Both the position numbers and the translations under genes were made by a program. This document shows positions 1-64,000 of a stretch of 64,000 nucleotides of DNA, piece by piece (position 1 is the first letter of the stretch; every line of letters starts with the position of its first letter). The stretch covers positions 434,001-498,000 of the forward strand of contig JAVYOA010000009.1 in NCBI GenBank assembly GCA_038734945.1, in the 5' to 3' direction. Below the pieces are notes generated by a model, which saw nothing but the letters and a program-made list of their open reading frames with translations, was not told where the DNA came from and did not search any database. The DNA is from Fervidicoccaceae archaeon. Its GTDB lineage: Archaea > Thermoproteota > Thermoprotei_A > Sulfolobales > Fervidicoccaceae.

Positions 1-2
1 TA

Positions 3-779
3 AGAACGTATTTGAGCTCAGTAAACAAGACCATAAGATTGATTTCGTATCCAGAAACTAAAAGAGGAGAACAAAAGGAGAGAAAGGAAATTGAATCAAT
101 GGAAGTCATACGAAAGGAAAACTTTCTCCTGAGAAAAAAGATCGAGGAGTTGGAGAATGAGCTTGAAAGAAGAGAAAAAGAGCTGTCTCTATACAAAAAA
201 GGCGTCCTTCAGCTGAGCAAGGAGGATTACTATGCTAGAGAGATACATAGGCTCAGAGAATCCATAGCAGAGATGGAAAAGGCTCTGAAAAAAAGAGAAT
301 CTGAACTGGAATCAAAGCTTGAAGAGATTAATAGGATAAGCTCCATGCTGAATAGAGTAATAAATGGAGAGATGGTCATCGTTCCAACAATTTCCAGTCT
401 AACCAAAGCTAATTTAGGAGCTCTGAAAAGCATAAGGAAAAAAATAATCTACGTAGAAAATCCGGATTCCTATCAGAGAGATGCAATAATTGACCTCGTT
501 AAGGAAGATCCTCTAGCTGTGGCAATACCCGGACCACTATCTGATAGAGGATTGATATCTATTCTCGAGAGCTTCGGGATTCCCGTTCTAAGTTTGTCCG
601 ATTTCGAATCTTCAAGATTCAATAACATCATCTTCATGAGCTCAGAGGCAGAGAAAGAGGCTATAAAAAGGAAGGAAGAGCTGAGAAAAGCTATCAGGAG
701 TGAAGAAAAAGAGAAAATAATATCGCTTATTGAGAAGTACAAAGAAGAGAGAGCTAAAACCTCTTCCCTCAAAAAATAA
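3..779 (+). CDS. C-terminal part of a DUF460 (COG2433) protein, cut by window edge
   Basis: The reading frame is open to the left edge, so this is the 3' part of a longer gene; a TTG at 12 is not a convincing start. The visible part begins with a long charged coiled coil (roughly residues 20-110 of the visible protein), then a compact alpha/beta domain containing the stretches AIPGPLSDRGL and GIPVLSLSDF, and a lysine-rich tail. That order matches the C-terminal half of archaeal DUF460/COG2433 proteins, whose N-terminus carries an RNase H/RuvC-like fold. The nuclease-like domain would lie outside the window, so activity cannot be judged. It ends 2 bp before the convergent SAM synthetase gene. 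Family assignment is from memory of the family layout. Confidence 0.7.
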   Translation, partial: RTYLSSVNKTIRLISYPETKRGEQKERKEIESMEVIRKENFLLRKKIEELENELERREKELSLYKKGVLQLSKEDYYAREIHRLRESIAEMEKALKKRESELESKLEEINRISSMLNRVINGEMVIVPTISSLTKANLGALKSIRKKIIYVENPDSYQRDAIIDLVKEDPLAVAIPGPLSDRGLISILESFGIPVLSLSDFESSRFNNIIFMSSEAEKEAIKRKEELRKAIRSEEKEKIISLIEKYKEERAKTSSLKK

Positions 780-781
780 CC

Positions 782-1996
782 TTAGAAGAGGGTAATTTTT
801 CTATTGAGGATCAATTCCGTGTATCTCCTGATGTTCGAGAGCTCTTCATCGACAATAGATTTAGCTGTTTCCCTCATATCACTTGTTATGTTGCCCCTTA
901 TAGGGGTGAGTTTTATTGATGCTGCCAGCGGTTCATCGATGGGCCTTCCTATCTGAGATAATATTTGTATGCTCACATGAATTTCCGATTCTAGTTCTTC
1001 ATAGATTCTCCTGCTTGCCACAAATGCGAGCACATTATAAATCTTTCCAACATGGTTGATCGGGTTCTTCCCTGCCGTTGCTTCAAGGCTCATGGGCCTC
1101 ATTGGTGTTATGAGGCCATTGGCCCTGTTTCCCCTTCCAGTGGCGCCATCATCTCCGTGCTCCGCGCTGGTACCTGTAACAGTCAGATAAAACTTTCCCT
1201 TCTCTGGAAGATCCCCTGTATTGAAGTGTATTCTCACATTGAATGCTGGTGCCAATTCAGAGGAGAGAGCCTCTACTTCCTCTTTAACTTTCCTCTTAAC
1301 TTCTAGGTATTCATCTGGAGACTTAACCAGACTGCTTATAATAGCTCCAGCAATCGTTAAATCTATCTCGTTCTTTCTTCTGAGACCCATTACTTTTATA
1401 TCTTCACCAAGTTCAGGGATTTTTCTCTTTGCTTCTTTACTGTTCAGATACCTTTCAGTATTTAGAACCAAATTTTCCAATGTAGTGAGAGGATAGAATC
1501 CAACGCCGAAGCTAGTATCATTGGACAGTATTTTTTCCTCATAATCAAAAATTCCCCTTAAATCTTCTGAGCCCTTCCCTATCTTGTAGTCGACTATAAC
1601 ATGCTCCTCAGGATTCAGGTATCTCATGTTCTTGGCTATCCAGTTCTTCACAGCCTTCACAATGATTGTTCCTACAGGTATTTCTTCTACCGCTCCCCCC
1701 ACATTTACATAAGTTGTAGCTCTTCCAGAAACAATTATGTATATCGGCTGATTGACTTTTCCTCCTCCAAATTTTGGTGAAGCTTGTCCGCCAACCAACA
1801 GAACTTTGTCAAGATTATGATGTAGGACTCTCCCATAATTTTTTATATAATATTCCGAGAGAGCAAGGCTCGCTTCTTCCGAAGCTGAATCTGCAATGTA
1901 ATCAGGATGTCCAACACCTTTTCTCTCCACAAGCTCTATCTCCATGCTTTCAGGAATTTGCCAGTTTACTTCCTCAACGAATATGTTTCTCATCAT
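782..1996 (-). CDS. mat: S-adenosylmethionine synthetase, archaeal type
   Basis: Makes S-adenosylmethionine from methionine and ATP in the cytoplasm; the methyltransferases and radical SAM enzymes in this window all depend on SAM. The 404-residue protein matches the archaeal MAT family (COG1812), which differs strongly from bacterial MetK: near the N-terminus [14 protein letters not shown], then [13 protein letters not shown] and [17 protein letters not shown], and later [17 protein letters not shown] and [11 protein letters not shown]. Length is normal. Start ATG at 1996 is supported by a GGTGA Shine-Dalgarno site 6 nt upstream. A TATA-like element preceded by a G-rich block lies about 50 bp further upstream. 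Confidence 0.96.
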
Positions 1997-2045
1997 GATG
2001 GCTCACCAAAATCCTTGAAACTTAGTTATCGGATTTAAAAGAAAA

Positions 2046-2072
2046 TAATTTAAATATTTCCCCCCTCCCCCA
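2046..2072 (-). promoter_or_regulatory. Probable promoter of the SAM synthetase gene
   Basis: On the minus strand a run of five G, an A and six G (about 2071-2060) runs directly into an AT-rich TATA-like element (about 2058-2046). A start of transcription about 25 nt downstream would give a leader of about 30 nt that includes the GGTGA site before ATG 1996. The G block could be an extreme purine-rich BRE; this role is inferred. Confidence 0.45.
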
Positions 2073-2150
2073 TCTTCAGAATAGAAAAGCGAAGCTACTT
2101 CCCTTTCAAATAAAAACCTATGAAGCCATCAGCCAGACACAAATGAAAGC

Positions 2151-2399
2151 TCAATACTTCTTATAATCGAGACTGATGAAGAGAATTTGGCTACCTCTTA
2201 TGAGAATGGTCCCATATTTTGCTTTTGGCTCCTCGCTCCTCTCCTTGACCTCAGTACAATTCTTCAATATAACATTCATAGTAGCATCGCTGAAATCTAG
2301 CTCTCCTATGAATTCTCCACCGTCTTTCAGCTTTACAAGAACGTTATTTCCTCTTGCTTCTTGTAAGTATTTTAGAGGTAACTGCAATTTTGAAGACAT
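2151..2399 (-). CDS. Lsm/Sm-like archaeal RNA-binding protein
   Basis: Small Sm-fold protein expected to form a ring that binds U-rich RNA. Sm1 motif is seen as NNVLVKLKDGGEFIGELDFSD followed by NVILKNC, and Sm2 as KYGTILIRGSQILFISL. Size (82 aa from ATG 2399) is typical. A GTG at 2411 lies inside the GGGTG Shine-Dalgarno site, so it is unlikely to be the start; ATG 2399 is 9 nt after that site, and a CTG at 2402 lies at 6 nt. No linked RNA-processing gene is visible. It stands alone between the SAM synthetase and a 380-bp gap. Confidence 0.9.
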   Translation of the reverse strand: MSSKLQLPLKYLQEARGNNVLVKLKDGGEFIGELDFSDATMNVILKNCTEVKERSEEPKAKYGTILIRGSQILFISLDYKKY

Positions 2400-2775
2400 C
2401 AGTTTAAGCACCCTCTGTAGCGTTTCGTTATTTATTCATACACAGTATTAAGTTTTATTATTTCTAAGATTTATTAACTTAAGGGGGTTCATCTTCAAAA
2501 AAACATATAAAAACTTATACAGTCACAATGTCCTTTTTCTCCTATACATTTACAATTTCTTATTTTCTAGATGTAAAGAATGAAAGCTTGCTAATTTTCT
2601 ACTGTATGCTCAGCTGTTTTTATCATTTTGACGTTCTAATAATTATTCTGCAATTCTTTCAAAATACTCGTGCTTTTATGAATAAACTTTTTTACATTTT
2701 TAAAAAACTGCAAAAATTACTCCAAGAAGTGAGGTTTTACATTTGATTTCCTCTTTATACTAGAGAACGAGGCTT
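2400..2775. other. AT-rich spacer without a convincing gene
   Basis: The stretch separates the Lsm gene from the UPF0282 gene, both on the minus strand. It is AT-rich and holds one 72-codon frame on the plus strand with phenylalanine-rich, low-complexity content that does not look like a protein. I found no C/D-box pair, tRNA or strong hairpin. An AT-rich stretch around 2440-2470 could hold the Lsm promoter. Confidence 0.5.
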
Positions 2776-3651
2776 TCATTTGTAAAGCTCTCTCCTCATG
2801 GACTCTAGAGGCTTTCTCTCCACTCCAACAAAGCCAGCAACATCATTTATGCTCACTCCAGCATCTTTTCCTATCATCATGAGCTCACGCAGTCTGGATT
2901 CATATCCTTTCTCGCGCGCAAAGTGGTGATCAATAATTGCTGAATTGAAGCAGGCAGAAGAGATCATTTTCTCCAGATTCATCATTCCTGCTCTAATATT
3001 TTCTTGCTTTAGAGAAGAGCTTTCAAAGTAATTTGGAGGACCGCTTATGTACAAAAGGTTTGGCTTAAGACTGCATATGCTGTTCAGAGCATTTGGATCA
3101 ACAGGACCTTGGGAATCTGAAGCAAAATAATATCTGAAATCACCATCGTCTATGACCACAGCAATAATTTTCCCAAGAGGGGTTCCAATCTCTCCATGCC
3201 AGAATGGGCCCTCAATTGAAATTTTTAAATCCTCAACAGAGAGCTTTCCACTGTTCACTGCTAAATATTTTATTCCTCTGCTTTCCAGCTCCTTCTGGAA
3301 GAGAGATGCTCTCAGCTTTTGACTTCTATTGATTTCTATGCTCGGGTGCTTCATTATGACTGTTTTACCAATTAAGGCATCCAGAATATCTTTTCTCTGC
3401 GGATAGTGGTCTCTGTGATAGTGAGTTATAACCACTACGCTCGAATCATTTATTTCCTTTTTTATTAACTCGAGACTCTGCTCGAGAGCATGGAGCTCAA
3501 TTGGATGTGGAGGAAGACCATATCTTCTAGGAGCCAATGCTGCTCCTGGATCAATTGCTATTTTTGTGCCGCTTTCAGTCAACAAAAAATTTGCCATAGA
3601 TCTGACTCCAAGACTATCTGATGCTGGGAAGAGGAGCTTAGTTCTGCCCAT
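2776..3651 (-). CDS. Metallo-beta-lactamase fold hydrolase, UPF0282/COG2248 type
   Basis: Predicted cytoplasmic metal-dependent hydrolase of unknown substrate. Early SDSLGVRSMA and TKIAIDPGAAL are typical of the archaeal UPF0282 group, and HYHRDH at about residues 77-82 is the HxHxDH metal-binding motif. Later candidates for ligands are FWHGE, FASDSQGP and IIDHHFARE. Length of 291 aa fits the family. Start ATG 3651 gives the expected short lead-in to the first strand. The substrate cannot be named from sequence. Confidence 0.85.
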   Translation of the reverse strand: MGRTKLLFPASDSLGVRSMANFLLTESGTKIAIDPGAALAPRRYGLPPHPIELHALEQSLELIKKEINDSSVVVITHYHRDHYPQRKDILDALIGKTVIMKHPSIEINRSQKLRASLFQKELESRGIKYLAVNSGKLSVEDLKISIEGPFWHGEIGTPLGKIIAVVIDDGDFRYYFASDSQGPVDPNALNSICSLKPNLLYISGPPNYFESSSLKQENIRAGMMNLEKMISSACFNSAIIDHHFAREKGYESRLRELMMIGKDAGVSINDVAGFVGVERKPLESMRRELYK

Positions 3652-3778
3652 GAGCGTTCCCAGAAGAATATCAATTTTATTTTACATAATACTAATTATT
3701 GTCTCCGATTATTATTTTTGCCACAAGCTTATCATATTAAAATGTATGAACAAGAAGGAAAAATGAAAGGATGGAAGC

Positions 3779-4369
3779 TTGAATCCCCGGGAAATAATGA
3801 AAAAATATGATTCAACAGCTATTGGATACGATGATCTCTACCAAGAGGAACAGAGCTTGAAGTATTTGGCTTCATGGAAGTTTCTCCAAAATTTCGAGGG
3901 CAACTTCATAGATATCGGTTGTGGTACTCTCCTCCTAGAAAGATTTCTCCACGCATATGGTATTGTTAGGAGACTCAATTATATTGTTGGTTTAGACATC
4001 AGTGAAAAAATGCTTATGGTAGGTTTATCGAAGATCTCCTCGTTTTTGGAGCTACTAAACAAAACGGATCTAGTCAGAGGAGATGCCTCCAGACTTCCCT
4101 TTAGAGATGAATCATTCGACTACGGTACCTCCTTCACTGTTTTTACACTTTTACCATCGGAGAATATTGGGATATTGGAAATGGAAAGAATCCTGAGAAA
4201 AGGCGGAATATACTCTTTATTGAAGAAGAGACAGCAGTGGAAATGGAAAAGAGAACATGAAGTTATTGCAGAAACCGATAAGGACATTATATACAAAATT
4301 GAAAAGTCATACTTAAATGAGGACTTGAAGCATGTCAACTCAAATGAAAAAATCAATGACAGCAGTTGA
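3779..4369 (+). CDS. SAM-dependent class I methyltransferase
   Basis: Rossmann-fold methyltransferase of the UbiE/COG2226 style with unknown substrate. Motif I is FIDIGCGTLLLERFL (about residues 41-55), motif II is YIVGLDISEKML, then VRGDASRLPFRDESFDYG, and the motif around ILRKGGIYSLL closes the core. The start is TTG 3779; no in-frame ATG gives a full fold. The last 38 bp overlap the start of the RqcH gene, suggesting the two are cotranscribed. The C-terminus is short and charged. A small-molecule or protein substrate is equally possible. Confidence 0.8.
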   Translation: MNPREIMKKYDSTAIGYDDLYQEEQSLKYLASWKFLQNFEGNFIDIGCGTLLLERFLHAYGIVRRLNYIVGLDISEKMLMVGLSKISSFLELLNKTDLVRGDASRLPFRDESFDYGTSFTVFTLLPSENIGILEMERILRKGGIYSLLKKRQQWKWKREHEVIAETDKDIIYKIEKSYLNEDLKHVNSNEKINDSS

Positions 4370-6233
4370 TTTGAAAGCCTTGGTCGAGGAAATAAAAAAT
4401 ATAGTAGTAGGAGAAAGAGTTCAAAACATATATTATCTTTCCACAGAGGGCATTCTCCTTTTTAAAATGAAGATCGGAGATTACAGGTATCTCGTAATGG
4501 AGCCTGGCAAAAGAGTTCATCTCACAAAATTTTCAATTGATGTTCCAGAATCTCCCGGTTTACTGGCTATGTCTTTCAGGAAGCATCTGAGGGATCAGCA
4601 AGTAGATGATATAGCTCAGATCGGCTTCGACAGAATCCTTAAGGTAACTTTTAGGAACGGAGCCTCAATTTATATTGAAATACTTCCCAGAGGAGAGATA
4701 GTCCTAACAGATGAGCACAATAACATATTACATTCAACAGGATTCAAGAAGATGAAAGATAGGGAAATAAGAAGAGGTATACAGTACGTTCTTCCCCCAC
4801 ATGTTGAAAGACTCCCCTCAATTGAGGAATGCATTTCCCTTTTGGAAAAAAAGGAAATTCAGGGAATCTCCAGGGTGCTTGGAATACCTCCAGAGGTCCT
4901 AAATGAAGCATTGAAGAGAGGAAGCGGCGTTCCGCAGATTGTGTGCCAGGAAATTGAAAAAATCTTGGAGGATTCTGGAAAGCTTGGAGGATTCATTGTT
5001 TTTAGAAATGAACTTCCTATCAGCTTTCATCCATATAATCCAACTGCTATTGAGAAAGAGGATAAAGTGAAATTCTTCGATAAATTCAACGATGCAGTGG
5101 ATGAATTTTTCTATAAAATATTGTCGCTTTCATCTCTGAAGACGATCAGCGATGAGGAGAGAAGGCTGTCCCTGAAAGTTCAAGAAATAGCTTCCGAAAT
5201 TGAAAAATATGAAAAGGAAGCCTCTGAGCTTTACCTATCTGCTCAAAAAATTCTGGAAAATTTACAAAAGCTTAGGGAGCTTCAGAAATGTGTTATGGAT
5301 GCGAGAGAGGAGTTCGGCTGGGAAAAAGTGAAGGAGAGATGCTTTGGGATAGAAGAGATCCATCCGAAGGAGGGGACATTTACAGCTAATCTAGGTGAAA
5401 TGAAAGTTGACCTTCCTGTTAACCTAGATCCATATTCCTTTATTCAAAGAATGTTTGAAGAGGCAAGAAAGCTGAAGAGAAAGGCAGAGAGCGGCAAACA
5501 GCATCTCGAGGAGCTCAAGAGAAAGCTTGAAGAGCAGAGAGAGATGAGGGTAGAAAGAACTGAAGAATTTGCTTTCGCATCGAGAAAGAAAAGCTGGTAC
5601 GAAAAGTTCAGATGGAGCATCACGCGCAACGGCTTTCTTGTTATAGCAGGGAGAGACATGCAGCAGAATACAACAATTGTGAGAAAATATCTGAAGGAAG
5701 CGGATATTTATCTTCATGCCGATATTCAAGGAGCTCCTTCAACAGTTCTCATTACAGATGGAAAAAGTGTTGCTGAGGAAGATATATTCGACGCAGCGGT
5801 AATAGCAGCAGCATATTCAAAGGCATGGAAGGAGAATTTGACTTCGATAGACGTCTTTTGGGTGAAGGGAAATCAAGTCTCTCTATCACCACCATCTGGA
5901 GAGTATCTTAGAAAGGGAAGCTTCATGATCTACGGGCAGAAAAATTACATAAAAAATGTTTATCTCATGTTGTACATTGGTGTACAAAGAACAGAAGATG
6001 GGTACATGAGGCCAATTGTAGGGTCCGAAAGCTCAGTTAAGATAAACGGAATACCAATAGCGGCTCTAGTTCCAGGGGATCTCTCCCCAGATACTGTTCT
6101 GGAGAAGCTGATATCAATAGGCAAAAGGCTGAATCTCAATTTGCTGCCTCTTAGAGAGGATCTTCGCCTCCTAATCCCAGGAAAAGCGAAAATTAGAGCT
6201 TCGTTCGGAAATCAGGATTTGACAATTAAATAA
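4332..6233 (+). CDS. rqcH: RqcH/NFACT family ribosome-associated quality control factor
   Basis: Homologue of bacterial RqcH and eukaryotic Rqc2/NEMF, which bind stalled large ribosomal subunits with a tRNA and direct C-terminal tailing. The NFACT-N domain (about 1-130) keeps the aspartate in TAVDLKALVEE (D13) and the FDR motif (D100, R101) that correspond to residues needed for tailing in studied homologues. A long coiled coil covers about 260-430, and the NFACT-R (DUF814) domain follows with KSWYEKFRW and ADIYLHADIQGAPSTV. At 633 aa it is complete. Retention of the D..DR residues argues for tailing activity; this is inferred. Confidence 0.92.
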   Translation: MSTQMKKSMTAVDLKALVEEIKNIVVGERVQNIYYLSTEGILLFKMKIGDYRYLVMEPGKRVHLTKFSIDVPESPGLLAMSFRKHLRDQQVDDIAQIGFDRILKVTFRNGASIYIEILPRGEIVLTDEHNNILHSTGFKKMKDREIRRGIQYVLPPHVERLPSIEECISLLEKKEIQGISRVLGIPPEVLNEALKRGSGVPQIVCQEIEKILEDSGKLGGFIVFRNELPISFHPYNPTAIEKEDKVKFFDKFNDAVDEFFYKILSLSSLKTISDEERRLSLKVQEIASEIEKYEKEASELYLSAQKILENLQKLRELQKCVMDAREEFGWEKVKERCFGIEEIHPKEGTFTANLGEMKVDLPVNLDPYSFIQRMFEEARKLKRKAESGKQHLEELKRKLEEQREMRVERTEEFAFASRKKSWYEKFRWSITRNGFLVIAGRDMQQNTTIVRKYLKEADIYLHADIQGAPSTVLITDGKSVAEEDIFDAAVIAAAYSKAWKENLTSIDVFWVKGNQVSLSPPSGEYLRKGSFMIYGQKNYIKNVYLMLYIGVQRTEDGYMRPIVGSESSVKINGIPIAALVPGDLSPDTVLEKLISIGKRLNLNLLPLREDLRLLIPGKAKIRASFGNQDLTIK

Positions 6234-6264
6234 CTCTTATAAATAGCTATAATTCAAGTAATGA

Positions 6265-6723
6265 GTGAAGGTGATAACAGCTTTGACGTCAAGAAAAGGA
6301 ATAAGCGTGGACGAATTAATGAGCTCCAACGTGATAACAGCTCTTCCAGACGATCCTCTGGAGAAAGTAGTTAGCTTAATGCTTGAAAACGAGGTCGGAA
6401 GCGTAGTTATTGTCAACGAAAAAGGGATCCTTTTGGGAATAATTACTGAAAGGGATCTTATAACAAAGGTAATAGCAAAGAAGCTCAATCCAACGACGCT
6501 GAAGGCGAAAGATATAATGTCATCACCAGTTATATTTGTTGAACCTGGAATTACAATAGAGAAGGCAGTCGAAATAATGCAATCAAAGAGAATCGGTCAT
6601 CTTCCTGTCGTTAAAGGAGGCAGAGTAGTTGGCATAATAGCTGAGGGAGACATAATTTACCTTGCTCCAGAGTTTCTGCAGCTCCTTCAAATAAAGAAGA
6701 GAAGAAAGCGCTATCCACTTTAA
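6265..6723 (+). CDS. Two-CBS-domain protein, first gene of the CBS cluster
   Basis: A pair of CBS domains forms one Bateman module that usually senses adenosyl ligands or SAM. CBS1 is around VDELMSSNVITALPDDPL to GIITERDLITKV; CBS2 is around AKDIMSSPVIFVEPG to VVGIIAEGDIIYL. No catalytic or DNA-binding domain is attached. A TATA box at about 6237-6244 would put the transcript start near GTG 6265 (leaderless); a GGTGA site at 6270 would alternatively serve TTG 6283. It opens a run of five CBS genes on this strand. The ligand is unknown. Confidence 0.88.
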   Translation: MKVITALTSRKGISVDELMSSNVITALPDDPLEKVVSLMLENEVGSVVIVNEKGILLGIITERDLITKVIAKKLNPTTLKAKDIMSSPVIFVEPGITIEKAVEIMQSKRIGHLPVVKGGRVVGIIAEGDIIYLAPEFLQLLQIKKRRKRYPL

Positions 6724-6820
6724 CTGCTTTGAAAAACAGTCAGAGACAAAAGAAGATTAATCTTCAAAATAATATAAGTAAACAATTTATACGTCAGCAT
6801 CCTAATATTTATTAGGATAG

Positions 6821-7654
6821 GTGATTCTCATAGGGGAATTTTCAAATGGAATGTCTTCCTCAACCACTCAATTATCGATCTACTGTAGGAAAAACATCCC
6901 CTTTCTTACGAAAGAGGATAAGGCACTAAGAGCTAGAGAAATCATCAGAGAAACCGGTCTAAGGGTTATTCCAATTTTTGATGACGTCTCCAGGAAAAAG
7001 ACCATAGGCATAGTTCGGAGAATCGATCTTCTGAATATATCCTCAACTAAGTCGAATTTGAGAGTTCTCGATATAATGAGCACTGATTACTTGTCCTTCA
7101 GAGATAGCGATGATATTATAGAAGCACTGAAAACTATGCTGAAGCGGGGAGAGTGGTACTCAATAGTAGAGGAAAAAACTGGAGAGTTCAAGGGAGTTTT
7201 TGGTCTGGAGAATGGTTTAAAATTTTTCATGGACCAAGGAAGTAGATCTCTTTCAGCTCCTTTGAGAGAATTTTACACTCCAAATCCTATCTATGTTCAA
7301 GAGGACGAGTTAATATCGAGAGTCTGGTATTTGATGCTCAAGCATCAGTATGCTGGTTTTCCAGTATTAAACAGGAAAGGAGAGCTGGTAGGGGCGATCA
7401 CACAGCATGATCTATTGAGGAAGGGATACACCCGCCCCGTGCTCGAGTCTCCATCACCTCCAAAGAAAGTACTCGTTCGAGAGGCCATGACCACACCTCC
7501 TATAGCATTACCACCAGATTCTCCGCTATCAGAGGCTGTTTCCCTAATGCTGAAAAAGGATATTGGAAGAGTATATGTATCGGAAGGCAAGAAACTAGTA
7601 GGAGTAATTGATAGAGAAGATGCCGTGAAGGCAATTTTGAGTTTCCAGCTCTAG
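6821..7654 (+). CDS. Four-CBS-domain protein, second in the cluster
   Basis: Two Bateman modules in tandem, with no other domain. The first CBS repeat (about 20-75) is divergent, the second begins VLDIMSTDYLSF, the third REFYTPNPIYVQED, and the fourth REAMTTPPIALPPD ending GVIDREDAVKAIL. The GTG at 6821 lies inside the GGTGA site, whereas an in-frame ATA at 6830 is 5 nt after it, so the true start may be non-canonical. An own promoter may lie at about 6783-6810 because a 97-bp spacer separates it from the first gene. The next CBS gene follows after 10 bp. Confidence 0.85.
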   Translation: MILIGEFSNGMSSSTTQLSIYCRKNIPFLTKEDKALRAREIIRETGLRVIPIFDDVSRKKTIGIVRRIDLLNISSTKSNLRVLDIMSTDYLSFRDSDDIIEALKTMLKRGEWYSIVEEKTGEFKGVFGLENGLKFFMDQGSRSLSAPLREFYTPNPIYVQEDELISRVWYLMLKHQYAGFPVLNRKGELVGAITQHDLLRKGYTRPVLESPSPPKKVLVREAMTTPPIALPPDSPLSEAVSLMLKKDIGRVYVSEGKKLVGVIDREDAVKAILSFQL

Positions 7655-7664
7655 GTGAGCTCCA

Positions 7665-8585
7665 ATGTCCTACTCACGCAAATATGATTGGCACAGATGG
7701 CTGAGAAGCGATGGCCAGCCTGGGTTTTCCAGCAGAATATACAGAGTAGAGGGGGATATGGAAAGGCTGGCAAAAAGGCCAGTAATAACAATATCACAGT
7801 CCTCTCCTGTTAAAGAGGCCCTTGAGAGAATGCATCTCAACAGAGTTAGAAGCCTCATAGTAAGCAAGGGTGAAGCATATGAGGGTATTTTGCTCGCTGA
7901 AAACTTAATTGACTATTTAGGGGGTGGCGATCTCTACAATCTTGCCATAAACAGATATGAAGGGATATTCTACAGAGCAATTGATGAGCCAGTAAAAAGC
8001 ATAATGAGCAAGCAGGCTGTATTCGCTTATACTACTTCAAGGCTAAGCGATGTTGTGACAAAAATGATGGAGAACAACATATCAATAATTCCTATTTTAA
8101 ATAGAGATGGAAAAATCTATGGCATCATTTCAGAGCACGATGTTGTGAAGCTGCTCGTTGAGAAGAGAACTGGAGTCACTGCCGAAGAAATCTCATCACA
8201 AATAATATCGGTTGGAACCTATGAACCAATACTGGAAGCAATGAAAAAAATGGTCTCTCTGGGTCTCAGGCAAATATTCGTGAGGAATGAAGCAGATCAG
8301 ATTGTTGGAAGCATAAGCATAAAAAGACTCATAGACTTTTTTGCCACCAGCGAAGTCTACAATTGGGTCAAGAAGGGCTATCTCACTGAAGCAAACTCGG
8401 CTCAAGTGAAGGATCTTGCCTCCTACTCTATAACACGCATCCCACATTCTCTCGATGTTGGCGAGGCTGCTAGAGAAATGCTGAATTATCAGGTGAGCTC
8501 GGCAGTAGTGGTAAAAGATTCAGAGGATTTTGGAATGATAACAGAACATGATGTTTTTTACGCATTGGCTTTACCCCTCAAATAG
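7665..8585 (+). CDS. Four-CBS-domain protein, third in the cluster
   Basis: Four CBS repeats: MERLAKRPVITISQSSPV, KSIMSKQAVFAYTTSRL with GIISEHDVVKLL, AEEISSQIISVGTYEPI, and KDLASYSITRIPHSL with GMITEHDVFYAL. The last two are more divergent in the DIM position (EIS, DLA), which suggests altered ligand binding. The start ATG 7665 is fixed by a GGTGA site beginning at the stop codon of the previous gene, 6 nt upstream; this coupling shows an operon. N-terminus of about 25 residues before CBS1 is basic and aromatic. Role not known. Confidence 0.87.
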   Translation: MSYSRKYDWHRWLRSDGQPGFSSRIYRVEGDMERLAKRPVITISQSSPVKEALERMHLNRVRSLIVSKGEAYEGILLAENLIDYLGGGDLYNLAINRYEGIFYRAIDEPVKSIMSKQAVFAYTTSRLSDVVTKMMENNISIIPILNRDGKIYGIISEHDVVKLLVEKRTGVTAEEISSQIISVGTYEPILEAMKKMVSLGLRQIFVRNEADQIVGSISIKRLIDFFATSEVYNWVKKGYLTEANSAQVKDLASYSITRIPHSLDVGEAAREMLNYQVSSAVVVKDSEDFGMITEHDVFYALALPLK

Positions 8586-8614
8586 AATAACTAATTCAAT
8601 CTGGGTGATATAAG

Positions 8615-9457
8615 GTGCCTCCAAAAATAATGGACTACATGTCCTCACCAGTCATAGTTATCTCTCCCTCAGACACCCTCTCATATGCAAGAAACCTCAT
8701 GCTAAAAAGGGGAATCAGCAGCTTGATTGTAGTGGAAGGTGAAGTTCCTGTTGGAGTTATCACAACAACTGACTTCTTGAGAACAATGGGTAAACCGGAG
8801 CTAGCAAGAAGACCCTGGAACGAAATTATTGTGAGGGAAATAATGACTGAGAATCCCATTACTGTAAAAATGACATATTCAATTATAGATGCAGCAAGAA
8901 TAATGGTGAAAAATCAGATCAGCACGCTACCTGTTCTAGATAATAACGGCAAGCTTGCAGGAATAATTAAGAGAACCGACTTGGTAAGGGCATATGCTGA
9001 AAACTACTCTTCCAGAATGAAGGTTTCTGATCTAATGGACCCCTCTCCCCCCACAGTATCTCCATTCTCCCCCATTACGACAGTGATGGAGAAAATTGAG
9101 GAGAAGCCATATTTCAAAGTCCTCGTTATGGATGGCGATAAGCTTGCTGGTGTCATAGCAAAGAGGGACCTAATATTCATTGATGCTTCCTTTTTACTAT
9201 CAACAGAGAAGTACATAAAGAGAGATAAATTTCTGGAGAAAGGTAGAACAGGTGGGGTAAGATACTACTTGATTCCGCTTGCCTCAGACATAATGGAAAC
9301 TAATGTAATAACAGCATCACCAGAAGAAGATTCAGCTGAGGCTGCTTCTGTTATGATAAGAAAAGGGATAGGTTGCCTGCCAGTGCTTTCTGGAGAGGGA
9401 AAGGTCTTGGGAATACTTACTAAACATGAAATTACAACAGCTCTTTCCAAGATGTAG
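8615..9457 (+). CDS. Four-CBS-domain protein, fourth in the cluster
   Basis: CBS1 begins almost at the start codon: KIMDYMSSPVIVISPSDTL to GVITTTDFLRTM. CBS2 is VREIMTENPITVKMTYS to GIIKRTDLVRAY, CBS3 VSDLMDPSPPTVSPFSP to GVIAKRDLIFID, and CBS4 ASDIMETNVITASPEED to GILTKHEITTAL. CBS repeats are well conserved, making this the best candidate of the cluster for ligand binding. GTG 8615 follows a GGTGA site by 6 nt. A 30-residue insertion rich in charged residues sits between CBS3 and CBS4. Confidence 0.88.
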   Translation: MPPKIMDYMSSPVIVISPSDTLSYARNLMLKRGISSLIVVEGEVPVGVITTTDFLRTMGKPELARRPWNEIIVREIMTENPITVKMTYSIIDAARIMVKNQISTLPVLDNNGKLAGIIKRTDLVRAYAENYSSRMKVSDLMDPSPPTVSPFSPITTVMEKIEEKPYFKVLVMDGDKLAGVIAKRDLIFIDASFLLSTEKYIKRDKFLEKGRTGGVRYYLIPLASDIMETNVITASPEEDSAEAASVMIRKGIGCLPVLSGEGKVLGILTKHEITTALSKM

Positions 9458-9468
9458 AGGTGCTCATC

Positions 9469-10287
9469 GTGATTAGGGAAATGCTATCTAAATCGGTTAT
9501 AGAGTTCGCGCAGAAGGACTTCCCTCTTATAGATAAAGACGGAACACTCTCTCATGCTTTTAAGCTAATGGAGAAATATAGAACAGACAGGGTACTAGTT
9601 ACGGATGAAAAGACTCTCGTAGGGATAATGACAAAGAGAGATGTGCTTGGAAAGCTCATGGTAGAAAGGACAAGACTGTCAACAGCTTCAAAGCTCCACG
9701 TTTCCAGCTTTATGGCGCATCCAGTTTTCTCCATTCAAATAAATGCAAGCATGATCGAAGCAGTAGAATCGATGTCTGAAAGAGGAATTGGCTCTCTTCC
9801 AGTAGTGGCAGGAGAAGAAGTCAAAGCCCTCCTTCACAAGATTGATGTGGCGAGAATATTTCTATCACTGCCAAGCATTTCATCAAGAGAAGTTCTTGAG
9901 CCAGCTCAAAAGATTTCACGATCTGGAGATAGGCTGGTGAAGCTCAGAGAGGAGTTTCTGAATAACAAGATTGTTATAGCGCCAGTTCTTGATTCTAACA
10001 ACAGACTGATTGGAATGGTTACAGTGAGCGAAATAGCTGATGCTCTCTTCCTCTATCACGAGAAAATTAGCGAATCCAGTAGAAAGAAAGCAAGAAGAGA
10101 GATATTCGTTGAAGACGTGATGTACAGACAGCCATTAGTTGTTTCCCCAGAAGAGCCAGTCAGCGTAGCAGCTAAGCTCATGCTTGAGAACAGAAAGCCT
10201 GGAGTGATAGTAGCTAAAAAGGATTCGATTCTGGGAATCATAACAGCAGATTCTCTGATATCCTACATTCATGCTAGAGCTAGGTAG
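9469..10287 (+). CDS. Four-CBS-domain protein, fifth in the cluster
   Basis: CBS1 around EFAQKDFPLIDKDGTL to GIMTKRDVLGKL, CBS2 around VSSFMAHPVFSIQINAS, CBS3 around VLEPAQKISRSGDRL (divergent), CBS4 around VEDVMYRQPLVVSPEEP to GIITADSLISYI. Start GTG 9469 is preferred because GAGGTG ends 6 nt upstream; GTG 9460 lies inside that site. The gene starts just after the stop of its neighbour, so it is in the same operon. Directly behind the stop codon comes a short CBS-like frame that appears to be a remnant. Confidence 0.87.
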   Translation: MIREMLSKSVIEFAQKDFPLIDKDGTLSHAFKLMEKYRTDRVLVTDEKTLVGIMTKRDVLGKLMVERTRLSTASKLHVSSFMAHPVFSIQINASMIEAVESMSERGIGSLPVVAGEEVKALLHKIDVARIFLSLPSISSREVLEPAQKISRSGDRLVKLREEFLNNKIVIAPVLDSNNRLIGMVTVSEIADALFLYHEKISESSRKKARREIFVEDVMYRQPLVVSPEEPVSVAAKLMLENRKPGVIVAKKDSILGIITADSLISYIHARAR

Positions 10288-10395
10288 TTGAAGGTCTCAG
10301 AAGTAGCGTGCTTTTCAAAAATATTTTTCACCAACCCCAAATCTGTCTCACTAGATGCATCAGCTCAAGCATTCAGAAAATATCTTTTCAAGTGA
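10288..10395 (+). pseudogene. 35-codon CBS-domain remnant
   Basis: A frame starts with TTG immediately after the stop of the fifth CBS gene and ends at TGA 10393-10395. Its product begins LKVSEVA and continues FFTNPKSVSLDASAQAFRK, which has the spacing of the first half of a CBS repeat (DIMxxxPVTVxPDxSLxEAxxxM). The second half of the repeat is absent, so it cannot fold as a CBS domain. It looks like the stump of a sixth gene or of a longer fifth gene. It overlaps the end of the convergent AMMECR1 gene by 8 bp. Confidence 0.5.
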
Positions 10396-11011
10396 GCTCC
10401 TTCTCTACAATTTTGCCAAAGCTCTCCTCTTCCTCGAATATCCTCGACGTGAAATAGTAAAAATCAGTCTCCTCATCTTTCCAACAGTCTTCACTCAGTC
10501 CTGCCTTTAAGCAAGTTCCCTCGAGAAATGTCCTCTCATCCCATCCTTCCTCAACAGCCACCTGAGGGAGCAGGAGTCCTGAGAGATAGCCTTTCTTTGC
10601 CATCAATCCCATCTTTCCGATCTTTATCCACCTTAATCTTTCATCAGCTTTTTTAGGCATTGGTTTTAATTCCGAGAGAACAGAAACTTCGAATATAGTA
10701 ATTGGATATTCTCTTAGGGAAAGAGGAGGAAATCTTGGATCATTGAAAGCTGCCTCTCTGGCTACCTCAACTGTTGCTTCTATGAGGGGCATTATAGGAG
10801 ATACGTAGCCTATGCATCCCCTGAGCTCCTTCCTCCCTCTCTTCATTAAGTAAATTGTAACGAATGGAATCCCGGGCCTTTTGAGCTTTTCTGGGCTGTC
10901 TGAAATATCTGCCTTCTCCCCTCTAAAGCTCTTCTCCACGCTTTCTCTAGCCTTTTTCACAAGATATATTCCATCTTCAAGAGTTAGCTCTTCAGGCTCA
11001 ACAGGTTTCAT
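10388..11011 (-). CDS. AMMECR1 family protein
   Basis: Member of the AMMECR1/COG2078 family found across archaea and eukaryotes; its biochemical role is unsettled. The hallmark LRGCIGY is present (here KELRGCIGYVSP), followed by EAAFNDPRFPPLSLREYP and the C-terminal GLLLPQVAVEEGWDERTFL, all strongly typical. ATG 11011 lies 8 nt after a GGTGA site; the earlier GTG/ATG codons overlap that site. The gene overlaps the upstream Mut7-C gene slightly or abuts it, so both are probably cotranscribed. Confidence 0.93.
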   Translation of the reverse strand: MKPVEPEELTLEDGIYLVKKARESVEKSFRGEKADISDSPEKLKRPGIPFVTIYLMKRGRKELRGCIGYVSPIMPLIEATVEVAREAAFNDPRFPPLSLREYPITIFEVSVLSELKPMPKKADERLRWIKIGKMGLMAKKGYLSGLLLPQVAVEEGWDERTFLEGTCLKAGLSEDCWKDEETDFYYFTSRIFEEEESFGKIVEKELT

Positions 11012-11471
11012 TTTTCGCATCACCCAACGTTTTCATTATTGAATGGAAGTGCCTTCCTACCCAATAAATCATTCCGCATTCCTTGCATACATAATATGTT
11101 TTTCTCCTTCCCTTATATGACAAAAAAGGTTGAGCAGTAGGATAGAGCTCTCCATTACAGAGAGGACACCTCGATTTTTCTGGAGTGAACTCCAAGTCTA
11201 TTAGGCCCGCTTCCTTTAGGCAGGACAGATACTTCTCTAATGATAGAGAAGAGGAAAAGCAAACAACTGAGATCCCCAAATCAATTGCTTTCTTGCAAAG
11301 ATTTTTATCCCTTGATATGATAATTCTTCTCTCCTTCAATGAAGATTCTAATATTTTCTCATCGTCGGAATCTCTCCAGTAGAGAGTATCATAGCCAAGA
11401 AGCCTGAGAAATCTCGCCAGCTTTCCTAGCATCGCATCTACTCCAAACTTCACGCCTTTGCTTTCTTGCAT
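10998..11471 (-). CDS. Mut7-C (PIN-like) RNase domain protein with zinc ribbon
   Basis: Matches COG1656: an N-terminal PIN-like fold (FGVDAMLGKLARFLRLLGYD, WRDSDDEKIL, IIISRDKNLC) carrying the acidic residues expected for metal-dependent RNA cleavage, and a C-terminal zinc ribbon of two CxxC pairs (CPLC and CKEC). About 157 aa is the standard size. ATG 11471 is preferred over the TTG three codons earlier. It lies upstream of AMMECR1 with overlapping ends, an arrangement that suggests one operon. Substrate RNA is unknown. Confidence 0.88.
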   Translation of the reverse strand: MQESKGVKFGVDAMLGKLARFLRLLGYDTLYWRDSDDEKILESSLKERRIIISRDKNLCKKAIDLGISVVCFSSSLSLEKYLSCLKEAGLIDLEFTPEKSRCPLCNGELYPTAQPFLSYKGRRKTYYVCKECGMIYWVGRHFHSIMKTLGDAKNETC

Positions 11472-11493
11472 TGATCTCAAACCATTCTGAAAG

Positions 11494-11560
11494 TTAGTTC
11501 AGCTTAACTCTGATATATCATCAACCAGAGGTCTCAAGCTTGCCGGTTATCATCATCAGT
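11494..11560 (-). ncRNA. C/D-box sRNA candidate
   Basis: Reading the minus strand: C box ATGATGA (11556-11550), a 12-nt guide, D' box TTGA (11537-11534), C' box TGATGA (11523-11518), a 15-nt guide and D box CTGA (11502-11499). An AT-rich TATA-like element at about 11585-11577 lies at the right distance upstream. Such RNAs direct 2'-O-methylation of rRNA or tRNA at the base paired to the fifth position before D or D'. The second guide is slightly long. Targets were not identified. Confidence 0.65.
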
Positions 11561-11608
11561 ATTGAATAAATAGGTGAAGGAAATAATAAATTTCATTGGG
11601 GAAACTTC

Positions 11609-13423
11609 ATGGAATTTGAAATTCTAGCAAGAACTTTTGATGAGCTGGAGAGAATATCTTCGAGAATAGCGCTAACCAATGCTCTTGTGGATTTATTCAA
11701 GCAAACTCCGAAGGAGGAAATAAGAAAAGTTGTATACTTGATCCAAGGAAGACTCTGGCCAGATTGGAAGGGACTTCCTGAGCTGGGAGTTGCCGAAAAG
11801 CTTCTGATAAAAGCTCTCAGCATGGCCACCAACACGAGAGAGGAAGAGGTGGAGAAGCTCTTCAAAGAAGCAGGAGATCTTGGAAAAGTAGCAGAGCAGC
11901 TGAAGAAAACTAAGGCTCAGCAGCCAAGGGGGCTCATTCAGTTCATTGGAGGATCCGAGAAAAGTAAGCTGAGCGTAAGCAGGGTTTATGAATCACTCTC
12001 GAAAATTGCTACTGCTGAAGGGGAAGGAAGCAGGGATCTCAAGCTAAGAATACTTTCGGCTCTCATAAAAGAGGCAGAGCCCATTGAAGCGAAATTCATA
12101 GTCAGATTTGTTGAAGGAAGATTGAGAATAAACATAGGAGATGCTACAATAATGGATGCCCTCGCTATTGCTTATGGGGGCACTAAAGCTTCGAGGCAGC
12201 TCATAGAGAGGGCCTACAACCTGAGAGCTGATCTAGGGGATATAGCAGAGCAGCTAGCTATGAAAGGACTCGACTTTCTCACAAAAATTACACCTACATT
12301 TGGAATACCAATAAGACCAATGCTTGCTGAGCGTCACAGAGATCCGAAAGAAATGATTGAAAAAGTAGGTGGAAAAGCCTATGTGGAATATAAATATGAT
12401 GGTGAGAGAGCTCAAATACATTACAGCAGGAGCAACGTTCTGATATTTTCTAGAAGGCTGGAAAATATTACCCATCAGTATCCCGATGTAATAGATTCTA
12501 TTCGCGATGCTATCAGTGCTGAAGAAGCTATAGTCGAGGGAGAAATTGTACCATTTGATCCAGAGACTGGAGAAATGAGACCCTTTCAGATATTGATGAC
12601 AAGAAAGAGAAAGCACGACATACATAGGGCAATGAAGGAGGTCCCAGTGAAGGTATTTCTCTTCGATGTCCTCTACCTGGATGGAAGGGATCTCACCAAT
12701 GAGATACTTCCAAAACGGAGAGAGGCACTGGAGAAAATCATCAAGCCGAATGAGGGGGTAGAGATAGCCAAGTACATCGTCGCGAGCAATTCCGATGAAC
12801 TCGAGAGATTCTTCCTCGAAGCTATAAGCAATGGGGCTGAAGGTGTAATGGTGAAATCAATAAGCGAGAAAAGCATCTATCAAGCAGGAAACAGAGGATG
12901 GCTTTGGATAAAATACAAGAGAGACTATAAAAGTGAAATGACTGATTCCGTTGATCTTGTAGTTGTAGGAGCATTTTATGGGAAAGGTAAGAGGGCCGGA
13001 AAGCTGAGCACTCTCCTTCTGGCAGGGTACGATGAAGAGGAGGACGTATTCAGAACTGTATGCAAGGTTGGCACAGGCTTCACAGATGAAGAGCTAGACA
13101 GGATGACTTCTGAGCTGAAGAGCCTTCAGATAGATCACAGGGATCCAAGAGTAATAAGCGATATTGAACCTGATGTCTGGGTTAAGCCTGTGAAGGTAGT
13201 TGAAGTTATTGGAGCAGAGCTGACCCTTAGCCCTCTCCATTCATGCGCAAGAGATATTCTCTCTCCAGGGACTGGTATCAGCATAAGGTTTCCCCGATTC
13301 ATCTCATGGCGCACAGATAAGGGTCCTGAAGATGCTACAACATGCAAGGAGCTCATTGAAATGTACAACATGCAGCTTAAGAAAATCGAAGAACCAGCTG
13401 AAGTGCAAGAAACTCAACAATGA
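11609..13423 (+). CDS. lig: ATP-dependent DNA ligase
   Basis: Replicative-type archaeal DNA ligase I that seals nicks between Okazaki fragments. Layout: N-terminal DNA-binding domain (about 1-235), adenylation domain with the nucleotidyl-lysine motif [11 protein letters not shown] (Lys 262), VEGEIVPFD, and LFDVLYLDG, then EGVMVKS and WIKYKRDY, and an OB-fold domain to the end. 604 aa is normal. ATG 11609 starts the expected N-terminal helix [14 protein letters not shown]. Divergent from the C/D sRNA candidate just upstream. Confidence 0.97.
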
Positions 13424-13453
13424 CTTGAAAATGAATATTGCGTACTGCTCAAT

Positions 13454-13915
13454 TTATTGCTCTCCTCTTTTCTTCATATTTTCTCTATATATATCTGTTA
13501 TTAGCAGCCTAAGTGCCTCAGTTATGCCGCTCATCACAACTGAGGACATGGACTTTGACTCCACTGATATCTCTTTAACATAATCTTTGTCCTCCATTAT
13601 TGAAACCTTTGCCCCCTCATCTATAATTCCTATTTCTCTCCTTATGCTGCTTAGAAGCTCAGGATCCCTCCTCACTTCAAAGAGAAGCTTGGCTCTTATA
13701 TTAGTTGGTGCTCTAACTATGAGAGCAATTGTCTCCTTTCCTGATTTAACCTCTAACACATTTTCATCCTTTCCTCCTTTCTCCTCGTTTTTCAGATTTC
13801 CGAGGCTCCCCTCAACAAATGCCAATAGAAGCTCCAGGTGCTCAATCTCACTCTTCCTTTTCTTTATTTCTTCCTCGAGGAACTTCTTCAGCTCAATCAA
13901 TTTTTCTCTGTTCAA
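13454..13915 (-). CDS. Unknown protein with N-terminal coiled coil
   Basis: Not recognised. The first 50 residues form a likely coiled coil rich in Lys and Glu; a low-complexity linker (EEKGGKDENV) leads to a second domain of about 100 residues with predicted alternating strands and helices (TIALIVRAPTNIRAKLLFEV, IGIIDEGAKVSIME). There are no cysteines, signal peptide or membrane segments, so a cytoplasmic soluble protein is likely. Start TTG 13915 sits downstream of a GGAGG-like stretch. It is convergent with the DNA ligase gene; no functional link can be drawn. Confidence 0.6.
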   Translation of the reverse strand: MNREKLIELKKFLEEEIKKRKSEIEHLELLLAFVEGSLGNLKNEEKGGKDENVLEVKSGKETIALIVRAPTNIRAKLLFEVRRDPELLSSIRREIGIIDEGAKVSIMEDKDYVKEISVESKSMSSVVMSGITEALRLLITDIYRENMKKRGEQ

Positions 13916-14077
13916 TTCCTCATAACCTCCACATTTTTCTTGAAGAGTGCATGTAAAAATAGCAATTGTTATATCATGAATTCAAGAAAGACTATAAACC
14001 TTCGTTCCTGTTAAATTTGAATGACATTCGATGCATGAATGATTTAGATTAAAGTAAATGGAGGGGAAGATTAGGTA

Positions 14078-15871
14078 TTGCTTAGAACTTCGCTGAAAGG
14101 ATATACTAAGGCTATATCTATAATCATATTGCTTGTGCTCTCTCTATCACCTGCTCTGAATGCTGCTGGAGAAAAAGAGAGCATAAATGTTTATGTTCCT
14201 GCTGTTACAAATTCAGGAGGAGCTATAATAAAAATTGGCATTTCCATGAACTCTAATGGAAGCGGGAGCTTATTTTTAAGAGGAGTTCCAAGTGTTGGTA
14301 ACGACACGCTGTATTCCTCAATAGTAGCTTTTTACTCCGCCCTTCTACTTTCCAACAGGGATCCCCTGAGCTATGATGGCGAATTGGTTTTTGAATCGGA
14401 TCTCTCTGGCATAGAAGGACCCAGTGCCAGCCTAGCTATAGCTGAGGCATTCTATGTTCTCTCGAGCGGGAGGCCATCCCCCCCGATGCTGGGATCAGCC
14501 GTCGTTACAGGAGCAGTCAGTCTCGATGGGATGTCAATAATTATTGGGGGTGTTGCCGAGAAGCTCGCTGCTGCCTGCTCATCAGGTGCCAGGGAATTCA
14601 TCCTCCCAACGTCAAACTATCTCAGCTCTATTGATCAAATAAATAGCAATTGCAGTAACATAAAGATTCTTCCAGCTTCAGGAATAATCTCACTCTATTC
14701 CCAGCTCATGGGATATGGCATAATCAATACAACATCCTTTCAGGGAATTTTTACCTATCCCCCCCAAATCTCGGATGTCATGGGAGAGGTTGCTATGAAA
14801 TATTTAGAGAAATCAGAGCTTTTAAACCCCCTTGTTAGGAATTCAAGCGATGCCAATAGCATTATTGCCTCAATATCCACTGGGAAAAACTATACAGCTG
14901 CTAGTCTCGCTGTTTCTCTTTACGTCTCTTCTCTGCGGGCTGCTCTTCAATCCAATACAACCTCGCTTGAGTCTGCCAGGCAGTATTTGAGTAATTTGAA
15001 TACAACTATACAAGCTCTGAAAGCTGAGCTCGGAAGCATAGAGCAAACGGCTATTGAGAAGGGCAGCATACCTATTCCTCTGCTTGAAACGCTGGCCACA
15101 GCAGAATCCAGACTCTGGCTCGCAGAATCATATGTTTCCCAAGGATTAGCGGCTTCAAATCTTTCAGATGCTATAGATGCAGCAGCAAATTCAAACGGGA
15201 GGATTGAAGCAGCAAGAACTTGGATAGAGCTTTCAAAGATCGATTGGAGCAACTATCCAAGCCTAAGTCCTGCTCAGCTTATTGGTGGTCTCAATGACTA
15301 TGAAAAGATAGCAAAGGCAGCACTCTCATATGCCAGCTCTCTAGCAAGCGATATGGGATTTCAATACTATGCATCATACTTTCAAGATCTGAACTCAATG
15401 TTTGCCCAGGCTTCTTCAATAAATCAACCATCAAAGTTATTTTTAAAATATGCTCTCTATTCGGAACTCACAGCCGAAATATCGTCCTTTATATTATCAA
15501 CAAATATTCAAAGCGAGAAATCCCTCCAATACTATATCAATGAAGCTAACCTAGTTTATAGCATTCTTTTTTCAAATATCTTGAGAAATGGATTGATAAC
15601 AGCAGTAACACCCGCTTATATGGAATACTCAGCCTATGGCAATTTGAATGATGATAGCAGGCTAATGTTAATTGATTCGGCGATCTCGTGGACTATACCT
15701 CTCCTCTTTATCTCGCTGCATGAACATGTACCTGCATCCCAACCAATCATAAGAACTGTTTTTCCCCTCGAGGGAACAATCGCCTCAGTATTAATAGCAT
15801 GGGCTCTTGCTGGAATACTTTCTTCGCTACTAGCAATAGTTTCATACAGAGCCATCAGGAGAAGCCCATAG
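14078..15871 (+). CDS. Membrane-anchored archaeal Lon-like (S16-type) serine protease, COG1750-like
   Basis: Probable cell-surface protease. A signal or anchor helix covers about residues 10-30 and a C-terminal membrane helix about 570-590. Between them, the first 200 residues form a Lon-type proteolytic domain: GPSAS around Ser116 matches the Lon nucleophile motif and GGVAEKLAAA around Lys162 matches the Lon catalytic lysine. No AAA+ ATPase domain is present. The following 350 residues are helical and rich in Ser, Ala and Asn with many N-glycosylation-like sites, consistent with an external location. Start is TTG 14078. Confidence 0.8.
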   Translation: MLRTSLKGYTKAISIIILLVLSLSPALNAAGEKESINVYVPAVTNSGGAIIKIGISMNSNGSGSLFLRGVPSVGNDTLYSSIVAFYSALLLSNRDPLSYDGELVFESDLSGIEGPSASLAIAEAFYVLSSGRPSPPMLGSAVVTGAVSLDGMSIIIGGVAEKLAAACSSGAREFILPTSNYLSSIDQINSNCSNIKILPASGIISLYSQLMGYGIINTTSFQGIFTYPPQISDVMGEVAMKYLEKSELLNPLVRNSSDANSIIASISTGKNYTAASLAVSLYVSSLRAALQSNTTSLESARQYLSNLNTTIQALKAELGSIEQTAIEKGSIPIPLLETLATAESRLWLAESYVSQGLAASNLSDAIDAAANSNGRIEAARTWIELSKIDWSNYPSLSPAQLIGGLNDYEKIAKAALSYASSLASDMGFQYYASYFQDLNSMFAQASSINQPSKLFLKYALYSELTAEISSFILSTNIQSEKSLQYYINEANLVYSILFSNILRNGLITAVTPAYMEYSAYGNLNDDSRLMLIDSAISWTIPLLFISLHEHVPASQPIIRTVFPLEGTIASVLIAWALAGILSSLLAIVSYRAIRRSP

Positions 15872-16444
15872 CTCTGTAGCCTTCCTGAGATCCTCCTCCA
15901 GTTTCTCCCTCAGCTTAGGATTTCTCAGAACGGAAGCCGGGTGAAAGGTTGCTAATACCTTGAAGCTCTTTCCCCCAATATTGAGGCTTCCTATATTTCC
16001 TCTTATACTGGAAACCTTCTTGCTCTTTCCTTTCCAAGAGCTTGGGAAAGACTCATTGAACAAGTAGTTAGATGATGTGGCTCCTAGTGCTACAATGACT
16101 TTCGGGTTTATGAGCTGGATCTCTCTCACTAGATAGTTCACACATGCCAGCACCTCCTCCCTCTTAGGTCTCCTGTTATTAGGAGGTCTGCATTTAACAA
16201 CATTTGTTATATAGACCATGTTTCTATCAATTCCAAAATTTCCTAGAATTTCGTCCAGAAGCTTTCCTGCCCTCCCAACAAAGGGCAGACCTCTTTCATC
16301 CTCCTCTCTTCCAGGAGCTTCACCTACAAGCATTATTCTGCTCTTCTCGTTTCCAAATCCAGGAACCGCCCTCTTTCTGTATTGACTGAGAGGACACTTT
16401 TTACATTCAATAACCTCTCTTCTGATTGACTCTAGACTATCCAC
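15842..16444 (-). CDS. Uracil-DNA glycosylase family 4 (iron-sulfur)
   Basis: Removes uracil from DNA, a constant need for thermophiles with cytosine deamination. Features of family 4: CKKCPL with Cys14 and Cys17 as the first pair of 4Fe-4S ligands, GEAPGREED (residues 41-49) as the uracil-binding motif, VVKCRPPNNRRP with the third cysteine, ACVNYL with the fourth, and HPASVLRNP as the catalytic loop near the end. 200 aa is typical. The 3' end overlaps the convergent protease gene by 30 bp. Start is GTG 16444. Confidence 0.94.
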   Translation of the reverse strand: MDSLESIRREVIECKKCPLSQYRKRAVPGFGNEKSRIMLVGEAPGREEDERGLPFVGRAGKLLDEILGNFGIDRNMVYITNVVKCRPPNNRRPKREEVLACVNYLVREIQLINPKVIVALGATSSNYLFNESFPSSWKGKSKKVSSIRGNIGSLNIGGKSFKVLATFHPASVLRNPKLREKLEEDLRKATELWASPDGSV

Positions 16445-16460
16445 AACATTTCATCCCCTT

Positions 16461-17585
16461 CTAGTTTTCCTTTGAATTGATAGCTCTATCAGGAGAGAAT
16501 GTCTCCTTCCATACAAAGTGCTCACTTAGCGCATAGTTTGCTAGAAATCCAAATATTATTCCAATTAGATTCGATAGCAGCGGCTCTATTCCAAACAGCC
16601 TCGTCAGGAGAAGAAGGGTGAAGTAATTTATGGAAACTCCTAAAGCAGTGGAAATATGATACTTTGCTAGCTTTTCAGCAATAGACCCCCCCTTTCTCTT
16701 GCCGAAAGTAAGTAAGGAGTTCAAAATGAAGTTGCTTATTATGCTGCTTTCAATTCCAAGTGCCGCCGAAATCTCCAGAAGGATCTTCTCCCTGTAGTAA
16801 GCGAGCCATAGAACCCCCTCATTTACAAAGATCCCTGAGACTCCAACTAGCATGAATTTCAAAATTCTGAACTCATTCAGCACTAGAAGATGCCAGACAA
16901 AATTCAGCATCTCTCTGCTGTTTAGCTTGCTTTTCCCCCATTGTCTTTTTTCAAAAGTATATTCAACCTCAGCAATTTTGTTGGCTGGCACCTTTCCTTT
17001 CACTATGAGCTCAAGCATAATCTTGAATCCCCTAGGATTGAGAGATCCTTTTGTTCTCAGAAACACATCTCTTCTAAAAGCAAAAAAACCAGACATGGGG
17101 TCGGTTATATTCCTAGTTTGAGGGAGTAGCAGCTTTGAAACTAGGGAAGCTCCTCTAGAAATAATTTTTCTGAAAAACGATAGTCCTCTATAGCCTTTCC
17201 CCTTCCTTACTCCAATAGAAACCTCGGCTTTCCCGCTCACTATTGGATGTATTATTCTCTTAATATCCTCCGGGGGATGCTGGAGATCTGCATCCATCAC
17301 CACTACAATGTCACCAGAAGAGCTCTCAATCCCCCTTATCACAGCAGTCGATAGCCCCCTTTCCTTTTCTCTAACAATTACTTTTACTCTGTCACTCATA
17401 TTGAGCTCACTGCTAGCCTCAATGGCTCTATTTGCGGTTCCATCTGGGCTGTTGTCATCAACAATTATGACCTCATAGTTTTCTTCTCCTAGAGCCTGCT
17501 TTATTCGGGAAAGAAGGGGCAACATGTTTCCCGCTTCATTGTAGGTTGGAATAACAATGCTGATTTTTGCTGAACTCCCATTCAT
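16461..17585 (-). CDS. Family 2 glycosyltransferase fused to GtrA-like membrane domain (dolichyl-phosphate mannose synthase type)
   Basis: Probably transfers mannose or glucose from a nucleotide sugar to dolichyl phosphate for N-glycosylation. The GT2 domain (about 1-215) has IVIPTYNEAGN, DDNSPDGT, and MDADLQHPPEDI with the DxD metal site. The remaining 150 residues hold about four membrane helices of the GtrA type. This fused architecture is known for archaeal DPM synthases. ATG 17585 follows a GGCGTGA site; an alternative TTG at 17612 would overlap the phosphoesterase gene. Confidence 0.88.
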   Translation of the reverse strand: MNGSSAKISIVIPTYNEAGNMLPLLSRIKQALGEENYEVIIVDDNSPDGTANRAIEASSELNMSDRVKVIVREKERGLSTAVIRGIESSSGDIVVVMDADLQHPPEDIKRIIHPIVSGKAEVSIGVRKGKGYRGLSFFRKIISRGASLVSKLLLPQTRNITDPMSGFFAFRRDVFLRTKGSLNPRGFKIMLELIVKGKVPANKIAEVEYTFEKRQWGKSKLNSREMLNFVWHLLVLNEFRILKFMLVGVSGIFVNEGVLWLAYYREKILLEISAALGIESSIISNFILNSLLTFGKRKGGSIAEKLAKYHISTALGVSINYFTLLLLTRLFGIEPLLSNLIGIIFGFLANYALSEHFVWKETFSPDRAINSKEN

Positions 17586-17598
17586 TTCAATCACGCCT

Positions 17599-18360
17599 TC
17601 ATCCTTCTCCAATCAGCTTTTCCATAGCCCCGAGAGGAGGAAATTCTAGAAGCCCATTCCCCTCAATATCCAGCACTACTGGAATTGCTCTTTTTATGTC
17701 ACCATATTTTCTAATCAATGGAGAAAGGTAAGAATTTTGATCCAGGGTAACAGGATTTCCTGCCTGATAGTATCCCGAAGCAGGCAGAACCAGTATTTCT
17801 TTCCCCCTCCTTCTCTTTAGAGGGATCCTCAGAAAACAAGGTAGCTTGATAACAGAGCCTATCTCATCTTTTATGCTGAGAGAAGGATGCTCATGTCCTA
17901 TGACTATTTGTCGAAACTTTAAAGCTTCAAGGGATTCTCTGTGACCATGAACAACAAAAACACCATCCGAAATTTTCATATGCGGTACTAGCATCACATC
18001 CATCTTCTCAGTTATTATTGAGAGGTAGTTGTCATGATTTCCTCTCACTAGAACTACATCTTCAAACAGCTCCCTTGCTCTCCCGAGGAACTTAATGATT
18101 TCTTCTCTTTCCTGTATAGTTAGCTTACTGAAGCTATTTTTTATATCCCCATCAATTACGAGCCTACTCACTTTCCTCTCTTTTAGCTCTTCAATCAGAG
18201 CTATGCTTTTTTTCAATTGTAGCCTAGGGAGAAAGACTCCCGATTGAGCTACTTCACCTTCAAATCCTAGATGGAGATCAGCAATGATAGCCGTCCTGCT
18301 CTCCCTATGAATTGCTGCTGGCAACCCTGGGATCAATATCAACTCTCCGATCTCAATCAT
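17599..18360 (-). CDS. Calcineurin-like metallophosphoesterase (COG1407 type)
   Basis: All metallophosphoesterase motifs are present: DLHLG, GDIKN, GNHDN, VHGHR and GHEHPS. This set and the 253-aa size match the archaeal ICC-like group whose substrate is undefined. It lies directly upstream of the glycosyltransferase, and the start of that gene is next to this gene's stop, so the two are probably cotranscribed. ATG 18360 is the first good start after a GATG-rich leader. COG1407 members are sometimes linked to DNA repair helicases, but nothing like that is next to it here. Confidence 0.88.
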   Translation of the reverse strand: MIEIGELILIPGLPAAIHRESRTAIIADLHLGFEGEVAQSGVFLPRLQLKKSIALIEELKERKVSRLVIDGDIKNSFSKLTIQEREEIIKFLGRARELFEDVVLVRGNHDNYLSIITEKMDVMLVPHMKISDGVFVVHGHRESLEALKFRQIVIGHEHPSLSIKDEIGSVIKLPCFLRIPLKRRRGKEILVLPASGYYQAGNPVTLDQNSYLSPLIRKYGDIKRAIPVVLDIEGNGLLEFPPLGAMEKLIGEG

Positions 18361-18669
18361 CAATCATCTATCTCCCAATCGCTTACTCTCCTTTATGGAG
18401 TAGATCAACTTTTCCACTAAATACTATATGAAAATTAAGATAATTATCTTGATTCTGAATAAATTAATCGAAAGGAGTCTTTTCTTCTTTGCTAGAAATG
18501 CTATCCTTTAACTTCCTGGAGATCTACGCTCCTTTCTTCATTCTGGTAATTAAAATCTCTGCTTCACGTTAAAAGCAAGAAAGCTTTATTTTTTCTAAAA
18601 CAATAGAAAAATTAGAAATATCCTTTTCTTCTTTGGAATGATATAAAAGACTCATTAGAATATAAAAGA
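18361..18669. other. AT-rich spacer upstream of the sRNA
   Basis: Divided between the divergent phosphoesterase gene on the left and the C/D sRNA candidate on the right. It is AT-rich with two ATATAAAAG-type TATA boxes near 18641 and 18660. No coding frame or other box motif was found. Confidence 0.5.
18641..18649 (+). promoter_or_regulatory. TATA box of the C/D sRNA
   Basis: ATATAAAAG lies about 25 nt before the expected 5' end of the sRNA near 18670, the usual archaeal TATA-to-start distance. A second TATAAAAG at 18661 would start inside the RNA and fits less well. Confidence 0.5.
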
Positions 18670-18738
18670 ATTGACGATGATGAGGTGGGCAGCCCTTGAC
18701 CATCTGGGATGATGCCCCTAGTCTCACTCTGAGTTGAT
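18670..18738 (+). ncRNA. C/D-box sRNA candidate
   Basis: C box ATGATGA (18677-18683), 12-nt guide (18684-18695), D' TTGA (18696-18699), C' ATGATGC (18709-18715), 13-nt guide (18716-18728), D box CTGA (18729-18732). Flanking bases TTGA and GTTGATT could form the short terminal stem. The TATA box at 18641 fits the 5' end. It has all four boxes at normal spacing, so it is the best sRNA of the window. RNA targets (rRNA or tRNA sites complementary to the guides) were not identified. Confidence 0.72.
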
Positions 18739-18791
18739 TAGAACTTTCAAGTAACCATGAATGCTACAAGCTGAGGAATTTCTTGTGAAAG
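18739..18791. other. Short spacer behind the sRNA
   Basis: Holds an ATGAATG and a CTGA at loose spacing, too weak to be called a further C/D RNA; otherwise nothing was seen. Confidence 0.4.
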
Positions 18792-19832
18792 CTAGACAGG
18801 CACAGCAATCAATATGCCATCTTTATCATGTATTATTCTTGAAACTACCACATCTCCAACAGAGAGAGAAGCTCTCCTGCTGATCAAGGTGAAGGCTCTA
18901 TCTCTATTCTGAGATACCGCCAGAAACTCATTGCTGAGCAATCCCTCGGCAACAACTGAGAGCTTCAATATATCTCCTTTTTTATATACAGGTGGGATTC
19001 TCTGAGATACTTTTAGACCGTAATCGTCCGGAGAAAGAAGAAGCTTTATTTTATATTTTTCTTCCAGTAATTTCAGCTTTTCCTCGAACTCATCCCATCC
19101 CATCTCCATCACTCCAAAGGGCTTTCTCCCATGCTTATGTGCTACATATTTTTGTATTCCCAATGGAGGTACCTTACTGCTTAGATCGTTTTTAATAGCA
19201 AATTCTACTATCTCCTCAATATCTCTATCATTTAGCCCGGGGATCCAAACAGGAGCAATGTGGACATCCATTCCAAGATTCTTCCTTGCATATAATATCA
19301 ACTCAACAACTTTGTTAACAGAATAGCCTGTATTTCCTGCCAGAAACTTCCCCCTTTCTTCATTCAGCGTATCTAGGCTAACATTCAATCTTCTTGCGCC
19401 AGAGCTCCAGAGCTCTTCCACTAGCTTCTTGCTAGCAGGAAAAAGCCTAGTCTCAACTGCTATGTCTATGACTCCCCTTACTAAACTAACTTCTTGAACG
19501 AATTTAGGGAGATCTTTATGTACAATGGGATCCCCTATTCCGTCAAACAAAACATGAACATTTCCCTTGAAAGAAATAGCATATTTGACCCACTCTGAAA
19601 GCCACTCGGGATCAGTGAGCATGTACTCAGCTCTTCTCTGAGAATATGGACCTGATCCAACGCTGCAGAAGATACATGAAAGGGAACAAAGCGATGTAAC
19701 TCTTATCTGTAAGTTATTATATCCTCTGTCAATGAGGCCAAACGCAATAGTGCCAATCAATGGAAAAGGCCTATTTATCTTAATAACTTTTCCAACTTTT
19801 TCAATTCCAAAACTAGATTTCTGGATAACCAT
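18792..19832 (-). CDS. Radical SAM protein (COG2100-like) with C-terminal OB/TRAM-like tail
   Basis: Cleaves SAM to start a radical reaction on an unknown substrate. The 4Fe-4S motif is CSLSCIFC (CxxxCxxC), followed by VHVLFDGIGDPIVH, which corresponds to the SAM-binding GGEP region but is altered to DGIGDP. The barrel continues to VWIPGLND. The last 70 residues (KKGDILKLSV, LSVGDVVVSRI) look like a small beta barrel of the TRAM kind, which often binds RNA. The start overlaps the aKMT-like gene by 20 bp, so they form one operon. Possible role in RNA modification is inferred only from the tail. Confidence 0.8.
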   Translation of the reverse strand: MVIQKSSFGIEKVGKVIKINRPFPLIGTIAFGLIDRGYNNLQIRVTSLCSLSCIFCSVGSGPYSQRRAEYMLTDPEWLSEWVKYAISFKGNVHVLFDGIGDPIVHKDLPKFVQEVSLVRGVIDIAVETRLFPASKKLVEELWSSGARRLNVSLDTLNEERGKFLAGNTGYSVNKVVELILYARKNLGMDVHIAPVWIPGLNDRDIEEIVEFAIKNDLSSKVPPLGIQKYVAHKHGRKPFGVMEMGWDEFEEKLKLLEEKYKIKLLLSPDDYGLKVSQRIPPVYKKGDILKLSVVAEGLLSNEFLAVSQNRDRAFTLISRRASLSVGDVVVSRIIHDKDGILIAVPV

Positions 19833-20370
19833 TGAAAGCTCTCATCCTCCATGAAGCTGGATTAGAAATTCCTACTACATATAGAAATATCGATCTCTCG
19901 ATTCCACTGTCATCAACAACTCTTCTCATTAGGATGGGATGCCATCCCTTTATGGGAAAGTCCAGCGTGAGAACTCTTGCCCCTTCTCTTAGCTCCTCAT
20001 CTAGCTTCTTTGAGATCTCTTCGAGAAAAGAAGGAAACATATATATGTACAAAATATCATAATCATTATACTCAATTTCTCGCGCATCTTGACAAGCAAT
20101 CGTTAGCTTGTCTGCCACACCGTTATAAACAGCATTGGCATATGAGAGCATACATAGCTCCTCCCGAACCTCTATGCAAGCAGACTTGCTTCCAAAGTGC
20201 TTTGATGCTATTATGGATGCTCTTCCATCCCCACATCCTATATCTGCGAATTTGCTCCCCTCACTCGCTCTAGCTAAAAGCAAAGCATTATATATAATTT
20301 TTACAGGAGAAGGTATCCACGGTGCATCTACTTTTCTCTGTGTTGGCCAAATTGTTATTGGCTTATCAAT
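19813..20370 (-). CDS. aKMT-like protein-lysine methyltransferase with probable ATT start
   Basis: Small Rossmann methyltransferase like the crenarchaeal aKMT, which methylates surface lysines of many proteins. Motif I is FADIGCGDGRASIIA; the C-terminus has FPIKGWHPILM and the strand IFLYVVG, matching the aKMT end. The first canonical codon (TTG 20283) would remove the conserved lead APWIPSPVKIIYNALL, which aligns with the VPYVPTPEKVV region of aKMT. The frame is open upstream to an ATT at 20370, 7 nt after GGTGA. A non-canonical start is therefore proposed; a sequencing error is the alternative. Confidence 0.75.
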   Translation of the reverse strand: MDKPITIWPTQRKVDAPWIPSPVKIIYNALLLARASEGSKFADIGCGDGRASIIASKHFGSKSACIEVREELCMLSYANAVYNGVADKLTIACQDAREIEYNDYDILYIYMFPSFLEEISKKLDEELREGARVLTLDFPIKGWHPILMRRVVDDSGIERSIFLYVVGISNPASWRMRAFNGYPEI

Positions 20371-20414
20371 ACTTCCCTCACCCCTAAGTTAAATTTATAT
20401 ATATATGCGAGGGG

Positions 20415-20423
20415 TAATATAAA
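20415..20423 (+). promoter_or_regulatory. TATA box of the peptide-binding protein gene
   Basis: An AATATAAAAC element lies about 45 nt before ATG 20463. A transcript starting near 20444 would carry the GGTGT Shine-Dalgarno site at 20453-20457, 5 nt before the start codon. Confidence 0.5.
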
Positions 20424-20462
20424 ACGAAATAAATAAATTCGAACAGTAATAGGGTGTGATGA

Positions 20463-23159
20463 ATGAAAAAATTGAAAATTTTACCTATGGTCACTGTAAT
20501 ACTTCTACTGGCTGGAATAATTGCTCCAGTGATAACATCTAATGCACAGACACAGAATTCAATAACACTAGTTGAGTTCAGCTCCACCGGAGGACTCTTT
20601 ATGAGTCCATGGAACCCTGTTCTGGGATTCACGGATATCTACAGCTATCAGCTATGGATACATGTGAGAGAGTGGGGCCTCTATCCAGCACCTGACACTG
20701 GGATGCCTGTGGAAACAACTGCTACATATCAGTACATTGGTAACTACACAGTAAATCCGCAAACAGGCGCCGTAGTTCCATACTTGCCTGTTCCAAGCAC
20801 AGCACTTGTCTTCGATCCATTTACACTCCAGTGGGTTCCAATAAGCCAGGCTGCTGCAAACCAAACATATGTGTCTCTCATCAAATCTAGCGGTGGAGCT
20901 CCTCCAGGATTCCTCCAAACAGTATCCAACTACATCGACAACAATGGCAAAGCACCTGTAGAAATTATCTTCAACTTCGATCAGGTTCCATGGCATGATG
21001 GTATAAACTTCAGCGTCGCTGACGTGCTAGCATGGTTGGCTTTCATGTGGAGATGGTCCACTGATACAAGTATCTTGACAAACCAAACAGATCAATATTA
21101 CGATGAGACATTCTCATCTCAGTATGGTCCCGTAATAGGAATGTATGAAGGAGTTCAAATTATTAATGATACTGCTATAGCGGTGTACACAAACTATGTT
21201 GATGTTGATCCATCTCTAATAGCTTACAGCGTAATTCCATATCCAGGAGTTCCCTACGATTTGCTTGCAGCAATGGAGTATGCTGTTATGAACAGCACAA
21301 ACCTATGGTGGCAGAGCACTACAACCTCCAGAGGAACAATGACTGGAATCGATATGTTGGTTAATGCTCCAGAGATAAAGGCTGCTGCCCAGGCACTAAC
21401 TCCATCTCTCGTTTACTACTTCAATGGCCTCTCAAAATATGGTTACAACTATGGAAATGATCTGCAAAAGAGAACAAGTGCTCTTGTTGCTTGGATAAAC
21501 GCTCATGGAAATGCAGTGGTTAGCAATGGTCCGTTCTATGTTGATCAGTACAATGCTCAATCAAATACAATGGTTCTTAAGAGCAGAACATTCCTTGGAC
21601 TCTCTAAAATAAAGTACCATTACAAGAATTTAGTTGTTCCCCAGTTAGACCAAATATTTGTAGAATCAATGACAACTGAGGATGCTGCAATTCAGGCAGT
21701 GAAGAGTGGAACGGCTGATATATTCTTCTATAGCGAGCCTATCAATAAGATAGGTACAGTTCCTCCCACAGTAACATTAATACCAACAACAACAACATAC
21801 AACGATTTGGGAATTAATCCAGTTAGCAACGTATATGATCCAACAGCTCCTGGTACAATTCCATTGAAGGGCTTCTCCCTAAACGGCACAGTGCTTCCTG
21901 GACTTGTGCTATATGATCCTAGCACTGTCCTGGGAATTGACCTCTCCAAGTACGGACATCCTGATTGGGTTCCATTCAATCTGCTCAACCTCACAGTAAT
22001 GAAAGATCCGCACTTCCAGTTCAATCCAATGGGAATAGAAGGAGTTAGATTTGCATTGAACCTGCTAATTAACAGGAACTCCCTAGTACAGAACATCTAC
22101 CAGGGAAGCGCTGTTCCAATGCTCAGTGCCATTGTTCCAGGCTCCCCTGCTTACAAGGCTTTCAACATAAGTAAATATGAGCAAATGGTAGGCCTATATC
22201 CAAGTGGAGACATAAATGCAGCTGTTGCGCTATATAATCAATCAATAGCTTCAGCAAACCAAACACTGAATAAATATGGCTTCTCTCTGAAATACATACC
22301 TGACTCCACTAATACACCTTGGCTAACTTTGATTCTTCCTGATGGAACACAGAAAACTGTAACGATATACTTTGAAGTGAGAGGAGACGATCCATTCAGA
22401 AAAGCCATTGGTGACCAGGTCACTACATGGATACAGCAATACTTCCACATAAAAGTGAACGAAGAATACATACAGAGAAAGACCGCCAATACAAATGTCT
22501 ATGGTACCGACTTGGCATCATTCAGCTTTGGATCTCATCCGTGGACAATCTACACGGAAGGATGGGTAGCTAACTATGATGAGCCAATATACTTTTCAAG
22601 ATATGATGTCGCCCAGATGTATGCGCCATTCACATACGGCTTCCAGCCAACTCCAGCAAATCCAAAACAGTGGTATCTTTGGAATCAGACAATATATGGG
22701 CTTGGGCAGAGCCTAGCTTTCGGCATATATCCGCCGCAGCAAGTTGACAAGCTGATCAATGATATTATAACATTGGACATGATGGGGATGCAGCAGTCCC
22801 TAAGAGTATTCTTGACTCAGGGTCTACAGTACTACATGGTAAACGGTGCTAAAGTAGCTATTCCCATGTATGGTGTGCAGACAGGACTTGGAAGCATATG
22901 GGCTCTCAATACCGCCTATGTAATAGGTGCTACTACAACTACTACAACACCACCACCTCCAACAACAACGACTACCACACCGATACCAACCACAACAACT
23001 CCAACAACAACACCACCAACAACAACCCCAACTACTACAACAACTACTACAACAACTGCCGCACCTAGTGGAATGTCAACAGCTGAATTGGCAGGTCTGG
23101 TCATAGTCATCATAATAATAATAGCTGCTTTAGCGTATTCATTCATGAGAAAGAAATAA
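20463..23159 (+). CDS. Oligopeptide ABC transporter substrate-binding protein (family 5), membrane-anchored
   Basis: Captures peptides outside the cell for the importer encoded downstream. A signal peptide covers residues 1-28 (MKKLKILPMVTVILLLAG then APVITSNAQ). A large SBP_bac_5 fold follows, rich in Asn, Tyr and Thr (VEIIFNFDQVPWHDG, GVRFALNLLINRNSLVQNIY). Near 822-868 comes an almost pure Thr/Pro stalk, and a membrane helix (about 878-893) with basic end anchors it. This stalk plus anchor is typical for archaeal binding proteins. Own promoter and a following T-run suggest strong separate expression. Confidence 0.94.
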   Translation: MKKLKILPMVTVILLLAGIIAPVITSNAQTQNSITLVEFSSTGGLFMSPWNPVLGFTDIYSYQLWIHVREWGLYPAPDTGMPVETTATYQYIGNYTVNPQTGAVVPYLPVPSTALVFDPFTLQWVPISQAAANQTYVSLIKSSGGAPPGFLQTVSNYIDNNGKAPVEIIFNFDQVPWHDGINFSVADVLAWLAFMWRWSTDTSILTNQTDQYYDETFSSQYGPVIGMYEGVQIINDTAIAVYTNYVDVDPSLIAYSVIPYPGVPYDLLAAMEYAVMNSTNLWWQSTTTSRGTMTGIDMLVNAPEIKAAAQALTPSLVYYFNGLSKYGYNYGNDLQKRTSALVAWINAHGNAVVSNGPFYVDQYNAQSNTMVLKSRTFLGLSKIKYHYKNLVVPQLDQIFVESMTTEDAAIQAVKSGTADIFFYSEPINKIGTVPPTVTLIPTTTTYNDLGINPVSNVYDPTAPGTIPLKGFSLNGTVLPGLVLYDPSTVLGIDLSKYGHPDWVPFNLLNLTVMKDPHFQFNPMGIEGVRFALNLLINRNSLVQNIYQGSAVPMLSAIVPGSPAYKAFNISKYEQMVGLYPSGDINAAVALYNQSIASANQTLNKYGFSLKYIPDSTNTPWLTLILPDGTQKTVTIYFEVRGDDPFRKAIGDQVTTWIQQYFHIKVNEEYIQRKTANTNVYGTDLASFSFGSHPWTIYTEGWVANYDEPIYFSRYDVAQMYAPFTYGFQPTPANPKQWYLWNQTIYGLGQSLAFGIYPPQQVDKLINDIITLDMMGMQQSLRVFLTQGLQYYMVNGAKVAIPMYGVQTGLGSIWALNTAYVIGATTTTTTPPPPTTTTTTPIPTTTTPTTTPPTTTPTTTTTTTTTAAPSGMSTAELAGLVIVIIIIIAALAYSFMRKK

Positions 23160-23187
23160 CTTAATGTTTAACAAAACATAAAAATAT

Positions 23188-23196
23188 CTTTTTTTA
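23188..23196 (+). terminator. T-run behind the binding-protein gene
   Basis: Seven consecutive T at 23189-23195, about 30 nt after the stop codon, fits the U-rich archaeal termination signal and would leave extra copies of the binding-protein mRNA relative to the permease operon. Confidence 0.4.
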
Positions 23197-23246
23197 ATCA
23201 AATTTTTCTTAAAGTTAATATGTAAATTAGATTTTAGAAAAAAGCT

Positions 23247-23255
23247 TTATATATA
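23247..23255 (+). promoter_or_regulatory. TATA box of the permease operon
   Basis: TTTATATATA about 50 nt before ATG 23302 gives a transcript start near 23275-23280 and a short leader. It supports separate transcription of the permease and ATPase genes from the binding-protein gene. Confidence 0.5.
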
Positions 23256-23301
23256 ACTAGTATGATTTTCTCTTAAGAAAAAATAAAGGCGGTTGAAGGA
23301 A

Positions 23302-24411
23302 ATGCCTGGCCTCGGAAGAACAATTGCTGTCCAAATTGCAAGCAATGTAGCAGCTCTAATTATAATAGTTGCCATAATTTCAGCACTACTTGTCTTCTAT
23401 AGCCAAACTGTGCTTCAGGGAGTTGTAATAGAGATGGTTCAAGACTATGCTCGGCAGCTTGCAAGGAATCCAACAATTTCTCCGGAGCAGAGACAGCAAC
23501 TGCTTGACATGTACCAAGAATCTTTGATGGTTCGCTTTGGATTGGTTGGTAATCCAGTATCCAGAGTATACCACATGATGCTGAATGTGCTAACACTCAA
23601 TCTGGGGAATTCAAGGCAAATCTACATGGGGGGATCCTTTTCAATACAGTCCCAGGTTCTATTTGCCCTCAAAAACACTATCATTTTGTTCCTAACTGCT
23701 ACATTAATATCAACATTAATAGGGCTGGCGCTTGGTCTCTATGCTGCTCAAAGGCCCCATGGGATAGTTGACAGCCTCGTTTCATTCTTCGCAATCCTCT
23801 CATCGAGCCTTCCCATGTGGTGGGTAGGAATGATGTTGCTTCTTATTTTCGCTTTCTGGCATCACTGGTTCCCAACTCAGAGCCTTCCAGTCTACTTTGC
23901 TATACAGCAGTTATCTAATGCTTATAAAGCGGGTTCAATAACAACGATTACTTATGTACTCGAATATCTGAAGACCTGGCTCTACTATATGGCTCTTCCT
24001 CTCATAACGGTAGTATTGGTCAGCATCGGAGGATGGGCCTATATAGTGAGAAACGTTGTCATAGGAAAAATGGCAGAAGACTTCGTGATGACTGCAAGAG
24101 CAAAGGGACTCTCAGAGAGAAAAGTGCTATTTGGGCATGTCTTGAGAGCAGCGAGTCCTCCAATAGTAACAACAGCAGTGCTCAACATAATAGTGAGCTT
24201 AGGAGGAGCAATAATTACCGAAACAGTATTCGGTTGGCCTGGCATGGGAATGTTATTTTGGATAGCTATTTCCAACAGCGAGCCCATGCTAATAGCAGGA
24301 AACGTTTACATAACAGTTCTCCTGTTCATTATAGCAGTCATCATTCTCAATATCCTATACGTGTTCCTTGATCCAAGAATAAAGACGTCTGGTGGACAAC
24401 AGATATTCTGA
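23302..24411 (+). CDS. Oligopeptide ABC transporter permease, OppB/DppB type
   Basis: First membrane subunit of the importer. One helix near the N-terminus (about 12-35) is followed by an external segment and about five helices; the EAA-type loop that touches the ATPases is MTARAKGLSERKVLFGHVLR near residues 260-280. Conserved ETVFGWPGMGML near the end is the family signature. ATG 23302 follows a GAAGG stretch; a TTG three codons upstream is less likely. The stop lies near the start of the next permease. Confidence 0.94.
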   Translation: MPGLGRTIAVQIASNVAALIIIVAIISALLVFYSQTVLQGVVIEMVQDYARQLARNPTISPEQRQQLLDMYQESLMVRFGLVGNPVSRVYHMMLNVLTLNLGNSRQIYMGGSFSIQSQVLFALKNTIILFLTATLISTLIGLALGLYAAQRPHGIVDSLVSFFAILSSSLPMWWVGMMLLLIFAFWHHWFPTQSLPVYFAIQQLSNAYKAGSITTITYVLEYLKTWLYYMALPLITVVLVSIGGWAYIVRNVVIGKMAEDFVMTARAKGLSERKVLFGHVLRAASPPIVTTAVLNIIVSLGGAIITETVFGWPGMGMLFWIAISNSEPMLIAGNVYITVLLFIIAVIILNILYVFLDPRIKTSGGQQIF

Positions 24412-24430
24412 TTGGTGGGGGAAGAAGGGC

Positions 24431-25903
24431 ATGAGTAGAAGAACAACAGCTTCTGGTTTCAGAAGATTTCTCAATGATATGAAAAGGTCAAGAGTAGGTA
24501 TTGTGGGACTTTCTCTCATGACATTGTTCATTTTGCTTGCTGTTTTCTTCCCTTATATAGGAAACATGGAGGATATCAAAAATTGGAACAACCTGCAGTA
24601 CTGGCAGGACAATCCCAAAGCAGTTCCTCCCTGCTGGGCAGTGAGCAACGTCTTTAAAACTGTATCTATACATGGCAACGAGCCTTCCAGCGATTTGGGA
24701 ATAGAGAGAGGAGAGTTCGACAATTTCACGTTCATTTCATACTCTTTTCTATACACATTGGAAAATGTTCCTCCAAAGGAGATAATACTGAATTTTAATG
24801 CCTCGTATTCGAAGCCAACTTACATTTTAATAGAGTTGCATAGACCCGATAACACAACCCTCTTTCTCACAGGAAACCCTGCTGAAGGAGAATATACTTC
24901 AGTCATGAACATTTTCGGGGTTGATCCTAACAAGTACACAGGAACATTGAGGATTCCTCTATCGACATATACTAACAATATGCTTACAGTAAATCAATAT
25001 ATAGGTCCATGGCTGCAGGCTAACAATATAACTGTTCAGCCTCAAGACCTCTTTAGGCTACCCAGTGTGGCTTTTAATGTAATACATGCTGTTCTCTCTC
25101 CAAATTTGCTGAAAAGCACAAACTTCACTTATCTCAGCGGTACCTATAACTTAACAGTAATGTTATACAGCAAGGATCCAAACATGACTGCAAGTCTAAA
25201 GTCCTTTACTGCCCTAGGTGGTTGCTACGGAATTTTTGGCACTGACAATGCTGGCAGAGACCTATGGATGGGTCTCCTCTATGGAATTAGATGGGCATTA
25301 ATAATAGGATTCAGTGTGAGCGTTGTATCAGTTCTTTTAGGAGGAATCTATGGCGTAATAGGAGGATATTTCGGAGGAAAAACCGATGAAGTAATGCTCA
25401 GAACTGCTCAGATATTTTACTCTATACCTATACTTCCAATCCTAATTTTATTAGCGATAATATTTAGGCCATCTATATGGAATGTGATAAGCATGCTGAT
25501 TATCTTTGGATGGCCTTCTACAGCTATAGTAACAAGAAGCATGGCCCTCCAGATTAAGGAGGAGACCTATGTAGAGGCCGCAAAGGCTCTTGGTGCTACA
25601 TCTTCCAGAATTCTGCTCAGATACATATTTCCCCAGGTTCTACCATATTTATTTGCCAGCATTGCTCTAAGCGTGCCAGGAGCTATACTAACTGAAGCAA
25701 GCCTCAGCTTTCTCGGCCTAGGTGACCCAAGCATTGTTACTTGGGGGAGGATTTTGAATGAAGCTGAAATTGCTGGAGCTACTATAAATGGATATTGGTG
25801 GTGGGTTCTGCCGCCTGGTCTCATGATAACAGTTGTGGGCATGACATTCATATTCATTGGGCAGGCACTGGATCTAATACTTAATCCAAAGTTGAGGAGG
25901 TGA
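24431..25903 (+). CDS. Oligopeptide ABC transporter permease, OppC/DppC type, with large external insertion
   Basis: Second membrane subunit. After TM1 (VGIVGLSLMTLFILLAVFF) there is about 220 residues of external domain rich in Asn and Thr before the standard core resumes at GTDNAGRDLWMGLLYG. The core has the EAA loop YVEAAKALGATSSRILLRYI and the signature EASLSFLGLGDPSIVTWG. Standard OppC is about 300 aa, this one about 490, and the difference is the insertion. ATG 24431 after a GGTGGGG site is chosen; GTG 24392 would overlap oppB. The insertion may dock the anchored binding protein. Confidence 0.92.
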   Translation: MSRRTTASGFRRFLNDMKRSRVGIVGLSLMTLFILLAVFFPYIGNMEDIKNWNNLQYWQDNPKAVPPCWAVSNVFKTVSIHGNEPSSDLGIERGEFDNFTFISYSFLYTLENVPPKEIILNFNASYSKPTYILIELHRPDNTTLFLTGNPAEGEYTSVMNIFGVDPNKYTGTLRIPLSTYTNNMLTVNQYIGPWLQANNITVQPQDLFRLPSVAFNVIHAVLSPNLLKSTNFTYLSGTYNLTVMLYSKDPNMTASLKSFTALGGCYGIFGTDNAGRDLWMGLLYGIRWALIIGFSVSVVSVLLGGIYGVIGGYFGGKTDEVMLRTAQIFYSIPILPILILLAIIFRPSIWNVISMLIIFGWPSTAIVTRSMALQIKEETYVEAAKALGATSSRILLRYIFPQVLPYLFASIALSVPGAILTEASLSFLGLGDPSIVTWGRILNEAEIAGATINGYWWWVLPPGLMITVVGMTFIFIGQALDLILNPKLRR

Positions 25904-25908
25904 AGAAT

Positions 25909-26892
25909 GTGCCGACTGTTCTAGAAGTCAATAATCTCAGCACGAGCTATTTAACCTTCAGAGGGACTGTGAAAGCTGTTGAAAAGGCAAACTTGAAATT
26001 GGAGAAGGAGGAGATTTTGGGCATAGCTGGGGAAAGCGGTTGCGGAAAATCCACTCTCGCATGGAGCATCATGGGTCTCGTTCCCCCTCCTGGAAAAGTA
26101 GTTGAGGGATCTGTCAAAATCGAGGGAATCGATGTTCTCAGCCTTTCAGAAGCAGAGAGAAGAAGGAAAATTCTTTGGGAAAAAATCAGCATGGTATTCC
26201 AGGGGGCAATAAACTCTCTCAATCCAGTCTACACAGTTGGCTATCAATTGGCTGAGCCCTTCATTTATCATAGAAACTACAGTAAGAAAGAGGCAATGGA
26301 AAAGGTCACAGATCTTCTGAAAATGGTTGGCCTCAATCCGGAAATTGCAAAGCGCTACCCGCATGAGCTAAGTGGTGGGATGAAGCAAAGAGCAGTGATT
26401 GCTATGGCCTTAGCACTTGAGCCTACTGTAGTTATAGCTGATGAGCCAACAACAGCTCTGGACGTTGTAATTCAATCTCAGATTCTGAATTTGATGAAAA
26501 AACTTAAGCAGGAGAAAAAGTTGAGCTTTATATTAATAACTCATGATATGAGTGTAATTGCTGAAATGGCGGACAAAGTAGCCATAATGTATGCTGGAAG
26601 AATTGTTGAGTATGGGCCATCAGATATAGTCTTCAATAGACCCTATCACCCGTACACGATGGCTCTCATAAGGAGTATTCCAAGACTTAGAGGACCCATC
26701 GAAAAACTTCAATATATTCCAGGAGAGCCTCCCAATCTGATAAATGTTCCCCCTGGATGCAAGTTCAATCCAAGATGTCAATATGTAATGGATATATGCA
26801 GAAAAGAGGAGCCTGACTATATAGAAGTTGAAAAGAATCACTTCGTTAGATGCTGGTTATATGAGAAAGGAAGAAAGATGGGGGGTAATTAA
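25909..26892 (+). CDS. Oligopeptide ABC transporter ATPase, OppD/DppD type
   Basis: Walker A GESGCGKS, signature LSGGMKQR, Walker B VVIADEPTTALD and switch histidine ITHD are all present. The C-terminal oligopeptide domain has PPGCKFNPRCQYVMDIC and a final Cys (VRCWLY), the four-cysteine pattern that holds a 4Fe-4S cluster in studied DppD proteins. GTG 25909 is preferred: GAGGTGA ends 6 nt upstream and overlaps the stop of oppC, showing translational coupling. Confidence 0.95.
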   Translation: MPTVLEVNNLSTSYLTFRGTVKAVEKANLKLEKEEILGIAGESGCGKSTLAWSIMGLVPPPGKVVEGSVKIEGIDVLSLSEAERRRKILWEKISMVFQGAINSLNPVYTVGYQLAEPFIYHRNYSKKEAMEKVTDLLKMVGLNPEIAKRYPHELSGGMKQRAVIAMALALEPTVVIADEPTTALDVVIQSQILNLMKKLKQEKKLSFILITHDMSVIAEMADKVAIMYAGRIVEYGPSDIVFNRPYHPYTMALIRSIPRLRGPIEKLQYIPGEPPNLINVPPGCKFNPRCQYVMDICRKEEPDYIEVEKNHFVRCWLYEKGRKMGGN

Positions 26893-26894
26893 CG

Positions 26895-28046
26895 ATGGCC
26901 GAGAGAAAGATGATAGAAGAAGTATTTGAGAACAAGAAGGACTATCTTCTGATGGTTGAAGATCTGAAAGTATGGTTCCCAATAAGAAGAGGAATTACAG
27001 ACATAATAAGGAGGATGCCTCAAAGATATGTAAGAGCAGTGGATTCTGTTTCTTTCTTCATAAAGGAGAGGGAAACTTTCTGCTTGGCTGGAGAGAGTGG
27101 ATGCGGGAAAACCACAACTGGGAAGTCACTGCTGCGCCTAGTTCCCATCACTGCAGGGATGGCTCTATTTAGAGCTAGAAGCGAAACAATTGAATCCCTG
27201 AGAAAAATGGGAGTAGACGTAGATGGTAAGGATTATGTTGACATATACTCCATACCAGCGAAGAAGATGAAGCCAGTTAGAAAAGATATACAAATTGTAT
27301 ATCAAGATCCGTATGGTAGCCTTAACCCAAGATATAAAATTATTGACATACTCTCTGAGCCTCTTAATATACATGACTTTCAGCTGACCCAAGAGGAGAA
27401 AGTAGAGCTTGTACACAAAGTTCTTGAAACAGTAAAGCTCAGACCTCCAGAAGACTTCGTTGAGAGATATCCTCATCAGCTATCAGGAGGACAGAGACAG
27501 AGAATTGCAATAGCAAAGGCAATCATAATGAATCCGAAGCTAGTCGTAGCTGATGAGCCAGTTTCTATGCTTGATGCTTCAATAAGAGCGGAAATGCTGG
27601 AGCTGCTGCAGACAATCAAACAGGAAAGAAATCTCAGCTACCTCTTCATAACACACGACTTGGCAGTTTCCAGATACATATGTGATAGGATAGCTATAAT
27701 GTATCTGGGAAGAATTGTGGAGATGGGAGAGACAAGAAGAGTTATAGAGAATCCACTCCACCCATACACTAGAGCGCTAGTAGCGGCAATTCCGGAACCA
27801 GACCCTTCGAACAGGCACAAGCTAAGGGATGTCCCAATAAAAGGAGAAATTCCAAGTGCGGCTAGCATCCCTCTTGGATGCAGATTCCATCCCCGATGCA
27901 TGGCATTTGATGAGAGGTACGAGGCCCTCAAGGACAAATGTCCCGTTCAGGATCCTCCATACTTCATTTCCGATGATGGGAGAATTGTAAATTGTTGGAT
28001 CTATCAAAATTGGAGGAAAAGAGAAAAAGGGCAAGAATTTCTCTAG
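26895..28046 (+). CDS. Oligopeptide ABC transporter ATPase, OppF/DppF type
   Basis: Partner ATPase of the importer. Walker A GESGCGKTTTGK, signature LSGGQRQR, Walker B VVADEPVSMLD, and the C-terminal cysteine motif PLGCRFHPRCMAF with two later cysteines. An insertion of about 40 residues after Walker A (SETIESLRKMGVDVDGKDYV) is longer than in bacterial OppF and common in archaeal ones. The gene starts 2 bp after oppD. Last gene of the operon; its stop overlaps the next convergent gene by 4 bp. Confidence 0.95.
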   Translation: MAERKMIEEVFENKKDYLLMVEDLKVWFPIRRGITDIIRRMPQRYVRAVDSVSFFIKERETFCLAGESGCGKTTTGKSLLRLVPITAGMALFRARSETIESLRKMGVDVDGKDYVDIYSIPAKKMKPVRKDIQIVYQDPYGSLNPRYKIIDILSEPLNIHDFQLTQEEKVELVHKVLETVKLRPPEDFVERYPHQLSGGQRQRIAIAKAIIMNPKLVVADEPVSMLDASIRAEMLELLQTIKQERNLSYLFITHDLAVSRYICDRIAIMYLGRIVEMGETRRVIENPLHPYTRALVAAIPEPDPSNRHKLRDVPIKGEIPSAASIPLGCRFHPRCMAFDERYEALKDKCPVQDPPYFISDDGRIVNCWIYQNWRKREKGQEFL

Positions 28047-28615
28047 AAATCTCTGTTCAACCCCTCAGGAATTTTTATTTCTCCCCTTTTCAGAAGTAGG
28101 TTCATCATGTTCTGAAAATGAGAGAGAGATTTGTCCATAAATGCAATTGAATCGTTTTCGAGTTTTACGGGAAGCTTTATGAGTTCTCCAACCTGAATTT
28201 TGCTTCCTTCTGGAAGCAGCTCCTCATACAGAGCTTCTAGGAGAAAACCTCTCTTACCAGATACATCATAATTAAACCCATATCCCGCTAATCCTCCAAA
28301 AATCAATCTATTCATTTCTGAACGAAGGAATTTCAGAGTAAATCCTCTTTCAATCTCCTTCTCTTTACCCTTTATAGCCAAGTATCCTTCCCTCAAAAAG
28401 CTTTCGAGGGAGCTAGCTTCAAAGCAAATACCAGTCAAAGCTTCCCAAGATTCACTCGATGGTTTCCATTGGTCTGAGATCTTTTGAACCAAGAAGATTC
28501 TCTTTTCCGGGGGAAGCTGACATATGAGCCCATTCTCTATAATATACCTTCTTCTATTTCCCTTTACATTGACATAAAATGTAATTGCATTTAAGCCTCC
28601 AGTCTTACTACTCAT
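28043..28615 (-). CDS. Unknown soluble protein
   Basis: Not recognised. About 190 residues with mixed alpha/beta composition, two cysteines (GLICQLP and GICFEA) and no signal or membrane segment. The C-terminus has MDKSLSHFQNMMNLLLKRGE, likely a helix. It lies convergent to the peptide transporter and has its own upstream region, so it is probably monocistronic. ATG 28615 or ATG 28624 can both serve as start. Codon use looks like that of its neighbours, so it is probably a real gene. Confidence 0.6.
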   Translation of the reverse strand: MSSKTGGLNAITFYVNVKGNRRRYIIENGLICQLPPEKRIFLVQKISDQWKPSSESWEALTGICFEASSLESFLREGYLAIKGKEKEIERGFTLKFLRSEMNRLIFGGLAGYGFNYDVSGKRGFLLEALYEELLPEGSKIQVGELIKLPVKLENDSIAFMDKSLSHFQNMMNLLLKRGEIKIPEGLNRDF

Positions 28616-28744
28616 GTGCTTCACTACTATTAAACTAATTTAATTGCTGAGTATTTTTTATTTACTATGAATTTCGATGTGAAGCTCCATATAGATTTTC
28701 CAAAAATATGCAAATTCTAATAAAGGGAGATTGTAGATCGCTCA

Positions 28745-29467
28745 ATGGAAGAGGATAGGAAGATGCTAGAAAATATAGGAAGCCTAGTGGCGCAGTATGG
28801 ACTTCTCGGTGTATTCTTGGCTAGCTTTATTGGAAACGCAATTCCCTACTCTGCTGTTCCCTATGTGGCATTCATACTGGCATATGGAGCCATGTACAAT
28901 GTTACAAACTATCTCCTTCTATCGTTGATAGGTGGTGGGGGAGCTACATTGGGAAAAATTGTAATATTTCTAGCAGCGAGGATCGGAAGAAAAAAGATGT
29001 CGAAGGAAAGAAAGGAAAACGTAGATTACTTTCTATCCTTAATGAAAAAGAAGTATTTTGGCTTTTTACTGATAATTCTATTCGCACTCACTCCGCTTCC
29101 CGATGATGTTATATATGTTCCGCTCGGCATAGCTGGATACACATTTCTGAACTTTCTAGTTGGAGTCTTCATAGGCAAATTCTTTCTAGTTTTTCTAATT
29201 CTTCTGCTCGGGAAAAGTGCATATTCAATTCTAGAATTATCGCTGAATTCTCACTATGTTTGGATAGGAATTGTTTTCCTGCTATTGGCAACTTTTTATC
29301 TTATTCTCATAGTCTTTTATCTTGATTGGAAGGGCGTGATAACTACCCTCTCTGAAAAAGGGACGATTCAAGCTATAAAACAATTCATCGAGGAAGCCGT
29401 TCAGATCATAACATTCAGACACAGAAACATTAGGAAAAAGTTCCTCAAAAATCGTGTAAAGAATTGA
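28745..29467 (+). CDS. VTT/SNARE-associated (DedA-like) membrane protein
   Basis: Polytopic membrane protein with the VTT domain: FLASFIGNAIPYSAVPYV near residues 28-45, a re-entrant-type GGGGATLGKIVIFLAAR, and LFALTPLPDDVIYVPLGIAGYTF. Two further helices and a basic cytoplasmic tail (RHRNIRKKFLKNRVKN) follow. VTT proteins act in lipid scrambling or ion coupling in other organisms; the role here is unknown. A second, more bacterial-like DedA protein is encoded at 43037-43732. Confidence 0.8.
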   Translation: MEEDRKMLENIGSLVAQYGLLGVFLASFIGNAIPYSAVPYVAFILAYGAMYNVTNYLLLSLIGGGGATLGKIVIFLAARIGRKKMSKERKENVDYFLSLMKKKYFGFLLIILFALTPLPDDVIYVPLGIAGYTFLNFLVGVFIGKFFLVFLILLLGKSAYSILELSLNSHYVWIGIVFLLLATFYLILIVFYLDWKGVITTLSEKGTIQAIKQFIEEAVQIITFRHRNIRKKFLKNRVKN

Positions 29468-29486
29468 TGAGCGTTTATGATTTTTG

Positions 29487-29804
29487 CTAGAACTCTCCTT
29501 TCTCTATCTTTTCAAGAGCGAGCTTCTTTGCTGCTTGAAAGTCCAGCTGAAAGCTTGAATCGAGGGGGATTTCATGTAGCAATGGTCTTATGCTACCATC
29601 AATCAGCTCCACCAAAAGTTGCGGAAGTCCTGCCATTCCGAATTCATCGGTTACGCCATGCTCTATTGCAAAAACATAGTCCTCAATCTTTATTTCAAGC
29701 TCAACCCCAAGCAGCGAAGAAAGCTCCTTTGACATTTCCACCCATTGCTTATGATATGGGTGATGCTCAGCAGTGACTAATATGAGCTTTTTTACCTGCA
29801 CCAT
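29487..29804 (-). CDS. Small thioredoxin-fold-like protein without cysteines
   Basis: The 105-residue product starts with a strand (KKLILVTAEHHPYHKQW) and a helix, then LEIKIEDYVFAIEHGVTDEF and GMAGLPQLLVELIDGSI. The segment with a Leu-Pro before a strand resembles the cis-proline loop of thioredoxins, and the helix start AEHHPYHK takes the place of the CxxC site, which is missing. A GGTGG site 6 nt before ATG 29804 supports the start. Fold assignment is by pattern only; a redox role is excluded by the lack of Cys. Confidence 0.6.
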   Translation of the reverse strand: MVQVKKLILVTAEHHPYHKQWVEMSKELSSLLGVELEIKIEDYVFAIEHGVTDEFGMAGLPQLLVELIDGSIRPLLHEIPLDSSFQLDFQAAKKLALEKIEKGEF

Positions 29805-29881
29805 TTTCTTCCACCTAGCGAGTTGCTGTGAAAAAATTGCAAAACTGCTCTTAATATTAATATCTCAATTTACTACCTTCA

Positions 29882-30286
29882 TCAATATTTCTTAGGTCTG
29901 AATTTCAAAGCATAGTAGATTAGTCCTGTGCTTCCATCCTCTTTTACCCTCCGAAACACCGCTTCGACTTCAATCCCTTCTTTCAGCTCCTGATCGTTCA
30001 GGACATCGACTATTTGAGCCATCACCTTTATCTCTCCAAGTTGAACAAGCCCAAGGTAAATCGGCCTCTCATTTACGAAACCGATTGGGACTTCGTACAG
30101 CTTTGTCCAAGAAATTAACTTCCCCTCTCTGGGTGGAGTGAGAATATCAACATCTCTGGAACCGCACTTCGAGCATGTGTGCTTTGGTGGAAACATGGCA
30201 TTGCCGCATTTTTTGCATTTAGAATACGAAAAAGTGTAATGAACCATTCTGTTTCTCCAGAATCTTGAAATGGATAGCCTTTCCAT
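29882..30286 (-). CDS. DUF35 OB-fold protein with zinc ribbon, partner of thiolase and HMG-CoA synthase
   Basis: Small acyl-CoA-associated protein of COG1545. The N-terminal rubredoxin-like ribbon has CKKCGNAMFPPKHTCSKCGS with four cysteines, and the OB fold follows (GKLISWTKLYEVPIGF, RPIYLGLVQLGEIKVMAQI). In archaea such a protein bridges thiolase and HMG-CoA synthase in a complex that shares a CoA site. Gene order here (synthase, thiolase, DUF35) is the same. ATG 30286 is chosen after a GGAGGT site. It is the last gene of the trio. Confidence 0.92.
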   Translation of the reverse strand: MERLSISRFWRNRMVHYTFSYSKCKKCGNAMFPPKHTCSKCGSRDVDILTPPREGKLISWTKLYEVPIGFVNERPIYLGLVQLGEIKVMAQIVDVLNDQELKEGIEVEAVFRRVKEDGSTGLIYYALKFRPKKY

Positions 30287-30300
30287 CTTCAAACAACCTC

Positions 30301-31455
30301 CTATACCTTCTCGAGTACTATCCCAGCAAAAACTGTTCCTACACCTCCCATTGAGAGGGCAAAAGCCCTCTCTGCGTTTACTTTGGCATTCTTCACTCTA
30401 TTATCAGAGAGAAGAGATGTGAGTTCAGCAACCTGATATATTCCTGTGGCACCAAAAGGATGCCCCCTTGCCTTAGTTCCACCTGTTAAATTCACCGAGG
30501 GCTTATCACCTAATCTGTACATCCCTTCAACAATTGACTTCAGCCCCTTTCCTCTCTCGGCAATTTCAAGCTCCTCAAGGACTATTGGGACCGGAACTGT
30601 GTAATCATCAGAGATATCCATTATATCAACATTTTTTACATTATATCCTGCTTTCCTTTCAATTCTTTCCCTCAATTTTCTCAAAGCAGGAAACTCTGTT
30701 AGATTCTCTCTTATTGAAAGCTCCATAAAATCCGATACAACCGATGCTGCTTTTATCTCGGCCAACCTCGTTTCCTTAGATAGGCTGGAATCTTCATTGC
30801 TAATGAGGAGCACCGCTGCTCCATCGCTCATTGGAGGAGAATGAAGGACTCTTATTGGTAATGACACTGGATCCGAGCCCATCACCTGTTCCCTAGATAT
30901 TCTGAACTTGAGCTGAGCATGGGGAACATCTAAAGCATTTTCATGCATGAGAACGGGCCAAGAAGCCAAATCATCCTCTCCATATCCATATCTCGAAATG
31001 TATTCCCTTCCAATTACTGCAAAGTTGCTAGCTAAAGTTGCACCGTAGAATGATTCATGCTCAGCATTTAAGAAAAGCGAAAGGGCATGGTTATATACCG
31101 TGCTAATGTAGTCCGACGTTTTTTCTACACCCACTATCAGAACATTTTTTGCTTCTCCAGATTTCAGCAATGAAAAAGCAAGGAAAACAGCACTTCCCCC
31201 GCCAGCTCCACCATTTTCTACGGTAAAAGTACTCTTTCCAATCAGTCCAAGATCCTCTGCTATGAGTGAAGCGAGAATATTCTGCGACTGCATAACACTG
31301 GAAAATGAATTTGAAACTATAATAGCATCTACTTCCGGTAATGGTCCTGTCCTTGATTCCATATCTTTTATGGACTTCAAAACAATATCTTCAATTGAAT
31401 CGTTGAACCAGCGAGAAATCTTGACAAGCCCATAACCATTCACATAGATTCTCAT
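30301..31455 (-). CDS. Thiolase-family protein lacking the catalytic cysteine
   Basis: By position it should be the acetoacetyl-CoA thiolase that feeds HMG-CoA synthase. The thiolase fold is clear: GVEKTSDYIS, SPPMSDGAAVLLIS, NLTGGTKARGHPFGATGIYQ with the catalytic His, and ALSMGGVGTVFAGIVL. The nucleophile motif (VEAACxSG in active enzymes) reads VENGGAGGGSA, so residue 83 is Gly; the whole 384-aa protein contains no Cys. I checked this on the raw bases (31190-31240). Start ATG 31455 follows GGTGA. Canonical thiolysis or condensation seems impossible; a structural role is one option. Confidence 0.88.
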   Translation of the reverse strand: MRIYVNGYGLVKISRWFNDSIEDIVLKSIKDMESRTGPLPEVDAIIVSNSFSSVMQSQNILASLIAEDLGLIGKSTFTVENGGAGGGSAVFLAFSLLKSGEAKNVLIVGVEKTSDYISTVYNHALSLFLNAEHESFYGATLASNFAVIGREYISRYGYGEDDLASWPVLMHENALDVPHAQLKFRISREQVMGSDPVSLPIRVLHSPPMSDGAAVLLISNEDSSLSKETRLAEIKAASVVSDFMELSIRENLTEFPALRKLRERIERKAGYNVKNVDIMDISDDYTVPVPIVLEELEIAERGKGLKSIVEGMYRLGDKPSVNLTGGTKARGHPFGATGIYQVAELTSLLSDNRVKNAKVNAERAFALSMGGVGTVFAGIVLEKV

Positions 31456-31458
31456 ATT

Positions 31459-32529
31459 TTATTCACCCTCAATTTTTTTGATCAATCTTCTGAACTTTGC
31501 ATAATCGGAATAGGTAATGTTTGTTCTTCTCTCCAGATAATAGGAAATAGGCGGAGCGAGCTTCCTCTTGCTTTCAGCCCTTTCAGTAACTATTAGGCTA
31601 TAGGCATCGCTTCCTGCCCCGCTTCCAAAGGGAGCCAGCAATATTCTAGATCCCTCTTTTGCAATATCTAGAACACGACTTAATCCAGCCAGAGCAGAAC
31701 CATTGTACGTATTTCCAACCAATGGGGTTAAGAGTCCAGGGAGCACCTTCTCTTTGGGAAAACCAAGTCTCTCCCCCACTTTTAACGGAAATTTTCCATT
31801 TGGCTGATGAAAAACAGCATAATCAAAGTCCTCCGGTCGGAGACCGGTCTTCTCCATCAGACCTTTCACAGCATTGATTATATGATCGAAATATGCTGGA
31901 TCACCGGTAAATGCCTCTCCATGAAGGGGATATGGACTTAGGCTCCTCCTCCAGAAATCCGGAGTATCCGTTACATAGGAAAATGAAGCCTCGAAAACAG
32001 CAGCTGACTCATCTTTTGGTCCAAGAACAAATGCTGTTGCCCCGCTGCTTGCTGTGAACTCAAGCACATCTCCAGGATTTGCCTGAGCAGTATCGCTTCC
32101 TATTACAATTGCATAATCTATCATTCCCGAAGATACCAAGCCTATTGATGCCCTCATCCCCTCGCTTGCAGCTCTACATGCAAACTCAATATCGCTCGCC
32201 ATTGTTGTAGGAGTTATTCCTAGAGCTTGAGCTATTATTGTTGCGCTTGGCTTAACAGCATAAGGCTTGGATTCAGTTCCAAAAAATACCGCTCCAATTT
32301 TCCTAGGATGTATTTCAGCTCTAGCTATAGCGTTCCTTGCTGCCTCGTAACCCATCGTTGTTGCATCTTCGTCTATGTTTGCTACTGCCTTTTCCTTCAT
32401 GCCAAGTCCGCTTCCAGTTCCTGCAGGAAATCCCCACTGCCTTTCTATTTCTTCAACCGATATTCTAAAGATAGGAAAGTAGCTTCCCCATCCCACAATT
32501 CCAACTTTCCTTTCTGGAAAACGATCCAA
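31459..32529 (-). CDS. Hydroxymethylglutaryl-CoA synthase, archaeal type
   Basis: Condenses acetyl-CoA with acetoacetyl-CoA at the entry of the mevalonate pathway to archaeal lipids. The catalytic triad can be seen: Glu86 in [15 protein letters not shown], Cys118 in [12 protein letters not shown], and His241 in [12 protein letters not shown]. 356 aa is the size of archaeal HMGS. TTG 32529 is used as start, with a GGAGGAGG site upstream. It is the first gene of the trio with thiolase-like and DUF35 proteins (gaps of 3 and 8 bp). Confidence 0.95.
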
Positions 32530-32717
32530 TGAAGCTTTCCTCCTCCTTTTTTTAACTTTTGTCTTAATCGTTATAGTTAAGTGACGTATTTAATTTTAAC
32601 TATGAAGTATTATCCTGCAAAATAATCTTGCTATTTAACTTGAGCTCAGCACTGCGCAGCTAATGAAAAATCCTTTTATTTTCAGAAAATTCAAAAATCA
32701 TATAAGGTGAAACAATA

Positions 32718-32993
32718 ATGGGAATTAAGGTAATTAAAAGAAGCGGGAATAAGGAGGAGTTCATCCCTGAGAAAGTTGTTGTGAGCATTTTGAAGACGGG
32801 GGCTAATGTAGATGTTGCCAGGAAGATCTCAAAAATAATAGAAGGTAAACTGCTTGAACAAGGAATTGAAGAAATAACAACCAAGGATCTCATGAAGATG
32901 GTCCTAGAGCTATTGAAGAAAGAAAATGAGGAATGGTACAGAAATTGGATAGTCTTCGACGCTGCCGTGAAAAGAAGGAAAAGTGCTGAATGA
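32718..32993 (+). CDS. Stand-alone ATP-cone domain protein
   Basis: The 91-residue product consists only of an ATP-cone: IKVIKRSGNKEEFIPEKVV, then helices with DVARKISKIIEGKLL and ITTKDLMKMVLELLKKENEEW. ATP-cones regulate ribonucleotide reductases or NrdR by binding ATP/dATP. No zinc ribbon (NrdR) or reductase is attached or adjacent. GGTGA lies 7 nt before ATG 32718. It may bind nucleotide to control an unlinked partner. Confidence 0.88.
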   Translation: MGIKVIKRSGNKEEFIPEKVVVSILKTGANVDVARKISKIIEGKLLEQGIEEITTKDLMKMVLELLKKENEEWYRNWIVFDAAVKRRKSAE

Positions 32994-33007
32994 GTAGAAA
33001 ATGAGAG

Positions 33008-33331
33008 CTATTCATTTTTTGTCGATCTGAAGCTCTCTTCAACAATTTCTGTGACTTCATCCATGAGCCTCTCCTTATGGACTTTTAGAAGATGATAGTA
33101 GAGACCTTTTTTTGTAAAGCCTGAACGATAACAAATTAAACATGTGAAGCTTTCATCATTCTTCTTATCTTTAGAGTAGAGCAAGTTTAGTCTCTCCACT
33201 ATTTTGTTCTTAAGCGGTACTATAGATGGTGGAAGCAAATCCTCATTTCTGATTTCACCGATCTCCATCTTGAGGGATTCTCTAACTAAACTAGATATGG
33301 ATTTTTCCAGCCAGAGGGGTCTTACCTTCAA
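33008..33331 (-). CDS. Small protein with a single C2H2-type zinc finger
   Basis: The second half holds FTCLICYRSGFTKKGLYYHL followed by LKVH, that is C-x2-C-x12-H-x4-H with an aromatic before the first Cys, the pattern of a classical C2H2 finger. The first 60 residues are helical and basic. The protein could bind DNA or RNA, possibly as a regulator. Start TTG 33331 has only a weak upstream site. It follows an unknown gene on the same strand after 39 bp, likely cotranscribed. Confidence 0.65.
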   Translation of the reverse strand: MKVRPLWLEKSISSLVRESLKMEIGEIRNEDLLPPSIVPLKNKIVERLNLLYSKDKKNDESFTCLICYRSGFTKKGLYYHLLKVHKERLMDEVTEIVEESFRSTKNE

Positions 33332-33370
33332 AGTTGTGGACCCTTGAAAATTGCTGAATTGCTATTGTCT

Positions 33371-33910
33371 CTATGCTTCAAGCTGCTCAGCCCTCATTGC
33401 CACAAACATATTGTTTATTGATTTATTCAGCAAATGGGCAAATACGGAGGCAACGGCCATCTTCTTGCTTCCTGATTTTTTCTCCAGATCGGAAAGGACT
33501 TTCAAGAGCCTTTCCTCCCCATCGTCTTTCCCCCCAATCTCTTTAGTAAATGCTTTTAGAGCGTCAATCAATGATTCCAAATCTCCATCGTTGTCAGAAA
33601 ATGGAATAACGAGCAGTTTTTCAACAACTTCCTCGCCCAAAATTTCTATCAAAGCATTAGAATCGAACTCTGGAAGATAGTCATAAACAAAGTAGTTCAG
33701 TTCTCTGGAATAGGGCAATTTCCCTACTCTTCTGATCCATTCGTTGAAAATAGCAGGTACATATCCCTCTGGCTCTACATCAAGCATGCTCTCTATTGAT
33801 TCTATGGACAGAGCAAATGATAGAGATCTGGAGAGCGTAATATCATCTATTTCTGCCATGGACGGGTTCACATGGAAAAGAGAATCGCTCTCGCTCGCAT
33901 CTAGGCTCAA
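33371..33910 (-). CDS. Unknown acidic helical protein
   Basis: Not recognised. 179 residues, acidic, mostly helical (LSRSLSFALSIESIESML, NSNALIEILGEEVVEKLL-like segments), no cysteine, signal or membrane segment. The C-terminal helix FAHLLNKSINNMFVAMRAEQ is amphipathic and could drive oligomerisation. Start TTG 33910 follows an AAGGGGG site. It sits upstream of the zinc-finger gene and may form a small operon with it. Confidence 0.6.
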   Translation of the reverse strand: MSLDASESDSLFHVNPSMAEIDDITLSRSLSFALSIESIESMLDVEPEGYVPAIFNEWIRRVGKLPYSRELNYFVYDYLPEFDSNALIEILGEEVVEKLLVIPFSDNDGDLESLIDALKAFTKEIGGKDDGEERLLKVLSDLEKKSGSKKMAVASVFAHLLNKSINNMFVAMRAEQLEA

Positions 33911-34042
33911 TTTTTCTTTCCCCCTTAGAAAAAAATAAGTTGGGGAACCTTTTTAATCAAAAAAGCGCGTATTATCCTGTTGTGTTCATTTAATCAAAAG
34001 TTTTTTGGCTTGGAAATTGAGCCAGAACATTGAAAAAATTTA

Positions 34043-34390
34043 TTAAGCAGTGGTTGAGGTCAGGAGAGCTTTCCCCCTCATTTTATTTGTTATTGCCTTG
34101 CTCAATATTTCATCTTTAACGAACACTTCGATGGAAATATCGTTTATGCTAAGTTTTCCATCCAAAATATCAAAGGTAATCTGTATATTGATAACTGTAT
34201 CTTTGGGAAGCGAAAATTCTGAAACAATGAGTTCATAAAGAATCTTGTTGATATCCGTAAGAGCTTTGTTTACTTCCGTGGGGGAAATCTTTTTATCTTT
34301 ATAAGCTTCCCTTAGAGCAGCATTTATAGATCTTCTCAATTTCAAGGCAAAACCGCTTGTTCTAACCGGGCCTGTTTTTACCACAAACAT
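34043..34390 (-). CDS. Crenarchaeal conserved protein, DUF2258-like
   Basis: The N-terminal half (VKTGPVRTSGFALKLRRSIN and EVNKALTDINKILYELI) and the strand TVINIQITFDI recall the crenarchaeal DUF2258 family, whose members share a GxVRxxxFAxKLRR pattern. It is shorter than the members I remember (about 150 aa). The start ATG 34390 is about 22 nt from an ATTATA element, so the mRNA is probably leaderless. Function unknown; the family label is tentative. Confidence 0.6.
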   Translation of the reverse strand: MFVVKTGPVRTSGFALKLRRSINAALREAYKDKKISPTEVNKALTDINKILYELIVSEFSLPKDTVINIQITFDILDGKLSINDISIEVFVKDEILSKAITNKMRGKALLTSTTA

Positions 34391-34531
34391 ATTATTTACC
34401 CATTGTATAATAAGTGAGTTTTTTCTTTAAACTTTTATTTTCGTTATTTAGGAACTTCTCTAAAGCATATTATCAAAAAAGCTTTATTCCTTCGAAAATT
34501 TCAATTCATCCTAGACAGAAAAGGGATAAAT

Positions 34532-34822
34532 ATGGAGAGCTTGAACTTCATACTACTTATTTTAATTTCTTTATCTATCGGATTTTCAGTTGGAATTCTA
34601 ATAAAGAGAAGGGGAATTGAAGCTGAGAAATTGAAGAAGCCTGCCATGAGAATGCTTGAAGCAACAGTTCTTCTCCTTGTGTTTTTTGTGGGACTACAGA
34701 GCTCCTCGGGGCTAGAGAGATCGGAGGCTGTTTTGAGCATATTCTTAAGCATATTATTAGGCATCTCCTCTGCTCTAGTGAGCGCCATTTTCTGGGAACT
34801 AACTCTAAATAGAAGGAGATGA
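34532..34822 (+). CDS. LysO-type exporter, N-terminal half (split gene)
   Basis: Three predicted membrane helices in 96 residues: FILLILISLSIGFSVGILI, ATVLLLVFFVGLQSSSGL and a third near the end. This corresponds to the N-terminal part of the LysO/YbjE (DUF340) lysine exporter, including the short basic loop between helices 1 and 2. The gene overlaps the next by 4 bp (ATGA), which carries the rest of the protein. Together they would export lysine or a related basic amino acid, useful for a peptide-eating cell. Confidence 0.75.
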   Translation: MESLNFILLILISLSIGFSVGILIKRRGIEAEKLKKPAMRMLEATVLLLVFFVGLQSSSGLERSEAVLSIFLSILLGISSALVSAIFWELTLNRRR

Positions 34823-35412
34823 TTGAAGTGAACTTTCAGAGTAAAGTTATTCTCTCGTTCATTTTTGGAACTATAGCAGGGAGATATGTTAAGGCTTCAA
34901 ACGAAGTAGACTTGTTGATTCAAATGCTTCTCGCGCTTCTTCTTTTTCTAATAGGAGTGGATAGCGGATATAGCATTTCATATAAAGATGTGGTAAGTGG
35001 TTTGAAGACCGGTTTGTTATCACTCATGTCTGCAGTCGCTGGTAGCTTTGCAGCTGGGGTTCTCTTCTTCCCCATGCTAGGCAAGCTTTCCATAGCTTCT
35101 GCCCTGGGACTGGGTTGGTATACATTTTCGAGCTCCTTTCTTGCTTCGCAGATGGGATCCATGGGAGGTGTTATAGGATTCGTAACCAATTTATCTAGAG
35201 AGATCTTTGGAATGATAACAATACCTTCCCTTTCAAGAAAATTCTCATGCGGAGCTCTGGTTTCAATGGCTGGATCACCATCTAGCGATACTCTTCTTCC
35301 GTTCATCTACAAGCAATGCGGTAGCTCATTTTTGGTTCCCTCAATAGCTCAGGGAGTGCTGACAACTTTCGTAGTTCCTTTGCTCCAGACAGCAGCAATT
35401 TCTGCTCTCTAG
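34819..35412 (+). CDS. LysO-type exporter, C-terminal half (split gene)
   Basis: The 197-residue membrane protein has the LysO core: LALLLFLIGVDSGYS, then ASALGLGWYTFSSSFLA (family motif GxGWYxxSGxxL) and REIFGMITIPSL. Acidic residues inside helices (for example Asp in IGVDSG and Glu in LSREIFG) are candidates for coupling. The 4-bp overlap with the first half shows translational coupling, so the two proteins are likely to assemble. Split forms of this family exist in other archaea. Confidence 0.8.
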   Translation: MIEVNFQSKVILSFIFGTIAGRYVKASNEVDLLIQMLLALLLFLIGVDSGYSISYKDVVSGLKTGLLSLMSAVAGSFAAGVLFFPMLGKLSIASALGLGWYTFSSSFLASQMGSMGGVIGFVTNLSREIFGMITIPSLSRKFSCGALVSMAGSPSSDTLLPFIYKQCGSSFLVPSIAQGVLTTFVVPLLQTAAISAL

Positions 35413-35430
35413 CTTGAAAATAGCAATTTC

Positions 35431-35979
35431 CTAAGATGCTTCCATAATTTCTTCTATGATATCCCTGAGTTTGGAATCCAATCCATCAACTATCTCTAGT
35501 ATTTCTTTTCTCAGCCCTTCCTCCATTTCATTGAAGTCATAGCCAAGTCTTGAATATCTTCTAGCTTGCCTCAGAGTTGAAAGCTTATCTGCTGCTTCCA
35601 CAATTTTCGATTCCAAGCTTTTTCCCTCTATATATTCACTAAATAGTGCATTAATCTGTGGATCTTCTGCAATCTCTCTCATTGCTTCAAACTCTATTTG
35701 CTTTTTCCTATCTTTTCCTATTGCTGCCTTAGCATAGTAGTTCAAGTCTCCGACAAGGCATTCAGGCACATCGTGGAGAAGAGATAATATCACTGTTTTC
35801 TCTATGTTAACATTTAATCCAGCTCTCGATGCCTTCGTTGATATGATGAAGCTGAGCAAGGCCACCTCATACATATGCGATGACAAGGTTTCAGCTATAC
35901 TTGCTGAAACTCCACCCTGCATCCATCCAGTTCGAACTAGGGACTTCAGAGCATCGATGCACGATAAAATGTTTTTCAT
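35431..35979 (-). CDS. HD-domain hydrolase, YfbR/COG1896-like
   Basis: Likely a nucleotidase acting on dNMPs, as in YfbR, or another small phosphohydrolase. HD motifs: SSHMYEVALLS (first His), ILSLLHDVPECLVGD (His-Asp), and a later Asp in VEAADKLSTLRQARRY. 182 aa is typical. ATG 35979 is preceded by GGTGT at 5 nt. It is convergent with the LysO pair with only 18 bp between stops. Confidence 0.88.
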   Translation of the reverse strand: MKNILSCIDALKSLVRTGWMQGGVSASIAETLSSHMYEVALLSFIISTKASRAGLNVNIEKTVILSLLHDVPECLVGDLNYYAKAAIGKDRKKQIEFEAMREIAEDPQINALFSEYIEGKSLESKIVEAADKLSTLRQARRYSRLGYDFNEMEEGLRKEILEIVDGLDSKLRDIIEEIMEAS

Positions 35980-36121
35980 TTTTTACACCACAGCAGATTT
36001 TTCCGTGCAATGAAAAAATTTTAATTTTGTCTTGATTTTTTCCTTCTTTTTCTTGGTCTTTTTTATTAAAATATTAACAGATTGAAAACTTTTATTCAAA
36101 CAATTTATTAGGTTTAATATT

Positions 36122-36144
36122 GGCATTCAATGAGAGTGAATGCC
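36122..36144. promoter_or_regulatory. Inverted repeat across the MFS start codon
   Basis: GGCATTCA (36122-36129) and TGAATGCC (36137-36144) are perfect 8-bp arms around a 7-nt spacer that includes the ATG at 36130. An AATTTATTA element at 36100-36108 would place the transcript start at the ATG, so the repeat straddles the start site. It could be a repressor operator or, if transcribed, a hairpin hiding the start codon. Confidence 0.5.
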
Positions 36145-37311
36145 GTGCATCGAGGTCATTTCAACGAATACGAAAGCAGCAATGCTCAACTCACTCAAAG
36201 AAGCAACAAAGCGTTTTTACTTGTTCCGTTACTTTTGGGACTCAGTTATAGCATCTACACAGTTTCGCTTAGGGCAAAAATAGGTAGCACTATGGGAACC
36301 AACTATTCATTCATGGTACTTATAACTTCCATGGAAACTATCCCAGGAGTATTCTCAGTAGTAATGGGATACTATTCTGATAAGTTTGGAGGGAGGCTCT
36401 CAATTTATTTCGGCTTTGCGGCCTCAATTCTTCTCATACTGTTTCCATTCCTTCCTATGGAGCTCATTCCTCTTCTCGTATTCTCCTTTGTTACAATGTA
36501 CATGATTTACACTCCCTACATATATGGTATAATATTGAGGAAAGCGATGGGTTCTGGAAAGAAGTTGAGCATGCTACTAATGATGTTCTCAATTGGATGG
36601 ACGTGTGGTGGTCTTTTTCCTGCCTTCCTTTCACTAGTAGGGAAAGGAGATATGGGATTTTTCATAGCATCATTCCTCATGATGCTTTCAGCCTGGATAT
36701 TGGTAGGTATATATGGAGGAAATAGTTTTCATGAGGCTTCAAAATTCTCAATTGGGGACTTCAGAAATGCTCTTTCAACTGCTTGGTGGACAGCGATTGG
36801 TCTGATTCTCTGGTCCTCTGGATATTCAATGCTCTCTGGAGTCTTCTCACTGAAGCTCTACAACTCGGTAGGCAGCCAATTCGAATATGGCTTCTATTTT
36901 ACCTTTATAACTGGAATGGCCTCAATTATAATCAGACCCTACGCAGGTATGCTTGTAGACAGAATATCTCCTCTGAAAATGATCACAGCAAGCACAATGG
37001 CCTACTTGCTCTTATCGCTTATTCTTTTAAGGGCTCCTCCCGCTTTAATCATTATACTGTGGATCCTCCCGATCTATCCTTTCTTCGATACCAGTAGCTA
37101 TTCTCTGCTCAGCAGAATCATGACAATTCAGCTTCAATCCACGGCAGCTGGAATAATGTCGACCTCTCTCTCAATAGGAGGAGGACTTAACCTAGCAATG
37201 TACTATATGCTCAGAAATCAAAGCTACAGCACCATCCTCTTGGTTGATTCGGTAATATTCGCCCTATCAATTGCGTGGTTCATGATAGCTCCAAGGAAGT
37301 TTTCAAAGTAA
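36130..37311 (+). CDS. Major facilitator superfamily transporter
   Basis: Twelve predicted membrane helices in 393 residues. The loop between helices 2 and 3 reads GYYSDKFGGRLSIY, the MFS GxxxDRxGRR motif, and its second copy reads GMLVDRISPLKM. The family resembles oxalate/formate antiporter-like MFS proteins; the substrate cannot be named. Leaderless start at ATG 36130 is likely from the TATA position. The start codon lies in the loop of an inverted repeat. Confidence 0.85.
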   Translation: MRVNAVHRGHFNEYESSNAQLTQRSNKAFLLVPLLLGLSYSIYTVSLRAKIGSTMGTNYSFMVLITSMETIPGVFSVVMGYYSDKFGGRLSIYFGFAASILLILFPFLPMELIPLLVFSFVTMYMIYTPYIYGIILRKAMGSGKKLSMLLMMFSIGWTCGGLFPAFLSLVGKGDMGFFIASFLMMLSAWILVGIYGGNSFHEASKFSIGDFRNALSTAWWTAIGLILWSSGYSMLSGVFSLKLYNSVGSQFEYGFYFTFITGMASIIIRPYAGMLVDRISPLKMITASTMAYLLLSLILLRAPPALIIILWILPIYPFFDTSSYSLLSRIMTIQLQSTAAGIMSTSLSIGGGLNLAMYYMLRNQSYSTILLVDSVIFALSIAWFMIAPRKFSK

Positions 37312-37340
37312 ATCATTTTATTCCTCTTCTCCAAAGTATA

Positions 37341-37404
37341 AATCAATGATGACAATAGACTCCTGAGCGAAAAGCGGTGAAGAGGTGGAGCGACTCTGAA
37401 ATTT
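37341..37404 (+). ncRNA. C/D-box sRNA candidate overlapping the pyruvate kinase start
   Basis: C box ATGATGA (37346-37352), 10-nt guide, D' CTGA (37363-37366), 10-nt spacer, C' GTGAAGA (37377-37383), 12-nt guide (37384-37395), D CTGA (37396-37399). All four boxes are present with one mismatch in C'. The second guide contains the GGTGG site and the D box contains the CTG proposed as start of pyruvate kinase. A TATAAA at 37337-37342 is too close to serve this RNA, so it may be processed from a longer transcript. Chance occurrence is possible. Confidence 0.5.
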
Positions 37405-38790
37405 AGCAGAAACATAACAAAAATAATTGTTACTTTGGGTCCTTCTACTGGAACGAGAGAAATGATAAAAGCCTTGGCAGAAGCAGGAGCAGACGGCTTC
37501 AGAATAAATTTCAGTCATGGAAATACAGAGATCTGGGAAAAATATGCTAGCTACGTTCTTAGTGTTGAAGAAGAGCTCAAAAGGCCTCTAGCCTTGATTG
37601 GCGATCTCCAGGGGCCCAACCCAAGAATAGGGAATCTTCGCAGAGAGCCTTTTACATTCAAAAAAGGAGAAAAAGTGAAATTCGTTTATGAAAAGGAATC
37701 TGATGGTTCGGAGGTTCCAATACCATATAAAGAGTTCTTTGAGCTCATAACTCCTGGAGATAAAATCATCATGGCTGATGGCTCTATTTCATTCAATGTA
37801 GAGAGCTCTGAAGGTTATGAAGCATACGCTATTGCCGAGATGGAAGGTTCTCTTTACTCCAGAAAATCCTTCTCCATAAAAGGAAAACATCTAAAGCTGC
37901 CCTATGTAACAGAGCACGATAAGGAGAGCTTGAAGATTGCTGCTTCCATGGGCTTTTCTCACATAATGGCTAGCATAGTTGAGAGCTCCGCCAACATTCT
38001 AGAGCTCAAGCAGACGATATCCCGGTACTTTTCGAGCATGCCAGAAATATATTCAAAGATTGAAACAGAAAAGGGCTATGAGAACCTTGATTATATAATA
38101 AATGAAAGTGATGGTATAGTTGTTGCCAGAGGAGATCTTGGATCTCACTTTCCCATGGAAGCTCTTCCAAAGATACAGAGAGAAATTGTGCAAAAAACTA
38201 GAAAGGCTGGAAAGCCTGTTATAATTGCTACACAGCTGCTTACATCAATGCTTAACTCTCAAACGCCTACAAGAAGTGAGATAGTGGACATTTACAATTC
38301 TGTTATTGAGGGGGCGGATGCCTTGATGCTCACAAACGAGACTGCCATCGGAAACTATCCTCTACAGGCTGTAAGATGGTTGAGAGAAGCATCCAGAGAA
38401 GCTATCTCACTCTATGAAGAGGAGAGATTTCTCTATAAAGATGATACTTTCAACAGATTTGCTCATGGACTAACATCTTTGAGCGAAAGTCTAAAAGGAA
38501 AAATCCTTCTATACACAAAATCTGGTTTAACAGGAAAAATAATATCGCAGTATAGGCCAAAGGGCGGCTTCTTCGTTGGGGTTCCAAACATCAGGGCTGC
38601 TAGATCCCTCTCAATACTGTGGGGAGCCAACCCAGTCTTGATAAATGCTGAGAGCTATGACGAAGGTTTAGTAAAAATGAGAGAAGAGCTGTTGAGCAGT
38701 GGTGATATAAAAAAGGGAGATATAGTCATTGAAACATATAGATTTAAAGAGGGCGAAATTCACTCAATAAGGATCTTCTATGTTTCTTAG
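37396..38790 (+). CDS. pyk: Pyruvate kinase, probable CTG start
   Basis: Converts phosphoenolpyruvate and ADP to pyruvate and ATP. Typical motifs: TKIIVTLGPSTGT at the N-terminus, FRINFSHGN, GDLQGPNPRIG, the catalytic-lysine region YSKIETEKGYENL, ARGDLGSHFPMEALP and ATQLLTSMLNS. The first canonical codon (TTG 37435) would cut the conserved TKIIVT strand, so translation must start upstream; the frame opens only at 37381. CTG 37396 is 7 nt after GAGGTGG; an ATA at 37414 has no such site. PPDK lies convergent with a 4-bp overlap. Confidence 0.93.
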   Translation: MKFSRNITKIIVTLGPSTGTREMIKALAEAGADGFRINFSHGNTEIWEKYASYVLSVEEELKRPLALIGDLQGPNPRIGNLRREPFTFKKGEKVKFVYEKESDGSEVPIPYKEFFELITPGDKIIMADGSISFNVESSEGYEAYAIAEMEGSLYSRKSFSIKGKHLKLPYVTEHDKESLKIAASMGFSHIMASIVESSANILELKQTISRYFSSMPEIYSKIETEKGYENLDYIINESDGIVVARGDLGSHFPMEALPKIQREIVQKTRKAGKPVIIATQLLTSMLNSQTPTRSEIVDIYNSVIEGADALMLTNETAIGNYPLQAVRWLREASREAISLYEEERFLYKDDTFNRFAHGLTSLSESLKGKILLYTKSGLTGKIISQYRPKGGFFVGVPNIRAARSLSILWGANPVLINAESYDEGLVKMREELLSSGDIKKGDIVIETYRFKEGEIHSIRIFYVS

Positions 38791-41543
38791 CTCTTTCTCA
38801 TTTTCTCCTTTATGGCAGCATGGGCAGCTGCTAATCTAGCCACTAGTATTCTATATGGCGAGGCGCTGACATAATCCAGACCTGCTTGATGGAAGAACTC
38901 TATTGAATCTGGATCTCCTCCGTGCTCTCCACATATGCCAACTTCCAGATCCTTTCTTGTTCTCTTTCCCCTCTCTGTTCCTATCTTCACAAGTTCGCCA
39001 ACTCCTGTCCTATCTATGACTTCAAACGGATTCACCTTCAGTATGTCCAGCTCGAGATACTTCGGGAGGAATTTGTTCTCCACGTCATCCCTGCTGAAGC
39101 TGAAGACAGCTTGTGTGAGGTCATTAGTTCCAAAACTGAAGAATTCAGCATGCTTCGCTATTTCGTCCGCTACAAGACATGCCCTGACAGTTTCTATCAT
39201 TGTGCCAATTTTGTAATCCAGCTTGATTCCATATTTTTTCTCTATTTCCTCAGCAGTGGGTAAAATTGCCTTCTCCTTCACGAATTTTATTTCCTCTGGG
39301 ATAGCTACTTGGGGAATCATTATTTCTATTATTGGGTTCTTTCCCTGCAGCTTTAGCTCAGCTGCAGCTGAAAGTATTGCCCTCGTGAGGCCAATGTATA
39401 CTTCTGGGAAGGTCACTCCAACTCTGACTCCTCTATGACCCATCATTGGATTAGCTTCAGTAAGAGCTGAGACTCTTCTGTATAGCTTCTCAAGCTCAGC
39501 TATTTTTTCCTTTGAAGCACCAGCAAGCCTTGCCTCATATATTTCCCTCAATATTTCCTCTGGCTTTGGAAGGAACTCGTGAAGTGGGGGATCTATGAGC
39601 CTCACTATGACTGGAAGCCCATCCATAATCTCGAATATTTCCTTGAAATCTGCCTTGATCATTTCGGCTAATTCGCTCATAGCTTTCATTCTCTCCTCCG
39701 AAGTCTCTGCGAGAATGACCTTCCTCAGGACCTCGAGGCGCTCAGGTCTTCTGAACATTCTCTCTATTCTCAGCAGCCCAATTCCCTCTGCACCATATTC
39801 TCTAGCAATTTTTGCATCCTGTGGAAGATCAGCATTTGCCCTCACCCCCAGTCTCCTGAACTTGTCAGCCCACCCTAGCAGGATCTGCAGCTCCCCTCCA
39901 ACTGAGGGCCTTATAGTAGGAACAGCCCCAAGATATACATTGCCAGTATTCCCATCTATTGTTATCAAATCTCCCTCCTTCACAACCACTCCATTTACTT
40001 CAAACTGCTTTCTATCATAATCTATCTTTATAGCCTCAGCTCCCACAACAGCTGGCTTTCCAATACCCCTCGCCACAACAGCAGCATGGCTAGTCATTCC
40101 ACCTCTGCTGGTAAGTATTCCTACCGCTGCATAGAATCCATGAACATCATCTGGCTTTGTTTCAACCCTTACTAATATGAGGCTTTTTCCTTGCTTGGCT
40201 TTTTCAACAGCATCATCTGGATGGAACACAACCTCACCGCTCACAGCACCCGGAGATGCTGCCAGGCCCTTCGCAATAGGTTTGCTTGCCTTGGACTCAT
40301 CAATCCTTGGATATAGAAGCTGGAGGACAACTTCTGGTTTGACTTTCAGCACAGCCTCCTCCTCCGTTAATATTCCTTCCCTCACCATATCGACAGCTGT
40401 TTTTATTCTGGCAATTGGAGTCATCTTAGCATCTCTGGTCTGAAGGAAGTAGAGCTTACCTTTTTCCACAGTGAATTCAACATCCTGAACGTCCTTATTT
40501 ACTCTTTCTAGCATCTTCAAATTTGCGTATAAGCTCTCATACAAGCTCGGGAATCTCTCCTTCAGGTCGGAAATGTGCATAGGCGTTCTTATTCCAGCAA
40601 CAACATCCTCACCTTGGGCGTTTGGAAGGAACTCTCCATAAATTTCATTTTCTCCAGTTGCTACGTTTCTTGAAAAGACCACTCCTGTTCCTGAGTCCAT
40701 TCCCATGTTTCCAAATACCATTGATTGAACAGTAACAGCAGTGCAACCAGCAATTTCCTGAGTTATTTTATTTGCGATTCTGTAGTATATGGCCCTTGGA
40801 TTCATCCAGGATCTGAATACTGCCTTTATTGCTGTTTCCAATTGTTTCCAAGGATCCTGTGGAAAACCTCCAGCCTCCCTTTTTATAATATCTTTATATT
40901 CATTAACAAGTTCCTTTAGCGCTAGTGTTCCCAGTTCCACATCGCTCTTTGCTCCATATTTTTCCTTGATTCTGGTGAGGGCTTCGTCGAACTTCTTGTC
41001 ATCTATGCTCAGGACAATTTTCCCATATAGTGAGAGGAATCTTCTATAGGAATCATAAGCGAATCTCTCGTCGTTTGTCTGCTCGGCAAGGCCTTTCACT
41101 GTTTCGTCATTTAGTCCCAAATTCAGAACTGTGTCCATCATTCCAGGCATTGAGACTGGAGCTCCGCTCCTCACCGAAACAAGAAGGGGATTTTTCGGAT
41201 CTCCGAAGATCCTACCTCTCTTCTTCTCAAGTACCTTCATTCTCTCTCTTACTTCATCCATCAATCCATTTGGGAGGGAAAGAGTATCAATTATCGCCCA
41301 GAGCTTTCTAATGAGCTCATCTCTTACAGCGGGAGGAGGATTTTTCTCCAGCTGTCTTACCAGCTCATCAACTTCAGCCTTTCTTGGTGCATAGAAGTCT
41401 CTGCAAGCATCGGTTGTTATAGTGAAGCCCGGAGGCACTGGAAGACCAGCTTTTGCCATTAGTGAGAGGCCAGCACCTTTCCCTCCAAATAGCTTTTTAT
41501 TATTTGGATCTCCTTCCTCGAAGTCAAATACATATCTTTTCAA
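38787..41543 (-). CDS. ppdK: Pyruvate, phosphate dikinase
   Basis: Interconverts pyruvate, ATP and phosphate with PEP, AMP and pyrophosphate. N-terminal nucleotide-binding domain (LFGGKGAGLSLM, SVRSGAPVSMPGMMDTVLN), central swivelling domain with the phosphorylated histidine in GGMTSHAAVVARGIGKPAVV, and a C-terminal PEP-binding barrel ending with GICGEHGGDP. 918 aa is complete. TTG 41543 after GGTGT (7 nt) is preferred over GTG 41552, which overlaps that site. Overlap with the pyruvate kinase stop suggests antisense interplay at the 3' ends. Confidence 0.96.
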   Translation of the reverse strand: MKRYVFDFEEGDPNNKKLFGGKGAGLSLMAKAGLPVPPGFTITTDACRDFYAPRKAEVDELVRQLEKNPPPAVRDELIRKLWAIIDTLSLPNGLMDEVRERMKVLEKKRGRIFGDPKNPLLVSVRSGAPVSMPGMMDTVLNLGLNDETVKGLAEQTNDERFAYDSYRRFLSLYGKIVLSIDDKKFDEALTRIKEKYGAKSDVELGTLALKELVNEYKDIIKREAGGFPQDPWKQLETAIKAVFRSWMNPRAIYYRIANKITQEIAGCTAVTVQSMVFGNMGMDSGTGVVFSRNVATGENEIYGEFLPNAQGEDVVAGIRTPMHISDLKERFPSLYESLYANLKMLERVNKDVQDVEFTVEKGKLYFLQTRDAKMTPIARIKTAVDMVREGILTEEEAVLKVKPEVVLQLLYPRIDESKASKPIAKGLAASPGAVSGEVVFHPDDAVEKAKQGKSLILVRVETKPDDVHGFYAAVGILTSRGGMTSHAAVVARGIGKPAVVGAEAIKIDYDRKQFEVNGVVVKEGDLITIDGNTGNVYLGAVPTIRPSVGGELQILLGWADKFRRLGVRANADLPQDAKIAREYGAEGIGLLRIERMFRRPERLEVLRKVILAETSEERMKAMSELAEMIKADFKEIFEIMDGLPVIVRLIDPPLHEFLPKPEEILREIYEARLAGASKEKIAELEKLYRRVSALTEANPMMGHRGVRVGVTFPEVYIGLTRAILSAAAELKLQGKNPIIEIMIPQVAIPEEIKFVKEKAILPTAEEIEKKYGIKLDYKIGTMIETVRACLVADEIAKHAEFFSFGTNDLTQAVFSFSRDDVENKFLPKYLELDILKVNPFEVIDRTGVGELVKIGTERGKRTRKDLEVGICGEHGGDPDSIEFFHQAGLDYVSASPYRILVARLAAAHAAIKEKMRKS

Positions 41544-41720
41544 ATCGCTCACACCTTTTTGAATTATGAATGTTTTTCATTACTTAAATAGTTTTATCAT
41601 TACTATTAATATATGCTTTGTTTGCTTGAATTGAAACATTGAATGTCTTTATAAATGGACTATTTTAAAAGTTTATCATTTAACTGTAAAGAAAAAGTCT
41701 CCAAATAATTTTCTCTTTCA

Positions 41721-42014
41721 TCAGCCTATATAGCGATTTTCTCTCTCTTTTTTTGACAGCGAATAGAACTTCACTTCGAATCCTCTCCTACTGACCATGC
41801 ATACTCTTCTCAATGGACAAGCCGAGCAATTTTCCGAACAGCTCGAGATCTCGTGCACTTCTTCCAATATTCCCTTCAAGACCAGAATATCAAGAGCTTT
41901 TTCCAATTCCTTCTTATCTACATCGAGATCCTTCGCTAGTCCTTCCACGCTTATCAATTTTTTCTTCTTCATTTCTTCGATTATGGCTTTCTCCAACGGG
42001 GTACTTGTGTGCAT
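41721..42014 (-). CDS. Winged-helix protein with four-cysteine motif
   Basis: N-terminal winged helix (EKAIIEEMKKKKLISVEGLA, KDLDVDKKELEKALDILVLK) followed by CSENCSACPLRRVC, a cluster-type motif like that of FeoC-related proteins. It may sense iron-sulfur status or bind a 4Fe-4S cluster. It comes right after the Taw1 gene (6 bp), so it could assist or control that iron-sulfur enzyme. Start ATG 42014. Specific function unknown. Confidence 0.7.
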   Translation of the reverse strand: MHTSTPLEKAIIEEMKKKKLISVEGLAKDLDVDKKELEKALDILVLKGILEEVHEISSCSENCSACPLRRVCMVSRRGFEVKFYSLSKKERENRYIG

Positions 42015-42020
42015 CAATCC

Positions 42021-43025
42021 TCAATCAGCCTGAGACCATCCTTCTGGGCATCCTTTCCCGAATCTAATCGGCCTTTCTAGCTTTGAGAGGAGAGCAATCC
42101 TGCTAGCTTTGCTACTGCTCCTTATGGGATAGCCTGTGGCTTTAGAAAGCTTTTCAGCAAATGAAATAACTTCTTCGTAGGTGGGCATATTATCCTTGCT
42201 CAGCCTGAGCATGCTTGCACCAACATACATGTATGCCTTAGGTTCAATGTAGGTTGGCTGCATGATTTCAATTAGTTTGCTGAATCCCTTTACTGCTTTC
42301 TCATCCATGTTTATGCCCTTTATTAGAGTTATTCTGAGAACAGTAGGCCTCCCATAATCGCTCAAGCCTTCTAGAGTTCTCATTGTCATTTCCCAAGCAT
42401 TAGGCACCAAGGGCTGATTCACCCACTCATACATTTCCTTGCTGTATGCTTCCATACTTATATAGAGCTGGGATGGCTTTTCTTTCAAGTTCAAAATAAC
42501 ATCCGGTCTCACTCCTCTTGTAACTAGAAAAGTGGTTAGTCCTCTTCTGTGAAACTCCCTTATCAGCTCATCCAACCTATTATACAGTGTAGGTTCGCCA
42601 GTGAGACTTATAGCAACATGCTTCGGGTTCATTGCTTCCTCAAATAGAGTTTTATCAACCTTGGGATGAACTTTGTAGCCGCTTAGAAGCCTTCTTTGCC
42701 CCTCTATTATTTTATCTACGAGAGTGGAGATATCCTCATCAAAGTCCGGCATCTTTGTTTCGTTCCAATTTATACCAGCATCCTGCGGTCTAAGTCTCCA
42801 GCAATGGATACAGGCATTCCAGCACCAGAAAGCAGCTGGAGACATCTGTATACATCTGTGGCTCTCTATTCCATAAAATTTGCATTTATAGCAGTATCTG
42901 TTCTGAGTTAGAGCATTTCTTGTCCAGCTGCAGGTTTTCAATACTGTATGCTGATTAGCAAAATAGTATCCTTGCTTCTTCATTACCTCACTGAGCGCAT
43001 CCAGCCCTTCCTTCTCTACGTTCAT
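42021..43025 (-). CDS. taw1: tRNA 4-demethylwyosine synthase (Taw1/TYW1)
   Basis: Radical SAM enzyme that uses pyruvate to convert m1G37 of tRNA-Phe to imG-14, the tricyclic core of wyosine. Two cysteine groups are visible: the radical SAM motif CWNACIHC (C71, C75, C78 in the longer numbering) and the N-terminal set CSW, CYKC and RCIQ for the second cluster. SLTGEPTLYNRLDELI is the SAM-binding GEP region. ATG 43025 follows GGTGG by 5 nt. Partner tRNA methyltransferases are not in the window. Confidence 0.95.
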   Translation of the reverse strand: MNVEKEGLDALSEVMKKQGYYFANQHTVLKTCSWTRNALTQNRYCYKCKFYGIESHRCIQMSPAAFWCWNACIHCWRLRPQDAGINWNETKMPDFDEDISTLVDKIIEGQRRLLSGYKVHPKVDKTLFEEAMNPKHVAISLTGEPTLYNRLDELIREFHRRGLTTFLVTRGVRPDVILNLKEKPSQLYISMEAYSKEMYEWVNQPLVPNAWEMTMRTLEGLSDYGRPTVLRITLIKGINMDEKAVKGFSKLIEIMQPTYIEPKAYMYVGASMLRLSKDNMPTYEEVISFAEKLSKATGYPIRSSSKASRIALLSKLERPIRFGKGCPEGWSQAD

Positions 43026-43036
43026 GCCCTCCACCT

Positions 43037-43732
43037 TTATTCTCTCTTTATATAAATAAAATAGCCGGCAATTAATAAAATGATGATAATAATAGCAGCA
43101 TAATCAATTGTTCTTGCATAATTCTCAACAATAACCCAATTTTCTCCAAGTAAATAGCCTAAATATGTAAGTATAGCGTTCCAGGGAATTGAACCAACCA
43201 GAGTTAGCAACAGAAAAGGAAGAATTTTCATTTTCGCAATTCCTGCAGGAAGTGAGACAACAGTTCTAACTGCTGGCATCATTCTTCCGGAAAACACTAT
43301 CATGTTCCCATACCTGATGAAGAGATTTCTCGCCCTCTCGATGTCCTTTTCGCTTATCAAGAAATACTTGCCATATTTCTCTACGAAGGAAAGTCCAGGC
43401 CCACTTCCAATTTTGTAAAGGATAAAAGCTCCTAGAAGATTGCCGAGGGTTCCAGCCAATATTACTAGCACTAAATTCAATTGACCTCTCCAGACCAGAA
43501 AACCAGAAAAGGTCATAACGATCTCGCTGGGAATTGGGATTAGAGCACTCTCAAGCGTCATCAGAATAAAAATTCCTATGTATCCTATCCTCAATATTAG
43601 CTCAGTTGAGTAATTTACCACGGTTTCTACAGCTGATTTCCCCGTTCTAATTTGAATTACATAAATGGAAAAAAATGCTAATATTAGGATCGCAAAAAGG
43701 AAGAGGAAAAAAGTTTTATTGTTTTTACTCAT
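43037..43732 (-). CDS. DedA-family (VTT) membrane protein
   Basis: About five membrane helices. Family marks: ESALIPIPSEIVMTFSGFLV, AGTLGNLLGAFILYKIG with the GNxxG stretch, and FSGRMMPAVRTVVSLPAGIA containing the conserved RxxPxxR. ATG 43732 after GAGGA is chosen; the longer frame would overlap the upstream RHH gene. DedA proteins maintain membrane lipid or proton balance in bacteria; function in archaea is open. Confidence 0.9.
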   Translation of the reverse strand: MSKNNKTFFLFLFAILILAFFSIYVIQIRTGKSAVETVVNYSTELILRIGYIGIFILMTLESALIPIPSEIVMTFSGFLVWRGQLNLVLVILAGTLGNLLGAFILYKIGSGPGLSFVEKYGKYFLISEKDIERARNLFIRYGNMIVFSGRMMPAVRTVVSLPAGIAKMKILPFLLLTLVGSIPWNAILTYLGYLLGENWVIVENYARTIDYAAIIIIILLIAGYFIYIKRE

Positions 43733-43746
43733 ATCTCTATTCCTCT

Positions 43747-44244
43747 TCAAGCCTGAGTTATTTTTTTGACCATTTGACATTTTTGAGCAACCGTAATCAT
43801 TGAGATCCCTTTTGGTATTACTACTTCCTCTGCTATTTTTATACTTCTAATTTTTTCTCTGAAGATGTCTTCTGTCACATCATCTGTGAACACAATTTTT
43901 TTCACATTTAAGAGAAGAATAGGTCTATCTGCCTTCATAAGGTCGTTTGCTGTTATCCTTATTTCTCCTATGTCCTTAATTATAATAGACGTCTGCTGAG
44001 CTGGTAGTGCTGTCCTTATTGATGTAAGAGCTTTATCTGTGGACTTTTGAAATATCTCGAGCCCGGCATCTAGCGCAGAGAGAAAGTCCCTCATTGCCTC
44101 ATTTATAGCAGTGCCAACCGTTATATTCAATTCCTTTGCTTTCCTCGATATTCTTTCGTAGAGATCCTTATCAATACCTCTGATCGTCACTGATACCTTC
44201 TTCTCCTCTTCCTCGTCTTTATTTTCCGTCATTTCCATCATCAT
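43747..44244 (-). CDS. Ribbon-helix-helix regulator with unknown C-terminal domain
   Basis: The stretch KKVSVTIRGIDKDLYERISR and ELNITVGTAINEAM has the strand-helix-helix pattern of CopG/Arc-type DNA-binding proteins. About 100 residues follow, with a beta-rich domain (TSIIIKDIGEIRITANDLM, PILLLNVKKIVFTDDV) that may bind a ligand. ATG 44244 lies next to tandem TTGTAATAC repeats, so the protein probably represses itself and perhaps the divergent MATE exporter. Two cysteines are near the N- and C-termini of the longer frame only. Confidence 0.75.
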   Translation of the reverse strand: MMMEMTENKDEEEEKKVSVTIRGIDKDLYERISRKAKELNITVGTAINEAMRDFLSALDAGLEIFQKSTDKALTSIRTALPAQQTSIIIKDIGEIRITANDLMKADRPILLLNVKKIVFTDDVTEDIFREKIRSIKIAEEVVIPKGISMITVAQKCQMVKKITQA

Positions 44245-44312
44245 TGTAATACTTGTAATACAAAGGTTTTTATATTTTCTCATTGTTTTATAAAATGTAA
44301 TAAATTTACATT
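44244..44312. promoter_or_regulatory. Repeat-rich operator between RHH regulator and MATE exporter
   Basis: Two perfect tandem 9-bp repeats TTGTAATAC (44244-44252, 44253-44261) lie at the regulator start. A 19-bp imperfect palindrome with arms AATGTAA and TTACATT (44294-44312) overlaps the end of a TTTTATAAAA TATA box (about 44287-44295) for the exporter. All share the TGTAAT core. The arrangement fits binding sites for a dimeric RHH protein controlling both directions. Confidence 0.6.
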
Positions 44313-44339
44313 ATTTCAATTTAAGATGGTGGTTTGTTC

Positions 44340-45686
44340 TTGAAAGAATCAAAGGAAAAGGAAATCCTGAGAGGAAACATTGATAGAATTCTCCTATCCA
44401 TGGCAATTCCTCTAATGATTGCCGATCTCTCTCAAGTTCTATATAATGTTGCCGACACTCTCTGGCTAAGCTGGTTGGGTCCAGCACAGGTCGCTGCCCC
44501 GACTGTATCATGGCCTCCAATCTATGTGCTTCTCTCTTTTGGAAATGGGGTTATCTCAGTGGGCTATGCGAATATATCAAAGGCTTGGGGAAGGGGGGAT
44601 TTTGAGGAGGGAAAGAAAAGAGCAGGAGCTCTCTTAACTTTTTCATTCCTCTTCTCTCTGCTAGTGTCAGGCATCTCTCTCGCTTTTAGCAATGATATCC
44701 TGAGAGCCATGGGAGTTCCCCAAGACGTCTTTTCCTTTGCCTCAATTTATTTCCGAATAATGCTCATTACCACACCTCTAGCCTATATAACAATAGCCTT
44801 CTCAGTTATCACCTCATCAGTTGGAGATGCGTATATATCAATGAGAGTTTCCCTTCTCTCTTCCATCTTGAATGTTGTTCTCGATCCTTTCCTCATATTT
44901 GGATTGCTTGGCTTTCCAAAACTAGGTGTTGAGGGAGCAGCCCTAGCCACACTTATAGCAAATGCAACAAGCGCAGGATATAGCCTATTTTTTCTATTTA
45001 ATAAATACGAAAAAATGCATCTTTCTCTATCACATTTGAAATTGTCCTATGAGTGGTTCAAAGAAGCTATAAAGATTGGCTTTCCACTGGGAATTCACAG
45101 ATCCTCCAATTCGCTCGGTCAAACTGTGCTTGTATCCTTTATCTCGATTTATGGCTCAGGGGCTCTTGCCGCTTATGGCATCAGCATGAGGCTAATAGAT
45201 CTCGTACAAACCTATACTTCTGGAATGGGTAAATCAACAGCAGTAGTGGTTGGAATGAACTGGGGGAGTGGAAACAGGGAAAGAGTCCACAAGGCATCAA
45301 TCTCCTCGATCAAGCTAATGTTTATTACACTTATGATTTTAGGGGCATTTCTGGGAATTTTTAGTAAAGAGCTAATAGAAATTTTCTCCAAAGATATGGA
45401 AGTGATTTCTCTAGGATCTTCTCTCCTTCTCTATTCAGCATTTTCTCTTCCTTTCTTCGGCATTTTCTATTCAACTTATGGAATCTCCAATGGAATTGGT
45501 AATACCTATTTCTTCGGCATTCTCTCCATCCTAAGAACATGGGTATTCAGAATCGGCATTATTGCTATACTAATTGCTATATATAGCATTCCTATTAATG
45601 TTATATGGATGATATTAGCATTAAGCAATGTTCTTTCTGGCATACTAGGACTGATGTGGGTTAAAAAGCAGCTCCAAAATAAATAG
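44340..45686 (+). CDS. MATE-family efflux transporter
   Basis: Twelve-helix exporter, probably sodium- or proton-coupled, for drugs or metabolites. Two homologous halves start with IPLMIADLSQVLYNVADTLW and IGFPLGIHRSSNSLGQTVLV; VLDPFLIFGLLGFPKLGVEGAALAT is the usual motif region around helix 6. About 449 aa. TTG 44340 has a GGTGG site 7 nt upstream; TTG 44334 is too near it. The divergent RHH gene is its likely regulator. Confidence 0.92.
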   Translation: MKESKEKEILRGNIDRILLSMAIPLMIADLSQVLYNVADTLWLSWLGPAQVAAPTVSWPPIYVLLSFGNGVISVGYANISKAWGRGDFEEGKKRAGALLTFSFLFSLLVSGISLAFSNDILRAMGVPQDVFSFASIYFRIMLITTPLAYITIAFSVITSSVGDAYISMRVSLLSSILNVVLDPFLIFGLLGFPKLGVEGAALATLIANATSAGYSLFFLFNKYEKMHLSLSHLKLSYEWFKEAIKIGFPLGIHRSSNSLGQTVLVSFISIYGSGALAAYGISMRLIDLVQTYTSGMGKSTAVVVGMNWGSGNRERVHKASISSIKLMFITLMILGAFLGIFSKELIEIFSKDMEVISLGSSLLLYSAFSLPFFGIFYSTYGISNGIGNTYFFGILSILRTWVFRIGIIAILIAIYSIPINVIWMILALSNVLSGILGLMWVKKQLQNK

Positions 45687-46024
45687 AACTGCATATTGAT
45701 GTTTATTATTATGGGAGAGGAAAGCATTATATGAAGAAGCCAGTAAAATTCCCAGTGTTAGACTACTTCAAATTCAGGATGAGCAATTATTAATTTGATG
45801 TTATTGGGATGTCTGGAGGTTAGAGAAGAGTACCCGAAAGCAAAATAAAAAAGAAAAATCTTCTTTGGCTGACCTCCTCTTCACGATCTAACTCTTACCG
45901 AAAAGATTAAAATGATAACCACAATTGGGAACTTTGCCTGTGCCCAGGGCAGGTTAGTGTGTAAACATGCTTGTTCTCGAAAAACAACCGGAAGGCATTG
46001 AAAAGTTCGTGGAAAAGGTCTATT

Positions 46025-46099
46025 GACCCCAGCCAAGGGGGTCTGGAGCAACAAACCTCAACTTCTGTAGGATTCTGAACCACTTCATGAAAGGGGTTC
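46025..46099 (+). other. Two tandem hairpins
   Basis: GACCCC (46025-46030) pairs with GGGGTC (46038-46043), and GAACC-a-CTT (46077-46085) pairs with AAG-g-GGTTC (46091-46099). Both stems are GC-rich compared with the surroundings. They may belong to a structured RNA, such as the end of a TnpB-associated transcript. Confidence 0.4.
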
Positions 46100-46569
46100 T
46101 TTCCCCAAGTATTTTTGCTTAATTGCGCTAATTGGAAAAGCAATAACGTCAGATGATGAACAGCAAAAACTATTGGAGAAAAATATATTTAGAAAGCTTT
46201 TTCAACAATTCCCTCTCTTCTTCTTTAATGATCTTTTCCCCTCAATCTAATTCAATAGCTCTATTTCAATTTTCACAAAATCATCAAAGACATCTTTTTT
46301 TCCTTTTCATCCGCCTTTTATCCTTACAAACAATTCCTATTTTTCTTACATGTAAAACAATTTTTGTCGTCTTTTTTTATATTAGAAAACAGAGTTTATT
46401 GGCCATTTCGACATTTTTGTTAAAATGAGAATATAATGGAATAAATGACGCCCAGACTCACTGGAGAAGCACATAGAGTAAAGAAATGCATGATCAACAT
46501 TTCTACAAACATGAAAAGGCAAGAACCTATTCCCAGCCTCAATGTTATATGCTTTTGAGTAATACTTTC

Positions 46570-46620
46570 AAGCTCGGGGATGGGCTGACCCAGCTGAACT
46601 GGGGATGTAGCCCTAAGCTT
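46570..46620 (+). other. Three-tier stem-loop candidate RNA
   Basis: Stems AAGCT/AGCTT (outer), GGGCT/AGCCC (middle) and CCCAG/CTGGG (inner) enclose a CTGAA loop; the inner junction has GA on one side and GATGT on the other, which recalls but does not match a kink-turn. A T6 run follows at about 46635. It may be a structured RNA with terminator. No box H/ACA tail was seen. Confidence 0.35.
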
Positions 46621-46770
46621 CTCCAGAACCTTCTTTTTTAGTATTGTGAGGAGGTCAGTTTTAGGGAGAGAAGTAACTCAATTAACCTCTATTCTCAGAG
46701 AACGGAAAGGAAGAATGCCATGGAATCCTCAGCAGAATTAAAAAAAGATGATTGATTTAAATGCAAAGTT

Positions 46771-46950
46771 TCATTTTTTGCTCTTCTTCAGCTTCTCAAA
46801 TTCAGCCTTACTGAGAATGCGATAAATTGTTATTCCTGTCTCCGGACTCTTGCCCTTCACTGCTGGTCTTCCATTCTTCAATGTGACAATTTCTGGATTC
46901 AGCAACTTTACCTTCTTCTTTGCCTTTACGTCGAATGCCTCAAATTCCAT
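46771..46950 (-). CDS. 59-residue DUF5679-like miniprotein without cysteines
   Basis: A short frame on the minus strand runs from ATG 46950 to TGA 46771. It contains VTLKNGRPAVKGKSPETGI followed by TIYRIL, matching the DUF5679 pattern VTLKNGRPAxxGxCPxCGTxxxRI, but the two CxxC metal-binding pairs of that family are missing. The N-terminus MEFEAFDVKAKKKVKLL and the C-terminus KKSKK are basic. A GGGAGAA site and an ATATATATA promoter lie upstream. Likely a small nucleic-acid-binding protein; role unknown. Confidence 0.75.
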   Translation of the reverse strand: MEFEAFDVKAKKKVKLLNPEIVTLKNGRPAVKGKSPETGITIYRILSKAEFEKLKKSKK

Positions 46951-47049
46951 TTATGTTCTCCCGGTATTTTAATATAACCATTTCATATATATATTTAATG
47001 TTTTTACCGAACAATAAATACATGTTTTATAATTAAGAAAAACATATAA

Positions 47050-47676
47050 TTATAATATGGAAAATAAACAAATAATTGTTATTACTATAAAATCATATAT
47101 ACTTATTCTTAATTTTTTAGTCCAGCTTTTCTTTCTATGTGGATATTTAAAATGTATGGCTTCAGCCAAATATGTTGAAGCGTTGAAAGAAAAAACAATT
47201 ATTGGAATTGGAACGGACCTTGCTAGCGAGAAGAATCGACTTATTCCTCTTCCTCTTATTGCATCATACGCTTCAGAGGATATTTCCTGGAGGTACTGCA
47301 CAAGTCTCAATACAATTGGAATGGCATATCCAGCGATGGGTGGGATTCCTATTTTTCTTAGAATCAGGGGAATATCGCTTGGTTCAATCAGAGCGAAAGA
47401 AGTCACAGCACCGGCTCCCACCAAAGTTATTGAGATAGATGTAAACAGAGCATTTTTCCATCCTTGGAACACAAGTCCAAATAGGAAAGATGGTATAAAC
47501 AGCATCAAGTAGAGCTTATATAGACTTTTTATTTTTCCAGTTATTAGTGATAGAAAAGCAACAGATAGCAGAGCCTGAACAATTTTTCCATAATATAGCA
47601 TTCCAAAAACCCAGATGAAAAACAACAGAGCAGTCATCACGTTTATCTTGAACCTCAAGAAAAATCGGGAGCTCAA
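47050..47676 (-). CDS. ecfT: Energy-coupling factor transporter membrane protein EcfT
   Basis: Membrane scaffold that links the ECF ATPases to the substrate-binding S component. About five helices; the two coupling motifs (Ala-Arg-Gly type) appear as EAYDAIRGRGISRF and, in a weaker form, AIHFKYPHRK. 208 aa is short but complete for archaeal EcfT. Start TTG 47676 has GGAGGA 7 nt upstream. It is last in the operon ThiW-EcfA-EcfA-EcfT. Confidence 0.85.
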   Translation of the reverse strand: MSSRFFLRFKINVMTALLFFIWVFGMLYYGKIVQALLSVAFLSLITGKIKSLYKLYLMLFIPSFLFGLVFQGWKNALFTSISITLVGAGAVTSFALIEPSDIPLILRKIGIPPIAGYAIPIVLRLVQYLQEISSEAYDAIRGRGISRFFSLARSVPIPIIVFSFNASTYLAEAIHFKYPHRKKSWTKKLRISIYDFIVITIICLFSIL

Positions 47677-47691
47677 TTGCTATTCCTCCTG

Positions 47692-48336
47692 CTACCTCTT
47701 TCGTAGCACAGCAGCTTCTGTTAGTGGAAAGTTCAATTTCAATAAATGTCCTCTCATGATTACGTTCTGAGGAGTATCATCCGCAATTATTCTTCCATCT
47801 TTCAGCAAAATGAAGCGATTAGCAATTTCCTGTGAAAATTCTATATCGTGACTCGCTATAACAATAGTTGAGCTTAGCTTCTGAAGCAAAAAAGCTATCA
47901 TTTTTTTCTCTCTATTTCCAAGTCCAGTGGTAGGCTCATCAAGCAGGACTGCGTCTGGATTCCAAAGTGAAGCAACCATGATGGAAATGAGTCTTGCTTG
48001 ACCCATAGAAAGCAAAAAAGGAGATTTCTCGAGAATATTCTCCATCTTCAGTGATTTTAGAATGTCCATGGCCTCCCCGCGTCCTGGTAAAGAGCTAAGC
48101 TCCTTTTCCACCGTTTCATTGAAAAAGGACAAATATGGATTCTGCCAAGAAGCACCAATTTTCTCAGGTCTCACTACCTTCCCTGTATAGCCTTTTAGAG
48201 AGCCGAACATTATTCTGAGAAGGGTTGTTTTTCCTGATCCGTTTGGACCAATCAATGCTACCTTTTCTCCTCTTTCTATCCTAAGATCTATATCGTAAAG
48301 CCTGTCTTTTAGGCTAACTTTCTCAAGCAAGAACAT
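47692..48336 (-). CDS. ecfA: ECF transporter ATPase
   Basis: Walker A GPNGSGKTT, Q-loop SWQNPYL, signature LSMGQARL, Walker B AVLLDEPTTGLG and the switch histidine in ASHDIEF. The signature LSMGQ in place of LSGGQ is shared with the second ATPase here. ATG 48336 follows GAGGAGG by 5 nt. Together with the ATPase at 48497-49162 it should form the heterodimer that drives EcfT. Confidence 0.9.
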   Translation of the reverse strand: MFLLEKVSLKDRLYDIDLRIERGEKVALIGPNGSGKTTLLRIMFGSLKGYTGKVVRPEKIGASWQNPYLSFFNETVEKELSSLPGRGEAMDILKSLKMENILEKSPFLLSMGQARLISIMVASLWNPDAVLLDEPTTGLGNREKKMIAFLLQKLSSTIVIASHDIEFSQEIANRFILLKDGRIIADDTPQNVIMRGHLLKLNFPLTEAAVLRKR

Positions 48337-48496
48337 TGTTTCCTCCTCTGCCTCGAAACTGCATCTTTAACGCACTGCAAATACTCAACATTGTACACTC
48401 AAATACCTTCTTGTTATAAGCTTTCTTAATCTTCTAGAAGGACCAAACTCTCCATTCAAAATAACGGCATAGCTTAAGTTAAATAAATCCATATTT

Positions 48497-49162
48497 TTAG
48501 AAGTTCTCCAGGATCTCTTCCGCTTCAGAAATGGTCCTGACGGGAAAAACTGTTCCATTTTTTAGAAAAATCAGCTTATGATACCAACCCTCAAGGTATT
48601 TTGTACGATGCTCTGCCATTATAATTACTTTAGCACTGATTGTGTTTAAAAAAGATAGGAATTCGTGAACAGCAGCAGGATCTAAATATGCAAGTGGTTC
48701 ATCAAGCATTATTATCTCAGCCCCAATTGCCAGAGCACTTGCTATAGCAACTTTCTGTCTCTCTCCCATTGACAGCTTGGATATCTCTCTGTCCAGCAGA
48801 TGCTCTATTCCAAGCTTCTTTGTTAGGTAGAGCATCTCTGAGCCTATTTTGCCTCTCTCTGTATTTCCTATTTCATAGCAATAAGCCAGCTCCTCTCTCA
48901 CTGTTGGCATCAATATGAAAAGATCGAAAAGTTGTGGAACTAAAACTGCTTTTCCGGAAACCTTTATCTCCCCACTCAATTCACCCTGGTATACTTTTGG
49001 GATTAGACCAGCTATGATTCTGAGCAGAGTTGTCTTCCCGCTGCCTGTTGGTCCTACAACTAAATACTTGCCTTCATTGATTTCAAGGGTGACAGACTTA
49101 AGGGTCCACTCGCTGTCTCCTCTGTATCTGAATGATACGTTATTGAGCTGGATAATACTCAA
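48497..49162 (-). CDS. ecfA: ECF transporter ATPase (second subunit)
   Basis: Walker A GPTGSGKTT, signature LSMGERQKVAIA, Walker B IIMLDEPLAYLDP and switch residue MAEHRTKYL (His). The N-terminus MSIIQLNNVSFRYRGD is typical of ABC ATPases. Start TTG 49162. A 160-bp spacer separates it from the next ATPase gene, so an internal promoter there is possible. Confidence 0.9.
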   Translation of the reverse strand: MSIIQLNNVSFRYRGDSEWTLKSVTLEINEGKYLVVGPTGSGKTTLLRIIAGLIPKVYQGELSGEIKVSGKAVLVPQLFDLFILMPTVREELAYCYEIGNTERGKIGSEMLYLTKKLGIEHLLDREISKLSMGERQKVAIASALAIGAEIIMLDEPLAYLDPAAVHEFLSFLNTISAKVIIMAEHRTKYLEGWYHKLIFLKNGTVFPVRTISEAEEILENF

Positions 49163-49245
49163 TTTCCTCTACCATTCCCGCTAAATTAAACTATTCAGTT
49201 TATTTAGATTAGGAAAGAAGCGAATAAAAAAATGCAATGCAAAAG

Positions 49246-49773
49246 TTATTTGAGAACTCCTGCTCCTCTCAAAATTTTTATAGCTGCAAATCCAATGGTA
49301 GTCCCAATTCCTGTGCTGAGGATCCATATTATCCATATGGGAACTAATGATGATATCCAAGCATTGTACTTTCCAACAATAGGTGCAACAAGGTAGAGGG
49401 ATAGGAGAAATCCAATCACTGCCGTTCCTATGGGTTCTAGAAATGCAGCATACTCAGTTTTCTTTTTTGCCTTCCTCAAAATGAGAGCTCCTATTCCCAC
49501 CAGCAGTCCTCCCGGGATTCCACCTGGGTAAGCAAAAACTGTCCCTATTCCCAAAATAATCCTAACTGTTCCCACAAGTATAGCAATTGCGGAGGCCCAC
49601 AGGGGACCAAGGATCACCCCACTTATTACGTTGGTCATGTGTTGCCAAGGAGATGCTCTTGTGGGACCTATCGGTATATTTATTGGAGAAAGAGCAACAT
49701 CTATTGCAGAGAGCATTAGAGCCAAGGCCAGTTTGCGCTCAAAGCTCCATTCAACTAATGAAAAGTCTCTCAT
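49246..49773 (-). CDS. thiW: ThiW-type substrate component of the ECF transporter
   Basis: S component thought to bind the thiazole precursor of thiamine. Typical ThiW stretch: SPINIPIGPTRASPWQHMTN, followed by VISGVILGPLWASAIAILVG and GIGTVFAYPGGIPGGLLVGIG. Six predicted helices, 175 aa. ATG 49773 is preceded by GGTGA. It is the first gene of the transporter operon, so uptake specificity is probably a thiamine precursor. No thiamine riboswitch was found upstream. Confidence 0.88.
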   Translation of the reverse strand: MRDFSLVEWSFERKLALALMLSAIDVALSPINIPIGPTRASPWQHMTNVISGVILGPLWASAIAILVGTVRIILGIGTVFAYPGGIPGGLLVGIGALILRKAKKKTEYAAFLEPIGTAVIGFLLSLYLVAPIVGKYNAWISSLVPIWIIWILSTGIGTTIGFAAIKILRGAGVLK

Positions 49774-49930
49774 AACATCACCATTAATACTAATTTATTA
49801 TTACCATTATAATATATTTGATATATATAATGTGGAAATAGCTCTGGATTTTATATTTCCAAAAGTCTTTGAACATGCATTGACTTTATATTTTTCATTT
49901 TCAAAAGCTGATTAAGCCGGTGATCTTGCT

Positions 49931-51277
49931 ATGAAAATAGTAGTAGTAGGAGGAGGAGCCGCTGGAGCTTCTGCTGCTTCAAGGGCAAAAAAGCTCAATC
50001 CTGAAGCCGAAGTTTATCTGATAGAAAAAAGCGATATGATAACGCATGGTCCATGCGGAATTCCCTATTATGTTGAAGGCATAGTAAAAAGAAAGGAGGA
50101 TCTAATTACCTATACTCACGACGAATTCGAAAGAGAGAGAGGTATAAGAGTCCTCATAAAGAGTGAAGTTGTGGAAATTGATGCTGATAGAAAAATCTTG
50201 ACTGTAAAAAAAGAAAGTGGGGGAAGTGAGAAGCTATCGTGGGACAAATTGATTCTGGCAACCGGAGCGATCCCCTCCATTATACCTGTTCCAGGTACAG
50301 ATCTGGAAAATGTTCTAACAGTGAGGCATCCCGCTGAAGCTTCAGAGCTGAAATTGGCAATCGAAAAGGGAAAGGAAATAGTTATTGTTGGAGGTGGATA
50401 TATAGGAATAGAAATGGCTGAAGCTATTACAGCTTTGGGAAAGAAAGTAACTTTGCTTGAAATGACCAAACAGCTCTTGCCAGGAAGCATTGATGTTGAA
50501 ATGTCGAAGATTATTGAAGAAGAAGCAACCAAAAGGGGAATCAAGGTCGTGAAAGGAGCAAGAGTAGTTGAGCTCAGAGGGAGCAAGAGCGTAGAGAGGG
50601 TAATTACGGAAAATGGAGAGTATAATGCAGATACTGTTATTTTGGCAACGGGAATAAAGCCCAACATAGCACTAGCAAAGGATATTGGAGTGAAAATAGG
50701 CAAGACTGGGGCTGTTGAGACAAACGAGTACATGGAAACAAGCGTGGAAAATGTCTATGCTGCCGGGGACTTGGTTGAGAAGTTTCATAGAATTAAAAGA
50801 GAGAAAGTGTGGATCCCCCTGGCTCCTTCTGCAAATAAGGAGGGACAGGTTGCTGGAGCGAATGCTGCCCTGGGAAGAAAAATAGCTTTTCCTGGGATTG
50901 TTGGAACTTCGATAACTAAACTCTTTGAACTATATATTGGAAGGACAGGGTTGCTTGCTGAGGAGGCAGAAAAATACGGCTTTAAACCAATTTCAAAAGC
51001 TGTAAAAGTTAGAACCTCGGCGCACTACTATCCAAGAGGAGGCCAAGTTTTCGTAAAGCTCATTGCTGATGAAAAGAGCCATAGGGTGTTAGGCGCACAA
51101 ATAGTAGGATATGATAGTGCTGTAGCAGGTTATTTAGATGCCGTTAGTATAGCGGTTGAGCGTGAGATGACTTTGGAAGAGCTCTATTTCTCCGACCTGG
51201 GATACATGCCAGCTGTCGCACCAGTGTGGCATCCTCTCGTAGTTGCTGCCAGAGTTCTGCTTGGAGGGTTACTCTGA
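49931..51277 (+). CDS. CoA-disulfide reductase-like FAD/NAD(P)H oxidoreductase
   Basis: Flavoprotein of the single-cysteine disulfide reductase group (CoA-disulfide reductase, NADH oxidase, NSR). FAD motif VVVGGGAAGASAASRA, the redox Cys42 in THGPCGIPYYVEG, NAD(P)H motif IVIVGGGYIGIEMAEA, second FAD motif NVYAAGDLVE, and dimer domain with SAHYYPRGG. 448 aa is standard. ATG 49931 follows GGTGA by 7 nt. It could regenerate CoA or reduce polysulfide or oxygen; the exact reaction cannot be chosen from sequence. Confidence 0.9.
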   Translation: MKIVVVGGGAAGASAASRAKKLNPEAEVYLIEKSDMITHGPCGIPYYVEGIVKRKEDLITYTHDEFERERGIRVLIKSEVVEIDADRKILTVKKESGGSEKLSWDKLILATGAIPSIIPVPGTDLENVLTVRHPAEASELKLAIEKGKEIVIVGGGYIGIEMAEAITALGKKVTLLEMTKQLLPGSIDVEMSKIIEEEATKRGIKVVKGARVVELRGSKSVERVITENGEYNADTVILATGIKPNIALAKDIGVKIGKTGAVETNEYMETSVENVYAAGDLVEKFHRIKREKVWIPLAPSANKEGQVAGANAALGRKIAFPGIVGTSITKLFELYIGRTGLLAEEAEKYGFKPISKAVKVRTSAHYYPRGGQVFVKLIADEKSHRVLGAQIVGYDSAVAGYLDAVSIAVEREMTLEELYFSDLGYMPAVAPVWHPLVVAARVLLGGLL

Positions 51278-51398
51278 GTAACGTTTATACCTTTAACTTT
51301 TCCATTTTTTATTCCTTGATCATTATAGATGCTATAGTAAAATTTAAATATAATTAAAAAAATATTATTATTCGAAAAAATTCAAACGGTGGTAAAAA

Positions 51399-51788
51399 AT
51401 AGCAGCAAGTGGAGTCGAATTAAAGCTTCCCAGCGGAAAGGAACTCACTCTGTATGACTTGGTGAAATTCTGCTATAATTTCTCCGAAACAGATTTGGAA
51501 ATACTCTTTAGATTGCTGAACAAGAGGATGACGCTTGATGATCTGAGCGAGGAATTGGGTCTTAGCAAGGCAACAGTGAGCAGAGGTCTAAATAATTTGC
51601 TCGGCCTGGGATTTATAATAAGAACTCGTGAGCTCAGTACCAAGAACATTGGAAGGCCAAGATATACTTACTACACTAGCAAGGAAATCATCGAATCGAG
51701 GTTGATGAAGGACATAGAAAAATGTGCTAATGTGATAAAGGAATTTATTTCTCTCATGCTCGAGAAAAAGACAGGCCTACAATTGTAG
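51399..51788 (+). CDS. Winged-helix transcriptional regulator with probable ATA start
   Basis: Helix-turn-helix MTLDDLSEELGLSKATVSRG and wing FIIRTRELSTKNIGRPRYTY, then a C-terminal helix. The TrmB/MarR-like crenarchaeal family has an N-terminal lead such as VELKLPSGKELTLYDLVKF, which is encoded here but lies upstream of the first canonical codon (TTG 51459). The frame opens after a TAA at 51393; an ATA at 51399 is 6 nt after GGTGG (51388-51392). A non-canonical start is therefore proposed. Target genes unknown. Confidence 0.8.
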   Translation: MAASGVELKLPSGKELTLYDLVKFCYNFSETDLEILFRLLNKRMTLDDLSEELGLSKATVSRGLNNLLGLGFIIRTRELSTKNIGRPRYTYYTSKEIIESRLMKDIEKCANVIKEFISLMLEKKTGLQL

Positions 51789-51921
51789 AAGCTTTTCGAA
51801 AGCGGATTCGAGCCAACTGTTAATCTTCAACGCTATTATTTTGGATCAAGCCAGATAAATTAATTAGGAAAGCCACAAAGCTATATAAAGTTGAGTAAGA
51901 CAAAAAAATAGGTGATGTATT

Positions 51922-52446
51922 ATGTCCTCAAGGAGGAAGAGAAGATATTTTTCCGATATATTTGACGAGTTCTTTAGAGAAATTGAGGGAGAATTTGATA
52001 GGCTATTCAGCGAGGATCTCGAGAGAATTGAGAAATTGACAAAGGGGGAGAAGAAGCCTCTCATTTACGGCTTCAGGGTAACGATCGGTCCTGATGGTGT
52101 TCCTCATTTTGAAGAATTCGGGAATGTGAAGAGAGCTGGTATGAGACCTAAGATAACAGAAGAAAGAGAGCCTCTTGTCGATGTATTCGAGAGTGGAAAC
52201 ACATTGACAATAGTTGCTGAGCTTCCTGGGGTAGAAAAGGATAAAATTGATGTGAAAGTTCATGAAGGAAAACTGATAATAAGAGCTAGCAACGGAGAAA
52301 GAAAGTACTATAAGGAAATAGAGCTTCCTAAGAAAGTTAAGAAAGAAAGTGCCAAGGCCCAGTATAGAAATGGAGTCCTCGAAGTAAAGTTCGAGCTAGA
52401 GGAAACAGGAGAAAAGGAAGAGGGAGAGAGAATAAAGGTGGAATAA
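51922..52446 (+). CDS. hsp20: Small heat shock protein, Hsp20/alpha-crystallin family
   Basis: ATP-independent chaperone that holds unfolded proteins. The alpha-crystallin domain spans PLVDVFESGNTLTIVAELPG to YRNGVLEVKFE near residues 85-160. The N-terminal part (SRRKRRYFSDIFDEFFREIE) is the usual variable oligomerisation arm. The C-terminus is acidic (EETGEKEEGERIKVE) and has no clear IxI motif. GGTGA lies 6 nt before ATG 51922. Convergent with the double-RHH gene. Confidence 0.93.
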   Translation: MSSRRKRRYFSDIFDEFFREIEGEFDRLFSEDLERIEKLTKGEKKPLIYGFRVTIGPDGVPHFEEFGNVKRAGMRPKITEEREPLVDVFESGNTLTIVAELPGVEKDKIDVKVHEGKLIIRASNGERKYYKEIELPKKVKKESAKAQYRNGVLEVKFELEETGEKEEGERIKVE

Positions 52447-52447
52447 A

Positions 52448-52825
52448 TTAAATTTGCCTCCTCATTAAGCTATAAATGACTTCTCTGAGAAGGTCGCTCC
52501 TTGTCGAGTATCCTTTTTTTGCTGTTAATTCATCCAGCTTGTGAAGCGTTGTATTGTCAAGCTTAAATGTTATTGTTCTTTCTGCTTTTATTGGAAGCAG
52601 ATCGCCGTTGGTTTTTTCCACTCTATTTGGCTCATCTACTAATGAAATAATTAGGGCCCTCAAATAATCACTTCTAGAAGAAAAACCACTACTCCTCCAT
52701 GCATTCTCGATCCATTCAAACATATCCTCACTGACCTTGAAGGAAACAATTTTTTTGGTTTTTATTATTATCTCTATGTTTGTTGGTCTCTTACTTCTTT
52801 CCTCGAAGATAGCAGTATCATCCAT
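52448..52825 (-). CDS. Protein with two tandem ribbon-helix-helix domains
   Basis: Two copies of the RHH pattern in one chain: KKIVSFKVSEDMFEWIENAW plus SRSDYLRALI, and ERTITFKLDNTTLHKLDELT plus TRSDLLREVI. A covalently linked RHH pair would act like a ready-made dimer and bind an asymmetric operator. About 125 aa, no other domain. It is convergent with the Hsp20 gene, with 1 bp between stops. Target unknown. Confidence 0.8.
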   Translation of the reverse strand: MDDTAIFEERSKRPTNIEIIIKTKKIVSFKVSEDMFEWIENAWRSSGFSSRSDYLRALIISLVDEPNRVEKTNGDLLPIKAERTITFKLDNTTLHKLDELTAKKGYSTRSDLLREVIYSLMRRQI

Positions 52826-53004
52826 CAATTAGCCGCCCTCAAAAGTTCAGATTCTTGTTCAGGAATTATTTAAGGTTCTGGAATCAATCTCTGTGAATAA
52901 GCTTTTTAACGCTTTATGATTATTTCCTTTAGGAAGGGTAATGGGTACTGAATATAAAAGTTTTATTGTATTTCTTAAGCTAAGCGAGTAATACGGTGTA
53001 TACA

Positions 53005-53517
53005 ATGAAGAACTCCTACTCGGAAGAGAGAATAGACTGTCCGATATGCCACCAAAGGCAAGCTTTTGTCATAAGAAGCCTCATCTATGATTTGCCATCC
53101 CAAGGAAAAACCCTAATTCTTAGTGGTAAATGCGAGGTCTGTGGCTACAGGTTCACATTTACTACTCCGTTCGAAGTAGAAGGAAGCAGATTGCTTGAAT
53201 TCAAAGTAGAAAGGGCAGAAGATTTGAACGTTCTAATATATGTTGGAGAGAACACGGACATAGAAATTCCAGAATTTGAGTTTCAGTTCTTGTCAAGTGA
53301 CTATGAACCGGGATTCGTAACAACCATCGAGGGGTTGCTCGTAAGGATAATTGAAAAAATGGAAATATTATGTAATGAGCAGAGCTGTTATGATAAATTG
53401 GATCTGATTAAAAGGAGCATGAATGGAGAACTAGAATTCACCCTCAGGCTTATTGACAGATATGGAAAAAGCGGAATAATCTCTGACAGAGTTATGATTA
53501 AGAAAATGGAAATTTGA
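53005..53517 (+). CDS. ZPR1-type zinc finger protein
   Basis: Archaeal ZPR1 domain protein. The zinc finger is CPICHQRQAF with the second pair in CEVCGYRF, and the following beta domain has EGLLVRIIEKMEI and related strands. In eukaryotes ZPR1 assists folding of elongation factor eEF1A; a similar role in archaea is possible. ATG 53005 is 5 nt after GGTGT; GTG 52996 overlaps that site. About 170 aa is typical for archaea. Confidence 0.88.
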   Translation: MKNSYSEERIDCPICHQRQAFVIRSLIYDLPSQGKTLILSGKCEVCGYRFTFTTPFEVEGSRLLEFKVERAEDLNVLIYVGENTDIEIPEFEFQFLSSDYEPGFVTTIEGLLVRIIEKMEILCNEQSCYDKLDLIKRSMNGELEFTLRLIDRYGKSGIISDRVMIKKMEI

Positions 53518-53606
53518 TTTGGAGCTATCTAATTCTTTTCATGCAAAAGGTCCGAGGAAAGAAAAATAAAAGCTCATTGGAAACAGCTCTATTTAGGTGA
53601 TCTAAG

Positions 53607-53951
53607 ATAGCCAATGCTCAGCCAATTGAATATGGAGATTTTTCTAAATTGGATATAAGGATAGGCCTAGTAAAAAGTGCGGAGAGAGTGAGCGGCAGTT
53701 TCAAGCTAATTAAGTTAGTAGTCGACTTGGGGCCTCTTGGAGAGAGGCAAATAATAGCTGGAATAGGTGAAGCATATGCTCCCGAGGATCTAGTAGGGAA
53801 AAAGCTTCCAGTTCTAACCAACATTAAGCCGAAAAAAATGATGGGTCTAGTTAGTCAGGGCATGATCCTCGCCGCCGGGTGCGAAGAGGGCGGGAAGCCT
53901 GTCATTATGATTCCCGAGAGGGATGTTCAACCGGGGTCAAAAGTATGTTGA
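53607..53951 (+). CDS. tRNA-binding-domain protein (MetRS beta-like) with probable ATA start
   Basis: OB-fold tRNA-binding domain related to the C-terminal module of methionyl-tRNA synthetase and CsaA. Core motifs: LDIRIGLVKSAERVSGSFKL, LVVDLGPLGERQIIAGI, NIKPKKMMGLVSQGMILAA. The lead IEYGDFSKLDIRIG is conserved in the family (EDFxKLDIRVG) but precedes the first canonical codon TTG 53649. The frame opens after TGA 53598; ATA 53607 is exactly 6 nt after GGTGA (53596-53600). Expected function is to aid tRNA binding to MetRS. Confidence 0.88.
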   Translation: MANAQPIEYGDFSKLDIRIGLVKSAERVSGSFKLIKLVVDLGPLGERQIIAGIGEAYAPEDLVGKKLPVLTNIKPKKMMGLVSQGMILAAGCEEGGKPVIMIPERDVQPGSKVC

Positions 53952-53978
53952 GGCTCATTTCCTTCATTTAAATTTAAA

Positions 53979-54827
53979 ATGTTTTTGAAAAAAGCAAGTG
54001 CAAAAGGACCAGAAAGAATGGAGGCAGGTCCCATGGAGGGGGAGAAGAGCTATATTGATGCGAGTAATGCGTTAGCGCTGAGAGACGAGGAAAAAGATGC
54101 TTCAAAGAAGGAGTTAATAAAGCTGGAAGAAGTTCATAAGATATATAGACAGGGTGATGCTGTATTTTCTGCACTGAGAGGAGTTTCTCTAACTATAAAT
54201 GAGGGGGACTTTATAGCAATAATGGGACCCTCCGGTTCTGGTAAGTCAACTCTGTTGAATATAATGGGTCTTCTGGATCGTCCAACAAGAGGAAGAATTT
54301 ACATAGAGGGAAAAGATGTTTCAAAACTAAATGATAAGGCTCTAGCTAAGATTCGCAACCAAAAAATTGGCTTTGTTTTTCAGTTCTTCAATCTAATCAA
54401 TAGGTTCACAATCTATGAAAACATAGAACTCCCCCTCCTAATAAGAGAACTTAGTAAAAAAGAAAGGAAAATTCTAGTTGAATCAGCTCTGATAAAAGCA
54501 GGTGGAGAACTTATTTGGCTTCAGAAAAGGCCTAATCAACTATCTGGAGGACAGCAGCAGAGGGTAGCAATAGCTAGAGCTCTTGTTACTTCTCCAAAGG
54601 TAATCCTGGCAGATGAGCCAACAGGAAACTTGGACAGAAAATCTGGCAGAGTAGTGATGGAGGAATTTGTCAGATTGAACTCCATGGGACAAACCATTGT
54701 AGTTGTTACGCATGATCCAGAAGTTGCTAACTGCTCTAAAAAGATTATTTATTTAAGGAATGGAGAAATTGTAAACGTTGAGGAAAAAGTTAATTTTAGT
54801 AAATGCCTCCTGAATACAACAACCTAA
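53979..54827 (+). CDS. ABC transporter ATPase, LolD/MacB type
   Basis: Walker [11 protein letters not shown]-loop FVFQFFN, signature LSGGQQQR, Walker [13 protein letters not shown] and switch VVTHD define the MacB/LolD group. An extra N-terminal segment of about 50 residues precedes the ABC domain; the true start could be ATG 54033 after a GGCAGGT stretch. It overlaps or abuts the large exported protein gene and the permease gene, giving a three-gene system. Such systems export or act mechanically at the envelope. Confidence 0.92.
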
Positions 54828-54856
54828 GTGATTTAAACTTGCATGAGGAAGAGAAA

Positions 54857-57733
54857 ATGAGCGGTAGGCTGAACGGACTTCTAGCATTGATCCTCTTAAT
54901 AATAGCTCTATCATTTTACGCTCAAGCTCAAGCTCCAGCGGATGTTTCCATACAATCAGTCAATTTCAAATCACAGCAGAACAGCAACGTATATCCTGGT
55001 TCGTCAAATGCTCAGCTCAGAATAGACGTGCAGTTCAATGTTAATGCCTCCAACCCAATTGGAAATCTGAAGAATCTTCCTCCTGGCTTCTCTCCATCAA
55101 GCGGCTATAGTACCTCCTCAGGAGGAAGAGACCTCTATGGGAATGCTGCTAGAAATGTTACTGCAGGAGAGACAATTTATTTTCTCTTTTACCTAAATAT
55201 TGATAAGAGTGTTCAGCCGGGAACTTACTACATAGATTTCTCCATAACTTACATGGGGAGCAATGGAGATATCATTACAGATTATTTCAGGATCCCCGTT
55301 CAAATCAGTCCATACCCAACTCCCCAGATCATTGTAACATCCTATGCCTGGAATCCAGCGGGATACCCTGGAACTCATGGCACATCCCTACAAATAACAT
55401 TGGAGAATGATGGTCAAAGCACCCTATCCTCGGCATCAGTGAATATATTGCTTCCTGATGGAATAAGCATAGATAATTCGCAAATACAGCTTGGAACTCT
55501 GAATTCCGGAAGCAGGATTTCAGTGACTTTTTCAGGTATAGATATTGACAGCAATGTTCAGCCGGGAAATTATACAGCATATTTGCAGGTGAATGCTCTA
55601 ATGACTACTGCAGATGGTGTCAGCTACAACTCTACTTTTAATATTCCATTTGAAATAGCTGTACTTCAACTTCCTGAAAAGTACAGAGAGCTGAATGTAC
55701 TTTCTGCTTATTGGGGAGATGTTAGACCGCAACCAGCCTATAGCAATTCCATGTACGCACAGCTCAATGTAATCTATGTAAATGCAGGTGACTATGCAAT
55801 AAGCTCCATTCAGACAGTGCTGGTTTCCTCCTACATTTCCCCTGTTCAAGTAGCAGCTGTATACTATGGCTCATTGCAAGGTGGATCATCTACAACAATG
55901 ACGTACTATCTGTCAATTAATTCATCTTCATTTCTCCAGGAGATCCCCATGAAAGCTGTAGTATTCTACAGAGTTGACTTGGGAGGAGGTAGCTACGTCG
56001 AGGTGGGAGATGACCTGAATTTTACTGTGAACATTGAGAGCTATCCTCTAGCAAATGAGAAAAATCCCATTAGCCTCGTTTCATGGGGCTGGCAAAATGG
56101 CTACTCTGTATTTCCAAAGACTAGAGGAGCTATATTGAGCATAACTGTTTCCAATAACCTACCATTTTCAATATCAGGAGCCAATTTCACTCTTTTGCTA
56201 CCTGAAGGTTTTGATCTAGACTCATCCACAAGAGAGATTTTTGCTTCAAACCCCATTCCTGCATATGGTTCCTTCTCAATGCAGTTTAAGATTAATGTGG
56301 GGGATGTTTCTCCAGGAAGCTATAGGGCACTGGTTCTTGCCGAATATCTTGTCAATAGCGGAGGCCCCGGGTTCAAGCAAATCACTGCACTTCCCATAAA
56401 TTTCAACATAAGTGATGAGTCTGAAGCGGTACAGGTTTTGAATTGGGGATGGACTGAGGGAAGTGCAGATGTTTTCTCCTATGGCTCCAATTACTATGTT
56501 ATCATTAGAAACCTGAAGTTCGATGCCGTAAATAATCCTGTTCTGCTTGTCTACCTACCAAGCGGTTTTCTCTTCTCATCTACGAATACTTCCATGGGAG
56601 GAGTCCTGCCGGCATCTTCCCAATCAGTTTCCCAAGTGATTCCTCTGCAGAACATACAGGAATATATTCAACAGTCAGTTTCTTCCAATATAATGAGCAG
56701 CAGCGCTCCTTCATCATATCAGAAAGGCAGCTCGCTGTATTTCACATTCCCTCTCAACATAAATCTCAATAGCACTGGAACTTATTATGCAAATGCCTCT
56801 CTATCCTTTGTAGATGTATGGGGAAACATGAGAGAGATTCAGCTGAAGCTTCCTCTCACCGTCTATGGGTCTGTGAACTACATTGATGTGAGGATCTCTG
56901 GAATGCTGGATATAAGAAACAAATACACAAATCTAACTGTTCTCGTGAAGAATGAGGGATCCTCGCCAGCATACAATGTATATTTGACTCTCTCCCCTCC
57001 ATCATCCATACTTACTCCGCAGTCGTCTAGCTCTATATTAATAGCAAGCCCATCTACTATCTACATTAAGAAAATCGATGCTGGACAAACAATCAGTATA
57101 CCAGTGACGTTCGTATACAATCCATTTTCCTCTCAATCGATTATGGGATCTACATCTATAGTGAACTACGGAGTTGTTCCTCTTCAGATCTCTGTTCAAT
57201 ATAGAGATGCGGGCGGGCAACAACATAGCTTTAACAACCAAATAGCAATAGCTGTGGAGCCATTCATTGATCTCTCTCTATCTGGAGTGAGTACTTTTCT
57301 TTCAAATGGAACTTTGAGAGTCAGCGGAATGTTGATAAACTATGGAAGTCAGACTGCCTATAGGATAAGCATAGATCTGTTTGCTTCAAATTCCTCAGCA
57401 TCGACCTTCATCGGAGATCTTGATGCTGGTTCACAAACAGCTTTCCGACTGGATCTCCAGGTCCCTCCAAGCATAAATAAAGAAAATGTTACGATGGTGA
57501 TAAGCTATTATAACGGATACAATGAACTCACCAGAAAAGTTGTTGAGTTCTCGGTGACGGCCCAACCTCCAGAAGCTCCAGTTCAGACGACCCAGCAGCC
57601 ATCCCTCCTAAGTGTAACCGAGATCAGAATTGCTGTTGTTATGGTGGGGATCTTTTTGCTATTGTCTGGTATGCTAATTTTCAGGATGTACAGAGCGCAC
57701 TCCAAAAAAATAAGAGAGATGGAGGAGGCTTGA
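54857..57733 (+). CDS. Large exported beta-rich protein of the MacB-like ABC system (COG1361-like)
   Basis: About 958 residues. Signal peptide (RLNGLLALILLIIALSFY then AQAQA), repeated Ig-like/NEW3-like beta domains, and a C-terminal membrane helix (IRIAVVMVGIFLLLSGMLIF). At least three internal repeats start with aligned stretches such as IIVTSYAWNPAGYPGTHGTS, SLVSWGWQNGYSVFPKTRG and VLNWGWTEGSADVFSYGS. Many NxS/T sites suggest glycosylation outside. ATG 54857 after GAGGAAG gives the signal peptide. It replaces the usual adaptor between ATPase and permease genes. Confidence 0.82.
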   Translation: MSGRLNGLLALILLIIALSFYAQAQAPADVSIQSVNFKSQQNSNVYPGSSNAQLRIDVQFNVNASNPIGNLKNLPPGFSPSSGYSTSSGGRDLYGNAARNVTAGETIYFLFYLNIDKSVQPGTYYIDFSITYMGSNGDIITDYFRIPVQISPYPTPQIIVTSYAWNPAGYPGTHGTSLQITLENDGQSTLSSASVNILLPDGISIDNSQIQLGTLNSGSRISVTFSGIDIDSNVQPGNYTAYLQVNALMTTADGVSYNSTFNIPFEIAVLQLPEKYRELNVLSAYWGDVRPQPAYSNSMYAQLNVIYVNAGDYAISSIQTVLVSSYISPVQVAAVYYGSLQGGSSTTMTYYLSINSSSFLQEIPMKAVVFYRVDLGGGSYVEVGDDLNFTVNIESYPLANEKNPISLVSWGWQNGYSVFPKTRGAILSITVSNNLPFSISGANFTLLLPEGFDLDSSTREIFASNPIPAYGSFSMQFKINVGDVSPGSYRALVLAEYLVNSGGPGFKQITALPINFNISDESEAVQVLNWGWTEGSADVFSYGSNYYVIIRNLKFDAVNNPVLLVYLPSGFLFSSTNTSMGGVLPASSQSVSQVIPLQNIQEYIQQSVSSNIMSSSAPSSYQKGSSLYFTFPLNINLNSTGTYYANASLSFVDVWGNMREIQLKLPLTVYGSVNYIDVRISGMLDIRNKYTNLTVLVKNEGSSPAYNVYLTLSPPSSILTPQSSSSILIASPSTIYIKKIDAGQTISIPVTFVYNPFSSQSIMGSTSIVNYGVVPLQISVQYRDAGGQQHSFNNQIAIAVEPFIDLSLSGVSTFLSNGTLRVSGMLINYGSQTAYRISIDLFASNSSASTFIGDLDAGSQTAFRLDLQVPPSINKENVTMVISYYNGYNELTRKVVEFSVTAQPPEAPVQTTQQPSLLSVTEIRIAVVMVGIFLLLSGMLIFRMYRAHSKKIREMEEA

Positions 57734-58968
57734 GCTCAATCTTATCCTTTCTCTCCTTCATAGCCATTTCCTTTAAGATGGCTGCTAGGACTCTGGGACA
57801 GAGGAAAATTAGAAGTGTTTTGACAATAATGGGAATCTTGATTGGACCAGCCGTAATAATAACAATAGGTGCAGTTGTAGGAGGATATTCGCAATATATA
57901 ATAAATCAAGTCACAAGTCTCGGACAGAATAACATTATGATTTCTCCTGCTTCAGACTACACTCTAACGAATGATGACCTGAACTACATAAAGTCATTAC
58001 CAAATGTGGAAGATGCTGAGCCTTACTATCTCCTTCAGGCAGTGGTTAAGAGAGGAGACAAGGACATGCAGATATACATTTACTGCACTGATGTGGATTT
58101 CATTCTCAAATCCATAGGTGGGATTAAGATAAAGAGCGGAGAAGCACCACTTCCCAGCGATACACTAGGAGGGCTTATTGGATACAAAATTGCTTACGAT
58201 GACAATGGGAACTTGCTCCATGGTGTTGGAGATGTTGTTTCAATAAAATACTATGCTTCAGTTAGCAGGGGAATACCTCAATACAAGACCACAAATATAA
58301 TAGTTAGGGGGATTCTCGATGAGTATGGAGGTGCCCTCTTCTTCAGCCCTGACCAAACCATAGTTATGCCCCTGGATGCTGGTCAGAAGATCTTTGGAAT
58401 GAAAAGCTGGTCGGGCATCTTAGTCAGGATGAGCGATCCTGCATATGTGAAGGACTTTGTAAATACTATAAAAAATACCTATGGAGACAAAGTATCTGTT
58501 ATCTCCTTCAGCGCAATTGCTGATGTGGTCTCGAGCATTACAGCAGCAGTTAATTACGTCAATTATGTGGCCTCTCTTTCAGCAGTTGCCGTCGCTATAG
58601 CTGGAACAACTGCGACTATGGTCACTTCTGTTATTGAGAGAACCAGAGAAATTGGTGTGATGAAAGCACTTGGCTATACAAACAGAAGAATAGTCATTAT
58701 AGTGCTTACTGAGTCTCTCCTGATGAGCTTGGTAGCAGCAACTTCGGGAATATTGCTCGGAGTAGCCGGAGCTCTCTATCTTGGAAGAGGCGGAATGACA
58801 ATAAGGGCTGGAACAAGCACAATTGTATTGGCTGCTAGCCCTGTATTTACGCTTAATCTCATTTCCTCGGCTCTTCTGCTAACAATTATGGTAGGTGTGA
58901 TTGGTGGGCTTCTACCTGCATATATGGCAGCTAAAATCCCTCCAGCTGTTGCTCTCAGATACGAGTAA
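57730..58968 (+). CDS. ABC transporter permease, MacB/FtsX type
   Basis: One helix at the N-terminus (SVLTIMGILIGPAVIITIGA), a large external MacB periplasmic-core-like domain (about 60-270), and three helices at the end, with ERTREIGVMKALGYTNRRIV as the coupling segment. This is the FtsX/MacB topology. TTG 57730 overlaps the previous stop by 4 bp, so it is coupled to the exported protein gene. Works with the ATPase at 53979. Substrate unknown. Confidence 0.9.
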   Translation: MSSILSFLSFIAISFKMAARTLGQRKIRSVLTIMGILIGPAVIITIGAVVGGYSQYIINQVTSLGQNNIMISPASDYTLTNDDLNYIKSLPNVEDAEPYYLLQAVVKRGDKDMQIYIYCTDVDFILKSIGGIKIKSGEAPLPSDTLGGLIGYKIAYDDNGNLLHGVGDVVSIKYYASVSRGIPQYKTTNIIVRGILDEYGGALFFSPDQTIVMPLDAGQKIFGMKSWSGILVRMSDPAYVKDFVNTIKNTYGDKVSVISFSAIADVVSSITAAVNYVNYVASLSAVAVAIAGTTATMVTSVIERTREIGVMKALGYTNRRIVIIVLTESLLMSLVAATSGILLGVAGALYLGRGGMTIRAGTSTIVLAASPVFTLNLISSALLLTIMVGVIGGLLPAYMAAKIPPAVALRYE

Positions 58969-59797
58969 TTTCCTGTTTGTTCAGCTCCTCATTCAGAATC
59001 CTCAACATATCTCTGTCAGTAAAAAGACCAACATTCCCATCGTTGTCTCTCACGAAAACAGCCCCCATTCTTTCAGCCGCTAGGATTGAGGCAACTTCCC
59101 TCATGCTGTAGGAACAGTCCAAAGTCCATGGATTTTCGGCTATTAGTTTGACTTTCTCCTCTATTGGGCTTCTGCTTCCTTTCAGAAGTTCCCTCATCGA
59201 TGTTTCCGAAGTAATATGATATAGAACTTTAAGCAATGAAACAATGCCATATATAGACCCATTTTCAACTACTACTAGATGTCTTATGCCGGAGGTCAGC
59301 ATAACTCCTACGGCAGCTAGTATCTCTTCTTCAGCTTCAATTGTTATTAGTTTCCATGTTGCTTTCCCGCATATGTTCCCTTGAGAAAAATCACTTACGG
59401 CTCTTATGAGATTTCTTTCCTCGATGGCTCCAATTATTTTCCCTTCCTCATCTAATATCGGTAAAAATCCGATGTTTCTCTCCATCATCAAATTTACTGA
59501 CTCCTTGAGAGAGGTGGATGGAGATACACTTACTATGGGCCTGCTAGCATAAAGCTTTGCGGAGCTCTCAAGAATTTTTCCAAGATAGCCAAGCTCAATT
59601 AGCTCTATTCCTTCTTCCCCTTCTATGAATATTGCCTTAGCTATGTCTCTTATACTGAGGACTCCCCATGGCTTCGAAGAGTCGTCAACCAAAATTGCAT
59701 GATTTCTATTCCTTCTGAGAATTTCTCTGGAAGCTCTAAGGAGACTCTCATTGAAATTCAGAACCACTGGTTTCATATCAGCATATGGAAGTATCAA
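58955..59797 (-). CDS. Four-CBS-domain protein, outside the main cluster
   Basis: Four CBS repeats: NFNESLLRASREIL to VLSIRDIAKAIF, YASRPIVSVSPSTS to GAIEERNLIRAV, LITIEAEEEILAAVGVM, and WTLDCSYSMREVASILAAE to GLFTDRDMLRIL. Same architecture as the four-domain genes at 6.8-10.3 kb, so likely a paralogue. TTG 59797 is 5 nt after a GGTGT site. It is convergent with the ABC permease gene and overlaps its last 14 bp. Confidence 0.86.
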   Translation of the reverse strand: MILPYADMKPVVLNFNESLLRASREILRRNRNHAILVDDSSKPWGVLSIRDIAKAIFIEGEEGIELIELGYLGKILESSAKLYASRPIVSVSPSTSLKESVNLMMERNIGFLPILDEEGKIIGAIEERNLIRAVSDFSQGNICGKATWKLITIEAEEEILAAVGVMLTSGIRHLVVVENGSIYGIVSLLKVLYHITSETSMRELLKGSRSPIEEKVKLIAENPWTLDCSYSMREVASILAAERMGAVFVRDNDGNVGLFTDRDMLRILNEELNKQEITRI

Positions 59798-59903
59798 TTA
59801 AGACACCATTATAATTAAGGTTCGAGGTTCCTTATATCTGCTCTTATTTTCATCTAAGAAGTAAGAGCGCTGACCTTGAAGAAATGCTTGTGAATGAAAA
59901 AGC

Positions 59904-61865
59904 TCAGATCCTCTCGGGAGCATCTATTCCAAGAATCGAGAGGGACGATTTTAAAATTGTTCTGATTGATTCCACTGCATAGAGCTTCATTATTCTCATG
60001 CATTCTTCGCCTTCACTCAGAACTGGAACAGTATCATACCACTTGTTGAATAGCTGAGATAGTTCCCCTAAATAATTAACAAGAATCTCTGGCCTGAGCT
60101 CTTTCGATGCTTTGTAAATTATATAGGGAAAGGCGGAGGCCTTTTTTATAAGTTTCCAGGTATATTGATCTGTTTCCTTGGAGCAGATTTCTCCTTCTAC
60201 ATATGTGAAGTTTGCTCTTTTCAGAAGGCTGTTAGCTCTAGCATAAGTATATTGCAAATATGGTCCTGTGTTTCTCTCAAAATTTATTATTTCCTCCAGC
60301 TTCAGGATAATTGGCTTGTCCGGTGATATGCTAACTAGGGAGTGTCTAACTGCCCCCCTCCCTATCTTCATCGATGTAGTTTTTGCTTCATCATCTGGCA
60401 TATCTCTGTTCCTCTTTTTGATTTCCAGGGAGGCAACTTCCTCGGCTTTCTCTAAAAGCTCATCCAGAGTTATGTACTTACCCCTTCTCCCGCTCATCTT
60501 AAAGCCGTACAGATTTACCATTTCATAGGAATAGTGAATGAGCTTCCTTGCATATTCCTTGTATCCCAATGCGAATAGAGCCAACCTTATTTGCGCCTGT
60601 GGAAGCATTTGCTCTTTTCCAACAACGTTTATAACATAATCAGCAGCTGTTTCCCTGAATTTTCTAATTGAGTATGCTATATCTCTGGTTGTGTAGAGAG
60701 TTGTTCCATCGCTTCTCCTCAACACCAGTGGAGGTATTTCCATATCTTTGGGAATTCTCAGCTTTTCCCTCAACTCATCGGTGAGAATTGGCGAGAAATC
60801 TAAGCTCTCTGTCCCTTTGCTTAGCGAGAAAATGGGTGAACTCCTTGCCTTTGCCAGGATCTCGCTGACTTCTCCACTCCATATTAGATCGCTCTCCCAA
60901 TCCCAATTATTGAACTCCACATTTATCTTGCTCAGCGTTTCCTTGAATCCTTGAAGAACTCTTTCGATTATGCTCCTATACATTTCAGCAGTTTTCTTGT
61001 CTCCATATTCATAAAGAATTGATATTTTTGAAATTTCCTCTTCGGGATTCTTGTCTTTCAGTATTTTTTCTGAGAGCTGTTCAAAAACATCTGGAATGCT
61101 TTCTCTTAGTCTAAATATTTCAGCAACCAATTCATCCTGCTTCGCAATCAATTCTCTGTATCTCTCATCACTAGCAGCTCTGATTTCGTTTTTAATTGTA
61201 TTTAGCTCCAAAAGTAAGTTTGTGAGGGCATAGATTTTGCCAATCCAATGGTCAATTTTCCATCCTTTGGAGAGCTCCTCTATGCTTCTCCCATCCTCAA
61301 CCAGTTTCGATAAACCATAAATTAATACTGCTACCTGCCTTCCCACATCGTCTACATAGAACCTTGTTTCAACGTTCAGGCCGTAAAATTTGAGAAGTCT
61401 TGCTAAGGTATCGCCAAGGCAGGAATTCCTAGCATGTCCCAAATGCAGGGGATGAACCGGATTAGCACTTGTATGCTCTACAACTACTTTCAGCTTCACT
61501 GTTTCGTGCTTACCATATGATTCCCTCATTCTCCCATATTCCTTGAAGAATTCCTTCATATACTTCGTTCTATCTAGCTTTAAATTCAAATACCCAGAAA
61601 ATATTTGGACATCGGCATCAATCCCCGTTTCTTCTCTAATTTTTCCCGAGATATCAGTTGCGATTTTAAGCTGAATTTCACTTGGAATTCTCTCTCTCGA
61701 GAGAGGATAGGAAAAGTCTGCATCTATATTTTCGGGCGGCTCAGAGATCAAATATTCTCTATCTATGCTCGACGGAGGCAATCTTTCATTCAGTGTTCTC
61801 TTTATAATGTCTATTACTTTTACATAGATGTAATCTTGAAGCGGCTTGAGCTCAGTGAGAGTCAT
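59904..61865 (-). CDS. argS: Arginyl-tRNA synthetase
   Basis: Class I synthetase charging tRNA-Arg. HIGH motif as HPLHLGHARNS (residues 138-148), then VETRFYVDDVGRQVA; KMSK region as GFKMSGRRGKYITLDELL; the anticodon-binding domain closes the protein with YARANSLLKRANF. An N-terminal additional domain (about 1-110) is typical. 653 aa is complete. Start ATG 61865. Confidence 0.96.
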   Translation of the reverse strand: MTLTELKPLQDYIYVKVIDIIKRTLNERLPPSSIDREYLISEPPENIDADFSYPLSRERIPSEIQLKIATDISGKIREETGIDADVQIFSGYLNLKLDRTKYMKEFFKEYGRMRESYGKHETVKLKVVVEHTSANPVHPLHLGHARNSCLGDTLARLLKFYGLNVETRFYVDDVGRQVAVLIYGLSKLVEDGRSIEELSKGWKIDHWIGKIYALTNLLLELNTIKNEIRAASDERYRELIAKQDELVAEIFRLRESIPDVFEQLSEKILKDKNPEEEISKISILYEYGDKKTAEMYRSIIERVLQGFKETLSKINVEFNNWDWESDLIWSGEVSEILAKARSSPIFSLSKGTESLDFSPILTDELREKLRIPKDMEIPPLVLRRSDGTTLYTTRDIAYSIRKFRETAADYVINVVGKEQMLPQAQIRLALFALGYKEYARKLIHYSYEMVNLYGFKMSGRRGKYITLDELLEKAEEVASLEIKKRNRDMPDDEAKTTSMKIGRGAVRHSLVSISPDKPIILKLEEIINFERNTGPYLQYTYARANSLLKRANFTYVEGEICSKETDQYTWKLIKKASAFPYIIYKASKELRPEILVNYLGELSQLFNKWYDTVPVLSEGEECMRIMKLYAVESIRTILKSSLSILGIDAPERI

Positions 61866-61978
61866 GATTTTAACTACCCAAGAATTCTTGAGTTCTTAAC
61901 CATTTTTAATTTCTCCATAAGATATGTGATAGGTTCGATTTGGAAAATCGCACTTTACTTCAATTTTGAATGAAGCTA

Positions 61979-62815
61979 TTATTCCATTTCTCCTGATTCT
62001 ATTCCCCCCTCCCTCCTAGCAACTTTGAACAGTTTATTATGATAGACTATCACTCCTTTATCAGTGATTTCCATTGGATGCCTCCTCATGTCATGAGCTG
62101 TCCCTCTCATTTTCCAGACTATTATAGACCTATATAGCTGACCGTCAATTTCATCCAAATCAAGCCTAACGATGCCATCAACTGCATGCTCAACACCAGG
62201 ACCTCCAAAGCCCCTCTCTGTCACGCTTACCTGCGAAACTATTAAGCTGGTAGTACCCATGCCAGCTAGAACTCTTTTTATAAGAAGAAGGGTGCTCCTA
62301 GCCATTGCTGGCTTCGAGAGATAGAGAGTTGATACAGAATCAATGGAGACTCTCTTGGCGTCCACATCTTTTATGGCAGCTCTCAGGACATCGATTAGCT
62401 CTCCCACATCGTCTGCGGTCTTCACTATATATTTTTCCCTTTTAGCAGCCTCTCCAATACCAGATGTAAAAGCATCTACTAAAGCAAACTTTCCCTCTTC
62501 CTCGTATTTTCTGACATCCCAACCGAAAGACATCATTGCTTTTCTTATTTGTACTGGATGCTCTTCCAGCGCTACAAATACTCCCGGCTCACCTATTGAG
62601 AGGCCGTAGAAAATGTACTGCTGAGAGAATATGGTCTTTCCAGTTCCTGGTCCTCCTGTCAGCAGAACAACGTTTTTCTCAGGGATTCCTCCATAGAGGA
62701 GCTCATCAAAGCCAGGAATCCCCGTTTTTACCTTTTTTATTACAGATGACACGTCATTCACCTCTGAAATCCTTTCACCATCTTTCTCTTCTATCTCACT
62801 ATTAATCTTATCCAT
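61979..62815 (-). CDS. KaiC-like RecA-superfamily ATPase
   Basis: Single KaiC domain: [20 protein letters not shown], Walker A GGPGTGKT (residues 54-61), and Walker B-like region [12 protein letters not shown]. Archaeal single-domain KaiC-like proteins are common and act in signalling or motility control; no fla/arl genes are nearby. 278 aa. The start lies just behind the GIY-YIG gene stop (1 bp), so the three genes 63823-61979 form an operon. Confidence 0.88.
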
Positions 62816-62816
62816 A

Positions 62817-63299
62817 CTAAAGGATTAACTGTTGGACTTTACCTAAACGTTTTTCAAAGCAATTAACAATCTCTTCCAAGCGAAAATATTCACCGGCATT
62901 CTCAGAAATTAAAAAAAGGTGACCCCTTGCTTTTGAGTCAGATGAGCCAAATTTTTCCACAACTTCTTCAGCAGCTGATTCTATGCATTTACTAGCTTCA
63001 TATTCCTTTCCCCTGCTCTGCGAGCATATCCAAATGAGCTCTATTGGATTGAAAAAATCTTTTGAGGTCAAGTAATCAATATGCCATCGAATTTTCTTGT
63101 TTCTTGAAAGATGCCTGGCGACTCTTTGAGCTATTCCTTTTCGGAGAAAAGAAGATCCAATGTATCCATACACGCCTGCTTTTAAGCTCAAAGTTCCAAG
63201 ACTTCCTACTTGGATATCAACATTTTTTTCTAGCCGGAAAATGAGAAAATAGTAGCCAGTGCATGTTATGCTAGGAGCTCCAAAGCTCAACTTTCGCAT
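62817..63299 (-). CDS. GIY-YIG-like DUF123 protein
   Basis: Matches the DUF123/COG1833 group: [40 protein letters not shown] as GIY-YIG-like core with arginine, and [10 protein letters not shown]. These are predicted nucleases, sometimes fused to endonuclease III. The 160-aa protein is full length. It overlaps the adenosyltransferase gene by 13 bp. DNA repair role is inferred from the family. Confidence 0.85.
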
Positions 63300-63823
63300 T
63301 TTACTATATCAGCCTTCTCTCCAGTTATTCCATTTATAGCCAGCTGAATAGCATAAAGTGAGCTGCTTATCCTGTTCATTAGGGAAAGGACAAGCTGCTC
63401 CTCTCCAATCGGTTCTTTTCTCTCTATTAATTCAACAAGCCTTCTCTCCGCTCTCCTGACAAGAGTTCTGGCTAAGCTTACAGCAGCTGCTGCTGGATGC
63501 CCGCCGTTTAAGACAAATTGATTTCCAACATAGCTAGAATAAGAGTCGGCGATCTCCTCAAGTTTTTTGAGATCGTCTTGCGAAATGCATTTTTTTCCTG
63601 AAACTGTGAATCCTATTCTGAACAGCAAGGCTTGAATCCAGTTGAGCTTTTCTCTCAGAGATTGAAGCTCATTTGGAATAATGCTGCTGGCCAGCCCAAG
63701 AGCTGCTTCGGCCTCATCCAAGCTTCCCATGAACTCGATAAATGGATGGCTCTTTGGTATGAATTCCAGATACTTCAAACAGAATGTCTTCCCGCTATCT
63801 CCCTTTTTTGTGTAGAATTTCAT
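63287..63823 (-). CDS. Cob(I)alamin adenosyltransferase, PduO type
   Basis: Adds the adenosyl group of ATP to cob(I)alamin. The N-terminal ATP loop YTKKGDSGKTF and FMGSLDEAEAALGLASSI fit PduO, as does LARTLVRRAERRLVEL; the C-terminal motif NRLSDYLF is altered to NRISSSLYAIQL. 178 aa. It is the first gene of the operon with the GIY-YIG and KaiC-like genes. The altered C-terminal motif leaves some doubt about activity. Confidence 0.85.
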   Translation of the reverse strand: MKFYTKKGDSGKTFCLKYLEFIPKSHPFIEFMGSLDEAEAALGLASSIIPNELQSLREKLNWIQALLFRIGFTVSGKKCISQDDLKKLEEIADSYSSYVGNQFVLNGGHPAAAAVSLARTLVRRAERRLVELIERKEPIGEEQLVLSLMNRISSSLYAIQLAINGITGEKADIVKCES

Positions 63824-63942
63824 GGAATTTCTACCAAAGAGATCGATCTGATTTTCGTGTTTTTATTAATTGGTGCATGTTTTTATACTCATTTTTGAGT
63901 AATTACTTTTAAATATTGTTTTCCCTTTTTTAATTTAGTGTG

Positions 63943-64000
63943 ATGAAGTTGAGCAGGAAAATAACATACATTGAAGCTGTAATGATGGGCATAGGAGGAA
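63943..64000 (+). CDS. Start of an APC-type amino acid permease, cut by window edge
   Basis: Only 19 codons are visible. The product MKLSRKITYIEAVMMGIGG has the usual start of APC-superfamily permeases (LSFWEAVxxGIGG). A TTTAAATA promoter element lies near 63909-63916. The assignment relies on this short N-terminus only. Confidence 0.55.
   Translation, partial: MKLSRKITYIEAVMMGIGG

Follow-up and report, generated by a model that had tools for sequence, protein, structure and literature searches.

Genes at the locus

The window, by which we mean the whole 64,000-nucleotide stretch of a Fervidicoccaceae genome analysed here, carries a tight operon of three genes on its minus strand. The first encodes an HMG-CoA synthase (HMGS; 31459..32529, minus strand), which scores 488 bits against TIGR00748 and 539 bits against PRK04262. 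It is followed after 3 bp by the gene of a thiolase-fold protein (30301..31455, minus strand) and after a further 8 bp by that of a DUF35 protein, the bridging subunit, composed of a zinc ribbon and an OB fold (29882..30292, minus strand). The top PDB sequence match of all three proteins is a chain of 6esq, that of the DUF35 protein being 6esq_E. A 105-aa ORF without a Pfam or NCBIfam match lies downstream of the DUF35 gene on the same strand (29487-29804, minus strand).

The thiolase-fold gene is a full-length ORF with an ATG start and encodes 384 amino acids. Its product matches 6esq_A at 6e-52 in phmmer and reaches 203 bits against the curated equivalog NF053570, which lies far below the cut-off of 600 set for that model. 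The AlphaFold2 model, a single-chain prediction, has a mean pLDDT of 93.7, and its best matches in the PDB are the thiolase chains 6et9_C and 6esq_A (TM 0.94, rmsd 1.8).

Active-site residues

PDB entries 6ESQ and 6ET9 are of the acetoacetyl-CoA thiolase/HMGS/DUF35 complex of Methanothermococcus thermolithotrophicus, with which the window shares the same three proteins, the thiolase fold, the HMGS active site and a DUF35 homologue. The two thiolases are 31% identical and differ at catalytic residues. Where VEAACxSG is expected the window protein reads VENGGAGGGSA, so that the residue equivalent to Cys85, the nucleophile in M. thermolithotrophicus, is Gly83 (codon at 31207..31209, minus strand). 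The entire protein is, moreover, free of Cys; both points agree with the original prediction. The complete absence of Cys means little by itself, since Cys-type orthologues in the window's order often have just one Cys, the catalytic one. The original prediction did not foresee that the His of the HDxF motif, which archaeal and SCP2-type thiolases share (HDAF/HDCF; HDCF in M. thermolithotrophicus), is lost too; the motif reads SDDY in the window protein, with Ser282 (codon at 30610..30612, minus strand) in place of this second catalytic residue. In the C-terminal NxGG motif, Ser368 stands in place of Asn. The His of the GHPFGATG loop, His332 (codon at 30460..30462, minus strand), is present, and here the prediction was correct. 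Judged from these residues, the conclusion that the thiolase subunit would be unable to use the Cys mechanism is supported.

The operon partners do have full active sites, as had been claimed. The window HMGS contains Glu86, Cys118 and His241, and the 32-residue spacing between Glu86 and Cys118 is that of E82 and C114 in the active site of M. thermolithotrophicus HMGS (PMC6392133). The Cys4 zinc ribbon of the DUF35 protein is intact.

Conservation and selection

The window's family is represented by eight genomes, G000 (the window genome) to G007, with a completeness of 99.95% for G000, 98% for G005 and 79% for G002; the assembly of G004 is a single contig of 1,319,206 bases. The operon thiolase lacks the nucleophilic Cys in all eight genomes and has Gly, Gln or Glu in its place, the acid having been lost in most members and Glu being kept only in G005. 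The HDxF His is gone from all seven rows that cover the site, with Ser, Pro, Leu or Thr instead, and the GHP His is lost in two of seven, G004 (Tyr, in GYP) and G006 (Phe, in GFV). Family columns from which a residue has been lost include C83, H282, F285, L327, Q348 and N368. Persisting in the family are H171, D211-G212, N322, G325-G326, K328, G331, G335-A336 and E344, which are among the residues invariant over 26 aligned live and dead members of the class.

Seven close pairs of Cys-less thiolases gave dN/dS values of 0.05-0.13, among them 0.055 for the family pair G003/G007; Cys-less thiolases are therefore functional genes under purifying selection. Comparisons of the window protein with its two congeners yield no ratio because of saturated dS. 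The ratio of thiolase to HMGS distance is 2.32 among Cys-less operons versus 1.13 among Cys operons, calculated over pairs that are non-independent. Relaxed catalysis together with a kept fold and a kept partner fits a structural subunit.

Distribution of the loss across archaea

Nor did the original prediction foresee that the loss defines a widespread class. Loci taken around HMGS irrespective of the thiolase, supplemented by genome searches, all in public assemblies, provided 98 distinct HMGS-thiolase operons of archaea, a sample that leans towards the window's order. At the nucleophile position there is Cys in 47 of these operons, an acid in 40 (Glu in 29, Asp in 11), Gly in 9, Gln in 1 and Leu in 1, so that 51 of the 98 are Cys-less. 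The Glu, Cys and His of HMGS are kept in 98 of 98 operons, hence in every one of the 51 that are Cys-less, and DUF35 is adjacent in 113 of 121 operons. We found no literature on Cys-less HMGS-operon thiolases in open-access papers, of which our coverage was partial, and an earlier description may exist.

In a tree of 139 thiolases, made from an alignment with the motif columns left out, the change between Cys and other residues has to occur at least five times, five changes being forced by the starred branches. A single group of 43, with weak support at its base (37), takes in most Cys-less rows from the window's order. Losses outside it occur in Thermoproteota, Methanodesulfokora being one example, as well as in Odinarchaeia, Freyarchaeota, and Archaeoglobaceae with Methanophagales; in the last three the change was to an acid, as in the main clade. 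The window's family branches from within the Glu/Asp types, which makes Glu to Gly the likely path to Gly83. The HDxF His is found in 100% of Cys-type rows, in 77% of the acid-type clade and in none of seven rows of the window's family; the GHP His is kept in 83% of the acid-type clade. Caldisphaera has an acid-type subunit, and in sampled relatives of Sulfolobus (loci L063, L202, L205 and L207) the operon thiolase has Asp.

A Cys-type thiolase, encoded in the operon or at another genomic location, is kept by some families of the window's order. Genomes G009, G010, G015, G025 and their relatives have no thiolase adjoining HMGS and a single Cys thiolase elsewhere. The operon thiolases of Zestosphaera and its relatives (loci L054, L056 and L057) carry Glu in place of the nucleophile, and their HDxF motif is replaced by YDTY, which resembles the YDHF/YDCY motif of the Ltp2/Sal aldolases.

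Source of acetoacetyl-CoA

According to the original prediction, another source of acetoacetyl-CoA is needed, a claim that our results support, and one remedy would have been a second thiolase with an intact Cys. Such an enzyme is common elsewhere: outside the family, a separate Cys thiolase is present in all 17 sampled genomes that have a Cys-less operon thiolase. Within the family, Cys thiolases occur in G003 and G007 only, where they adjoin a 3-hydroxyacyl-CoA dehydrogenase. In G006 a Cys-type thiolase persists as an N-terminal remnant of 143 residues with the motif VENACVSSS (L233, 1810-2241, minus strand), as would be expected if that lineage had lost its last Cys thiolase. No Cys thiolase was detected in G000, G004 or G005. 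In the window genome, searches with PF00108 and PF02803 matched the two Cys-less proteins and HMGS and nothing else; their sensitivity is adequate, since even the distant HMGS was detected. The rescue that had been suggested is thus not found in the window genome. Family searches of the same three genomes detected no CoA-transferase and no KAS I/II, the only KAS III was HMGS, and for 3-hydroxyacyl-CoA dehydrogenase there was nothing convincing beyond short Rossmann-type matches. HMGS and HMG-CoA reductase are present in all three.

The sole other thiolase of G000, G004 and G005 is an ST0096-type protein with a DUF35 partner, a relative of PDB 4YZO from Sulfolobus tokodaii. In the window genome its gene lies at L006 4297-5466, minus strand (G000:C2:316299-317465), and overlaps a DUF35 gene; the protein reads VENTSGSGG and keeps HDM and GHP. 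Proteins of this type resemble the window subunit in being archaeal SCP2-type thiolase relatives without the nucleophilic Cys, but they have Ser at that site, keep both His motifs and are encoded outside the HMGS operon with a DUF35 of their own, whereas the window subunit has Gly and SDDY. Every ST0096-type row examined has Ser and GHP. HDM was likewise recorded except in a few rows where the motif was not captured automatically; one of these (G036) reads HDMS. The protein is present in every family genome except the 79%-complete G002. The G004 and G005 proteins are 74% and 69% identical to the window genome's copy, close to the corresponding values for HMGS (71% and 65%), as expected for an important gene. 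None of its neighbours but DUF35 is conserved, so they give no hint of its job. In G004 (L231, 3099-6808) genes annotated by eye as aldehyde ferredoxin oxidoreductase-like and MoaD-like are followed on the same strand by the Ser-type thiolase and DUF35, an arrangement not seen in the other family genomes.

On sequence grounds the ST0096-type Ser protein may be regarded as the leading candidate for the acetoacetyl-CoA source in the window's lineage, although the assignment is rather speculative. It may have another job, since Sulfolobaceae-like genomes equipped with Cys thiolases contain it too. We put forward, tentatively, that the family makes HMG-CoA without any Cys thiolase, the operon thiolase being a dead scaffold and acetoacetyl-CoA coming from the Ser-nucleophile ST0096-type thiolase with its own DUF35 or from the HMGS complex itself.

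Role of the Cys-less subunit

Archaeal isoprenoid synthesis is taken to begin with the thiolase/HMGS/DUF35 complex, in which the intermediate is channelled from one live enzyme to another. The window protein is probably a catalytically dead member of the archaeal acetoacetyl-CoA thiolase family that has been retained in this complex as an obligatory structural subunit. We infer that the three proteins continue to assemble and that the complex continues to bind CoA; the dead thiolase would hold DUF35 and HMGS in place and contribute part of a CoA-binding surface common to the three subunits. HMGS alone would still catalyse the reaction of acetyl-CoA with acetoacetyl-CoA to HMG-CoA, and the acetoacetyl-CoA would reach it from another enzyme, in most relatives a separate Cys thiolase. 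The observations behind this reading are the loss of both the nucleophile at position 83 and the HDxF His, the confident and intact predicted fold, the intact HMGS site and operon, purifying selection with a relaxed rate, and the recurrence of Cys loss in other archaea. In the solved complex the CoA-binding interface is built from all three proteins (PMC6392133), which offers a possible reason why HMGS would need the thiolase subunit. A precedent for a dead subunit retained in the same architecture is PhlA of the Friedel-Crafts acylase PhlABC (PpATase; PDB 5M3K), a three-part assembly in which one dead thiolase-superfamily subunit is kept for complex formation (PMC6392133, PMC2954200). PhlABC is a mirror image of the window operon, in that its HMGS-like PhlA is dead and its thiolase-like PhlC works, whereas in the window the apparently dead subunit is the thiolase and the apparently live one HMGS.

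Two observations count against the scaffold reading. The acid-type clade strongly prefers Glu or Asp and mostly keeps the HDxF and GHP His residues, which pure decay does not predict and which suggests that a residual or new activity may exist in that clade; and, because no Cys thiolase was detected in the lineage of the window, a subunit that makes acetoacetyl-CoA would be useful there. The original prediction had left open a scaffold or a different chemistry. The scaffold is the part that we favour, and some other chemistry is less probable for the window subunit, because two catalytic residues have been lost across the family and the third as well in G004 and G006.

One such chemistry would be a Cys-independent Claisen condensation, in which His332 or another base forms the enolate of acetyl-CoA, which attacks a second acetyl-CoA, or in which Cys118 of HMGS serves as the acetyl acceptor. 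The empty searches of G000, G004 and G005, set against the presence of HMGS and HMG-CoA reductase in those genomes, speak for such a reaction, as does the retention of His332 in the window. It nevertheless seems unlikely, given that His282 is gone, that His332 is itself lost in two family members, that the nucleophile site varies among Gly, Gln and Glu within the family, and that Cys-less thiolases have accelerated in rate. It is also improbable that an ancestor with Glu or Asp for Cys gained a new activity (for example acyl-CoA decarboxylation or hydrolysis, or acetoacetyl-CoA sensing) from which the window protein was further derived. The predominance of acids among Cys-less operons, the changes to acid outside the main clade and the mostly kept HDxF and GHP motifs of the acid-type clade would agree with this history, but most members of the window's family have lost the acid, and all rows covering the site have lost the HDxF His.

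Repurposing of the subunit as an acyl-CoA aldolase is very unlikely. The Ltp2-ChsH2(DUF35) and Sal-Shy(DUF35) aldolases are likewise thiolase-fold enzymes that have no nucleophilic Cys (Gly in CtSal) and are bound to a DUF35 partner (PMC12329534), and YDTY replaces HDxF in some relatives of the window protein. These aldolases, however, use the Tyr of YDHF/YDCY, and the SDDY of the window has no Tyr at that base position; the gene neighbour is HMGS and not a hydratase; and 6ESQ is closer to the window protein (TM 0.94, 31% identity) than is Ltp2 (0.84, 20%) or Sal (0.83, 19%). A sequencing error, a frameshift or a pseudogene, for which nothing speaks beyond the missing residue itself, was rejected with near certainty, the ORF being full-length, the orthologues in G001-G007, including that of the single-contig genome, likewise lacking the Cys, and the dN/dS of relatives lying well below 1.

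Membrane-lipid synthesis starts with the formation of HMG-CoA. Should roughly half of the operons in the sample contain a dead thiolase, channelling would not be the reason that the complex persists in them, and a structural or CoA-site role would be. Annotation of the thiolase genes of such operons as acetyl-CoA acetyltransferases would then be wrong. In the case of the window's family, the sequences suggest that the first step towards membrane lipids would be without a known enzyme and that there is one testable candidate, with a Ser nucleophile.
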